64,000 nucleotides of DNA from Toxoplasma gondii ME49. Lineage: Eukaryota; Apicomplexa; Conoidasida; Eucoccidiorida; Sarcocystidae. The notes under the pieces are model-generated. The model had not been told where the DNA came from. It made no database searches and was given only the letters and a program-made list of their open reading frames with translations. The position numbers were made by a program, and so were the translations under genes. Location of the stretch: NCBI RefSeq assembly GCF_000006565.2, contig NC_031471.1:124001-188000 (forward strand). Reading direction: 5' to 3'. Shown in pieces: positions 1 to 64,000 of this stretch (position 1 is the first letter of the stretch; the number at the start of each line of letters is the position of its first letter).

Positions 1-3000
1 GCAGAGCCATTCATTCCTGAAATTACGTTGAGAAGTCACTAACATTCACTTCGCATGCCTTCAGGATATGCAGCCGTTAGCATAGCATATTAAGGCGTAC
101 ATTCCTTTCTAATGGACACGTTGTACAGACGTATTGGTACACATTTTTTCTTACATGCACCCACGTGTATGCAGAAAATACATAAAGACTTAGACCCACG
201 TCTAAAACTGCTTCCTGCCTTGTACCTGTGTTCTTTTGCAGGAGCCAAAAGTCGCCTTTTCCGGTTTCACGTGCGACGACAAACAGCAGATGTAGCTCAT
301 TGCAGACAATCTTCCTAGATAGCGACGACAAACAAGGAAACAGCAGCTAAAATATGAACCTGAAAATTAAACTAGACCTCGACTGAAGCATGCTCGAGTC
401 TCTGCACTTGCATGAGCCGTCGGAGTAATAATCATCACGTGTCTCTACCCATGTACCCGTACAAGCGTGTACGCGCATACGCGTACATATTGTTAAATTG
501 TTATGCGTATACCTGGACGTAGTGTACCTGGAGGAAAACTAATAAGCGGCCGGAGTGGTGTGATCAATGAGGCGAGACAGTACGCCAACTTCGTTGACTA
601 GTGCCGATCCATGTGACCCATGGTCTCCTTGTTTTGAGGGGAAAACGCCACATGGAAGGGGTATGATAATGCGGAGCAGTCATGCCACACTATGTTTAAA
701 TTTTAGTTGGGCCACTTCCTTTCGCTTCCCACGAACGGACAGTGGTTCCAATTGTTTTTCTGTTGACTGTCTGGGATTCAAACCAGTGGCCGTGATAGAC
801 ATAAATATGCATGCACACATATGCGCCTGTGTAAATAGACGAATATGAGCATGTTTGTATCTATTCCTGTTTGAAAAGAAATCAAACAACCTGATTGCTG
901 GATTTTTCCTACATATTACTATTTCCCAGACTCAAGTGCGCAGTCGTGGAATGAAGTATCGAAGGGAACGTTGCTGGAGGCTATGTTTCATCGTTGAACC
1001 CGTTTTTTCGACCAAGCTCACCTCGCCGGGGCAGACGACGACCAGTGCAGGTAGTAGGCGGCTTCGCTCATAAAAACTGGATTCCAAACTGGAAAATGGT
1101 GAAGGAACAAATCCGCTGCGGATCGGAGCTCTTTTATGGTGTCCCGATCTTAGTAGCAGGTGAACAATCGCTATGAATGATGTAGCAGTGTCGCCGGGAG
1201 GGGTTGCAACTTCCCAACAATAAAAAATAATGAAGTCGATGCGTGCGTGCGGTGGAAAACTGTTGACAGCAAGTGGCTATTGTTTGTAGTGTCTTTCACT
1301 TCCTCAAAAACGAGCATGTGTATTCTAAAGATAGAAATGCAAGAAATCACAACATGGCTTGTTAAGTGACGCGCCAGCGAGCAGAAAAGTCGGGGGAAAA
1401 GAACTAGGGAATTATCACAACGCGATGGCATGGAAGAAAAGAGCACACCACCGACTGCACTGTCCTTCCTCTTCAAACTAGTTCTGTAGATATCTAACCT
1501 CTCTGCCTAGAAACCAAGGCAGAGAACACACGGACCAGCAAGCGACCGGGGGACGCCACGCATTTACCCCACTCGATTGAAATGACATATTCTCTAACTC
1601 AACACAATCGAGGAGAAAAGAAGTGTGGGACTTACAGTGAAGTGGAAGCTGACAAACATGGTGGAAAAGCAACCTTACGTTCGCGGCTCTATTCTCCAGA
1701 CTTTCCCCGGATTCCGTTGTTTTTCAAAGGTGACCCCTTCTCTTGTGTCTGTCTGAGAGCCACAAAGCAGACCAAAAATACAGCTTACATGGAAACGTCT
1801 TTCAAACAAATTCCGTCTACTTGGAGAAGAAAAGAAGAGTTCGCAGTTACATCACCGCTTTGCTACAATAACGTAGAGGCTTGCCATCTAGGGTGGCCTC
1901 ACATTCGAGGTCGGGTGTCCTGACTCAGTCTACGACCTGGTATTGAGGGGCGCTTGAATCGCCTTAACCATCTCTGTCACTGACATGAGACAACAGCAGA
2001 ACCCTACTCACAAAAGCCAGCGCACAGAATTCTGCCAATTCATCACCACGCGATGTTCATGATGCACTTAGTTTTGATAACTGTCTGAATCTTCATTATG
2101 ATCCATGCGAATAAATAAACCAGTGTTTTTGTCGACGAGAATCTTGGTTTGTGACCGGTCTGAGCCTCTCGACGGCAGAATTCCGCCAGCTCATCATGAC
2201 TGCATGGTGAAGTCCACGCTGCTGCACTGGAGTGTAGCAACCGTTCATCGTCCACGTGAATAGTCTTCTAGATAATATTACGAGGTGGCGCATGAATACT
2301 TGTGGATTTGAAATTGCACAGTGTACAACATGCTGCTGGGGCTGATCAAAACTGGCAGGCTCAATGAGGGCAACGTGTGTTGAGCCGATGAACAAAACTA
2401 TTTTTGTGATCTCTCTGTGTAGGTTGACTTTTCACAGTCGCTTTTAGCACACGTAAAAGAGTTTTCGTTATAACTAGCTTTGAAGAACGATTTGGATTCA
2501 GCGTAGCATTATCGAAATGAATTGCACAATGCACCTGGGACCAGACGAGCGCTACGCATTATAGAGACGAAACTGATCCGTTGAACCGACAACATCCCTG
2601 GTATATCGTTATGTTCCAGCTTACTGACAGTGACGAACATTCACAAATGCTATACATGAATACAAGCGCCACACCATCCCACTGGTCCCAATGATGGTAC
2701 ATGGCACAGGAGATTAGCGGCTAGATGATGTAGATAGACAGCTAAGCGAGACACTGACAGGATAGTTACATAGCTTGGATTCCAGCTTCACGCTCCTGGG
2801 TAATTTACAGTTCACAAGAACACAGGCCAGGAAGGACTACTTTAGGCACAAATGTCATACATTGTACCTGAGGGCAACACGTGAACAACCCGACGGAGAG
2901 TTCTGGGCAGTAGTCATGGGTCACGAACGATCTCTCAGCGCCGATCAGACACAACCGGCAAGAACACAGATAAACCAACAATAAGGGTACCAAGCGAACG

Positions 3001-4063
3001 GGTGGAGTGGGCGTAGGCGGACATAGAAAAAATGCGCACGCGGCGACGTATCTACTCTGACGGTACAAAGCTGGACAGTGGTTCTCACAGAACAGCGCAC
3101 CGGCCTACGACAGATATCTTTCTTACAGAGGCAAGAGAAGAGGTGAGTCCTCAGTGCACAGTGCAGTGGACGACTCTGAATCAAATCCACATCGAGCTCC
3201 AAGACTTCATTGTAAGCTGGCACGTGCGAAACCTTTATTCGGTGTAGCGTGAGCGTTGAATTTGACCGCAGTGAACACAAACATGTATGATAATGACGAA
3301 GCAGACTTGAAGAGACTAGACCCGCTTATTTCGTTCGCTGGCTTACGGTTTATTCCGAAAGAATACCTGAGTGTCGCAGTCACTGGGCGCACGGACTGTT
3401 AAAGGGAGTTGGAGCAGGAGTGATGATGTTCGGATGAGATGTGGCGGCGTGCCTTTACGCCCATTGTGTCCCGAGTGCTGCTGAGGCAGATAACGCCGAA
3501 ATTATTCAAGTATTTGATTTTTGAGTCCAGTTGCTCTCGAAAGGAAAGTTTCAAGTGCTGCGCAACGTGTCCCCAGCGCCCGGATGAATGAGTGATATTT
3601 ACCGAACTCCTGCGCTTTTTGACGTGCTGATTACTTCTCTTCTGTTCTTAAACTGCCGGGGTCCGTGACAGAGGAAATCGCATGCTGACGCAAGTATACG
3701 AGTATGACAGTAGCTCCCACTTGATACGCACCTGGTGTCAAGTTTTTACTAGACAAGGAAATTGTCCTTCATCGGATTGGGAGTGATAGTAGAGCACTTC
3801 TCGTGTTTTGTTTGCTGGTTCCAGCAGGTCGGTATCACGCTGCTGCCTACCCGTGTTCGCTGCCGATGTTTCCGCACGTGCACGATGACGGCGAGGCCCG
3901 CTCTGGAAGCGTACACACGGCCACAGCTAGTTCGAACTCAGCAAAAAGGCTCCTTCTCCTGCTCCATATCAGCCATGCGATGCCGCTAAAAGCTGGTGAC
4001 CGCCGCTTTACATGAATCACAATTTGCATGACAAAGCTCAAGTGATCTGCGTCTTCCGTCAGG
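1..4063. other. Intergenic or unassigned region
   Basis: No coding region can be supported here. Open frames on both strands are short (under about 115 codons), overlap one another in conflicting frames, lack recognisable domains, and do not join into a phased exon chain. Base composition is close to even, unlike the GC-rich exons elsewhere in the window. The last few hundred bases must hold the promoter and 5' leader of the secreted protein that starts at 4064. A loose similarity between about 2031-2067 and 2170-2210 (both around an AGAATTC.GCCA core followed by TCATCA) may be an old duplication, but it is too diverged to call. Confidence 0.5.
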
Positions 4064-6644
4064 ATGTACTCGTTGACTGTCGTCCCTCGTTTTCCTCCGG
4101 GGCTGTGCGCGTTTTTGTACGGGCTTCAGTTCATCGTCGGCAATTCGGCAGTTGGTGAGTGCTCCAGCCATACCGTTCCAAGCAAAAGATCTACCAGTCT
4201 CAGACAAGTTGGGACCGTTGTAAGGATAACTGTTCGCTCTTGTCTGGGTGACCCTCTAAAATAGTGGCATCGTAGAATTACTACTTACATACTGAGAAGC
4301 TACTACTGATTCCGCGCTCCTGCACTTGAATCATGCTTCATTTATGCGTTGGTAATGAAAAATGCGGGCTTGGGAATGCTTCTGTCCTCCTTCAGGGATG
4401 TACCTTCCCTCAGAACTGACAGGAGATATGGCAGAGACGCCACTGCCGACAGACCAGCATGAATCATCTAACGGCAGTAACGGACAAATCATGGCAGACG
4501 AGAACTCATTTGAGGAAGCGCTTGGCCCAACTGAGCTGATATTCAAGCAAGTTCCAAACGAGGGAGACGTGCAGATCATGGACGCTGTAAATATGGCCAT
4601 TTACCTGTCTATCTATAAAGGGACGGAAAAAGAACGTCTCGAGCGCTGGGAAAGCATGTGGGAAGATTACGAGGCTAAGGATAGAGGCATAAGCCATAGA
4701 GACAGTCTACCGCCCTCCCATCTGTGCCCTGGGCCAAGGGACTTCCCGTCGCTTGATGAAGCTGTTGGATCTTTCAAGGAGAGTGTTTTGGATCAAGAAG
4801 AGTTACTGTATCTTTCAGATTTTAGCGTGCCACCCTTCATCTACATGAGCCGTGCTGCACCACGCGGTCAATTACGTATAGGCGACGTCAGATTCTTGCC
4901 CGGTGAGGATAAAGGGTTAGAAAAGACTGCGCAGATCAACCTCCCGTAACGAGTCGTTTGAAGAAGTGCACTAACTCGGCTTCTTTGCGGTAGATCCCGT
5001 TAAATCAGCAAAATGATATCCTTTCTACTGACACAGTAGTGAAGGAAGGTCAGAATCTTTATCGTTGAACTTGCAGATTGCTGTCACTGCACATGATAGA
5101 ACTCTAGAAGATTTCATGGGATGGCATGTGTACCGCTCCTTCATGAGTTCATTCAGATGAAGACCCGATCATGTCCCTGGCCTTCTCAGGACGCGGAGTA
5201 GAAGCTCATGGCATCCTCAGTGATCTGGTTGAGAAAATAATTTCACCGACGCTTGCAGCAGCGTACAAAGTCTCAAATCTGAAAGCCAATTGGTCGTTTA
5301 GGAACCCATCCTGCGACTTCAGAATTGCGGCTGATGCGTAAGTCCAAGCCCTTGTTACTGTATCGCTCAAAACGGGTATGGCAAACTTGTGCCTTACTGT
5401 TTATTAGTATTCAGTATGCTCTACAGTAATGACTTGCCCTATGAATGTGATGACATTCAACGACCACTTCTGTAGACGCCTGTGCCAGATGCAGCGGCAT
5501 TGCCAACCTTGCTAGAAGTGTTTACGTCCTGACGTCCTTTGCTCCTATCCGAGGCTGAACGAAGTTGCACAGAGGCGGTTGTTGACAGTGAGGTTCCCCG
5601 ATGTGGGCGTGGTTCAGTGAATCTCTTCGAAAAACTTGTCCAGGTTGTGCAAGTGTTTGCCCTATGATTACAGTCTTCTTCCTAATATGTATTTACGACC
5701 TTGACAACTTCTGTATGGACCGTTTTGTGCTCATGTAGTTTGTACTCGGACCGCGGCACCATGTACGTGGGTCTGGCGACCCCCAGCCATTATATTAGCA
5801 AGTACTTCAACGTAAGTTGCCCTGTCATGATGTATGGCATGATGAGTCTCATTAGTGGCTATATAAGAGGCCCACGCGAAGGAGGTGTGGCATCCTGGAA
5901 CAAACCTGGCATCAGCATCGGCACCGTCGCCTATTTGCCATACGGGAAGCCCGTCGCTGATAACCTTCCCAAAGTAAGGTCTAGAAGGAGACTTACGCGA
6001 GCAATACATCGCGTAACTCCTTTTTCGTATGGTTACGCCCCCTACATCAATTTCCTTACTCGAAGAGAAACAGGGCAGGAGACAGTCGTCTGCAGCTCGC
6101 GGATTCGTGCTCCGCTGCTGTCGAGCGGTCTCGTTTTATTGTCTTGGCTTCTTTGCGCTGACACTCGTACTGACGAGGTGTAGAAATAAAGTGTTTTTAT
6201 ATTTTACGATGCATCATCACGGGCAAGCTGGAATCATGGGTACATAAGCTGTGCGCACCCGTGTACTAGCGTATACATGCCTTCTGTTTGTTGTGGACTT
6301 CTTCTCGGGTGATTAATGTACACGCACGTGCGTTTTCCTGTGCATCTATGCAGGCAAGAATACGTGTGTATTCCACATTATCGTATCTGCTGGGAGCAGT
6401 ATACAGCCGAGACGTACACGGCTTTCTGTTGCCCTCTGACACAGCCCGGGCTGTGTTGGCATCCGGCGAGTTTTGCGTCGATGTGGAGGGAGGGTGCAAG
6501 ATCATAGGCAATATTGGTAGAAATGACAAGCCAATAGTATTTCTTTTTCGGAAGTATCCTCTGGAGGACCCATATGTCAACACTTACCTTGACGAGACAT
6601 ACAGTCCAGCAAGTGTTGACTGCCAGCAGATTTTCCACCCTTGA
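4064..6644 (+). CDS. Secreted rhoptry-pseudokinase-like protein, five exons, C-lobe apparently missing
   Basis: Exons 4064-4154, 4396-4902, 5157-5337, 5739-5973 and 6354-6644 join in phase to 434 aa; each junction is GT-AG (donors GTGAGT, GTGAGG, GTAAGT, GTAAGG). Residues 1-30 look like a signal peptide (hydrophobic core LCAFLYGLQFIVG). The middle, from VGSFKESVLDQEELL onward, and exon 5 (TLSYLLGAVYSRDVHGFLLP, then CVDVEGGCKIIGN) resemble by eye the N-lobe and catalytic-loop region of coccidian ROP kinases, with no recognisable HRD aspartate, DFG motif or ATP-binding lysine. If so it is a pseudokinase, possibly secreted by rhoptries or into the cyst or vacuole. The protein stops soon after the DFG-equivalent, so most of the C-lobe is absent. 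Most ROPKs I recall have few or no introns. The gene model is fairly firm; the family call is tentative. Confidence 0.5.
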
Positions 6645-6780
6645 CTGGTTTCGCTTCAGTGTCAGTTTAATGTGGAGTTCTATTATCTTCCCTCGAGACT
6701 CGCTCATTTTCATGCTGTGAGGGTGGGCCGGTCACGGTCACACGCACGCGTGACGGCGTACACTTATTCAACATTATATA

Positions 6781-6820
<40 letters not shown>

Positions 6821-7569
6821 CATCTGTTCATACATGTCCGCATGCGTACGCCGTGTACCTTGTGTATCAGACACACAGTTCAGTTGTATCCAATATCGCA
6901 ACTGTGGGTTTTGGGAAGTACCATGAATCGTGTCCATCTCCATGTAAAGTGCACACGTATGTCCTGCGTAAACCTCATTTGTCTTCCTGAACAACAAGTG
7001 GAAACTTCAGTTTGGTGCAGCCTATACTCACTTGAAACCAAAATGGATTTTTTCATGCCGACACTCTCCCGTCATGTCACCGAAAAGGTAGAACAAACGC
7101 GCTTACGATCTACTAGGTTAACCGCAGCTTGTGCCATCCGTGTAACATGCATCATTATGGGCAGCCCGTGTCATCACCGCTTACGGGCCTTTTCACATAC
7201 TTGAAGGCAACAAAGATGAACGGTGCCACGGACACAATTCAGGAGAGTGCTCATTCGGTAACTGCACGGTGACCCGGGGAGACACGCACCTCGTCAACGA
7301 ACAGAAGGCACTCCTTAATGCTAGCGCGTCCAGAAAGGATCCATTCGAGGTCAACAGCACAATCCCGCTACCATATACCGGGTGACAATGACACGAGCTG
7401 TCACGAACGGGCGTTCGACCCGCTTCGAAGTGGGAATTCAGAGTCGTGTCAAGAGCAAAGAACCCCACAACAGCTTATTTACCACAGTCGCAGTCCAGTG
7501 AAAAAACGTGCACCCGTAGCCAGTTTTAAAGCACCCTCCGAACCTCACCCACGCGTTTCCCCAGCCTGC
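6645..7569. other. Intergenic region between convergent genes
   Basis: This stretch lies between the 3' ends of the secreted protein (+) and the AP2 protein (-). It contains a (TA)n tract at about 6774-6818 and no convincing coding frame. I searched it for a missing kinase C-lobe (a D-x-W-x-L-G type segment) and found none. Confidence 0.5.
6774..6818. repeat. (TA)n microsatellite
   Basis: Nearly pure alternating TA of about 40 bases, broken by one GC near its left end. It accounts for the (YI)n-type open frames on both strands here, which are not genes. Confidence 0.95.
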
Positions 7570-8739
7570 CTATTTGCTTCTCCGAGAGTGGAGCTCCGGT
7601 TCCTCGCCGGCGCCTAGGAGGAGATGCTCCTCCCTCTTCTCCTTGTACTTCGCCCGCTGTTCAGCCTCCAGAATATCAAGTTTCGTCCACTGCTCCTGAA
7701 GCTCTTCCCATTCTTTCTCGAGACGCTGCCGATACCGTATGGCCAGGTCTTTCGCCATCTGGAAGCCATAGGTGCCGACCCTGAAGTAACACTCGCAGCG
7801 AACGAAAAAATTTCGTTCGTGGTTCCGTCTAGAGAACTGCACGCGCCACGCACCCTGGGGGTGCCACCGCACACCTCTCTGGTGGGAAATGTAGGCGCCC
7901 CAGTTGATGCGCTTCGCGGCCTCCTTGGCTGCTACGGTGTTATTGTTCAAGAGTCTTTTCACAGTGCTCGACGCGGTAAGAGAGTGGGGAATGGGCGGTG
8001 GGCGCTGCTCAACCGGCACGTACGCCGTTTGAGCAGGGTGAAGAATTCGCATTTGGTGACGACGCTTCTGAACCACGCGCTGAGTTCCGAACTTTCTGAC
8101 TAGGTGAGTGCCTGCGGTGCCCCTGCCAGACAAGGACAGCGGCACGACAGCCCGGCCCAACGCGGGGTGAAAGTCTTGCCAGGAGGCCTGTTCAGAGGCA
8201 CCGTTAGTCGCTCGGACTGAGATCTTAGGAGGGCAAGACCTAGCGGAGCAGCCTGACAGCAGAGAACATTGGGGCGGAAGCCATAACCGGGAGGGTGTTC
8301 GGCGAACCAGCGAGCGACAAAAGGCAGAGAGAGGGCAGGCAGCAGTGTCGCCCAGATTTCGGTTGGACGCGGGGCACGCACGCTGCTCGAGACAGGAATA
8401 CGCATGGTTCTTGAACAGAGAAAGCTTTTCGGACATGCGTGCATTGGTAGGAGGGGAGCCGTTTCCGTCAGATGTGCGTCGAGCCTTGCAGTCTGACCCG
8501 TTTCCTGCGCAGAAACGATCTCTCTGAGAACAACCTGAGGTGTCGTTACCGCTGCCACTCAGCGCCTCAGCCTCGTGATCTGCTACGGGAGAAAGTCGAA
8601 ACGAACGGTGAACGCGACATGGGACAGACTCCTCCCCTTTAGAATGACCCGGCAAAGACGACGACGCAGCAACCGACAGGGGACCTGGGAAACAGTGACT
8701 TAGGGTCGGGAGAACTTTGGAAACAGTGCGGAATGCCAT
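7570..8739 (-). CDS. AP2-domain protein with putative mitochondrial presequence
   Basis: Single exon, 389 aa from the ATG at 8739 (the frame is open 50 codons further upstream, but MAFRTVSKVLP is a better start). Residues 1-35 are free of acidic residues, with basic, Ser and hydrophobic residues, as in mitochondrial presequences. Residues about 288-339 form an AP2/ERF-type domain: GVRWHP..AWRVQF strands, then FRVGTYGFQMAKDLAIRYR as the terminal strand and helix. A charged coiled-coil-like tail rich in Glu, Lys and Arg follows (about 340-372). The middle is low complexity. ApiAP2 domains normally bind DNA in the nucleus. The N-terminus here and the lack of a long nuclear-type linker architecture suggest an organellar role, and AP2-fold proteins have been reported as recruited parts of the Toxoplasma mitoribosome (from memory). 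The AP2 call is good; the location is inference. Confidence 0.72.
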   Translation of the reverse strand: MAFRTVSKVLPTLSHCFPGPLSVAASSSLPGHSKGEESVPCRVHRSFRLSPVADHEAEALSGSGNDTSGCSQRDRFCAGNGSDCKARRTSDGNGSPPTNARMSEKLSLFKNHAYSCLEQRACPASNRNLGDTAACPLSAFCRSLVRRTPSRLWLPPQCSLLSGCSARSCPPKISVRATNGASEQASWQDFHPALGRAVVPLSLSGRGTAGTHLVRKFGTQRVVQKRRHQMRILHPAQTAYVPVEQRPPPIPHSLTASSTVKRLLNNNTVAAKEAAKRINWGAYISHQRGVRWHPQGAWRVQFSRRNHERNFFVRCECYFRVGTYGFQMAKDLAIRYRQRLEKEWEELQEQWTKLDILEAEQRAKYKEKREEHLLLGAGEEPELHSRRSK

Positions 8740-10452
8740 TGTTATCGCCAGAGACGAAAAATTGTCATGCAAGTTTCTTTCAGGAGAGAAAAGATCACGA
8801 GACACTTCTATTGTACATGCTGCCGCTCTCCGCCTCTGATAGGCCATGCGATCCCGAAGGCACAGCAAAAGGGGAACCGTAACGTACACAAACAGTCCAA
8901 GGAATTCAGATTCCTACGAAGTGAAGAAACTTTACAGCGACGTCACACAGTTTGGACAGACAACACAAACGGACGAGAGGAAATGCCACGCCGACACGGA
9001 CCGCATGCCTCTACCGCGGCATCTGTTCCGTGGCGGAGGTCCGTCGTGTCAAAGACCACGTGCCGCTAAAATTGTACGGGACCACCTCAGTTGGACTCCA
9101 CTTTCCCGTTAGGAAAGAGCAACTTCTCGCACGTGTTGAGCGTAGTGTGTGGAATGAGAGAATCTGGATGTCCGTTTGCGCATGAATAAACATGAATAAA
9201 CGATTAATCCGCGTAACGTGGACAATGCATGCACACAGGCGGACATGCAGCAACGCAAACAGACCAACAAGTCTAGCATCCACTCGCACGTATCCAGATT
9301 CAAACAGCCAGCAACCAATAACTGCGCCTCTTGGCAAAATGGAATTCCATTTAAATGAGTTCTCCTCCGGGTCAACTAAGGTGAACTATGCCACAAATTC
9401 TGAAAGATCCGAACTGAGTTCTCCCTGGTTGTTTTACTCTTCTTGGTGGACTAAAGTTGTCTGTTGTACTCTAATGGCCGCACTAGAGTTCGCACACACA
9501 CTCTACAAAGTATATCGAGAAGTTGGCCCTATTACATGAATAACTTCAGGAAGTAGCAGAAAGGCATCTGACTGGCTCTCGACCTGCAACGGTAGGTACC
9601 AGCGTCTTTCTCGAGGGCGCCGTTCTTCACGCAAGATAGGCAATCTCTGCGCATGACGTATTTCCCAGTTATTTCAAGTTCCTTAAAGAGAAACACCATT
9701 CCAACCTCACTAAAGCGTCTGTATACGGTCAATACACGTGATGCTGCACGAAGAACCTGGAAACACATCGCATACGCTGATTAACTACTGACTCTGAGTT
9801 TCAACTTCTCTTGCGGTGATGAGGACCCATTCCTCAAATTCGTTTCTCGTCTAACGCGTTTTATTGAGTGGATAGGAAAGACATTACGGTTCGTATAAGA
9901 GAAAAAGGACTTTTCGTAAGCAACGTACACCGCACGAACAACTACGTATTTACGTGCTCCTGTCTCAACGCGACAACACTCCACTACGGGCTTGCTCCCC
10001 GTTCGAAAACTTTTTTTTCCTTCTCTTCGTCTCTCCATTTGAAATTGTTTTTAGTGTGCTCCTCGTATGCGCAAACATTCTACTCCTGTATTTATAGGTC
10101 CAGATCGATCATTCTCTTTGTGTTCGTGCATACGCCTTTCGTGCGATCCCTTGGCAGTGCATCATTTCGGAACACTTAAGAAGACAAGGCGATTCTACTT
10201 AAAACAAAATGAACTTGAATGGCAAAACAACGCAGTTTTAACCTCCCAAATTATATTCAGCTACCTAATTTCGTCTCGGAGCATGGGGGAGACAGAGAGA
10301 AACGGTTTTTTCATCTCCCGTCGACGCGTTTGGCACTCTCATCGCAAACTTGACGAGCTAGGCCGTGGTTTGAACAGCACGACATTCAGGAATCGTAGTT
10401 TCCGCCATCAAAACTCTTCTTCGAGTAACGTGTGTTCTTGAAGTTTCCTTTT
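8740..10452. other. Intergenic region between tandem minus-strand genes
   Basis: Upstream region of the AP2 protein and downstream region of gamma-SNAP. No coding chain is supported. The frames at 9192-9539 (+) and 9011-9375 (-) overlap each other and have no domain signal. The promoter of the AP2 gene should lie just above 8740, but no specific element stands out. Confidence 0.5.
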
Positions 10453-12996
10453 TCAGCAAAGAAGCTCATTTATAGAAACGTCTGCGGCCTCCGCATTCGG
10501 CCGCACCTGAGAGGTACTATCGGTGCTTGTCTGGACTGCTGGTGGCTTCAAGACGCTCTGACGCCCACCTTCTACGTTTGGACAGTCGGACAATTTTACC
10601 CCCGAGGACGAGAAGCATCCCAAGACGGGACGCACGTCGCGTGTCAGGTCCAGTCTAGAGGAGACAGGAACCACACTGGACGACGCACGCACTTGAGAAA
10701 CCGGACCCGAAACGCTCCCACAACTCGAAGAGGCTCTGCCTTGGAACTGGGCTCCACGGCAAACAGATTTCAGATCGCGGGCCATTTTAACGATTTCAGT
10801 CGGAAGGAAATTCCACATTTGGTTTTCGAGCGCAGCCTGCAACGCTTCGGGGTCGCCAGCTTTATAAGCATCCAGTGTCTCGCCAGCCAGCTGAAACTCT
10901 CGAGTCCCCAAAAAGTTGCTCGCGAATGCCTGTCTCACAAGCCGCAGCAGAAAGACCGGGAAAGGCGACGTTTTGCCTATGATACTTGGGAAGCTTTGAA
11001 CGCTTTCAACTCGCACAAAACAATGCCGCTTGCATGCGTTTTCCCTGCAGCTCGGAGGACCGGACATGTGACGGCTTACAGGTGGTTTAATGTTGTGTGA
11101 AAGACACCGCCAGATCGGAAAGAGTATACCCTCATGCTCATTCGCGATCAATGGCCAGTCCAACTTTACATTACCAAATTGCAGTTTAGGTTTGGACCCA
11201 AAAAATGTCTTAAACATAAAACTCAGCATCCTGATGAGAGAAAGACTATTGCCTGGACTCCCCCAGACAAAGGCAAATGGTGAAACATAACTCTGGAGAG
11301 CCTGGAAGTGTTGACACGGCTTGTCTTCCGAAATAGACACCATACTACCAGGCGCCGGAACCATTCCCAACCGGTTTACGCGACGAAACCTATGTGCGTC
11401 AAACGCCGTCGCCTCGTTTAGTTTTCTCTGCCCGTTTTATTTTTTGAAACCGATTTACCTTGGAATACACAAATCGAGACGACCCGACGGCTAGACCCTC
11501 AGCACCTTTACACACACTCGAAACCGGATCAAATCTCCCTTGAGCGACTCCACTGGCACTACGGATAAGAGCTCTCTTCATTTCCTTGGACGGAGTTCCA
11601 GAGTGGATTACCGTCGCGAAAAAAGTGGTACGTGAACAAAGCGACGGCTATATCAGGAGACGGCAACGTTCCGGCACAGTGAGGCATCTGTCCCTACCAC
11701 GTCGTCGGAGAGGGCGTTGTCGGCTTCGACCGCATCATCCATGGCGAGGCAGACGATGACTTTGCTCATGGTGGCGTTGTGGATTCCGTTTTGCTGGCCG
11801 AGCCTCTGGAGGACTTTTATGTGCCGATCAAGCGCCTTGAGAAGTTCCTCATGCATGCGTTCTCGTGCAAGGACGCTAATGAGGTCCCGGTAAATCTCTG
11901 ATGCGTAGTGCCATTTTTCATCTTCCTCGTGGATAGACACACATTCGCTAAGAATATCCGCGGCGCCACGACAGTCACTCAGCTTTTCCTCTTTGACTTT
12001 GGCAGCCTTCCGCAGGACACGCACAGCTGCGTCACTCTTGCCGGCTAGGCGGTACCGATGAGCCGCCTCACTCTGCAGGCGAAAGAACTCGGAGAAATCC
12101 GCTTTTGGGTGCCCCGGTTGACTCGATGAATGCAGACAGGCCATCTGTAACCCAGGCAAGGGAACAGACACTCCAACGAGTGGTACGTGAAAAAAGGCGG
12201 ACCAGGAGAAACGCCCGAAATACTCGAGATCTGCCGCACAACGAAAACGGTTCACCAATGCCGGGAAACATAAAACTGTGTTCAACAAAGCCTGACTCGT
12301 CACCTGCCCCAGGTGCATGTGCGGGGCTTTCATTGGGAAGTGATCCGCGGACCAGAAAAGCGTGACTCAAGTCGAAGAAACAGACCAATTATAGTGCCTA
12401 GAAATATTCTGAATAGGACTCGCAATACAGGTACTCCGGTTAGGATTGCTGTACAGCAGTCGGCTGTTTCCGTTCAAGCCGAGTTCCCAAACGTCGCAGG
12501 ACCGAAAGATGTAAACTCGTCACCACCGCGCCGCACATTCCCACACTGTTGCCTGAAGACTTGTCGAACAGTAACGCGGGAGTTTTATCCAGCGGAGTTT
12601 TGCAAGGATTCGCCCCAATGACGGAGTGGGTTTCTGTACGATCTAACAGTGAAGGAAGCGCACCAACCTCGTCTCTAAAGAGGTGCAGAAGACTACCTGC
12701 TCTAGGGCGCGCGCGGCACCGAACGCATCTTGTTGCTTATCGCGAATGTCAGCGACCTTTTGCCAGCAGTGTAGCGCCTGAGGAAAAGCTTGCTCGCTAC
12801 CATCTTCTTGGAAACACTCGGCAGCGGCCTTGTACTCGAGTGCCGCGATATCGTAGTCTGGAGAGAATTTGAACAAAAATACGGAGGTCTTGAGTGCCTT
12901 TTCGGCCCGTTGACGATGCTCGACGCCGTCTTCGAATTTGCGCGAACCAGGCAAGCCGTGGTCGCTGAAACCTCCCCGGCCGAACAACCCCGACAT
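10453..12996 (-). CDS. NAPG: Gamma-SNAP (NSF attachment protein), three exons
   Basis: Exons 12996-12697, 12144-11698 and 10929-10453, all joined in phase 0, give 407 aa. SNAP proteins bind assembled SNARE complexes and recruit NSF, which takes them apart after membrane fusion. Helical TPR-like repeats match the family order: the AEKALKTS..FKFSPDYDIAALEY N-terminal repeat, the CWQKVADIRDKQQDAFGAARALEQ repeat, HRYRLAGKSDAAVRVLRKAAK in exon 2, and SNFLGTREFQLAGETLDAY..GDPEAL in exon 3. The last part aligns with the gamma-SNAP segment before its C-terminal helix. Spacing of the repeats and the position of the GTRE block favour gamma over alpha or beta. The protein is about 90 residues longer than animal gamma-SNAP, mostly because of a Ser/Val-rich, low-complexity C-terminal tail after LPTEIVKMARDL. 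Donors are GTAGTC and GTAGGG. Confidence 0.85.
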
Positions 12997-15900
12997 CTCG
13001 AGAACAAGACCCTACGAAAGTCTGTGGTATTGAACGCTCTTGGCGCAAAGAGCGCTTCGACGACGGAGCTCCCCACTGCACTCCACACGTCACTACCCTG
13101 CTCGGCACTCCCGCAGATTCTTCACTGCAGCTATCGCCTCGGCTCGTTTAATGTGCGACTCAAGTGAACAATTCAGAAAAACGATTTCGACGCTGCCGGA
13201 GGAACTCCGAAACGAGTTGCTAGCCGAAGAGCGAGCGCCGTCAACACATTAAAAGTAGAGGCCAGCAAGGGGTGGACAGAACGGACATCTGTGCACTCGT
13301 CCAGCATACATGAAAGCAGACTAGGCAAGAGAACACCCCTGTCGCTGCTATAGAAGCTGGTGAGGATAATCGGGGGAAGAAAACAAGCCACAAAGAGCTG
13401 TTGTAGTGAGGTGCAGTTACCGCTCCCGCAAACTTCGCACAACAACCATAGACGCACATGGGCTCTGCATCATCCGTAGATTCACAAATGGAAATTTTGT
13501 TTCAGTGGCCAGGCGAACGGGAGATTAACGGCCTGGAAATCGGAATCGTGTGTAATCACGCATGCTAGGCACAAATCGCAGCGCCGGGTGCCGGGCTCTG
13601 AGTGACACGGAAAAGTACGAAGTCAGCCGTCGAAACAGACTCACTAATCACCAGTGTGGATTGAAGCCGCTGGAGAGAGCGGCACATTTCTGTGGTCAAT
13701 ATTACGTGCATTCTGATGCATCTTTTAATGCCATCGACCGGGGTCCCGCTGTCTTGTTCACAAAAATGCATGCCGCGGGAGACACGGTCGTTGCCTGAGA
13801 GCTGGTTGATCCACCCTTAGTCGCAGTTCACTCAAACTCGGTTGGGCACAAGTTTTCAGCTGCGATACAACACAGAAACCGCAGGAACTCCAGTTCGAGT
13901 TGAAAAACATGCACTGAAAAGAAGCGCATCCTATAGCCGCGCCAACTATTGTTTTAAAATCGGAATCTGCACACCCACCTGTTGCCTTCGCAGGTGACAC
14001 TGCCACTAAGAGGTTTGTCTGAGTCCAGCTTTCACCATCAGACATCTGGCATGTTTCCTTAATAATTCTTTCTTAACTGCGCCCTGCGTATCCCCAATCC
14101 TCATGCAAACGACGGTGAAAGTGCCGGTGACTCTAGATGTGTAAGAGGACGCAGCCGTTTAGAGAAAATATGTTGTCCGACGTGCCACACCGCTTTCTGG
14201 GCACCAGTACCCAGACTACCTGTGTTCCATTGAATCGGAATCCACCAGATTTTTCCAGAGTTTCTCCAGGGAAAACGCCATGATCTTTATTTTCGAGTGG
14301 AGCACATAACCCTTTTGTGTACACGGTGTCCTCAAACCTTTGGCTGCTGCCAGAATCCCTGTTTAAACAGTACAATGGTGAAAATTGGCTCTCGAGGAGG
14401 GTTAGGCTCTCGCTGCCGCACCGTTTGGCAAGCCATTTCTTCCACTTCTTTAAGACGTGCGCCCGTGAAGGACGCAAAAAGAATTTCTTCACGGTGGAAT
14501 AGTTGTGGAGTTTCGTCAGGGCGACATCTATTTGAGAGGGAATTTTTGCCGCTGGAGCGCAGTCCCAGCGGAGTGGTGGCACACCAGCAACGCAGACCCG
14601 GTCAGGCCTTCCCGCCGATGAGAGGCTGCAGAGGCACTTGGAGCTTTTGGTAGTATCTGGAATTTCGTGTTTTCTTTGTTGTGTGAAGCTTCCCGTGTTC
14701 CGTTTTTTGTGTTAACAGCCTTTCTGTTGTGTATACTTCGGGCACAGTTTCAGCGCTCGATCGTGGCATCAGTCTCGGCGCTCTCGCAGCTCACGCCTGG
14801 GCGCCGTGCCCTTTCCTATATTCGACTGTTGTTTTATGGTGGAAAGATATCCCTCCGTTTTTGTCGGGAACTTTTGCCCAGCAGATGTCTTCATTTCTCC
14901 GTGGCGCGCCTAATTTTGAAAAGAGAATGGCTGACAAACGATCCTTCAGGAATTCAAAGCTCGAAACTGCGTAGTCCTCAACGCGAATGCCTCTCGCAGG
15001 AGCTGCCCACCCACCTGCTCCGACAGGTTTCTGTGCTGCGCCACTTCAAGATGATAGACACTTGGCATCCGTCATTAACATAGGGGGCTGAAAGGCAGTT
15101 TTAAGTGCAGTATCTATGCTTGCGGTCGTATTCACTTTCTCAAAAGGTGCCTGGCCAGCAGGAGCCAGATCCGTGCACATACGATACCGACTGCTGGAGA
15201 GCGGTCCGGGTTCGCCCTGTTGTCATTTTTCCGGAACGACGGCGAGCTACAACTCTCTAGCAGCCCCACACGGTTGAGCCTTCTCGCTGGGCTGGGGATC
15301 CAGCGGACTTCAGCGGTCAGGCGCTCCGAACGGCTGTCGCCTTATTTGCGGCTATGAATCGATACGTTGGTTCGATTTGCCTGGTTCTTTAGGCCCGTCA
15401 GTTCCGCCGAGCAATTCGTTGCGAAGAGGCTCTTCGGCGCCAGAGGAGAGAACGTCTACGTTTTAATTGTGGAAATCTGTCTCATTTTCGCACTGCGAAG
15501 ACCCGGGGACTGTCAAAAGGTATATGGAACCGTCGTTCCTGGGATTTTTTCGTTTCCTCTCGCTGAGAGGAGCGGCCTCGTCGTTTAAGCTTACCTCCGA
15601 AAAAAAACGACGTACCGCTGGATCGGGGGCCGTGACTCCAACAGCATGACTCAAACTACATGTATGGTGATTCCATTTGAGTTGTCAATTTCCCTGCACT
15701 GTCAAGTGAGCAAGAAGGCCAACAACGTGCTCGGGAAAACCGAGCAGGTATCCACCGCAGACTCGGGCAGAGACGCCCCACTCTAGGGGGTCGCGTGGAA
15801 ACTGAATCGCCTGAGCTTGCCCGGTTTTAATTTTTTTACCCCTAAATGCCGTGCAGTCAGATAGACAGGCTTTTGGTTCACTCTCCTGCGCCAGAGTTGG

Positions 15901-17114
15901 CCTCGCCCCTCGGGACCCGCCGGGCGCCGTGTCCCTCCCGGAGGTCCGGATCGGCCGTTCGTCGGCCATTCGTTTTGTTTCAAAGTTTGTCAAGTCTACC
16001 CTTCCCGCGACTTCATTCGTCTTTGAATTTTTTTCCGTCAAGCCGTGGGCGTGAAGTCCTCCAAGCCACGGTTTTTCCTTTCCCCTCGGTTCGTGCACGC
16101 AGGAGGCCGTTCAAAGACGAGTGGCACCCTGCGGATACTGGGTCCTATTCTTCCTTGTGAAACACTGCGTTTTAAGTGAAGAAGAGCGCGTTCTGTAGGA
16201 ATGCGTGTGGTTTCGTATCGGGTCATCTTTTTATGTCGACATGCATGTAAAATCACCCCTGCCACCAGTGAGTCCGCTTGTGGGTGTGTGTGCAGAAACG
16301 AGAACCCATTTGAGCTGTCATGTATGCTGATCGGTTCTTGCTTGTTGTCAAGATATCGCTGTCGCGGCTAGGCGGAACCCTTCCTCAAGAGGTCCCGCAG
16401 CAGAGTTCTTTTTTGCGGACTGAACGGATGTGTGGTGCTGTGAGTATCGATTGAAGCTCGTCTCTTTCCCGTAAGCGGTCCGATTGTTCCCCGTTTTTTT
16501 CAGATCGACGCCTTGACACCTTTTAGGCCGTTGGGAGTCGCACTGTTGTGTGGCGTTCGACGCGCCGTCACTTGTGACGGACCTCTGGACAACATTTCCA
16601 TGTATATATTAGGTATAGGTAAAACAGACTTCCTCGGCTTTCCCGCTACAACTTTGTTTCCAGTATTCTTTTCACCGTTTCTCCTCGAAACCGAGTTTTC
16701 TCTTCAGGTTCTAGGTTGCGCGCCACTTTGCAATCTGTTGTGTCCACCCAAGAAATCGTCCGTTCTCGTCCCCGTTACTGCTCCCGGCTCGCCCTGCGTG
16801 TGGCGTGCGATCGTGTGCCCTTTCTGGCCTCACGTGTTGCCCGTATATACGGCGGATAAAAAGAGGCGTGACTAGCAGCGAAAACGTCAATTGTCCTGCC
16901 TGCGCGGCTCCTCTCGGTGGAGGCAGGCCCGTCTTTCTCATGTTTCGGACCCTGTCGGCACCTTCCGGTCCCTGCACACTGTGAGTCGTTCGCCGGCGCC
17001 GAGAAGGCTTGGCGCACATGAGCCTCAAGAAGAGAGAGGAAGGTGAACTTGGTTCGGCATGCGCCTTGGATCCTAGACTGCGTCGCTTCGGTTGCTTGCC
17101 TTGTCCCGCTCAAC
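12997..17114. other. Divergent intergenic region, gamma-SNAP / ApiAP2
   Basis: About 4 kb between the 5' ends of gamma-SNAP (-) and the large ApiAP2 gene (+), so it should carry both promoters. Apart from the weak candidate at 14133-14582, no coding chain is visible. GC content rises from about 15850 onward, which may be the long 5' leader of the ApiAP2 gene. The long minus-strand frame at 16775-18097 is a shadow of the ApiAP2 exon. Confidence 0.5.
14133..14582 (-). CDS. Weak candidate small protein or exon, unrecognised
   Basis: A minus-strand frame of 149 codons, opening with GTG rather than ATG and open further upstream to a possible acceptor near 14627. The first half (PSQIDVALTKLHNYSTVKKF, then RAHVLKKWKKWLAKRCGSE) is basic and helix-like and reads more like protein than its surroundings. 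The second half is less convincing. No family was recognised. It could be an exon of a small gene, for example a basic organellar protein, or chance. No partner exon could be phased to it. Confidence 0.2.
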   Translation of the reverse strand: MPPLRWDCAPAAKIPSQIDVALTKLHNYSTVKKFFLRPSRAHVLKKWKKWLAKRCGSESLTLLESQFSPLYCLNRDSGSSQRFEDTVYTKGLCAPLENKDHGVFPGETLEKSGGFRFNGTQVVWVLVPRKRCGTSDNIFSLNGCVLLHI

Positions 17115-20100
17115 ATGGCTGCTGCATCCCCGCCGGCGCAGCCGCTGGGCGCCACGTCGCCCTGCACCTTCTCTCCGCCTTGCTCTTTTTCACCCTCTGA
17201 TACCTGCTCAGTTTTCTTCGCGACTCCTTCTCGAGCCGTGTCGGCGGTGCCGGAGTTGCCCGCGACCTCCTCGGCGCAGTTGCCGGAACGCACCCGGCTG
17301 AGGAACCGCAGCATCCAGAGTGCCTCGACCACGGAAGCAAGTCCGTTTGTGGACTCTGCGTCACTGTTTCCGGAGAGCCTGTCTGAGGCCCCGAAAGCGG
17401 TCTCGGTCGACGGCGAAAGCAGGCGAACGCGGGAGCGAAGAAGGAAGTCTCGCTCACTTCTCGCTGCTGCGGAGGAGACTCCTGAGGCCACAGCCGCCTC
17501 GCCGAACGGTTCTTCTTCGGAAATCAGTGACGAGGCATCGACCTTTGTGCTCACCCCCGCGACTGCCTCCTTGGCCCCTGCGGCTCTCCCCCCGTTCATG
17601 ACTGAGCGGTCTGACCCGACAGAAAAGAAGTACGAAGCCCAGAACATGCAGGTGACGGCTGTGGAGCCCGTGGGCCTGGCACCGAGGTCCGCGAGCAGGT
17701 CGGAACTTGGAGATGCGGAGTCTCTGAGTGCTGGAAAATCTGGACTCCAGGGCGAGTCTGCGGCTCCGACGGCCGCGCTCGAGGCGGACGCCGGCGAAAC
17801 CCGTTTAGAGACAGGGCTGGCGGGAGAGCCTGTGAACTCCAGCAGCGAAGGTGTCGGATACGGTGGAGACGAACAGACCGTTGCGGGAGAGACACGAGAG
17901 CCGGGAACCGCCGAGGAGAAGCTCGGGGATCTGAAGCCAGAGGTGAGGCCACGCTTCCACGCATACGCCGAACAGGACGTGTGTGCATGGGCGACATCGA
18001 TGCTTGCGCGGAAGGAACTGCGGAAGCTGAAGGCGGCTGCCGTGAAGCTTGAGGGCGACCGCATGCCTCGCAGCGACGTCGTCGGACTGTACTTCAAGAA
18101 ACACCGACCCTGCTGGTCGGTCGACTACCACACGCGACAGGGGAAGCGGAAAACGGTCGAGTTCTTCGTTCCGGACCTTTCGCGGGAGACCATCGAACTC
18201 GTCCTCGTTCATGCAATCGAGTGTCGCAAGTACATGCCGCGCCGCTTCGACCAGGCACCCGCTTTCGTCCCGGAGCCGGACGACACAACCTCGGGCATGC
18301 CCTACCGATACGGCGCCCGACTGCTGAGTCCGAAGGTCCTCGCGTGGATCGTGGAAAACACAAACGGCTCGGGTCGCACTTCTCAGCATGGGCATGGCCA
18401 AAGTCGCCGCCTTGAAGGTGACAAGGTCGGGGAGGGCGATGCCGGCGCGCAGCTGCTCTCCGGTCCAGCTGGGATAGACGCCTTCGGGTCTCGGAGTCCC
18501 CGCGCGGGCTTCGCGCGCCAGCGAGACAACAACTCTCGTCGCCAGGGCAAAGCCTCAGGCTGCCGTCCCGGCGCAGACCTCGCCACCTCCAGTGAAGAGA
18601 AGGCCACTCGCGAAGGCGAAACGGAACTTCCTGGCGGATCCGCGGGTCCTGGCTCTGTCCCTGCGGGCACCGCCTACGGGGACTATGCGAGACAGTTGCC
18701 CTCAGAAGGGTACCAGACTCCCCCGACCATGGAGGGCCGGATGACCCCTGCCGGGCTACTCTCGGGCCAGGAGTTCGGTCACGGACAAGGCATGCAAGGT
18801 GCGGGCGTGATGTGGCGCGACGACCCGCGCCAGGCTCTCCAGGCCATGCCTCAACCGCTGAATTTGGCGCCGCATGCAACTCCGTTCATGTCGCGTGCTG
18901 GCGGTTTATATGACCAGCGGGAGGCGTCTGTGGAGCCGGGGCGCGACGTCTATCCCGTGCACTATCCAACGCCATACGCGTACGGGCCTGGGATCCCAGC
19001 TGACGCTGGGGCGCCTTCGGTAAGTGTAAAAACGCGTTGCCAAGAAAAGGAGACAATCCACTGCATGCAGGTGTATTGCTACGCTTCGCGCCTTTGGTGA
19101 AAACAGTCGTGTCAAGATACAGACAGTTTACATCAGGACAGAAGACTTTACGAGAAAAACAGGTCCTTTCGTCTCTCTGCTTGCTTGTCTCTCAGGCAGG
19201 ACCAGGCCCATATCCTCACCAGTTCCCGAGTGGCGGCGCCGGGTACGTTGTGAACGGGCGAGTTCCGGACTCTGCAGACCACGAGGCACACTCTCCGCGA
19301 TCGCCGGAGTCGTACTGGGGCCCCCAGGCTGGCAGCCAGGGCGCCGAGGACAAGGACTGCCAAGTCGTCGGGTGCATGCTGCCGAACGGATCGGAGATGG
19401 CGATGCGACGCATGGAGAGCTATGTGGGCGACAGAGACAATTTGAGGGGCAGTGCCGCTTTCGCCGGGGACGGGCGAACCCAGGCCGAGGGGCTGAGCCC
19501 CCAGTGTGAACCGAACGCAAAAAGGCGGAGGCTCCAGGCAGGGGGAGACGGATCGAATGGCGGCCTCGAGGCGAGTGGCCCGGAAAGGCCGTTTCCTGGA
19601 TCCCAGATGTTGCAGCCGTCTGATGAGTGGGCGCGAAACGGCCAACGAGCGTTTGCCGTTCAACCTGGAACCGGCGGCAGGACCTTCATGAACGGTGGGT
19701 TTCGGCAGCCCGGTCCGGAGGATGCCAGGCAACCTCTGTTGCTGTCGTCAGCCCCGTACTCTCCTCCCTCTGTGTTCCCTGCGGCTCCGCCACACCTTTC
19801 GCATGCAGTCCGCCTGCCACCGGGCTCCTCAGACGCGGCTCATCGAACGCCGATGTCGGGGGCTGCTGGTTGCGCGTCTCCAGTTGCGTCAGCCTTCAGA
19901 AAGGAAGCCGAGGCTTCCGAATGGCCCTCAAACGAGGTCTACGGGAGCCCGCAGGCTTTTCCCGATAAAGCGAATGCCTTCGCGAAGGGCGTGACGCTTC
20001 CGAGGAGACAGTCCTTCGCCTTCAGCGACGCGGGCCTCCCCACGCCGACAACATCTCCCCACCATGGTTCCTACTGCGCATCGACAATCGCGTCTTCTTC

Positions 20101-21924
20101 TCCCAAGTCGGCGTCTCCCGTTTCTCAAAGTGGCTGCTTTCCTTGCGATTTCTACCCTGCAACTGCTCACTACTCTGGTCCAGGAGTCGAGACACCCTCG
20201 GATGTCTCGAGTTTCGTTCCGGCACCTGCGGAGACGGCCGAACAGCAGATCCACGGCGCAGGACAAGCCGCTGTCAAGACCCCAGAATCTGGTATGTGAC
20301 TCAGGCCCGATTCTGTGGTTCGTGGAAGAAGAATCTTCAGTTGCAACTTGCACGGGGTGTGTGTGGATGTATGGACTGGATCGAGAACACTCTGTTGTCA
20401 TTTCCCAGTTGCTGCATCCATCGGAGCATCCCGTACGGCCACACAGAATCGCTGTCCTTTCCTGCCTCATGTTTGCGTGAGGCAACGCAGCTGACGGGGA
20501 AGTCCCAGTGTGTGTGTCCGACGCGTAGCTCTGTGCGGCTGCATGTCCTCCCGTAGCATACTTCGTGTCGACGCATTCCTTTGTTCCGACGTTTGCTTGC
20601 TTCCTCAGGTCTTCACATGCCGTCTTCTGGTTGGCCACAGCAAGCGTCAGTTCCGGGGGCTCATGGCGCGGAGTTCTACGCCTCTCGAGCCTTCGCGAAC
20701 GGAGCGCATGCACCCAGTCTGTCGCTGAGGCCTTCGTGGCGGTACCCTGGCGGCGAGCGCAGCGAAGGCGATCTGACAACTCAGGAGCAAAATGCTCCTG
20801 CGGGCGCTTCTCCTTCGTCTCCGGTCTGGAGCGGCAACACTGGTGTCTGCACCACAGAAGGCTGCGGCGTTTGGCTGGAGAACAGACAAGCCGCTGGGTC
20901 TGTGGAGGGAGCGGCGGATCCGGGAGTCCAGGGCAGTGCCTGCATGCAGGGCAAACCCCAGGAAGGCGGGCGCTGTTCACCGGAGCCGGCGCTTGGAGTG
21001 CGTCGGCCTGCGGAGTTCGCTGGAGCTCCCGTGGGGGCCTGTCGAGCCGTAGAAGACAGAACGATGACGGGTGAGCGGGGAGCATGGGGCAATGAGGCCA
21101 GGCGGGAGACAGTCACAGGCGACCAGGAGTGCTGTGGAGACCAGGCGCGAGACCCAATGGTGTTCAGTCATATGGGGAGCAGAGCCGAACTGTCGGGCTT
21201 CGATGACGGCTCCGAGCTGCCTCCCGCCTCGCCTCTGAACGAGTGCATGCACCCTCTGGGGAAACCGGGGTCCAGGATTTTCCCCGAGTTCGGTGCATGG
21301 CCTGGGAGCCCCCCCCACGAGGGCAGTTTTGTGCAGGAGTTCGACATCTTCAAGGAGAACGGCGAAGGCGCCGCAGGCGCCGTCGACGACGCGATGGCTC
21401 TGTGGCCGAACGGCGGAGCCTTCGGACAGCGCACAGACCCACTGGCGCACGAAGAAGAGAAGGAGGGGGAACTGTGGAAAGGTCAGCCGACGCCGTTCTG
21501 CAGCTCGCCAGCCCTCTGGTGTGTCTGTCCTGTCGAGCACACGAGAGAGTTCGACGTCATGGATATGGTGACGCTCCCCGACTTGAGTCACACGGCCGGT
21601 CCGGTCTCGCGGCCGCTTCCGAACGCGCCGCTGTGCGGCGGATGCGTGGTGGCCGGTGTCGGGGAGGCACAAGCAGGGGATGGCGAGAGCAAGCAAGGCG
21701 CTAAGCTCGCGCCGGACTCGCAGCACCTGCATGGAGGCGCGGCGAATCCCGGCGCAGTGGGGAAGCTCGTTACGGACGAAACGGCGCAGACAAGCGGCCG
21801 AGAGCAGCATCCCGGGGAAGGAGACAGTACGGAACAGAGGCTGTCTGGTCTAGCAGCGCGTGCGACACCGCAGCGAGAAACCAAGAGACCAGGACCGAGT
21901 AGAAGGACAGAAGGGGAGTTGTGA
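17115..21924 (+). CDS. Large ApiAP2-type protein, three exons
   Basis: Exons 17115-19019, 19196-20291 and 20609-21924 join in phase to 1438 aa. The ATG at 17115 (context CAAC-ATG-GC) is preferred over upstream frame codons. One AP2 domain lies at about residues 322-372: GLYFKKHRPCWSVDYHTRQG strands, then RKTVEFFVPDLS and an amphipathic helix RETIELVLVHAIECRKY. AP2 domains in apicomplexans are the main class of sequence-specific DNA-binding proteins, so this is probably a nuclear transcription or chromatin regulator. The rest is disordered: Ala, Ser, Pro and Gly-rich, with a short basic block NAKRRRL in exon 2 that could be a nuclear localisation signal. No second AP2 or ACDC domain was seen. 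Donors are GTAAGT and GTATGT. A long GC-rich stretch upstream suggests a long 5' leader. The domain call is firm; target genes and stage are unknown. Confidence 0.82.
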
Positions 21925-24900
21925 GAGGTCAGGGGGACTGTGCGCGCGAAGACAGATTTAAGTGACAGCGTCAGGCAGCGAGAATGAATGACTCTGGAGG
22001 CGCTGAAGAGGCGCAGGACAGACATGAGGCGCCTGCGTTGGGCTTGCTGGAGCGCGCGCGAGGCAAAGCAGGATAGAGCCGTCGCTGACACACCAGCGTG
22101 CGTTCCTAGATGTCTCTGCTGGGCGGCAGGCTTCTTGCTCCCTTTCTCCTTGATGATGTGTAGAATGACGGCTTACCCTCTGCGCGTACTTTCGCGGTGC
22201 ACAGGACGCTCGGGATCTGGTCGCGCTGGCCGTCTGTGCGGTGCTCCACATCCTTTTTTAAGGAACGAGAAAGAGGCAGCGAGTCAAGCGACGTCAGGTG
22301 TGTGGGATGTCTTCACGTACTGCGACGAGGACTAGTCTACCGGGCAGACACAAGAGAGGCCGCGGCCGACGCTTTTGTTCGTCACAGAACGCCATGGCTC
22401 GAATGTTTCGACAGGAAACGGCACTCTGAACTGCCGCTTCGGGGCAACGGGGCTGGGAAGGAAGGTGACAGCTGTTTCGTTGCAGAGCCTAGACATACCA
22501 CACAGCGTTTTTTGAGTCGAATCGACTTCGTGACACGACACCCGAGAACGCGAGAGGAGAGCCGATCGAAGAGCGCCGAGCCTCCTCAGGCGGTTTTTCT
22601 TTAGAACAGTGCGTCGTTCTGGCGAATGGTTAACAGATCGTTTCTTCTGGCGCTTGGTATATGTGTGAGGTGGAGAAAGTGAAGAACGCATTTTGCGGCT
22701 GGAGGGGCAGTTTCCCCCAAGGTTTGGCCGCAGGCAGTTCTGCGACAGTTTGTACACAGTTGCACTAGGAGAGAATTCGCTCCGATGTTGGGCGCGGACT
22801 CTCACTGGACAAGCGGTGCGCCACCAGTGTCACTTGTCGAGTCTTGTCAATGGAAAGGTATCTCGTGGCGAGGAATTTGAATCTTTTCGCCTTTTCGATT
22901 TCCGTACGTGTCTTCACGGGAAGTCGCGTCCCCAGCGGAAAAAGTCTGTGCTCGCCCATGCGCATATTTAGTTCTTCCTGGCGCCTACGGACAGCCAAGT
23001 TTTTTGAGGCAGCGGGCGCCTCTGCGCATCTGTGCTTCCGTAGTATGTCACTGTGTGGCGCACGCGCGCCTTCCGTGTAACAGTTTTTTATCCGTAAAGT
23101 AGGACGGATCTTTGCTATGTTTTCGTTCTTTGTCATTCATTTTGAAGGTGGACTCTGTCATATCCGAGACACAAAACAGTTGTCATTCCTTGTAGAATCA
23201 GTTCGCCACCCTCGCGGTCGCGCGGGACGGAGAAACCTTGTCCAGAAAATAGATCACTTCACAGCTTCTCCGAGTTCCACTTCAGCGCGCGGAAACCCGT
23301 AGTAGCATTTAGGCTTCTCACTTGAAAGTGTACTTCAGCATGACACCACACAAGAGACTAGAAACACCATGCAAATACGATATGGTGAGACCGCTGTGAT
23401 GCTGCAGCGCGACATCGAGCCGACGATACAATCCGAGGAGAAGAACTCCCAAATTATCTGACCGGGCACCCCGGCGTCTGCGCCTGAGAAAGCTGCAGTT
23501 CTCATTGCATAAAATCTGCCAACATGCTTGTTCGGTGATGGACTGTTTCCAAGGAAACCTTCCTCAGGGACTCGGCAGTACACAAGAACTTGCAGGACAC
23601 GAGGATGGATACCACTACAGGTTCAGACTTACTGTCCACGAGAGAGGAGAGCAAATGTGCCGCAAGTGGCTTTTTCTGCATCGTCAACGATAGTTACGCT
23701 GTAACGTATCCACCAGGAGCGAGCTTTTCGTCCTGGACGTAGGGTTTGCCTTCACCAGAAATGAGGCTGAGAGGAGAGGCAGACGGAACATAAATGAAGC
23801 TTCTTTCCTGCAAGAGCCAGATGAAGCAACGGCCTTCACTTTTGCACTCAAGGATCACTTTCGCCACTCTGCATACTCTGCATGCAACAGTGTCTTTTCC
23901 CCTCGTAGCAGATGTGTGTCGTTGTCTCTGAACCAACCGTTCGTCTAGCGGGCGTTTCCAATTCCCTGCCGCAGGAATTAGGCATCTCCTGCGTTTTGCT
24001 TCGTTTCTGCAGAACTGCTGCTGCTCTTTTTCCTTTTTTCTCGGCGGTTTCAAGGTCTTTTGTTTCCTTCTGGCGTAGAAACGGCCAATTCCCCTCAACA
24101 GTCTGAGGTTCCGGCGCGTGTGCAGACCCGTGACACACCTCTCTGATTCGTTTAGAAAAAGTCCGTTTTTTCCTGTCGTTGTCCTTTTCATTCCTTCTCT
24201 CATTCATTTCCCTCGTCACCTTTCTCCCTGGCTTGCTGGCGTCTTCGCGGTTTTCACACGCCTCGACTTTCTCCGGGCCTCCTCCAAGCCCGGACAGCGG
24301 CGGGCAGGCGAAACCACGAGAATACCACGAACCTTTTCCTTCTCTTCCGTTTTCTTTCCTCTCCTCCCTTTTGTCTTCCCTCTTTCTTCCTTATTTTCTC
24401 GTTTTCCTGTCTCGATTTTTTTTCTGAGTCCTTTCCTCAGTCTTTCTCGCTTCTGCAACAAGGCTTGCACAGAAACGAGGGCGTCCACACTTGCGTTGCT
24501 TTTTCCTGCGCTCTGTAGCGACTCTCGAGAGACAGTGGAGTTTTGGAGTCGCTGGGGGACGGCGACGCGTATAGAGAAAAACCGCAGAAAAGAGAGGCAA
24601 TTTCGCTCTTCTCCCTTCTCTGGTCTCCGTCCGCGTTTCTCCCTCCAGCGAGCGAATCGCAGACTCGCGGAACCCGTCGAATTCTCCCTTTTTGCCCAGC
24701 CGCTAGTTGACACTGCTCCAAGAAGCATTTTTATCTCCGACACTAGGTCGAATGCCCCGGGATACTCGATTTGTCAACCAGGATACATACGTGTATGTTT
24801 GCGTATATGTAGCGCTCTTGTCGATTTTACTGCGCATGGCGCTTGATCTATGTTAGTGAGGAAGAGAATGCGCGACCGCTTGCCGGCCGTTGCTTCGAGC

Positions 24901-25450
24901 GCGCCCCGCGGCGAGGAAAGGACGTAGACGACCGCGTCGAATCCTTCACTTGGTCGACGGCTGGGGTCACAGAGGCCTTCCTGCGGGCGATGAGGCAGCC
25001 TCGCTTTTCGCGAGTGTTTTGTCGGTCGACGCGGTGTGCATCGCGATGACTCGCGAGTCACGCAAAACGCAAAGCTTCAGCTGCTCTCTTGCCTCTCGCC
25101 TTTGAAGACGACGAGAACCCAGATCCGCGACGATGCCCCCGCTGCCTTGATGCGCAGGTCACCGGCCGGCGGATCTTCGAGGAAGCACACAAACGAAGGG
25201 AGGAAAGAACAAGAGCGAAGAACACGAGAGGAATCCGGAGAGGAGATCAAGTGAACGTCAGAGACGCCAACAAGGAAGAAAATACGCGACGAGAAGAGCA
25301 AGAGCTTCCGCCCACCTCACGGAGTTCGAGCGCACTCCTATCGAGACTGCTCTGTGCAGGCCGGTGAGACGCGGCGACAGCTTGTGTCTCCTCCCCGTCA
25401 CTCGAGGTTCGTTGCGTCTCTCGCGGAAAGGTCCTAAGCTGCACACTCCA
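21925..25450. other. Intergenic region, ApiAP2 3' end to VPS16 5' end
   Basis: About 3.5 kb with no supported gene. It should hold the 3' UTR of the ApiAP2 gene and the promoter and leader of VPS16. A strong pyrimidine-rich tract on the plus strand runs over about 24165-24450 (runs of CTTTCC, TTCTTCC and TCTCC), a common property of coccidian leader and intron DNA. Open frames such as 22332-22805 (-) and 23694-24203 (-) are rich in Arg and Lys because of this strand bias and are not believed. Confidence 0.5.
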
Positions 25451-28400
25451 ATGGCGACGCCTGCGGGGCTCCCCCCGCCTGCCTTTGGACCGGCGAGCCT
25501 GTCGCCAGCTGCGGACTTCAGCTTCTCAGCAGGCGCAAATGGCAGCAGCGACTGGCAGTGCTTGGACAGCGTGTGGTACCGGAAGTTAGACGTCTTCGAC
25601 ATGGAGTGGAAGCATGAGCGCCAGCTCTTCGACCTCTTTGTCGTCGCCGCTGCGCCGTACGGAGGTCCCGTTGCCTGCGTCCGAAACGAGAAGGTGTTCC
25701 AGCCGGCAAAGAAAAATATCAAACCGGAGCTGCAGGTGAGCGCTTAGATTCTCTAGGAAGGCGCGTTGGGAGAGCGAAGCCACACGTACCCAGCTGTCCT
25801 TTGCAAAGTGAGTTCCAGGTGACATGCCTCGCTCTCTCAGATCGCCACCCGCGTTGAGATGTCCTGCTGACTCCACCCGGGTGCTCCGAGTCTCTCACGC
25901 AGTCTCTCCGGAGGAGATACGGACCGGCAGCAGGCACACTCAGCATGCGGCAAGCTACCACGGCTTCCTCTGTGGCGGGGTGCTCTCGACGAAGTCTTCA
26001 GTCGCCGGGGTCTCGTGCTTTCAGGGCGCGTTGGTGCGGATCGTACGAGCACTTGAGGAGGCGTTTTTTCGCGATGTTTAAAACGAGTGAGAATAGTAGG
26101 GACCCATGAACTGCGCCATTCCATCAGGTGTCGACGTGAGGCTACCTATGCCGAAAGGGCTGGCGAGCTTGCTGTTTCCTTTTTTGAGGCGTTGCAGTGA
26201 TACCGAATGTACACCTCGCTGCCAAGAGAATGTAATGCTTTTGCAGCTGCAGTTCCTTATTCTCGCGTTCGTATTCTTCGAAAGCCACCCCCCATTTTCC
26301 CAGGGTGCTTCCCGGCTGTTCGGCACCCCTTCACGATACTGCGAGACACTCGTCTCGCCTCCCTAGATGTTTTACGAGATGCAGGGATCTCGTTTCTTGG
26401 TCGCTCTGTGGAGGACGGCAAGGCCGCCTGAAAATTCGATGATGTTCTTTCGAATGGATTTTCGTCTGCACTCTTGCACTCAGATAGATCACGCCAGTCT
26501 TGTTTTTGGTCACGGGTTGACATCGTGTCAGAACAATATTTTCTTTTTTCACTTTCCGCTGGGAAGTTTGCATTTATCTTGCGTGACGCCGCCCATGGGC
26601 TTGCGTAAGATTATTTAGAGTACATCGAGCCGGTACTCTGAACATCAAGAGACAACGTTGTCTTGCTGCAAAAGTCACTGGTCTACCATAGAGCACGGTA
26701 ACGCATAGAGTCGGCAAACCAAGACCTTCAAGATGTAAACCGTGAATCCACCTCCCGGGGAGTGTCTCGCTTGACAGGAAGCGTCGGCCGGTGCACCAGC
26801 GCCGTGTGGGGAGTCGCTGCGAGGTACCGGTGTGACGTTCACTTTACTCTCTTTGCTGTCTCCCTCACCTCTCCGTCGACGACTGTCTCTGAACGAGTAT
26901 CGTGTTTCGAGCGAGAGTCTTCACCTTCCTCTCTTCACACGACGGAAGCGTTCTTGGTGAACGGTCCGATGAACGACTTCCGTCGAGCCTCCCGTTGTCT
27001 CCCAGTCTGTTCCGTCCTTCTTCGCTCGTGCTGCCTGCTGTGACATGCGCAAACATGTAGCGCCGTCGACGCTTCTCTCTGGACTGGAGAGAGCTGTGGA
27101 GAGCCGCTCTCTTGTCCTCAGGAGCTGTGTTGTTTGTTCCAGATATTCTCGGCCCGCGGGCGCCTCCTCGCCAAGTCGCCGTGGACGTATAGCCGGCTGG
27201 TCACCATGAGCTGGAACAACGACGAGGTGAGACTGGACAGAGAAGACACAGAAGAGGCCGCTCCGCTCCAGCGCCTCTCGGATGTCTCTTCCAGCGGTCC
27301 CAAACCACCTGCAAGGAACCGGTCACCTGTTGCTGCTTTCGTCTCGCTTCCGCGTCCCGCCGTGTAGAGGAAAGCAGATGTAAACCGACGCGTGCGTCGC
27401 GCCTGCTTCTGCCGTGGAGAGAAGAGGTTTGGGTTCACCTCCGTCGTGGTTTTGCGCGCTGAGGGACGCAGCGTCTCCTGCCTTTTCAGACAAATCCTTT
27501 TCCACTTCACAAGCAGCGTGGAGACCGGCGTCGAGGGATCTCTCCAACCGATTCACGAGTCGATCCAGATCAATATCAAAGTTCGGTGGCGATTGGCGGA
27601 AACAGAAAAACAACTCGCTCTTGGCGTGGGGTGGCGGCTTGAGACATGCAAACATGTGTGTATACAGGTCGAAAGAACGTCTACAAATATACCTAAGAAG
27701 GCGAGCGACGTCATGGTGAACCTGTTCAAGTGCGGACAGGTAGCCAGACGTACGCCCCCAAAGCATGGGTCTGGACTCCGCTCGATGTACTCGTGGTGTT
27801 CCGATTGTCTCTCGTCTGCGTCTCTTTTTGGTGTCGCTGTCATCCCCTTGTTCTCTACCTTCTCGATGGACATGTGGTAGCTATGTCACCCTTTGCCTGC
27901 GGCCTCGTGCAGCATTCTGCTCTCTTTTTTCCTCCTTCTCGGCTGCGCCTCAGGTCCTCGTTTGTGTGTTTCAAGATGGCGTAGTTCGCACGTTCTCCCC
28001 GCAGTGCGAGAAATTGCATTTCTTCTCTCTAGACGAAAGAATCAAAGTGGAGGGGGGGCTCGTTCAGGCGGCTGTGGGGGGCTGCGGCATCGTCGCTCTG
28101 ACGGCGGCGCTGAATTTCTACTACAACGACGCGTTCGACCGCAGCCAAACGATCGTGCTACCAGACACAGGTAACGCGCCGATGCGACTCATAAAGGAGT
28201 TTCTCGCAAAAAGGTGAAAACTCAAGGGAACTCAAAAAACGAAAGGGCGGCCCCCAGACGGCGGGGAGAGACTACGAGGCAGGCCTCGCATCACAGGTTG
28301 AAGATGAAGGAAACGAACAGACAACGTGGAAGGGTGGAAAGGACGGTTGAGAAAAGGTGAGAAGGAAGAGGGCGAAACAGGTGGACGCGAAAAGAGCCGA

Positions 28401-30686
28401 TTTCCTCCTTTTCCGTGGCGGACAACGATTTCCGTCTCTTCCGTCCGCTCTGCCTCGTCTCCTCATCTTTCGTTCTCCGAGTCGTTCCCTCGTTTCTTCG
28501 TCGTCTGTTTTCTCGGCGCTCTCTTGCAGTTCTGCCTCTGTACGTGATGTGAGGGTGGCTCTGTTGCTTACCTCTCTTTCGCTTATCTCTCTACAGAGAC
28601 GCATGCGCAGAGAGTGATGCCGGCACCATGTATGCGCGCATCACTACACAAAGATGCACCTGGCCTTGTGTGGCTTCTTGCGGATGTTGACATGGCCGTA
28701 TACGCGCGCCTTTTGGTGTGCATCTCTGGGTGCCCAGTTAGCTGTCTCTAAATACCGCGTCGATATGTTTCGTATCCTCTCTTTCCCCAACTGTGTCTGT
28801 ATCCGTCTAAATAATGTCTCCATATCTTTCGCCTTCTCTCTTGCTCTGTGTAACTCTGTCTGTCAACCTGTCGCTCTCTTTGTCCATCGCTTGCTATATC
28901 TCTCTCTGTCTCGAGTTTTACCGATTTTTGTGTCCAGCTCCAATGCGTTCACTGTGTAGGTCTCCGAGGCCCGCCTCTGAGTCTGTGCATTTTGCCAGCG
29001 GCTCCATGCGCGGGATCTGACCCAAACGAAAAAACGTTTTCTTGGTTTTCTCCCTCGACGACGAAACTGGAGGAGCTGCGGATCGTCGTGGCCGCAGAGA
29101 GTGGGGCTCTGCTGCTTCTGGATCGACACAAATGCGTCGACTTGAAGTAGGAAATCTTTCGTTTCTGTGCATGCATCGCCTTGCCCGGACGCGCGAAAAA
29201 AAAACTGGGTGTCTCCTTGTGCTTGTCTCCATCTCGACTTCTCGATTAGACCCAGGAGCAAGACTGCAAACGTCACAGAGAGAGACACCAAGGGAGTAGA
29301 CGTCTCTAGTGTGCTGTGAATGTCACCAGTGACGAAAGAGAAGAGCAGCAAGTCCTTGGTGGGCGCCGTTGCGTTTTTGAAAGTGCAGGCTGAATTTCTT
29401 CTTCAAGAGAGCCAGAGAGAAGTCTTGACATATCGTGGCAGGGTGGTCGAAAAAAAGCTATAGGCACCGGCGATGGAGACACCACTCGCTGGGATAGGAC
29501 TATCTGTCTATCTACGTATATGATATACAACGTATGTATATACTATATCAATACACAGACACTATATATATATATATGTATTGTATATGAAAGGCTAAAC
29601 TCATCTTTCGCTTTCCGAGAGAAAGCGAGGCACTTTTCAAGTCCGGCTCTCATGAAAAACAGTGATTCGTGGGGACGATTGAAACTCGTAGTTGTCTCCA
29701 GTAACAACACCTCTGCGTCGATGCTCAGTTTTTTTTCCATTGCATGCGCTTAAAAAGGTGCAGAGTCGCCTGTCCGAGGCGACGCCCTCTCCTCAGTTTT
29801 CTGTTCTCGCTGGCGTTTCTCGACCGTCTCCTGAGTTTCCCCACACGCGGAAGTCCGGGAACTGTCAGAGGGCGAAGCAGCTCGTTCTCCCTTTGACAAC
29901 TTTCTCCAGCTTCGGCGTCGCGTTTCTCGCCACTCCTCTCTCGCTTCTCTTCCAGTCTTTTTTTGACTCGTTCGTTCGTTCCTCGCGGTCGCTTACCTCT
30001 GCCGAGTTTCGAATCACGGGAGCGCCAAGAACGAGAGTGCCCCGACTCTCTCCGTTTCGACGCTTTTCGCTCTTGAGCTGGTTCGAACTCTACAGCGTTG
30101 TGGCCTCTTCGTCTCTGCGGTGGTCGACGTTGGTCAACTGCGTCCTCTCTGTCTGCTTTCACCATCGTTGCTTCGTCTTCTGTTCGGCAGCGCTGCGTTC
30201 CTGTCCGCTGCGGTCTTGCCGCTCCCGCGCGCGCTCCCTTCAACGCAGCGAAACGCCTTCCAGTGCAGAGAGTCGAACCTAGAGGTTGCTGGCCGTGACT
30301 CAGAGCAAGTGCAGATGTTGCAGCCGGTGTGCTACCTTGCTTTTTTCTTGTCTGACGAAGCCGTGAGCGAGGAAATGAATCCACAACTATCGGTCAGCCT
30401 GTTCAGTGAATCTGAGAACGGCTCTTATCTCCCGCAGACTCGACGACGGCCCGTTTGTCGCTCTCTCCGTTTCGCGCTCTGGTCGCCTCCTCGCCTGTCT
30501 CTCTTCTACAGGGTACAGTGACAGAGCTGATGCAAAGCACGCGAAGGCGCAAGAGACAGGACCCAAAGCCATATGGAAGCAGACATGCGCAGCCAAGGGC
30601 AAATTTCCTGCTTCCGGAGCTTCGCTCTGGCCCTCAGAATGCACCTTGCGGATCAAAATGTACACTGATCCGTGCATGTATACGCC

Positions 30687-30717
<31 letters not shown>

Positions 30718-31387
30718 ATATATATCTTTGTAGATCTAAACAATACCGTGTATGCAGACACCTCAATGAATGCATAGAGATGCTTGCACGCATCTTTACT
30801 CTATAAGCCGATGTACCAACTTATGCATATATGCTTATATATATTATAATATATACATATATACATATATATATGTAAATGCAACAAGGCCTGGTGTGTG
30901 TACAGTCGTAGGTTGGCCTGCTTGAATGTGTATACCAAGGATGGAGATGTCTGCAGAGCCGTTCGTCGCAAGATGCATTTCCCTGTTCATTAGCTTTTAT
31001 GTGTATAGGTGTACCAGTGTTTCTTGGGCCTGTCTTTGCTTCTCAGGCAACTGAGGGTGTTGTCGACAGCGGGGATTCCTCGGGCAATTGCGTCGCCATT
31101 TCTCGAGAGACAAATGCGTCCGAAACAAGTCCAGTGGTGTGGCGACGATTGCCTCGCTTTGTACATCCCCATGCACACACCCTCAGGCGACGTTCAGGTG
31201 AGCCCAGAGACGAGCGCTTTTCGCTACTGGCTGTGGGTCGAACTTCAAGGTTGCATGCGCTCTACTTCCCCCAACCACAACTCCAACTTTTTATCCATCG
31301 CCTGAAACAAGTGTGGAACAGTCCCGACACAACCGTGAATCGCGCCCGTTTTTGTCGTGCACCACAGTTTGATATACATATACATAC

Positions 31388-31436
<49 letters not shown>

Positions 31437-34400
31437 GCTCTCGGCGTGTGTAACGAGGGATCCTTTGTGTGCATGTTTGTTGAGGTCCGTATATATGTAT
31501 AGGAATGCTTGCGGACAAGGGCGTCTGCGTGATGTTGTGCGTGGATCAAGGCTTCTTTGCATCCGCACATGCAGTCTAGCATTCTATGCCTTTGTTTACT
31601 ATATTCTTATAATCACCTCGTAGCTTGCATGTACGCTTACACGTAGACGTCCATGTGTATATTTTCAGATTTGCTCAGTTGCGTGTACCTACACGTCTAC
31701 GTACGGATACACCTGCATGCGTTCTCACATTTACGCATGTAACTCCAAGCTTGCATGTTTCTTCGTCCGTCTCTAGTTGAATATACCCTTAAAAACGCAT
31801 GCAGTGACATCTTTACTGTGTCTGTGCCCAGGCGGGGTTGCGCAGAGCCGTGTATGCATGCGTAGGTCTCAGCAACCATACGGTGTTCCAGATTTGTCTG
31901 ACCGGATGTGTGATCGCAGCGCGAGTTGTTTGCACGTCGTCGACTCACCAGTGGAGTCGAGTGCAGGAAATGCTGTTTTGCGTTTGTTCTGTGGTGTGAG
32001 CCGTTCTTGTTGATGTCGGTGTTCCGTTGATCGCCTTCTCGCCGGTGGATTTGATGGTCGTTGCTTGATGTCCAGGCAGAAAAGGTCTGGAAGCTGGCTA
32101 CCAGGTTCTGGACATGTCACACTGTACATACATGGTGTCTCTGGTGACTTGATCCGCACTGGAGGAACGCTGTTTACACCGGGTGTATGTACGGATAGCA
32201 AGCGCTCGCCGTTTCTGTCTCTCGTTGAAAACCGATTTCACCGCTCTTGCGGGGAGTTTTGTCGCGCGGCATGCGATCCCTGCAGCACACGCTGTTTCTG
32301 GGAGGCCCAAAGAACGAATGGCTGCCTTTCCAGTACGGAACGACGCGCGGCGGATCGGTTCTCTTGCTGGTCTCCGAAGTCGATGGACTGCGCATCGTGA
32401 CGAACAGTAAAACCGAGTTTCTGCACAGAGTCGCCGCGAGCACAGACGCGGTTTTCTCCGTCGGCAGCTGCGAACCGCCAGCGATGCTCTGCTACGCCGT
32501 GGAGCGGTACCGGGCTCACGACGCTGCGGCAGACGAGAGTCTGCGGTCGATCAAGCAAGACTTAGGTGAGCTAGCGGTCGTCGCGGTTGCGGCAGAGAGG
32601 AAACTCGGTCCTTTCGAGCTCACTCGTTAAAGAATCTGAGAGTCGGAGATCGAGGAAAGACGCTAGATGGGAGGTCTTGACGGCTCAGCGACCCACAGAG
32701 CAGGACGCACAAACAGGGCGTCGAGGCGAACCGCGTGGAGACATCTTCATGAGCTGTCCCCATAAAAAGCTGCTTGAATGGGAGGGAGAGTCCACACATG
32801 CATTTGGTCTTTCTGACCCCCATTACGAAGCGCCGCGTCGGAAACCAAGGCGCAGAGAAAAGTTCCATTTTTTTCCAGAAAGACTTCTTCAAGTGAACTG
32901 AGAGGCACGGCGAATGCACCCGCTGCCTCTGTCCGCGTATCCGTTCTCTGTCGTTCGACCGAAGGCCTTCAAGAAAACCTGATTTCTCCGTCGAAGGGAA
33001 CAACGAGATCTTGGCAGAGAGGCCTGGGACTGAGAACCGATGAACGATCCACACAGTCGAAAAAAAATCTCCAGAGAAGAAGAATCAGGGGAAAAACTGA
33101 AACTTTCAGATCCATGCTGTGTCTGCCTGCACCCGTACACGTACACAAGACAAACCAACACCAGACAAATACGTATATACATATACACATATATACATAT
33201 ATATACATATATATAGATATATATGTAGAGTGCCTCGTGAGCAGAGAGAAGATACATGTGCATGCGTCCATGAACGCATTTCTTCACATGCATATATCCA
33301 TATGCATATGTACCGATATGTGCATATCCATGTACGTATATATGAATGCTTCTATACATGTACAGATCCACATTCATTATTTGTACATCTGTGTACATAT
33401 GAGTGCATGCATAGATCCTTATACATATTTCCATACGTCCACATACGAGTCTACGCAAATCGGATTCGGGGCAGGGAAATCTGGAGCGAGAACATGTGTG
33501 GAGGCTCTCGTTCTTTTTCGCACTTGGATTCTGTTTCCCTGCATGCGCGGTGCTTTCTTTTTAGCTGAAGCAGCAGAGGCATGCATCGACGCAGCGACGT
33601 ACGAGTGGCAGTTTGAGCAAGCGGCGGCGCTCCTTCAGGCTGCTGTGTTCGGCCGCCAATTTCTGGACGGAGGAGCCCGGCAAAGTTGCAGATCCTTTGT
33701 CCGCGCATGCAGAGACCTCAGGTGAGAAGCGGCGACTCGGTCACCCTCGTTTTCTCAATGCTGCCAAGCGAAAAACTCGGGATGCTATGTGCATGCCAGT
33801 GTGTACGCACATATCTATGCATGTCTACCAATATACATATAAATATATATATATATATATTATATACATATGTTTTAATGCATGCGTACGCATCTGGGCC
33901 GAACGGCGCGCCATTGGAGCGGTGTGGATCTGCGTGAGTGGATTTATGTCGGCTTGCCTCTGCCTGCTTTTTAGTCACTCTTCCATTTGCGGCAGGTGCG
34001 CATTTCATACCAGCGTATGCCCAATTGTGTGTACACCTCTTCACAACGCTGCACGTATATCTCCATATCTCTATTTATCTGTATTTCTCTCTCTCTATAT
34101 ATATATATATGTATCTGTGTGTTTCGATATATGCGTTTTTATCTTTGGACTTTTTCTGTTGGTCACTATTCTTTCTATTTCTTGTCGTTCGTTGTCAGGA
34201 TTTGCTACGCAGTTCGACAGCCACCTTTAGAGATGCCGATTTCTGTCGCTCAGCTGCGGCACATGAGTCTCGCTACACTCGTTCGTCATATTGCCAAGTA
34301 GGTTTGCGTTTCGTTTTTCTTCGTGTGATGCATTCTCTGTTTTCGCTGCGTTTCGTCTGGGCTCTGCTTTATCTCTCTTCAAGACGCGCGCGCGCGCGTC

Positions 34401-37400
34401 TTTGCTTTCTTTCTCTTTTCGCGTTTCCTCCACTCTACCCCGCATTCAGCCGTTCTCCATCTTGTCCCAGTCGCCGACATTCCCGAATCCTTCTTCTTTC
34501 TTCGCCTTTTTACTTAGTTGAGTCTCACACCGGGGAACCACATGGCACAGCTTGTCGTTTCTTGCCGTCCCGTTCTTCTTGTCTCTTCTTGTCTCGTCTT
34601 GTCTCTTCTTGTCTCGTCTTGTCTCGTCTTGTCTCGTCTTGCCTGCGGGAGCTGGGTTCGCTCTGTCGTGGTTTCTTCGCTCGCGTCGTCCTGTCGTTTT
34701 TTTGCTCGCCTTCTCCTCGCGTTAATGCCAGCTCACCGCCGTCGCGCAGCTGGCGGTCGGCCATCGCCTGCGCCGTTTGCGTTGCCGTTGGTCCTCCGCA
34801 GTCGGCGGCAACACCTGCTGGCCTACCGCATCTGCCAGTACGTAGGCCTGCCTGCGCGAGCGGTCCTCGCGTCGTGGGCGATGGAGAAAATTCAGCACAG
34901 CGTCTCCTTGACGGATGAAGAACTCTCCGCCGTCGTCTGTCGACGCCTCGCGCTCGCGTCCTCGGAGTCGCCTTTGGTCCTCGGCTCTCCCCCCGCGCTG
35001 CACAAAGAAGGAAAAGAAAAACTCGCCTCCGTCCTCCCGCTCGCGAAGGTCGCTCTCTGCGCTGCGCAGGCCGGCCGGCCTGTCCTCGCCACTCGACTGA
35101 CCGAGTTCGAAGTTGTAACCAAGGTGAGAACTGAAAGAAGACGCAGAAGTCGACGCGAAGGAAGGAAAGAAAGGAGACAGAGAGAAAGAAGGAAACCAGG
35201 AGATTGCAGAAGGAGAGGAAAGGGAAGGAGAGAGACAGAGAAAGAAGAGGCAAACGGCCGTCGAGGCACTTAAGAAGAGGAAATGGACAAAGCCGCAGGT
35301 CGAGGAGAAAGTATGAGAGGAGAGTGTCGAGAAGCGATCGCGCAACCGGACTGAGCTGTTTTTGTGGAGAGAGCGTCTTTCCGGCATTGTCATACGGTCC
35401 TCTCTATATGAGCTGCGACAGTCTTCCTCCGTCGGTATCTCGTTATCCGTTCTGCCAATCTTCTTTTTTCCTCTTCGCTGCGCCACACCCCCTCAGTCCT
35501 GTCCTTCCGCTGCTCTTTTGTTTGACGCTCAACACCCTCTGTGTTTTCTCGTAAAGCGCCGCCAGTAACGGGAGACAACAGGACTTGAATTCTCACATGA
35601 GGGCGTCCTGTGGGGTGCGGGGACAGAGTCACTGAATTGAAGTTTACAGCGACACTGCAGACGCGTAAGAAGCCGTGATTAGGCGCGGACGCTCGAGAGC
35701 ACCAAGTCGGTGTTTTCTCTGCGTCTTCGCTTTCGGTCAGTGGTTGTGGCTTCCGCGAATTCGGACGATAGCGTTATTTCCTCGTCTTCTTTCGGCGTCA
35801 TCGTGCAGAGACGAGACACAATCTCCTTGTGGTGTGGAAATCAAACTCTTCAACGGCCGTCATGTCCTCCGTGTCAGTTGTCGCTCCTCTCTCGGGCAAT
35901 GCCTTCCTGGAGAGCGTTCTGCTGTACCTTTTGCCCCGACGTCTTGAAATGCCTGTCGTTTCGACTTTGCAGGAACAAGTCAAAATGCTCTTGAAACTGG
36001 CAGAACTAAACATCGCCATGGAGAAGGCCGTCGGCTCTGGGGACCCTGACCTCGTCATGCAGTGTCTGTACAGCGCACTCGCTCACGAGCAACAAGCCAC
36101 CGGCGAAGAGTACGCGGTGGCAACTCCGAAACTGTTGTTACGTTGTTTTTTCTCCTCCCAAATATGACACAGATCTATCTGTCTATCTCCAAATCTATTT
36201 ATCTATATCTATCTATATGCATATATATATATATATATATATATCTTTCTCTACCTATTAATCTAGACGTTTGATGCGGCGAGGTCTGTCGATGTCAATT
36301 TTGCCTTTCGCCTCGCTTGTGGGCGCGCGCCTTTTCCGCGCCCACCCGCGGCGTCTGGCTCCTGACTCGCGATCTACTCGTGGCTGCATGTCAAGCGCAG
36401 AGACATAGACGCACAGCGTATAGAGAGAGAGAGCGACAGAGGGACATACAGATCCCTGGAGAGAGAGACAGACGCACAGAGAGATAGAAACACAGACAGA
36501 CTGCCAACAGATAAATGGAGGTCGGCATTCATATATATGTATATATATATATATACAGAGATAGATAGATAGACGTAGATAGAGATGTATAGAGTGGTCG
36601 ATTGAGAGATAGATAGAGTTCGATATTGATAGGTAGAGGGATAGGTAGATTGATGCAGGCAGAGATAGACAGAGAAATAGGTCGATAGATACGTAACCGT
36701 ATAACCATATCTCGATGTCTCCATGTCCGTCTGTGAGTTGTCTGGGGTCCGTTCTATGCATAAGAAGACATCTGTTGTGTTTCATCCTCTCGGGTGTGCG
36801 TGTGCATTTGAAACGCTTCAAACGGAGTGAACTTTGCGAAAGTCTTTTGTCTTAGACAAATTCCATGGGAACCGGAAGAGCCGCATGGCTCGTTGACAAT
36901 TAGCTGTCGGTGGATATTGGTCTACGACGTGTGTGTTGCAGATTCGGTCGAATGTCGCGTTTTCTTTTGGTATTCTCTGTCTCACCACTTTCGGCGTTGT
37001 TCGTTCTTTAGGTCGGACTTGTCGCTGCTGATCGAGGTTCTGCATGATCGACCTCTCGCTCAAGACCTTTTCGCTTTGTACTGTCGAGAAACCGGACAGC
37101 GAAACATGGTACGCAGAAACGGAGAGAAAGGCGACTCACTTCTTCTCCGCTTTTGTGTCGGTCGTCTCCTTTCTTGGCTGCTCCCTTGTCCTCTCCTTTT
37201 CTCAATCGCGTTGTGTCACTTGCGCTCTCTCGGTTGACGTCTCTCTCTTGTCTCTCCACTTGGTCTCCGTTTCTCACTCCCGTTTCTCTCGCCTTCTTTA
37301 TCTCCTTCGCCTTCCTCACTTTCTCCTGCTTCTCCCTCCGGACCTGTGAAGCGGGCATGCGTTGCCCGCCTTGCCGAGGCCTCTCCCTCCTCTCCCATAT

Positions 37401-38195
37401 AGCCTGCCTGAGTGGTTCTTTCTTTCCTCACACGGCTTAGGCATGTCTGCCGTCGTCTCTGCCGAGGCTTCGCTCGCTTCTCCAACTTTCTCCTCGTGTG
37501 ACGGAGGCCTCTCCTTCCTCTCCTTCCGCTGCTTTCTGGCGCAGCCTCCTTCTTTCCTCTTTGGGGCCTGTCATGTCTCACCGCTCCACCGTGTTGCGAA
37601 TCGAGACGCGTTTGGCGTCTGTACACTCCAGCGCCGAGAGCGCCTGGGCGCGTACCACAGGCCTCGAGCGGAACGACGCTGACGTTGGCGTCCGGATCTT
37701 TCTTCTGTTCACTGCAGCTTCAACTGTACTACGAAAGAAGCAATCGCGCGTGCGACGCAGGCTGGACGGCGTTGACTGTGGCATCTCGTCAACGCTCTGG
37801 GGAAGAAAAGAAAAAGACACTACGGCGCGCCGCCAGGGGGTTCGCGGACTGCCAGACCTCCCAGGACCTTGCGGCCTTCGCGCATGCAAGCGTCCTCTCT
37901 CAAATCGACCTGCTCAACTACCAAGTATGTGACGTTTTCCTCCCGACACAGATGCACTGAGACAGAGTCTCGAGAGGCGGCCTGTGGTTTCAGGTCCAGC
38001 CGACCGTTCGGACGCTTCGCCAGGCTCGCATAAGTCGCGACGGCCTTTCACCTGAGGGGACAGAGCGCGGAGAGCAAGCAGAAAGAAACGCGAGTGGAGA
38101 AAAGAAATCTTGACGCTCGCAGCAGATGAAGACAACTGGCCCGAAGCGCTTCCGTCGTATATCTGCCCATGCCGATATAGTATCCAATATATCTT

Positions 38196-38233
<38 letters not shown>

Positions 38234-38936
38234 TTTATATATGCTTGTGTCGCATTAGTCGCGGATCATGAGTCTCCCACACGTATACAAGTGCTTCCTG
38301 TCCACATGGGTACACACATCCATACGTAAATGTATATTCACATATATATATATATATATATATGCATGTACATATATATATATATATATATATATGCATG
38401 TATATATATATATATATATATGCATTTGTGAATACGCGTATGCGTGTACAGGGAGGTACATTGATAGTCGAGTCCAAGAGTCAAACCATTGCTGCAGGTG
38501 ACGCACATTCATACGCAGGTACACTTGAAGGCATGGTTGTGGAAACAGATATGTGATTGGGAGTCCGTTCCGTCTTTGTTTTCAGACCGAACTGGAGGTG
38601 AAGGCAAACTCGCGAGGCTGGTCACACCCGCCGCATGTCTTTGTCGGTCTGTCCCTCATGGAGACTGTGCGTCAGGTGATTCTCAAGTGAGACGCCATCC
38701 GCTTCTGCATGCACGCAGTCATCTGTGCAATTTGCCGCATGCAGTCGTTCGTTGCATGCAGTCTTTCGCTGCATGCGCGTGCCTTTCTTCGACTGCTGGG
38801 CCATCCCGTCTCCGCCCCGTTCACCGTCTGCTTCTGCCTGACACTGTGTTGGCTGCGTCTCGAAAATTCGACGGCCTCTCAGAAAAAATGAAGTTGCATG
38901 CAGAACCACACATACGTACACACGTACATATAAGCA

Positions 38937-38975
<39 letters not shown>

Positions 38976-41007
38976 GGGTATTTTCATAGAGTTTCATACA
39001 TATGAATATACATATATATATATATGTTAATTCATATCTGTTGGTTTATTGCTGTACGAAGATATATATATATATATATATATCGTTTCTTGTGTACATA
39101 CGTCCAGAGGCGTGCATATTATTTAGCTCCACGAATGTTTTGATTTGGTGACAGCGTCTGACTGTCGTCAGATGGGTCACCTCCGAGTTGTTGGTCTTCT
39201 TTCATTCGACTTCGTTTAGGGCGTGAGGTTTCTCTTTCGTTGCACAGAATGGAGTTTCACGAGGCAGACAACTTGCAGAAGGTTTTCAAAATTCCAGAGA
39301 AGCGCTACTGGCGCTGCAAGATCGACGCACTCGCTGATGGGTGAGGACGAGGCGCGTTGAAGGCAGCGATAGCGACGAGTGGACGAGAGAGTGAAGGGAG
39401 AATGAGAGAGAATGTGGAGAAAGAAGAAAAAAGAAGGATAGGAGGTGAAGGAGGCAGAGAGGGAGAAAAGGGGGAAGCGAAGAGATCGAGGTAAAAAAGG
39501 AAGAGAGAGGGGAGGAAGAGGTGAAGAAGAAAAGAAAGAGAAGGACAGGTGAGGGTGGAGGCGGCAGAGGAGACGAAGAAGGCCGAGAAGACCGAGCCGC
39601 ATGCGTGCCAAGAAAAGAACAGAAGGAAGGAGAAGATGAGGAAGCGAGCTGAGGCAAGCGAGCAGTCTCACGAAAGAAAGATGCGACGGACGGAATCGGT
39701 GAATGTTGGAGTCTTCGTTGACGATGATGGCTACCGAGTGAAAAAAGGAGAAACGTTGTGCGCCACGACAACCGCCTGAAACACCGAAACGCAGAGCGGC
39801 TTTTGGGGGGGCATGCGCCGGGGAAAGAATTCGACGAACAGAAGAAAGCCTGTAGAAGCATGGAAGGGAGACGCTTTCTCCCTTCTCTTCTCTATCTCTC
39901 ACATTCTCGGATCCGAGTTAGAATGCACACTCGCAACGAGGCTTTCCATGTGATTGCATCACATTGCTTTGCTCTGCACCAGGTTCTCCAGAACGTCTCA
40001 AGTGACTTTCCTCTCGGAAATGCCAGCTTGGAGGCGCTGGAGACAACCGTTTAGAAGCTCGTCAGGAGCGTACAGGGGAACAGGAAGCTGTTTGCTTCTC
40101 GCCTTCCAAAAGCAGGGCGACGCCGCTTGTTCGGGCAGTGAACGATCACTCGAGAAAAACTTGTCTGTTTCTGATCCTTTCAGACGCTTCTTCGACGAGC
40201 TCCTCGCTTTCGCCCAGTACCGAACATCGCCGGTCGGCTACGATCCCTTCATCACAGCCTGCATGCGCAACGAGGCCTGGGAAGCTGCAGGTCGGAAAAC
40301 GAAACATCTGCATGCGTAAACAAGAAAAACGACGCATCACCTGTGGATGTGCCTGGAATATGCATACATACACATGTACATACGTGCATACATACATATA
40401 TATATATATATATGTATATATATGTATATTTACCTGCATGTTGCTCTGTATCATCTGTACGAACAAGGAGAGACTTTGCTTTCAGTGTGGTGGAGGCGTG
40501 AGAGACAAGAAAAGATCTTTGTGCGGTTCTGTTCAGCGAAACTCGTGCCAAAGGTGAAGGACCCCGAGGAACAGGCTATGTGGTACTCTCAGCTGGGCAT
40601 GCAGCGCGAGGCGGAGGAGGCTGCAAAGAACGCCGGCTCTCAGGTGAGGTGTAGCGGAGCTCCCTGAAAACGCAGCTGTTTCTCGTCCGCAGAAAGGCGA
40701 AACAACACCTGAGGAGCCCAGAACAGATCCTCAGGTCGTCACCTTGTTGAACTGTCTCCTCGTTCTGTGGAGAAGTCCAGAAAAACGAACAGAACGGAAG
40801 TCTTATCTGATCGTGTCTCAGAGAGAGACCCAGAAAATACCTGGGCATTTGCAAATTGTTTTCTCTCGTTGTCTTGACTGAGCAGAGCGAGCATGCAGTT
40901 GCAGCGTAATCGCCTTTCTCTCTCTCTTTCGCTCTCTCCCGGCTGTGCAGTCTCTCAGCGGCGGCTTGCTTCAGACCCTCACAGACGCCCTCAAAGGCCG
41001 TCGCTGA
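25451..41007 (+). CDS. VPS16: VPS16, core subunit of CORVET/HOPS tethering complexes, 19 exons
   Basis: Exons: 25451-25735, 27143-27226, 27954-28170, 28999-29146, 30438-30512, 31047-31197, 32286-32565, 33565-33721, 34199-34297, 34802-35123, 35973-36109, 37012-37108, 37441-37620, 37718-37924, 38586-38686, 39248-39340, 40184-40290, 40537-40643, 40951-41007. They sum to 967 aa with all phases matching (animal VPS16 is about 840). VPS16 scaffolds class C Vps complexes in endosome and vacuole fusion; in coccidia, HOPS-type complexes also serve traffic to secretory organelles. Recognised blocks: [13 protein letters not shown] and [10 protein letters not shown] near the N-terminus, the VPS16 N propeller (QCGDD-type strands, EVDGLRIV), [77 protein letters not shown]. 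The least certain junction is the end of exon 13: the frame beyond 37620 still reads like the family ([10 protein letters not shown]), but only a donor at 37621 phases to exon 14. Confidence 0.88.
29563..29582. repeat. Short (TA)n tract in VPS16 intron 4
   Basis: A short alternating TA run in an AT-rich intron stretch, the first of a series of such tracts in the VPS16 introns. Confidence 0.8.
30685..30880. repeat. Two (TA)n tracts in VPS16 intron 5
   Basis: Alternating TA with occasional C at about 30689-30726 and about 30836-30880, separated by ordinary sequence. They lie between exon 5 (ends 30512) and exon 6 (starts 31047). Confidence 0.9.
31372..31438. repeat. (TA)n microsatellite in VPS16 intron 6
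   Basis: About 65 bases of TA repeat with scattered CA and GT interruptions. It produces overlapping (YI)n frames on both strands, which are not coding. Confidence 0.95.
33168..33232. repeat. (TA)n/(CATA)n microsatellite in VPS16 intron 7
   Basis: Interrupted TA repeat with ACATAT units, followed to about 33440 by AT-rich sequence with many TACATA and GCATA words. All of it is intronic. Confidence 0.9.
33836..34116. repeat. Short TA tracts in VPS16 intron 8
   Basis: Two short TA runs at about 33838-33872 and about 34095-34114, in the intron between exons 8 and 9. Confidence 0.8.
34581..34640 (+). repeat. 10-bp minisatellite, six copies
   Basis: Six head-to-tail copies of a 10-base unit, GTCTCKTCTT, where the sixth base alternates between T and G. 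It lies in the VPS16 intron before exon 10 and continues the pyrimidine-rich character of that intron. Confidence 0.9.
36172..36248. repeat. (TATC)n then (TA)n in VPS16 intron 11
   Basis: A TCTA/TATC tetranucleotide tract (about 36172-36216) runs directly into a TA tract (about 36217-36246). A related purine version (AGATAG-type) fills much of 36410-36690 in the same intron, so both orientations of the motif are present. Confidence 0.9.
38188..38424. repeat. Cluster of (TA)n tracts in VPS16 intron 14
   Basis: TA tracts at about 38190-38243 and about 38336-38424. The second is punctuated by GCATGTACA and GCATGTA at regular spacing, so it is a higher-order repeat of TA runs separated by GCATG words. 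Confidence 0.9.
38707..38775. repeat. Cluster of four GCATGC palindromes
   Basis: GCATGC occurs at 38707, 38737, 38753 and 38770, just inside the VPS16 intron after exon 15. Three are embedded in a loose tandem of a roughly 16-base unit (GCATGCAGTCNTTCGT-like). TGCATGC is a known enriched word in coccidian genomes and a target for some AP2 proteins, but within an intron it may simply be a repeat. Confidence 0.7.
38934..39086. repeat. (TA)n tracts in VPS16 intron 15
   Basis: TA runs at about 38937-38972, a short one near 39010-39025, and one at about 39062-39084. All lie between exons 15 and 16. Confidence 0.9.
40392..40430. repeat. (TA)n microsatellite in VPS16 intron 17
   Basis: Short interrupted TA run with ACATA units on its left, in the intron between exons 17 and 18. 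Confidence 0.85.
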
Positions 41008-41091
41008 ACGGTAACTGCACTCCCGGCCCAACCTCAACTGCATGAAGATGGAAGAATACAGGAACAAGAACTCCCCGATTCGAAAGTCTCA

Positions 41092-41109
41092 CCATATATA
41101 TAAATATAT

Positions 41110-41141
<32 letters not shown>

Positions 41142-41152
41142 GAATATATATG
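41092..41152. repeat. (TA)n microsatellite
   Basis: Three TA runs separated by AAA, starting about 85 bases after the VPS16 stop codon, so it may lie in the 3' UTR. Confidence 0.9.
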
Positions 41153-41473
41153 AACAAACCCCTGCTTCTCTATTCCTCGCTTCTGCTCGCCTCGTGTCTG
41201 TTTCTGGGTTTCTTTTTAAAGATTTTTTTTTCGTCTCGCGCAAACATACAATCTGTCTTTTCAAATCGTTCTGCTCAAATGCCGGTTTCTTCGATCGGTC
41301 AACGCTGTTTGCTTTCTCTGTCGGCGTCCAACGCCTATCTCTGTGCCTCCAGCGATGCGCTAAACAGCCGACCTTTTCAGATACACTCGTTGGCGGTCTC
41401 CTGTTTTTTTATTATCTGCGCGCGTTCTCGTCCTTTCCACTTCTGAGTGCTCCCTCTCGTCGCGCCTTCTTCT

Positions 41474-41630
41474 CTTATCACCCTCTCTTCTCTGTCTTCT
41501 CTTTTTACCCTCTCTTCTCTCTCCCCTTATCACCCTCGCTTCTCTGTCTTCTCTTATCACCCTCTCTTCTCTGTCTTCTCTTATCACCCTCTCTTCTCTG
41601 TCTTCTCTTTTTACCCTCTCTCCTTTTTCT
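41474..41630 (+). repeat. 27-bp pyrimidine minisatellite
   Basis: A 27-base unit, CTTATCACCCTCTCTTCTCT followed by GTCTTCT, begins at 41474 and recurs at exactly 27-base steps at 41526, 41553 and 41580 with at most one change. The partial copies between and after carry TTTTTACCC in place of TTATCACCC. Confidence 0.9.
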
Positions 41631-42200
41631 TTCGTGTCTCTTCTCTCTTTTCTTCGTCTCTCTTCTCTCTTTTCTTTCTGTCTTTTCTCGGTCTCTCTCG
41701 TCGTTACTTCAGTCTTGGTTCTCTTCTCCCTCGTTTTTCCTGCCGTCCCTGTCTGTTGCCTCGTCGTCCTCCCCGTTTCTCCGTCTTGTGTATCGTTGCT
41801 CTCGATTCTCGCTCTTGCGTAGCGGAGTCTGCAGAAGAAGGATAGCAGTCACCTTGAAGACACAAAAAAGCAGCCTCTTTGCAGGCTTTTTTGCGTCGAT
41901 TCGAATTGAGGCCGAGACAACAGAAAGAAGAAAGCAATCTCCAGTTGAAGTAGCTCATGTCGAAAACGCCAGGTCGAAGAGGAGTATCTACAGAGGACAC
42001 TGTTAGGATATAGTGAACACAGTGTGGCTGTGGTTTCTCGAACATAAATGCTGTGTAGGAGCTTTCTTTCCAAAACTCCACCTCAACAGATGTGCAGTCT
42101 CCTTCATGTGTTGCTGTTTCTCGCACGCAACTCGGCTGTTCTCTGATAACATCGGTGTCGTCGCTTCGAAAAAACGAAGCCGAAGCTGAGAGCGTTGAAG

Positions 42201-43369
42201 TCACACGATAGGGATTGTGCCGGTGTGTACCTCCTTGATTCGTGTGAGGGTGCCTCTGACGTTTTCCTGTTCACTCTCTGAGTCAGCAAAAAAGCAGACG
42301 TAAGCAGACTTCCCCGCAAGCAGCTTGTTATTCGTGAACTTTGCAGTTTTGGGATCATGTCTCTTGATAGCTGAGAGTGCTCTGGACTCCGGTCGGAGGC
42401 GCCCGCCGAGAACAGAGAGCAGAGCGAGGATCTGTGATCGGACCCAAACACTGCGACAGTTGGAGAGCGTTGGCAAAAGACCAGAGGTCCACCTCCCTAG
42501 CGTCATCCGTATAGGTCCTCGCAGAGGCGTTGTTCCCTGCGCAGAGAGGAGGGCGTCGAAACGAAAAAAGAAACGAGAGACGAGAGACCTGTACGCCAGA
42601 GATCGTGCGAACGACGCCTCCGTCGTCCTTTGGACTCGAGCTGAGGCGCTCCGAATATAAGCGGGGGCGACGACACAAAAGGGCAGGAACAGTTACGAGG
42701 ACGAACCGGTTTAACCAGTGAGGGAGGAGAGCGCCGGGTCTCTGAAAATGAATCCTCCACACACTTTCGTCTTTGTGAATTGACATAGCCACCTGCAATT
42801 ACGTAAACGAAACATCCTGACCGACCGTCCCCGGCGATAGCTCAGTTGGTAGAGCGGCAGACTGTAGATGCATGCGGTTATCTGTTGGTCCCTGGTTCGA
42901 TTCCGGGTCGCCGGATATCAATTTAGAAAAGGTTCATGCTGGAGGGATTTTATCGTTTTTTCTTTACAAACGGAAGTTTCGAAAAACAATGCATTTAGGA
43001 TCCTCTTTGCCCTGCACAAAACGGGCGTCAAGCGGCAAGCGACCTGCATGTTTCAAGACAAGAAGACATCGAATGGACTGTTTTCTGCCTTCAAACGAGG
43101 AACTGGGCGACGAGCAGTCAGAAGGCAACGACTGCCATCGGCTTGTCCTTCTTCGCACGTTTTTCCTCGTTTCTGCGATCAACTCGAAATCAAGGAATTC
43201 CAGTTTTTTGAACGTGGAACAAGGCGTCTCGCTTCTAGTACGCTGACGCCGAGGCAGTGAAACCTAACGGGAGGGAGTGTTGAAATTCTCCAAAGGAGGC
43301 AAGCGCCGGTGGCAAGCGTCAATCACCTGAAGCATTGGACAAACGCCAAATGAACACGATGAGCCTCCA

Positions 43370-43406
<37 letters not shown>

Positions 43407-43636
43407 TTATTTTTTCTTAACTGAAGAGATACACAGATGTGTGTGCCTATGCGTCTTTCCATGGATGCATATTAACGCGGAAACAGAGACAAGGCGTGGT
43501 AATCTAAGCGCCAAGGAGATGACATGAAGAAGCAAGGAGAGACAGCAGCGTGTATTTGTATATGTAAAGGACAATCTCAATAAGTACCTACATATATGCA
43601 TATATCTATACATTATTCGACAGCATATATATATAT

Positions 43637-43681
<45 letters not shown>

Positions 43682-45400
43682 GGTGGATAGATCTGTATGC
43701 AGAAATTTTAATATAAATGCACGCACTGAAGAAGACTCCTCTACCTCGATAGGGTTGACGAACGGCCACACAAGAGGCCCCTCTAATTCCTGGGCAAGAA
43801 GCTCCAGGAAGACTCCTGTCTCATCGCTGGCGTCTTCAGCTTCGGTGTGTGTCTTGCGATCCTCGTTTTCTGTGCATTGCTCGCGCTGCATTTCTTCGCT
43901 CTGGAGGGCGACTCCTAGCCACGAGAGAAGCGCCAGCGACCGCATGTTTCGCTCTGCAATTCCTTCGTCTTTGTCTGCGGGAAGAAGCACAGTCTCCGGA
44001 ACACACGAGAGGAACGTGGACGTACATGGATCTCCTTCGCGCTCCTCACCTCGCGCTGACATCCTTCGCGCGTCTTGCGACTTTTCCGGTGCTCTGGCGG
44101 AACGGGGACAACGGCTCGTGGACGTCCAGCCTGCCTGTGTCTCGGCATTGACGGATTTTCCGTGCGAGCATCCGTTGTCTCGCAACGAGAAATCGAGTCT
44201 TGAAGCCACTCGCCAAGTCGCGTCTCGGCGGCCGGCTCCTGCGTTCTCCTCTGATAAGCCACCGCGTTGTTCTTCCTCTTCTGCTCTTTCTTTTTCACTG
44301 GCGCGATGCGTGTATTTCGCGTTGTCTGTCGCCCCGGCTGTCCCTGCCTGTCGCGCCGATGCGCCTGGTCTACCCTTTGGAGGATTGTTTGCTTCTTTGC
44401 GTTGCTTCGTCCTGTCCATTGCGTGAGGTCCAGGAAAACGGCACGCGGAGGAGGAACGACACCGACGGTCTCGCTGCAGCTCCCTGCGGACTGCGTTGGC
44501 GAGGAGGTCCTCAGCTCTCAGGCCGTCTTCGTTGACCAAGGAAGGATCTGCGCCGTGCTGAAGAAGCAGAAGGAAGAAGGGCAAATCTTCGCGTTCAGCT
44601 GCAAGATGCAGAAGACGAATGCCCCCCACAGAGCCTCCCTGGGGAGGCGCAGACGCCGCAGGCGATCGCAGGCCGCTGGCGCCAGTCTGGCCGCAGTTCC
44701 CTTGACTCGAGGCGCTTGTCCAGGGAGAAGAAGGAGGAAAAAGCGGAGACGAAGGAGAAGAAGAGAAGGAGGAGAGAAACGAAGACCCACAAGGAGATTG
44801 AGAAGGAGACGACGGGAGGGGAGCAGACGAGGAGACAAACGATGGCGAAGAGGAACCGACAGAAAGGGGAGACGTCGCTGAAGAACTCGACGAAGGCAGA
44901 GAGGGCCTTTCTGAGATGGTGGTAATGGATTCGGTTCGTGTAGAAGATGCTTTGGAAGTGATCTGTGACGAAGAGTGTAAAAAACAGGAGGGAGTTCGAG
45001 AGGAAAGAAAATGAAGAATCTCGACAGGGAAACAACTGTTTGGGTCTGCGCCGCGAGCAAGAAGGAGAGCCGCCGCCTCGAGGTTCCCAGAGAGGCAGGC
45101 CTGCATCGACATGAACAGAGACACAAAGTCCCGATCTCAGACGCCGGGTGTGTCGCCAAAACGGCATTCTCCGGATATAAGCCGAATCGGTTCTCTGCCT
45201 GGAGGTGTGTTTATTCGAGGCTCTCACAGCATCTGTCAGGCTCATGCGTTTGAGCTGGACAAGGCATGTTGACCTGTCTTGCTTCTCCGTCGTCCTCGAT
45301 GTGTAAATGCTGGTGCCCACCCAGATAGAGATATTCTGACTTATGCAAACATACACCGTCACACATACAAGAAAATATGACTGCACATAAACATATGTAT

Positions 45401-45431
<31 letters not shown>

Positions 45432-45722
45432 GGGTGAGAGTTGAGCAGGTGGATAGATTAGGAGATGGACGGATTGAGAGACGCTGGATGAACAGATGGA
45501 CTGATGAAAAGACAGACACCCAGAAAGAAATGGATGGACGGGGAGAGGTAGAGACCCAGTAGGCACGCAGTGAAACTGACATCCTAATGAAGGGGACAAT
45601 GAAGTAACAACCACACACCAAAATGTCCCCCAGCTACGCGTCGATGTACCTGTTTCTACATATCTGTATATTTACACGCACATACACATACATTCACATA
45701 TATAGGTTTATATATATATATG

Positions 45723-45754
<32 letters not shown>

Positions 45755-46279
45755 TATATGGATATGAGCATGTACACGTGTGTGTTTACGTATACTTATA
45801 TGTGTATTTGCTCTTGGCAGAAAAATAGGGGAGAGCTCCGAGTCGAAACGCGTGTTGCGCAGGCATCTCGATACGCGCGGACAGACCTGGAGAAGAAGAA
45901 AGGAGAGTTCGACAGTCGCCTGAACTCTCGCGAGGTGTTGCAGCAGAGGCAGTCGCGTTCGCAGGTCATCCACGTCGAGGCGAGCTGCGTCGAGCCCCAG
46001 AGCCGGAAGCGCCGCGAGCCTAAAAAGGAAGTCAGTGCGCGTCAAGTAAAATGCCGATGCTCGATTCACAGACGACGCACATTCATTTTCTCATTTTGAA
46101 CAAATTATTTTACTTCTACGCAGTTGCATATACGTGGAGCCACATGCCTAGATCTATAGATCTCTCTACATCTCTATGTGTGTACATGACTACACCGGCA
46201 TCAGCATACCTAGCAGAATACATATTTCTATAAATAAATATATATATATATATACATATATACATATATACATATATAC

Positions 46280-46310
<31 letters not shown>

Positions 46311-48947
46311 GATGCATGTATTGATATGTGGAGGAAGAACGATTGCACGTACATGAGGAGATCAGCAACGCCCTACACATCTGAAGATGCACCTTTCCAC
46401 ACCAGTGTCTCTATGAATGTCTACTTCCGCGCATCTCTTTCAGGGCGTTTCGACGTCCGATGATTTCCTTATCTCTGCTTCGTTCTTGCACCCTACGGTC
46501 TGATTTGTTTGCGATAGAAGGCTCGAAGTGCGTCAAGATTTTGATCCGCCGCAAACGACGCAGACTCTCGGCGAAAGAGGAGCGCAGCGACAGAGCCCAC
46601 GACCTTTATTCGGAGGAGACGCAGAAACCGGACAGTCCCCGACGGAGACAGAAGAGCCTTGGTGACAGCGAGAAGCAGATCGCCCAGGTGACGACTGCAA
46701 GCAAAGAAAACAGGATGTAGGAAGAGGGAGGCAAGGTTGAAGAACGAAGCAGAGCCACGGCCCGGAAGGCGAATAACGCGATCAATCGGGGAAGGCGAGC
46801 ACAGATGATGTTTCAGCTGTTTTGAGGAGCCTCTTTGCTCGGAATTTCATGCGGCGCTCACAGACTCAACGGCAGTGAGACTTGAAGAGTCCAGCCTGGG
46901 CACACTGCCTTTGCACTATCCTGAGTCTGTCAGGCAGAAGGACTCTGCTCCCCATTCCCTCGGTGCCATGTCACCTCGTCTTCTACCTCGTTTTCACCTT
47001 TCTCAGCGTCGTCTTCATGTTTTCTCTTTCATCGTCTCCCTCAAGTTTCTCCCGCTGCAGTGTCCGTTTTTTTCTGCTTTTCTTTCCCTGTGCTGACGTC
47101 GGTTCGAGCGCGAGGAGGCGGCCGCCGACGCACAGCACGGCCGCGGCGGAGGCGAGGACGGCCTCGACTTCCTCGGCGCCTTCGGTGTCTTCAACCACCT
47201 CGGTGAAGTTTCGCACGAGCAAGTCGTCCAAGCCTGCAACGACCAGCGCGAAGTTGGTCTTCAGCAGCGGCAGGTCGTCCCCGAGGCTCGCACAATCTTG
47301 GAGAAGAAATCGGCATTTGTTGGCCCTCTCCAACGCGGCTGTGCGAGTCACGCTCAGAGAAGAGGACGACTGGCAAGACGAACGAGAAGAGGAAGAAGGA
47401 AGCGAAGAGGACCCACAACGCGACAGAGAGAGTGCGCGGTCTGAGACGTCGATGCCGACGTAGGACCGAAAGAGAGGCGAGATGGGAGAGAGAAAAGGAA
47501 TCTGGATTGGAAGAAGAAAAGCAGAAGCAAACAGAGAGGAGGAAGGCGGAGGTGCAAATAGCGGAAGCACGACAGGAGAAACACAGCTAAGCGCACGGTG
47601 CAGGACTCCGTGGAGAGAAGGATGAGGCGAACCAAGACGAGGCAGAAGAAAGAGACGCCTCATTCTGCACAGAGACGACGAGCGAGTTGAACGCAGAGAG
47701 ACAGAAGAGCTTGTTTTCTGGCCGCGTCACCACGAAGAAGAAGCAAGCATAAATCAAACAACAGATGGAGGCGGGGGGGGGGTGAAAGGGAAGACAAAAA
47801 GAAAGGAAAAAAGAAAGGAAGAAAAAACTCGGAAACATCCTGGAAATGAAGTGCGACCGTGAGAAGGGTGGCACTGCGAATTGTCGCCAGTGACAGTTCG
47901 AGTTTGTCTTTTCGATTTTTCTGCTACTTCCCCTCTCTCTTTGACTCGTTCTCTGTCCTCCGTCCTCTCCCTTGCCCTTGTCATCCTCTCATTGGCCCGC
48001 GTCCCTGTTTCGATGGCGTTCACAAGGTTTTCCTTGCCCTCCTCTCTTCTCCGCCTCCTCTCGCGTGCTGTGCCGTCGCTCCCATCTAGCTTCCCCCTTT
48101 CTCTCTGTTTCTTCTCTGTCCAGTGCGCGCAACAAGGTCCTTGCTCCTGTCGTCTACGGTCGTCTGCTGTCGTCTACTGTCGTCTACTGTCGTCTACTGA
48201 CGCCTTTCCACCTCGCGGCTTCTCTCTGTCCGTCCCCGGCTTAGTGCGTCGCTTTCGATCGCTCAGTCCTCCCGAGTCCAGCTCGCAGCTCGTTTGCTTT
48301 CTCTCTGCTCTCTCCCTGTGTCCGTTCTGTCTCCACATTCTCCTCGCTTTGGGGGCCCGCCTGGAGCGCGCGTCGTCGCCCACGGTTCGTCTCCCCGGAA
48401 CGCACCTGGTTGCCGCGGCCGCCACACATCAACTCCACGAGAGACGCTGTGCGCGCGCGCGGGGGGAAGAACGCAAGAGCCGAGGCAGAAGAAGCGAAAG
48501 CCGAGGCAGAAGAAGCGAAAGCCGAGGCAGAAGAAGCGAAAGCCGAGGCAGAAGAAGAGAAAGCCGAGGCAGAAGAAGAGACAGCCTCTCCGAAGACAGA
48601 AAAGGAGACGAGTGCTTCGAGGCGGTTCTGAGACGGCGCATGCGACAGGCCGCCAGTCGCGCCAACCAGCAGATCCTCCACGAGCTCGCGAACTCGACGA
48701 GAAGAAACGAAATATTGAGACTCGGCCGTCTGCTCAAAAACTGCGTTCCAGTACAGGCGCGTCTTGGATGGCGTAGGAGTCCCCTACAAAAAAAGCGACT
48801 CTGTGCAGAGGACTTTTGAGTGGTGCAGAGCCAGGAGACGAAACACCAAGACGCATGCAGAAACAATCCTAGCTGTGCTCTTGCTTCCACCTCTCTAACT
48901 CTATGAACACAAGAATACAAAAACGCACGCGTGCGTAGACGTACTAC

Positions 48948-48979
<32 letters not shown>

Positions 48980-49561
48980 TATTATATATATATATATATA
49001 TATATATTATTTTATATATATATATATATACATATACATACATATACATATATATACATATATATACATATATATACATATATATACATATATACATGTA
49101 CATATATATACATATATACATATGCATATATATACCCATATACGTATACATATGTATGTATGTATATATATATATATATAGGGTTTAAGGTATATGTATA
49201 TATGCATATATATGTATATATATATATATATTTGTACCATATGTTGCAGATCACGCAGGCCTACACACGCGAGTATGCACTTGGCAGAACATGCTCGCGT
49301 TGATCCCGTTTCGAGAAAAACGGATCGATTCGGATGCTGTTCTGTTTCTTGTTTCGCATGGGCAAAGCTGTGACAAGAGCAGCGTTTTGTTTGTGTGGTT
49401 ACCTCCCCACAGACGATTTTCCTTCGTTTTCGTTTCGCTGCTTCTTCTGCTTCTTCGAGTGTCTCTTCGCGGCCGTCTCTGTCCGCGCCCTCTTGACGGT
49501 GGTCTCTTGTTCTCTTGCACTGCGTACTGGGAGGCTGCGACGCCGAGGCTGCTTGTCGCAT
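42201..49561 (-). CDS. METTL13/EEF1AKMT-like methyltransferase fused to ankyrin repeats, eight exons
   Basis: Exons on the minus strand: 49561-49403, 48783-48406, 47501-47098, 46694-46497, 46019-45887, 45100-43745, 42792-42589, 42536-42201, giving 1055 aa with all phases matching. Class I SAM-dependent methyltransferase, closest by eye to METTL13/EEF1AKMT enzymes that modify eEF1[12 protein letters not shown]-terminal block (about 65), motif [13 protein letters not shown] (168-179) completed across an intron, acidic-loop YVGIDVSD (193-200), [10 protein letters not shown] (about 266-275), GGRLLALEP (about 304-312) and [13 protein letters not shown]. An Ala/Ser-rich insert (about 118-156, from a 21-bp minisatellite) sits between the first helix and motif I. 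Two ankyrin repeats follow, [20 protein letters not shown] (about 422-445) and one near 584-617, with a Ser-rich linker. Exons 1-6 are well supported. Exons 7-8 (residues 877-1055, no domain) lie beyond a tRNA gene and may be a separate gene starting at 42786. Confidence 0.65.
42831..42915 (+). tRNA. tRNA-Tyr (anticodon GTA) with 12-nt intron
   Basis: The cloverleaf is complete: acceptor stem CCGGCGA/TCGCCGG, D arm GCTC...GAGC with the AGTTGGTA loop, anticodon stem GCAGA/TCTGT with loop CTGTAGA, five-base variable region, T arm CCTGG-TTCGATT-CCGGG, and discriminator A at 42915. The intron, 42868-42879, sits at the canonical place, one base 3' of the anticodon, as in nearly all nuclear tRNA-Tyr genes. 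It contains the word TGCATGC. A box and B box (GGTTCGATTCC) promoters are internal. A TTTT at 42949 and six Ts at 42957 are possible polymerase III stops. The gene lies antisense within the putative intron between exons 6 and 7 of the methyltransferase-ankyrin gene. Confidence 0.95.
43366..43408. repeat. (TA)n microsatellite
   Basis: TA run between the tRNA-Tyr gene and exon 6 of the methyltransferase-ankyrin gene, within the putative intron 6. Confidence 0.9.
43624..43680. repeat. (TA)n microsatellite beside exon 6
   Basis: About 55 bases of TA, about 65 bases downstream (in gene direction) of the GTAGAG donor at 43744. Without splicing at that donor the protein would run into a (YI)n tail, which supports the donor. 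Confidence 0.95.
45400..45434. repeat. (TA)n microsatellite in methyltransferase-ankyrin intron 5
   Basis: Short TA run with a TACATG start, between exons 5 and 6. Confidence 0.85.
45700..45766. repeat. (TA)n microsatellite in methyltransferase-ankyrin intron 5
   Basis: TA runs broken by TGTA, about 120 bases downstream (in gene direction) of exon 5. Confidence 0.9.
46232..46312. repeat. (TA)n/(CATATA)n microsatellite in methyltransferase-ankyrin intron 4
   Basis: TA runs with regularly spaced C giving a TATACA-type higher-order unit, between exons 4 and 5. Confidence 0.9.
48151..48200 (+). repeat. 10-bp minisatellite in methyltransferase-ankyrin intron 2
   Basis: Five tandem copies of CGTCTACTGT with small changes (CGTCTACGGT, CGTCTGCTGT, CGTCTACTGA). 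Confidence 0.85.
48475..48600 (-). repeat. Coding 21-bp minisatellite encoding an Ala/Ser/Phe insert
   Basis: A unit of 21 bases (GAGGCAGAAGAAGCGAAAGC plus C on the plus strand) is repeated about five times. In the minus-strand methyltransferase it encodes ASAFASS-like repeats inserted between the N-terminal helix and motif I. The plus strand is also open, as an EAKAEAE repeat. The minus strand is preferred because flanking residues on both sides are methyltransferase-like and the exon ends are phased. Confidence 0.85.
48942..49236. repeat. Long compound (TA)n/(CATATA)n microsatellite
   Basis: The longest simple repeat in the window, nearly 300 bases of TA with CATATA, TGTATA and GTATG interruptions and a short unique spacer (GGGTTTAAGG) near 49181. 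It lies in intron 1 of the methyltransferase-ankyrin gene. Both strands read as (YI)n. Confidence 0.95.
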
Positions 49562-51463
49562 TTTTCGGAGGGAGACGAAGAACGCGAGGCAATTGTACAG
49601 AAAAACGAAGGAGGCGAAGAACGAGGGGAAATGAGTGAAAGCAGAGAAGGGAGACCCGCGTCAAGAAAGACAAGATGCGATTGGCACAAGCGAGGGGACA
49701 GGAACTCGCAACGCAAGAGAGAAGAGCGACGAACGTTAGGAAGCATTCACAAGAAAGATATAACGGAGAGAGACATGACTAAAGAGACGAGAGAAGAGAC
49801 AGGCACCCCCAGAGAAAAGGGGAGCAATCGGAGAGTGTATGTTTTCTTTCTCTTCCCCTTGCCTTTCAACCAGTGCCTTTCGAGACACCCTTCCCCCGCT
49901 GTCATTCCAGCAGGTAGCGCCTGCTTTCTCTCTTTTCTCTTTTGTCTCTTTCTCTCTTTTCTCTCGCCGCGTCAAGGCTACTCGACATCCGGGGCGTCCA
50001 ACATCCATTCGCACTCTGCTGGAGCAGCAGACCTGCGACGATTCTTTGAAGACGAGGCCTCCGAATTCGAGTGGAGCGCGGCTCTGCACCAGACAAGACG
50101 AGCGCGTAGTCTGTGCGGTAAGGAGACAGCGAGCCAGAGAAAAGAAAGAGAGCAGAGAGAGGCACAGAGAGAGGCAGAGGAAGAATCACGAGAGGCTGGG
50201 AGAGGGAGAACAGTCGAAATGAGAGATGAAGAGGAAGAGAAGAACGCGGTCACGAAAAAGAGAACAATAAAAATACAAACGCGAAAGAGAAACGATATAC
50301 ACACGAGAGGCGAACGAAAAAAAACGAATTGTGAGCACCTAAGGGAGGAACCGTGGGGTGCGTCGTCTCTCCTGTGTTGGCAGAAAACGAGGTTTATTCC
50401 GAGGAGAGAGAGAGAGGCAAGAAGAGGCTTAAAGCGCGTAAATTAGAAGAAACCTTGGCGCAAAGGCTGGCAAAGGGCAAGTCTCGTCGCTAGTTAAGCG
50501 CCGCCAAGCCGAGATTGCATGCCCAGGACAGGAGCGTCAGCTCGTCGTGAGAAGATTTTTCCAGAGGAGATAAAACAGAAGAACCCTCGAAAAACGCAGG
50601 TGAAGCGAATTTGGAAAAGACAGGGAAAGATCCACTAACCTATGAAAAACTCCGACGCGACAGCGAGTCTTTCTTTGCATGCGCTCTTTTTGCTGGAGGA
50701 GAACGACGCCGGACGCATGCACGGGGCTTTCACAGCGAAGGAAAAGGAAGAAACTTCGGCGCCGTGTTTTCACTTCCTTTCTCTTCTTCTGTAAAACTTT
50801 TCCGGTCCTTCTTCTTGTCCTTTTTCTTCCTCAAGCTGTGAAGAAGGTGGCGGCCTTGAAAGCCCCCCCCTCGTTTCGTCGCTGCTAGGGAGGAAGCATT
50901 CCGACGAGATTCCTTTGTATTCGCTGGTTCTCTCTGTCCATCGTTTTTTTTCGGTTTGTGTTTCCTCTGTTCTCTTTTTCTCTCTTTTCTTTTTCCTTTC
51001 TCCCTCGCGAAGGTTGCGCGTTCAGTGTCCGTCTCCGCGGCCATTCGTTGTCTCTCTCGCCGGATCGACACTCGCACGCGGGGCCTGTCTCTCGGGGCTG
51101 GGGACCTGCCCGTCAGCTTTCTCCCCCTTCGTCGCGTCGCTTCTTCTTTTCTTTTTTCTCGATCGGTCCATCTCTTTTCGACTGCTCAGTCCGCGCGTCA
51201 GGAAAATTCGTCGCTCGCCCGCTTCTTCCACCCCAGCAGCTCTCAGGCACACAACTTCGCAGAGCCTTCCTCGTCGCCTCGGGCCTCTCCAGCTTCTCCG
51301 GGGACGCGAAGCGAACCTCCTCGTAGAGGAAGCGAAGAGGGCAAGCAGCACTGAGAGAGGGCAAAGGGAACGAGGAGGAAGAGCAAGGACAGCGAAGACG
51401 AAAAGAAGAGCGCGAGTGGGCTCCGGCCGTTAAAAAAAAGTCTTCTCTCTGTATCTGTGCACC
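49562..51463. other. Divergent intergenic region, methyltransferase-ankyrin / PPWD1
   Basis: About 1.9 kb between two diverging start codons; it should hold both promoters and leaders. GC-rich block 49975-50111 could be an unplaced leader exon on either strand: plus-strand signals are AAG at its left and GTAAGG at its right, minus-strand signals are CACAG at 50100 and GTCTGC near 50035. No downstream exon phases to it convincingly. The long plus-strand frame 49334-50446 is purine-biased and rejected. Confidence 0.5.
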
Positions 51464-54400
51464 ATGTCGAGCTCAGAGAACGGTCACGGCGAACTGGCCT
51501 CATCCCGAAAACACAAGGAGCGGAGACACAGAAGAAACGAAGAAGAGAGAAAGAAGGAGAGAGAAGAAACGCAGAGAGAAGAGAGAGAAAGAGAAAGAGA
51601 GAGAGAGGATCGAAATTCGGTGAGAGATCGTCGGAGGGAGGCTGAGGACAGCTCGAGCGACTCTGACCGGGAGACGAAGCCCAGGGAAAGGAGACCTGCA
51701 GAGTTGACCGACTCCGATGACGACCGCAGACCTGCGGCTGGGCATGGAGTGAGCGCGGACGGCGAGAAAGACACAAGTCGAGGAGGCGAAGAGGAAAAAC
51801 GAAAGGAACAGAGAGAAGATGAACGGCGAAAACCTGGAGGAATGAAGCCTGCATCCACTTCGACACACTCTGACGGTGACGAAAGCAGTGACGACGACAG
51901 CTTTGGTGAGTGACGCTTCTTGCTTCTCACTTCTTTTGTCACCCTTCTCTCTTCTTTTCCCTCTCTTTTGGTTTCTTTATTCATTCCCTTTCTTCTCTGT
52001 CTTTCTCTCTTTCTTCTCACTGCCTTGCACTTCCCCTTTTATTCTCCCTTCTCTCTCTTCGTCTCCCGCATCCGTTGTTTATCTCGGTTTTCGTTTTCTT
52101 TCTGGGGCACCGTTCTTGGGCCTCTTTCTCCTTCCTCTCCACCTTTGCCTTCCTCATTATTTTTCTCCATGTTTCACTTTGTTCTCCCCCGTTTTTACCA
52201 ATATTTTTCTCCATGTTTCACTTTGTTCTCTCCCGTTTGTACCATTTTTTTTCTGTTCCCAGGCCCAGCGCCTGTCGCGAAAGGCGGCCGAGGCGCGCCG
52301 GGCCTCGTCAAGCGTCGTCGTCTGGTTCCTCACGAGGAGCTTTACTTGAAGAATCTTCCCCACGAAGAAAGATATTTCAGGTCCTTCATGCACAGAGACG
52401 AAGTTTCTCACGGTACGCAGGCACTCCTTCTCGCCCGTCCTTTCGTTCTTGGCTTTTTATTTTTCTTTTTACGCCTTTCCTTTCTCGTTTGTTTTTTTCC
52501 TTTCTTTTCTCTCGCTCTTCGCGCCGCCATCTCGGCGCCGCGTTTCTCGAGGCCGTTGCAGGTCTCGAGCGTCTGTCTGTGTGCAGTTGTGCAGTCGCTT
52601 TACCACTGCGCGCTCCCTGAGCAGTATTGTCTCGAATTAAAAGTATGTCTGGTCCACTGTCCGCCGTCTAAAACAAGTCTTTGCTTCGCTATTCACCATC
52701 TCCCTCTGACCTCCTCCCTGTCTCCTTGCTGGCGTTACCTCGCTGAGAATCGTGGAATTCAATTTTCCTTTGTTTCTGTATATTGGTTCCAGCTCTATGT
52801 GTGCAGTCACATCGGGAGCTCCTCGAGGCCGAGTCTGCGAGTCGAACTCTGGGGTGTCTCCTCGCGTCTTCTCCGCGTCTTTTCTCGCCTTGTTTCTTCG
52901 TCAACTTGCTGTGTTCTGTCTCGCATTCTTTTTCCTTGAACTACCTTTTGGTTCGATCAGCTTCCCTTCATGTGCGTTCTCTCCTTTTCTCTCCGCTTTT
53001 GGCAAGTTCTTCTGGGTGCCGTTGCTTCCCTCCTTTCTTCTCTCTTCTCTGCTCTTTTGTGTTTCCGTCGGAGTCTCTGTCAGGTCGTCTTCACAAGCAG
53101 TTGCGTCTTTCTCCTCTCTTTCTTCAGTGGTGGCGAGTCCTCTCCATCGCTTCATCATCACGGGCAGCGTCGACGGCCATGTCAAGTTTTGGATTCGCGA
53201 GGGCGAAGACATCGAATTTGTTAAACATTTCCGCGCCCATGTGGGTAAGCGTGCCGTCTCTTTTTCCTTTCCCTTCCTCTTCTCGTTCGTCTGCTCCTTC
53301 TTCGCTTTCCTTTTTCCTTCTCCTCCTGGTCTTCGTTCTGCTTCTTCTCCCTCTGTGCGGGTCCTCCTTGAGCTCCTTGGTCTCCATCGTCCTCGTACGC
53401 GTCTCCCCCTTTGGTCCACTCTTCGTTTCTCTCCCTGTCGGTCGCGCGAGTTCAGGTGTACGTCCTGTGTAGCAGACGTATTCCCTCCACATCGAGAGCG
53501 ATTTCAGCTCGCGTCTCTCTCTGTCCAGCCATGTTTCTTTTTCATTCCTTTTGCCGTCCGACGCACGACTTTGCTTCGGCACTCCACTTTGTTCATATGT
53601 CGCTCTGTTGCTTTTCCTTGCTTCTTCCTGCGTATGTGCTCGTCCACGAGGTTGTCTCCGCCCTTGGCAACGCAGGGCGTCATGTCCTGCATGCGCCTTT
53701 CCCCCGCTTCCTCCCGTCACTGTGTCTCCCCTCGACTGTTTCTCTTCTCCAACATTCTCTGTCCTCTTTCGCCTTCGTGTGACTCACGTATCTTCTTCTC
53801 GAGCGCATTCCGGCGTTTTCTGCTTCTGTGTCTTTCGCTGCGGCTTTCTGGCGTTCCTCTTCTCCGCTCGTCTCTCCCCGCTGCTTCCTCTTCCTTCTGA
53901 CATCTTCGCTTTTCCTCCTGATTCCTTACCTTTCGCGGTGTCTCTTTCGACAGGGGCACTGCACTGTCTCTGTGTCTCCTCGGCCGACGGCGGGGCGGTT
54001 GTGGGGTCCGTCGGAGGAGACAGAACGTTCCGTCTGTTTGAAGTCGTCACTTTCGACATGCTTTGCCTCCTCAAGCTTCCCTTCGAGCCTCTCGCCTGCG
54101 AGTTCGTTCACGGTAGAGAGGAACCTGCGCCGGTCGTTGCCATGTAAGAACTCTCAGTGCCTGCACGCATGCGCGTCAGTCGGCATCTAAGCATGCACCG
54201 ACAGAAGGAGATAGGCATTCAAAGCAGAGAGACAAACGCGAGACAGAGACAGAAAGATACTTGCGCAGGCAGATATAGGCATACAGAGACACACTGAAAG
54301 GCAGATCTCTGTAGACAGCTCCAGATGGTAGGTCGATATTCTTATATATATATATATATGTATGTATTCGGTGTGCATGCATATTTGCGGCATTCGGTTT

Positions 54401-57400
54401 TCTTACGGGCAACTGCGTCCGCCTCTATGGCGCCTCGCGTCGCACACTGCCTGGCTTGTGGGCAAATGTATAAACGTGCTTCTGTGTGACTTGTTTGACT
54501 CGCATGCATTTCACCTTTTTATTTCGTCTAAATATTTGGAAGGAGTTTCTTTCTTACGGATCACTATTTTATATAAACTCACATCCATGTTCTTTTCGTA
54601 ACGGCGAATGAGCTCCCCTTCAGGTATCTGGTGGAAGGTCTCACTTCTCTCTCTCTCGCACGTATGCATGAGACGTTTCCTTTCGAATGTATGCAGAGCG
54701 TTTGTGGAGTTACAAGTGTCACCCATGCGCACAAAGTCACTTTTGTATCTCGCGTTTTATCGAAACGCCTTCTTGTCGCGTCTGTGTGAAATCGCGCGTT
54801 TGTCTCATTAACGTGAGATCCCTTGCATGTCGCGCGCTTACGACGTCACTTCGTCACGGACGCGTCTCGTCGTCTGCGTTGTGCGTTCTCGGTCTTTAGC
54901 TCGGCGAAGGAGACTCCAGAAATCTTCTTGTACAAGCCCACACTGAGCTCGGAGTCGGTGGGGAGCTTCTCGCTCCACATGGCCCCTGCCCATCTGCTGC
55001 GATTCAATGCGGCGCTGGACGTCTGCGTCTCAGCCGACAAGGACGGAGGCCTCGAAGTCTGGTGCACAGACAGCTACCAGAGAGCGACGCGCGACAACCG
55101 GATGGGCAAGATTCGCTATTCCCTTAAAAGCGAAACAGATCACTTTGAGCTGGCCAAGGTCCGTGTAGAGCTTGAGATGGAGGAAAACGGTGAACCGCAA
55201 GTCCGACTTTGCTAGTCTCCTTTTCATCCGTGCTTTGTGCGGAATATTTAAATTTGTCTACCTGAAACCATGCTACTGGATTTGGTAAATGTTGCTTTGT
55301 ACTTCCTTCCCTCCCATCCGTTTCAGTCACGTTCTTGTCGACCAGTTCCAACGTCTCTACAGTGAACCTGAAAACATTTGTACGAGTCTTTTGCAGCGAG
55401 AAACGATGCGCTGAGTTTCCAGGTGCCTTTGTAGGCCCAGTGAGGTTCCTTTCTCGTCGCTAAGGTATTGCTTTCTCCGTAGTTTTTTTACCCTGGCTGC
55501 CGCTTGCCTTTCTCAGTTCATCGCGTGACTCTCCACTCCTTCCTGCTCTCTTTCCTGTTCCTTTTCAGCTGTTTTCTCTCTGTCCTTCCCCCTGCTCAGT
55601 CTTTTTGCAACTCTTTCTCTCTTTCCTTTACATGGAAAGTCCTTGTCGTCTCTTGACACTCCTCGTCTGCTTCGTACTCTGCGTTTCCGCCTTCTCTCTT
55701 TCTCTTGGTGCGATTTCTTCTTTTGATCCGTCGTTTCTGTCTCGGTTTCCCTCAGGTCAAGACCTACGCGCTCGCGCTCGCAGTGGCGCCGGACGGCCAG
55801 CTTCTGGCCGTTCTGTCCGCCGACTCGACTCTGCGGATCTTCCGCTTCACCACGGGAAAGATTGCAAAGGTTTACCTGGAAACCGTCGACGTAGGTGATT
55901 TGTTGTTCACCTTCACTCTCGCAGTCTCTTCGCCTCTCGCTTGCTCCACTCCGACGACAGCCGTCTGATGTTTACTCCTGTTCAGACGCTCAGGTGTCTG
56001 CGGCTTTCGACTTTTGCCAGATTGGAACCGGACGCAGAGCAGCAGTGGTTTCGCGGTGTGCATGCACCAGTTGCTCTCCTAAAAACGGGAGTTCCGCCAG
56101 TTTCGCCCTGGGGTGTGTGGTTGCAAGCTTTAAGTTCCAAGTACCTCGTTTTCCCTCGCTTTAAACAGCGGGAGAGCTGTCTCCTCTGCTTTTTCTGTTT
56201 TCTGAGGTGATCCTTCTCTCTTCGTATTTCGGTTGCTCACCGTCACAGATGTACGAAACGGCACAGAACGATCCGCAGCGACGCGCGCTGCATGTCGACG
56301 CCCTCGACTTCGAGCACCGCCTGGCGGCGGAGAAAGAACTTTCGAAGGCTCGAGGCAGAGCATGGCAAACGATGAGCTTCGACGAAAGCTCGAACTTCCT
56401 CGTCTATCCCTCCATGCTCGGCATCAAGATTGTGAACGTCAAAGACAACCGCGTAAGGCCGGGCGTACGGGCGGTCAACAGACAGACGAATGACGCAAAA
56501 ATAGACGCAGTTTTCAGAGCGTCAACGCCGAGACTTCGAGAGGCGACAAAATATCGCAACATGAAGAGTCCTTGTTGGAAAACTTGCGGTGGTAGCTCCG
56601 ACGCGGGCATGTGTGGCGACGTAAGGCCTTGGGCGCACACACCGAACGCGAAGAAGGGTTTGGCTGCATGCAACTCCACATGCAACTCTGCATGCGTTTT
56701 TTGTCTCTGCAGCTCTGCCGCATAATTGGGAAGCCCGAACACAGTCTCCGGTTCCTCGCCGTCGCCGTCTACCAAGCGAAGGCACAAAAGGTGAGCATCA
56801 AACTGCGAATTCAAAACTGTCTATCGAGGTACATCAATACTCACAGGCAAAAAGCGAAGCAGACAGAAGGCTACACATATGTAGGTATATATATATATAT
56901 ATGTGCATGTGAAGCAGGAGCATACCTTGAGGTGATAGGTAGCGATGGAGAGTACATTCGTTTCACTACGTGTAGCTGTCTGTAGAAAAGGTTTTTTTAC
57001 GTACATTTGAAGGTATTTAGGAGTGACTTAGAGAAGGGTAGTGGACTGTGCACCCGGCCGTCGGATTTCGTTCGCTTTGGCGAGCCTTGCCGCGCTGCAG
57101 GAGAGCGTTGCCTCCGCGCTCTTGGGCAGGGTACGTCGGATTTTCGGTGGATCCTTGGGGTATGTTGAAGCGTAGGGTCGTTCAGACGAGAAAGGCGCGG
57201 GGAGCGCTGCACGCGCGGCCGCAGGGCAGGCTGTCCGCGATGGAGATGTTTCTGTCGTTTTTTCTTCAGAGGAAAGCAACGACAACGGTGATTCTGGGGA
57301 AGAACGCCAAGACGCAAGAGAACAAGGAGGAGAGCCGAATGGACTCCGTCATTGTTGCCTCCGCCTTCAAGAAAAACAGGTACACCCATCGTGCCTCGCC

Positions 57401-60400
57401 TCCCGCGGTATACAGCCTGTCCTGTGCGAGCTTCTCGCTGCCTTCACATCTGCGCCTCGTGACAAAATCGTCCATTTGCTTCCTTTCAAAGTTCCTGCGA
57501 CAGCCGTTTCAGTTCCAAGGATCGTCTGAATAGGACTCCAGCTCGGAGACGTACGGAGAAAACAGAGTTCTTCTTCCGAGTGTTGCACTCGACCTTCGTC
57601 GTCACGCGCTCGCTGCGGACTTTCTCTCCCTTTCTCCATCCGGCGTTTTGAACTCGCAGACTTGGCGAGGCGCCTCCATTTCCGTTCCGTTTTCCCCTCC
57701 GTCTACGGTCGCTGTGGCCTGCACACTCGCTCAGCTCGCCTGCTACTTCGGCTCTCGCATTTGTCTCTCTCCTCGTCTTCCCCGACTTCCTTCTCTGTGG
57801 TGTTGCCTCCCGCGTCTGCAGAGTCTACTTTTTTACTGCGGACTCGCAGAAAGAAGGCCTCGTCGACTTGCGAGATGTCTTCAACGAAAAGCCTTCCAAG
57901 GAAGAACAAGAAGCTCTCGCACGTAAGTCCGTCGTCGTCGATAGCTCTCACTTTTGTCTCTCTCACTGTGTCGCTTCTCTCTTCCTTCTGCTCTCATCTC
58001 TCGTCTTTTGTTCACCTATCGCTGTCTTCTCTTGCCTTTCTCGTCGCTAGATCGGTTTTCTTCTCTCTCTCTTCTGGTCGACGTTACTTCAACTGCACCG
58101 GCGGAGATGTGATCTTTTGCGCCGTCGCAACTTGAAAATAGACATGCATTGATATATATATATATATGTGCGTGTAAAATACGTATATATATACATAGAA
58201 TTATATATATAGCATACAGCTTTGTGTTATGGACATACATGTGTGCAACCATGTTTTCTTTTTTCTTAGTGTTTCGTGATGGTATTTCTGTCGACTTGTG
58301 CGTTTCTCTGTGTAGCAAGTGCCTCTTCTGCGATTGCGCCCTCTCTGCGGTCTGGGCGCACTGCCACGATTTTCACGACAATGGGGGATATTTTCATTCG
58401 TCTCTTTCCTCAAGAATGTCCGAAGACCGTGGAGAACTTCTGTACGCATGCACGCAACGGCTACTACGACCAGTGCATCTTCCACCGTGTCATTAAAGGG
58501 TTCATGATTCAAACTGGCGACCCTAACGGCGACGGCACAGGAGGTAAAGGCAGTTCCACGTTTTCCCCGTTTTCTTCATTTTTCCAGTTTTCTCAGGCTT
58601 TCTCTGTGCGTGTCACGAGAGCGTTTCCATGCCTTTTTTGGTCTGTCCTGTCTTCCTGCATCGCCGGTTCTCCGACTTGCGTCTCTGCCGCTCCTTCAGA
58701 GTCCCTCTGACCTACGCGAGATGCGTTAACTGCCTGTTTCCGGGAGAACCTCTATTTGCTTTAGTGCACTATTGGTCGCATTAGATTCCTGGGTGAAGTA
58801 GCGATCTACAACACAGAAGCTTGCTTTGTTGGAGAAAGGCTTTTTGCCTCGAAGCACAGAAAACGACGTCAGAGACGTCTCAGACAGCTCAACCTATGTG
58901 ACGGGAACAGCGAACGCAGCCAAGGGCCGCTCCTAGGGTGGCCAACGAACAGAGTTTCCAGCGTCCTAGTTCCTTGGAAACCGGTCGTGAGTTTCCGTTG
59001 CTTCTGTGTGAATTTCGGACCCCCGGTCGACTCTCGCTTTCTCCCGATTTGTCTTTCACTGAGAGCGGACAACGGAGTTTCGCGTCTCTGTTTGAAGAGA
59101 AGCCGCCTACAGATGATGCTAGATTTGGATGTGAAGCGGGAGCAGAAGCGCTGTTTTCGATGCCCTGCAGGCTGTGGATCTCTCTCGCGCGCGACGCTTA
59201 AGATGCATTGAAGTTCAAATACGTCAATCGGTCATATTTGTTTCCCCGACAGAGCCGCCGTTGTGTTGTTGCCCGTTTGCCGAGTACCTCTGCGGAACGG
59301 GAGCACTGAATTTCCTTTGCTCGGACTTTTCGCCACTCGGAGGCGCTCCAGTGGGGCGTCTGTACATCCAGGTGCTCTACGGTCTCTGTTTCTTTCCAGG
59401 TGAATCGATTTGGGGAGGCGACTTCGAGGACGAGTTCCACCGGGCTCTGAAGCACGATCGACCGTTCACTGTGTCGATGGCAAATGCAGGGCCGAACACA
59501 AACGGCTCTCAGTTCTTCATCACAACGGTGCCTTGCAGTTGGCTTGACAACAAACACACAGTGTTCGGCCGCGTCGTTCAGGGGATGGACGTCGTGACGA
59601 AAATCGAGAATGTAAGTGCAGATCCGAGAGGGGAACTCGGGAGGCGTTGCCCCGGGTGGTCTGGAGTCTCTCAAACCGTTCCTCCGTAGCAACGAATCAA
59701 GGAGGCACACATCGTGAACGGGCCGCAGATGTTATAGGCGGACCGGACATGCATGCAACGGAAGGATCTGTGAACGCGCCTTCGAGGGCGGTGTCGGGTG
59801 GTCTGCGGGGTGTGGGTGACAGAAGCTGTCACATGCATTTCGAGCCGGGAAAGTTATACAAAGGGTAATTTGTTCGGCCTTTGGATAGCGATCCTGGAGA
59901 GGCTAGCGTTGCCGCTGTACTAGAGGTACCCTCTGTGGCTGCAAGTGCTTTGGACGGTACGTTTCTGTCTCACGTACCTTTTGAGCAGCGAAACGCATGC
60001 ACATCAATGGGGAGGCAGTGGCAGTCTGCAGCCTGTGAAAATGCAATTGTGGTCGTTGGAAGGAAAGGACAAGAGGAAAAGAAGAGCTCGTCTGCGAGAA
60101 CAAGGTGGTCTCTTCTTGGGCTAATGATTCGAATGGCAACGGTTGAAATCCGCTCCTCGTTTCTAGATAAAAGGCTGCGTAGGATAGAAGCGAGTCGTTT
60201 AAAGTGTGCACAGTTTTCTTTTCACTGGGAGACAACAGACTCTCTCCCGCTACGCAATCGTGGACTACAGCACTTCAATGAAGTGAAGAGGAAACTCTTC
60301 TCATTCAAAGTGTGAACCGGATTCTAATGGGTAGGATTCCGGAACAGTGACAAAAAATCACTGACTTGCCGCAGACACCAGTATAAAGTTCAGACGTACG

Positions 60401-60724
60401 GCAGCTTTAGCTTCTGTGCGTTATGTTAATCAAAAGCGTTTCATCGATGCTGATATTTCGCTGACAAAACCAGTATCCTCGTCTGCGTAAACGCAAAGGT
60501 ACATCATGTAAGCTCTTGTGGGAACCGTTTACAATCTTGCAACCGAAGGCACTGCAAGGCATCGAGTTCAGAGTTTCTCTTGTAGTCCAAGCCGAGGAAG
60601 AACGGCGTGCTTGGCAGTGGTTTTGCCTGTCTTTTGTTTTGTGTGTTTGCTTTAGGTGGCGACCAACGTTGAGGACAAACCGAAGCAAGATGTGAAACTT
60701 TTGACCATCAAAGTCACTTCCTAA
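51464..60724 (+). CDS. PPWD1: PPWD1, WD40-repeat cyclophilin of the spliceosome, 13 exons
   Basis: Exons: 51464-51905, 52263-52412, 53128-53244, 53954-54143, 54900-55158, 55756-55890, 56249-56452, 56713-56790, 57270-57379, 57822-57922, 58316-58543, 59400-59611, 60656-60724; 764 aa, phases all match. The ATG has a good context (CACC-ATG). Residues 1-147 are a charged Arg/Glu/Asp/Ser-rich leader typical of splicing proteins. Residues about 150-520 form the WD40 propeller: [87 protein letters not shown] is the conserved linker. The cyclophilin domain (about 605-764) keeps the catalytic set: [28 protein letters not shown] in SWLDNKHT, and VFGRV. It is therefore predicted to be an active prolyl isomerase, acting in late spliceosomes. 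The animal protein is about 650 aa; the excess is mainly at the N-terminus. Confidence 0.93.
52159..52244 (+). repeat. 44-bp tandem duplication in PPWD1 intron 1
   Basis: Two adjacent copies (52159 and 52203 onward) of a unit starting ATTTTTCTCCATGTTTCACT, differing at only a few bases. The second copy ends just upstream of the polypyrimidine tract and CCCAG acceptor of exon 2. Confidence 0.9.
54340..54366. repeat. (TA)n tract in PPWD1 intron 4
   Basis: Short TA run in the intron between exons 4 and 5. Confidence 0.85.
58149..58214. repeat. (TA)n tracts in PPWD1 intron 10
   Basis: Several short TA runs separated by GTGCGTG and ACATAGAAT words, between exons 10 and 11. A further short TA run lies at about 56886-56902 in intron 8. 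Confidence 0.85.
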
Positions 60725-63611
60725 GTGGAACTCTCGAAGGATTTTCCATGTGTCTGCGCACCGGGCTGATTGCAGGAAGAGACGCTGTTTAGGTTTCCTT
60801 CGCTTCGGCGCGAGTGTTCGATGGCCAGCTGTTACCAAGACAAACGCCTCCGCTTTGTGACAAAAGTTTAGCTTTCAAATATGCATTGTCATTTCTCCGC
60901 CAGAGTCGGTGGAACGCTGTAGCGTAAAAGGCAGGTGGTTTTGCTTCGGAGAAACTGGTCTACTCAGTACTCGAACTCCAGCAAATCCGTCAGCAAGCAA
61001 GCTCGATTGTAAGAGCCAAGGCTCGTAGACTCCTTTTCTGGAACTCGTAGATATCGCTACACGACGATTCCCCTGATAGAGCTCAAAAGGACTTCAACGA
61101 CGACTTCCGTCCTGGATAAATACCCGATGCTACAAATCGAAATTGAACAGTTCGCATAGACTCAACAACCTCGTCTGGTCCCTCGGGAAATTCGAAGTTG
61201 CTTAGTGTCCCCGAACGCGGCTTTTGCACTACATTCGTCACTGCGCACCCAGTTGATGGACATCGAGTCCGGCATACTGCTGCTTTCTTATGTGTCGAGG
61301 CTCGGACAATCTAGAAAGCAACTCACCATTCCGAGGCGGATAAAAGTGGTTTTTGTCGAGCGAACGTCTATGACCTCACCTCATTCAGTACGTCCATAGG
61401 AGAACATGGCCACCACAGTTTTAAGCGGAAGGAAATTAGAACACCGAAAGAATCGTCTCTTCTGGAGGCAACACGAGAATAGTGGGACGAAGAGGCATTT
61501 TGTCCTCATCGTACGCGAAGAGTCAGTCTTCTTGTGCGAGGATGTGCCTGCTCCACTCCCGTCTATATTGCGGGTTCCCAAGTGATCACATCTACGTGGT
61601 GGGGGGAGGAGCTGCAAACTGTCGCGGGATGAAGTGTGTGTGGTCTGCTAACTCGAAAGACAGGGCTTAGGAGTACACGAGAATTCTTCTCTCCTCAGAC
61701 TGTGTCAAGTGACTCTTGACAGGTTGATTTGCCTGCTTGCCATGATTGCGAAATAGATTCGTCCACAAGGAGTTCTACGCATCTTTGTATTCGGTTTTTT
61801 CTCGTGGAAGTGTCCCTCAAATCTACCGTTGCAGGTAGCGATACTAAATCTGCCAGTTCTCCGGAAAATGGGGCGCCATCTGGCATAACGTGCCGGCAAC
61901 GCTGGCGTGTACAAACGTCAGAAGCATCTTGTACATTCGCTGGCGTCCACTCCCTAGAGAAGTAGCAGGATGGGAAATTGCGTTGTTGCACGTTGCAGCA
62001 GTCCCTCTCGTTTTGTGATGTCTTCTAATTCACGTAAATCGAGGATTGCATAACCGGGGTTACAGAATTCAACTTTGGAGCACGATACGTCACACGGCGG
62101 GGTGTCGACAAGTGAAGAGTGTAAACGTACTTTTAATACGACAACGTGGAGACCGCGTTCTGGACGGTTATACTACGACTTGGGCTACTGGGTGTAAGGT
62201 CGCTGTTTCTACTGGATCCGAGTTCTAGTGTGTGGATACACAGCACTAACCCGCGGGCGCGTTTATAGCAACAGCCTAAGTTCTTTTTTAGCACATCCTA
62301 CCACAGAAAGTTACCACTCTTGTCATGGAATCCTCGTCCGAAATGGCTTCCCCTCAGTATTCTGTGCCACACGTAGTTGGTTGCGACAGGTGACCGTGTA
62401 TACACGTTGGACGGCGGGGAGCTGAGTATGCACGAAAGTGGGTGCTTCGTCCACGGCGTACGTTATTGGCTGCATGACCTATTCAGAGTATAAGTGATAC
62501 GATGCATCCCTTTTTCTTTATCTTTTCTCCTTGTTCAGACGATTCGGTTTTAATAAAAGAGGCTCCCAGATTCCGCAGATTTGTTGTAACTGCTACACCT
62601 CTGCATTTCGGTATCGCCTTAAGAAACGGTTTGTCCCGCGGCTGACACGCGTCCTTTTCTGGTGGGGGTGCCTGCGTCCGCATGGTCACTTTATGGCGTA
62701 AGAAAAAGAAGTTCAAAATGCAGCTAGAAACAAAACAGCCAAGACATTGAGGTTTTCCAGCGCGAACTTATCCGCTGGCTTCCCGTACCTGCTGCACGCT
62801 AAGTGCACCAAGTGCAGCCACAGCGAACTCTCGTCGAAAACGGCCGGGCACAGTTGTGGATGAGGGTTGACATTTCGTGTGCGGAGGGTCCCGGCGCCTT
62901 TCCCGTCGACTGTTCTTACCGAAGTGATCTGAGGCGTTTGGTGAAAAAACAGAAAGTTTGTTGTGTTGCCCTTGTTCCGCGGCAACGTGTGGCTGAACGC
63001 TGTCTCGCAGAGTCCTTTCACCCATTACAAAGGCATGCTGAGCTTTTCTCGGGGTTGAGACGCGTCCGCACCGAAGGAGGGACGGAGTATGCACAGATAA
63101 TTGCGAGGATCGCGAAGTCGGCCGCCTCTGATCGTCTGAAAGGTTATAGGTCCTGGGGAAACGCGTAGATACTTCCCGTTCCTTTTGTCATGCCACAAAG
63201 CGAACGTTGCCTTTTGAGAGACTTATTCATGCATGCTTACGTTGTGGTTCGCTTGATCTCTTAACCGGTAGAGGCGGGTACGTCTTTGTAAGTTCCACAT
63301 TTGAGGGGGAACAGGTTTCGGATCCCCCACGTAGATGCTGAGCCTCAAGTGTTCACAATTCCCTCGCCTATTTGGGGGAAAGTCCGTATTTGCGGTAACA
63401 TCCAAACGAATATATGTTTTTCATTTTTCCTGGCCTGCGGGCTGGCGTTTTATTGTCTGTTGTGAGGGGCTTTAAGCACCGCATCAAAGTAGCAGGGAGG
63501 CGCCCCAGTTTTGCGGCAAATTTGAACCTCCTAGACGCGGATTAACAGACGTGTGTTCGAGAGTATTCAAGCTTCAGTAGCACCAACGCTGTGTAGTCGC
63601 CTAAGTTTACA
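60725..63611. other. Intergenic or unassigned region
   Basis: About 2.9 kb with no supported gene. The frames at 62803-63168 (+), 62713-63021 (-) and 62768-63094 (-) overlap over the same stretch, so at most one could be real, and none shows a domain. The last few hundred bases should hold the promoter of the secreted protein at 63612. Confidence 0.45.
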
Positions 63612-64000
63612 ATGCAGGTACTCGCGTGTGTGCTGGGCATTGTCTGCCTCTATTTAAGGACCGCTCCTGCGTCCCCTTCAGGCGCTGGCTCTTTGTTTCT
63701 GGTGGCCAGTGGCGCGCAGACAGAGCCAGCAGTGGACGACTCCGCTGTACAGCAAGGGTCGACCGCGGAAACCTCTGTCGCGCCGACGCATTTGCGTGGA
63801 AGTGATGGAGCTCTTCGCACACAAACGCCGCAGGCGCGGCCGCTCGCTGAGATGTCTGCACAGCAGACGGAAGCCACAGCTGGCGCCGCGGCGAAGGATC
63901 CGAGTATGCCAGGGCACCATGGTGACCCGCATCTGAATGATGACGTTGCTAAAGTGCAGTCGTTTATCGGGTGCTGCGTAAAGGGCTGGGAAAACCTTCC
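63612..64000 (+). CDS. N-terminal part of a secreted protein, cut by the window end
   Basis: Open from the ATG at 63612 to the last base (129 codons, no stop). Residues 1-21 are a clear signal peptide: MQVLACVLGIVCLYL, then a polar c-region ending near TAPASP. The next 90 residues are polar and low complexity (Ala, Gln, Thr, Ser, Pro), as in the pro-regions or disordered starts of coccidian rhoptry, microneme and dense-granule proteins. The last residues (VAKVQSFIGCCVKGWENLP) look like the start of a folded part. The frame lacks a stop inside the window, so it is easy to miss. Family cannot be named. Organelle targeting after the secretory route is inference. Confidence 0.6.
   Translation, partial: MQVLACVLGIVCLYLRTAPASPSGAGSLFLVASGAQTEPAVDDSAVQQGSTAETSVAPTHLRGSDGALRTQTPQARPLAEMSAQQTEATAGAAAKDPSMPGHHGDPHLNDDVAKVQSFIGCCVKGWENL

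What the first reader, a model, noticed from the sequence alone, without database searches (positions are those of the whole stretch)
43745..49561. Methyltransferase of METTL13/EEF1AKMT type fused to ankyrin repeats
Six minus-strand exons with matching phases join a class I methyltransferase (motif I split by an intron as [12 protein letters not shown], then [14 protein letters not shown]) to an ankyrin module. The junction itself makes sense as protein: exon 5 ends ...ELSFLLLQ and exon 6 starts [20 protein letters not shown], which together form one ankyrin repeat, so the intron sits inside the repeat and the fusion is unlikely to be a modelling accident. I know of no such architecture in animal METTL13, which instead has a second, spermidine-synthase-like methyltransferase domain. 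Ankyrins could serve as a substrate-recruiting arm.
Basis: partly seen in the sequence, partly recalled or inferred. Interest (0 to 1): 0.75.

Follow-up and report, generated by a model that had tools for sequence, protein, structure and literature searches.

The report
Coccidian methyltransferase fused to ankyrin repeats
This parasite gene, known so far only as an ankyrin-repeat protein, also carries a hidden and divergent methyltransferase-like domain, and the same two-part protein is found in related parasites of the Toxoplasma and Eimeria groups, so the fusion looks real, although it does not look like the animal METTL13-type enzyme that was first suggested.

Summary
Ankyrin repeats pass Pfam cut-offs. 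The methyltransferase domain is divergent: Pfam matches are sub-threshold (best E 0.0017). Support comes from profile-profile scores above a shuffled null, a class I strand order in a low-confidence model and its PDB fold matches. The architecture recurs in Hammondia, Neospora, Besnoitia, eight Eimeria species and Cyclospora; the highlighted junction is unbroken in 11 of 14 aligned proteins. So the fusion is old and unlikely to be a modelling accident. The METTL13/EEF1AKMT label is not supported: human MGC2408 (EEF1AKMT4) matches other T. gondii loci, and GCGNS and KG[TF]LD occur in 0 of 14. MGC2408 is still the top, tied, fold match, so distant kinship stays open. Best reading: a SAM-dependent methyltransferase whose ankyrin module docks a substrate or partner. 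Activity and substrate are untested.

The parts
49403..49561 (-). Exon 1; start ATG at 49561 in context GAAAAATGC; basic stretch KRKRRK (KRRK at 49429-49418), a possible nuclear signal
   Evidence: KRRK by pattern in P0001, P0004, P0006 and P0008, i.e. 4 of 14; signal function is inference
48406..48783 (-). Exon 2: N-terminal YWN...YF helix region of the methyltransferase, a serine/alanine repeat insert, and motif [12 protein letters not shown] (48441-48409)
47098..47501 (-). Exon 3: [11 protein letters not shown] (strand beta2 with its acidic end; 47462-47430), DC in the beta3 region, and the AGLDD motif after beta4 (47237-47223)
46497..46694 (-). Exon 4: EPTRH (first residue shared with exon 3) and the last two strands of the methyltransferase; donor GTAGGG gives an immediate in-frame stop if the intron is retained
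   Evidence: P0007 ends exactly here
45887..46019 (-). Exon 5: linker helices and first half of ankyrin repeat 1 (ELSFLLLQ)
43745..45100 (-). Exon 6: second half of ankyrin repeat 1 ([21 protein letters not shown]), serine-rich insert (about 45019-44624), ankyrin repeat 2 (about 44623-44519), tail motifs LSWLG (43927-43913) and WPFVNPIE (43768-43745)
43264..43326 (-).
   Evidence: identical in P0002, similar in P0004
46565..48762 (-). Span of the methyltransferase domain (residues 61-357, introns included)
   Evidence: domain limits are my estimate

Best explanation
One gene, conserved in coccidia, makes a protein with three conserved blocks: a divergent class I (seven-beta-strand) methyltransferase domain, a minimal ankyrin module (two Pfam-detectable repeats and a helical cap), and a C-terminal motif block (LSW...WPF..P.E). 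Most likely mechanism: the N-terminal domain binds S-adenosylmethionine and transfers a methyl group to a macromolecular substrate, most likely a protein, while the ankyrin module and tail dock the substrate or an adaptor and hold it at the active site. Shown: gene structure agrees with the public protein, the fusion recurs in relatives, ankyrin repeats. Well supported: methyltransferase fold. Inferred: SAM binding, catalysis, protein substrate, docking role. No specific substrate is supported.
Against: No Pfam methyltransferase match in the full-length T. gondii protein and only sub-threshold ones in trimmed domains. Motif I is unusual: E[LVF]MCG[GS]R in 14 of 14 replaces the first and third glycines of GxGxG. 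Both models have low confidence (mean pLDDT 53.0 and 47.3), and none of the 50 rows shown for the T. gondii model, by Foldseek or VIA, is a methyltransferase. No activity, expression or localisation data were available. Some annotations of other T. gondii strains split the gene (P0003, P0007).
Confidence: 0.55

Rival explanations
1. Pseudo-enzyme: the methyltransferase fold has lost catalysis and acts as a SAM sensor or scaffold, with ankyrin repeats passing the signal to partners.
For: Degenerate motif I; the SAM sensor upstream of mTORC1 is among the Foldseek matches of the E. tenella model, rank 5, E 1.1e-3.
Against: Pocket motifs are more conserved than the rest of the domain, including the acidic residue at the end of beta2 and AGLDD after beta4; such conservation fits catalysis at least as well. 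Foldseek's top four rows, at similar E-values, are nicotinamide N-methyltransferase, an active enzyme.
Confidence: 0.2
2. It is a highly diverged member of the eEF1A-KMT (EEF1AKMT4 / METTL13 N-terminal) group and methylates eEF1A or another translation factor, with ankyrins in place of METTL13's second domain.
Against: The next VIA rows are tied (13.5, 13.4) and the two hhalign scores are close; the printed group alignment does not lay motif I on motif I. As single sequences the cap-type T. gondii protein scores higher (32.6) than 2pxx (24.8) or the C6 gene (20.7), and the highest of 60 shuffled sequences was 23.1. GCGNS and KG[TF]LD occur in 0 of 14. T. gondii has a clear group member elsewhere.
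Confidence: 0.15
3. Two neighbouring genes, a methyltransferase and an ankyrin protein, fused by gene prediction.
For: Annotations of some T. gondii strains split it: P0007 (373 aa, methyltransferase half, ends at the intron 4 stop) and P0003 (508 aa, ankyrin half). In-frame ATGs lie 12 and 6 bases before exon 6.
Against: Phases match at all six introns. Repeat 1 is split by the intron, with both halves conserved in 11 of 14 proteins across two parasite families. Separate annotations of Eimeria, Cyclospora, Neospora and Besnoitia join the halves. The ATGs before exon 6 have T at -3, unlike the AAAAATG start at 49561.
Confidence: 0.04

Closest known systems
EEF1AKMT4 (MGC2408, PDB 2pxx) and METTL13 N-terminal domain, the eEF1A-KMT group
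   Same: Class I methyltransferase fold; YW[DN] start before the fold; best but tied structural match.
   Different: Motif I is E[LVF]MCG[GS]R and not GCGNS; the motif after beta4 is AGLDD and not [DE]KG[TF]LDA. METTL13 has a second, spermidine-synthase-like methyltransferase domain (PMC6109062, passages); here an ankyrin module. T. gondii has a closer group member on contig C6.
G9a/GLP (EHMT1/2)
   Same: Ankyrin repeats and a methyltransferase in one chain; there the ankyrins bind H3K9me (PMC8564726, passages).
   Different: G9a/GLP carry a SET domain as the catalytic part; here the catalytic part is a class I domain that lies N-terminal to the ankyrins, and no SET match was found.
Yeast Rmt2
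   Same: A Rossmann-type protein methyltransferase; ankyrin repeats are listed among the extra domains of yeast methyltransferases (PMC3153492, passages; that the ankyrins are those of Rmt2 is recalled). Its substrate is ribosomal protein Rpl12, Arg67 (PMC3020972, passages).
   Different: In Rmt2 the ankyrins precede the methyltransferase (recalled); here they follow it. No sequence comparison was made.
TgBDP1 and CPH1, other T. gondii ankyrin proteins
   Same: Small ankyrin modules joined to other parts in Toxoplasma; the TgBDP1 authors suggest a G9a-like reading role (PMC10470533, passages); the ankyrins of CPH1 are critical for its targeting and function (PMC5740107, passages).
   Different: TgBDP1 is described with one bromodomain and three ankyrin repeats, which this protein does not have. 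CPH1 is a conoid protein whose first ankyrin domain lies at residues 31-114; here the ankyrins begin near residue 413.

Membership tests
Class I (seven-beta-strand) methyltransferase | Class I strand/helix order | tested here: met
Class I (seven-beta-strand) methyltransferase | Pfam methyltransferase match above curated cut-off | tested here: not met
   Best E 0.0017 (Methyltransf_11) on trimmed domains; the first member's scores of 14.9-16.8 bits are under cut-offs of 21.2-30
Class I (seven-beta-strand) methyltransferase | Glycine-rich motif I and acidic residue after beta2 | tested here: inconclusive
   Acidic residue kept (YVG[IV]D in 13 of 14; the other row, P0068, lacks the stretch); motif I altered to E[LVF]MCG[GS]R in 14 of 14
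METTL13/EEF1AKMT (eEF1A-KMT group) | Closest sequence relative is a member of the group | tested here: not met
   2pxx absent from 6 PDB matches at E<=10; the 2pxx query finds five places on C6, C3, C13 and C14, none in the window; the trimmed C6 product matches 2pxx at 1.9e-22
METTL13/EEF1AKMT (eEF1A-KMT group) | Group motifs GCGNS and [DE]KG[TF]LDA (as seen in 2pxx and T. gondii C6) | tested here: not met
   GCGNS and KG[TF]LD in 0 of 14; AGLDD in 12 of 14; group motifs read
METTL13/EEF1AKMT (eEF1A-KMT group) | Fold nearest to a group member | tested here: inconclusive
METTL13 | Second, spermidine-synthase-like methyltransferase domain | tested here: not met
   Rest of the protein is ankyrin and tail; Pfam lists only ankyrin families for P0001
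METTL13/EEF1AKMT (eEF1A-KMT group) | Methylates eEF1A | not testable with these tools
   No biochemistry available
Ankyrin-repeat proteins | Ankyrin repeats above Pfam cut-off | tested here: met
   Ank 29.1 (cut-off 21.1), Ank_4 28.5 (22.7), Ank_3 27.8 (22.3) bits; at E<=1 in 14 of 14 orthologues
G9a/GLP | SET domain | tested here: not met
   No SET match at E<=10 for the joined protein or among the families listed at E<=1 for 14 orthologues
G9a/GLP | Aromatic methyl-lysine cage in the ankyrins | not tested
   No residue-level comparison was made
Rmt2 | Ankyrins N-terminal to a delta-N-arginine methyltransferase (recalled) | tested here: inconclusive
   Order here is methyltransferase first, but the family's order is recalled and no Rmt2 sequence was compared

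The most novel reading that the evidence does not exclude
A coccidia-specific single-chain reader-writer: the ankyrin module reads a modified (for example methylated) protein and the divergent class I domain writes a methyl mark on it or a neighbour, a functional parallel to G9a/GLP built from an unrelated catalytic fold and founding a methyltransferase family of its own.
Probability: 0.1. Interest if true: 0.7.

Novelty: new variant of a known kind. Interest (0 to 1): 0.42.

Why it matters
The source names seen for T. gondii, Hammondia, Neospora and Besnoitia call it only an ankyrin protein, and those for Eimeria and Cyclospora mostly a hypothetical or uncharacterized protein; the methyltransferase part is too diverged for Pfam cut-offs. 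It adds a conserved candidate enzyme to the methyltransferases of coccidia and gives a defined, testable two-domain unit: what does the ankyrin part dock, and what is methylated? Outside coccidia the three protein searches gave only ankyrin-bearing proteins covering 5-22% of the query (the other 52 of 60 rows), so the combination may be lineage-specific; these searches need shared five-residue words and scored capped candidate lists, so distant relatives could be missed.

Tried and rejected
METTL13-type assignment: tested by PDB profile search, whole-genome search with 2pxx, a positive control on the C6 gene and profile-profile comparison with controls; rejected as a membership, kept as a distant possibility. 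In one search the null was 60 shuffles of the two single sequences (highest 23.1), so the single 2pxx score of 24.8 barely exceeds it and the C6 score of 20.7 does not. Only one control family (cap methyltransferases) was compared; one search looked at 11 loci for controls with a simple frame rule that failed or gave unrelated frames for most, and only L009 was used.

PDB search with the four Sarcocystidae rows only gave two chance-like matches (E 0.056 and 0.26). NCBIfam on four trimmed cores gave bacterial ankyrin effectors, MzaA, and in 2 of 4 a methyltransferase model (ovoA_Cterm, E 0.036), none of them near a cut-off where one was shown. Foldseek on the T. gondii model gave no match at E<=0.001, and its VIA rows span the ankyrin part; the methyltransferase fold rests on the E. 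tenella model.

Rows that do not fit: in the junction count P0008 (a stretch that looks like a retained intron), P0064 (segment missing) and P0067 (diverged stretch) fail. P0065 lacks the tail; P0068 (a second Cyclospora model) lacks the beta2 stretch, and P0069 lacks the beta3-beta4 stretch. P0002 carries the source's label UNVERIFIED_CONTAM. P0005 (second Neospora model, lacks repeat 1), P0003 and P0007 (half models) were left out of the 14-row alignment, and P0068 and P0062 are both Cyclospora; the trimmed alignment used 7 of the 14 rows. Eimeria intron positions are inferred from protein models; no Eimeria DNA was read.

Literature: (at least 4 of ankyrin, methyltransferase, Toxoplasma, EEF1A lysine methyltransferase, METTL13) found 0 papers; one search found 1 (TgBDP1, passages seen); one search found 39 (10 listed, two opened by passages); one search found 6, seen in the listing only; one search found 3 (two opened by passages); one search found 78 (6 listed, one opened by passages); one search found 5, of which the CPH1 paper was opened by passages. 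I met no paper on this gene in those searches; its ToxoDB gene number was not determined, so a paper that names it by number could be missed.

Full report
What is there. The window lies on contig C5 of a 65.3 Mb genome. Its gene product is identical over all 896 aa to a public T. gondii ME49 protein held on a contig of the same length as C5, 2,686,605 bases, so the organism is T. gondii. On the minus strand, seven exons join with consistent phases and GT-AG borders: 49561-49403, 48783-48406, 47501-47098, 46694-46497, 46019-45887, 45100-43745, 43326-43264. The sources name the protein only for its ankyrin repeats.

Ankyrin part. Pfam finds two repeats; three of five ankyrin models are above cut-off. 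In Toxoplasma and its close relatives a long insert, serine-rich in T. gondii, separates the two repeats; in Eimeria the insert is short. The models place ankyrin-type helices there, with RNase L and designed ankyrin proteins as matches.

Spread. Searches found orthologues in Hammondia, Neospora and Besnoitia, Eimeria flavescens, and E. stiedai, praecox, magna, maxima, tenella, mitis and brunetti plus Cyclospora. The 14-row alignment has 13 species, Cyclospora being there twice. They show the order methyltransferase, ankyrin, tail, apart from the partial models listed under Tried and rejected. The junction pattern is unbroken in 11 of 14. In E. flavescens the model carries extra hydrophobic residues at this very place, ending in ...CMQ|ACREGD as in T. 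gondii's acceptor ATGCAG|GCC, which looks like a retained intron at or near the same position (inference). Precomputed Pfam annotation shows no ankyrin for P0005, P0007 (a half model), P0008, P0062, P0066, P0067 and P0068; lax scanning at E<=1 finds it in all 14 aligned rows.

Could it be two genes? Strain annotations P0007 (3 member sequences) and P0003 (9) split it between exons 4 and 5. The donor of intron 4 reads GTAGGG, so intron retention gives a stop at once; a methyltransferase-only form is therefore conceivable. In-frame ATGs lie just before exon 6. Against two genes: conservation runs through the junction on both sides in two parasite families, and the half-repeat in exon 5 would have no purpose alone. 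No RNA data could be consulted.

Which methyltransferase? The human structure 2pxx (MGC2408; that this is EEF1AKMT4 is recalled) is the first VIA match but tied with others. In the genome the 2pxx sequence matches five places on C6, C3, C13 and C14, not this gene. The C6 gene carries GCGNS and DKGFLDA; its trimmed product scores E 1.9e-22 to 2pxx and passes four Pfam cut-offs, so a true group member looks quite different from ours. Profile-profile scores to that group (42.9) and to cap methyltransferases (37.9) are close, and the group alignment does not lay motif I on motif I. Hence: class I methyltransferase, family not assigned. METTL13's second domain is spermidine-synthase-like (PMC6109062, passages); members of each group of seven-beta-strand lysine methyltransferases share a 'Post II' motif after beta4 (PMC10238732, passages), and ours differs from 2pxx and C6 at that place.

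How it may work. SAM binding at the beta1/beta2 edge and methyl transfer near AGLDD are inferred from position. Ankyrins commonly dock proteins (general knowledge); in G9a/GLP they bind H3K9me (PMC8564726, passages), and the TgBDP1 authors make the same suggestion for another Toxoplasma ankyrin protein (PMC10470533, passages). A basic KRRK near the start could be a nuclear signal, but it is found by pattern in only 4 of 14 proteins. I have no role to offer for the conserved tail (LSW, WPF..P.E) beyond helping to dock.

Verdict. It is a new variant of a known kind (methyltransferase with ankyrin module), and not METTL13 by the tests made here. Moderately interesting.

Noticed in passing
window 42831-42915 (+): tRNA-Tyr (GTA) with a 12-base intron; ARAGORN without introns called it Leu (tag). 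Rfam confirms a tRNA.
   Followed up: yes
L002 798-1902 (contig C6): A clear EEF1AKMT4/METTL13-N-like gene of T. gondii with GCGNS and DKGFLDA.
   Followed up: partly
L003/L005 (contig C3) and L004 (contig C13): Further matches to human MGC2408 (E 1.7e-6, 0.029 and 0.007): possible additional members of the eEF1A-KMT group in T. gondii.
   Followed up: no
window 46491-46496 (-): Intron 4 donor GTAGGG puts an in-frame stop at the splice site; the CAST annotation P0007 ends there, so intron retention would give a methyltransferase-only protein.
   Followed up: partly
window 48406-48783 (-), exon 2: Serine/alanine repeat SSASAFA... differs between the ME49 and CAST proteins and is absent or different in relatives: a coding repeat that may vary between strains.
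   Followed up: no
window introns 1, 4, 5 and 6 of this gene: Long TA/TATG-type microsatellites sit in these introns.
   Followed up: no
window 7573-8913 (-): Open frame with an AP2 domain, E 6.5e-13.
   Followed up: no
window 32817-33722 (+): Open frame with a short Vps16 N-terminal match just above cut-off (24.8 against 23.4 bits).
   Followed up: no
P0005 against P0004 (Neospora): Two public gene models of Neospora differ: one leaves out the whole first ankyrin repeat and the insert.
   Followed up: no
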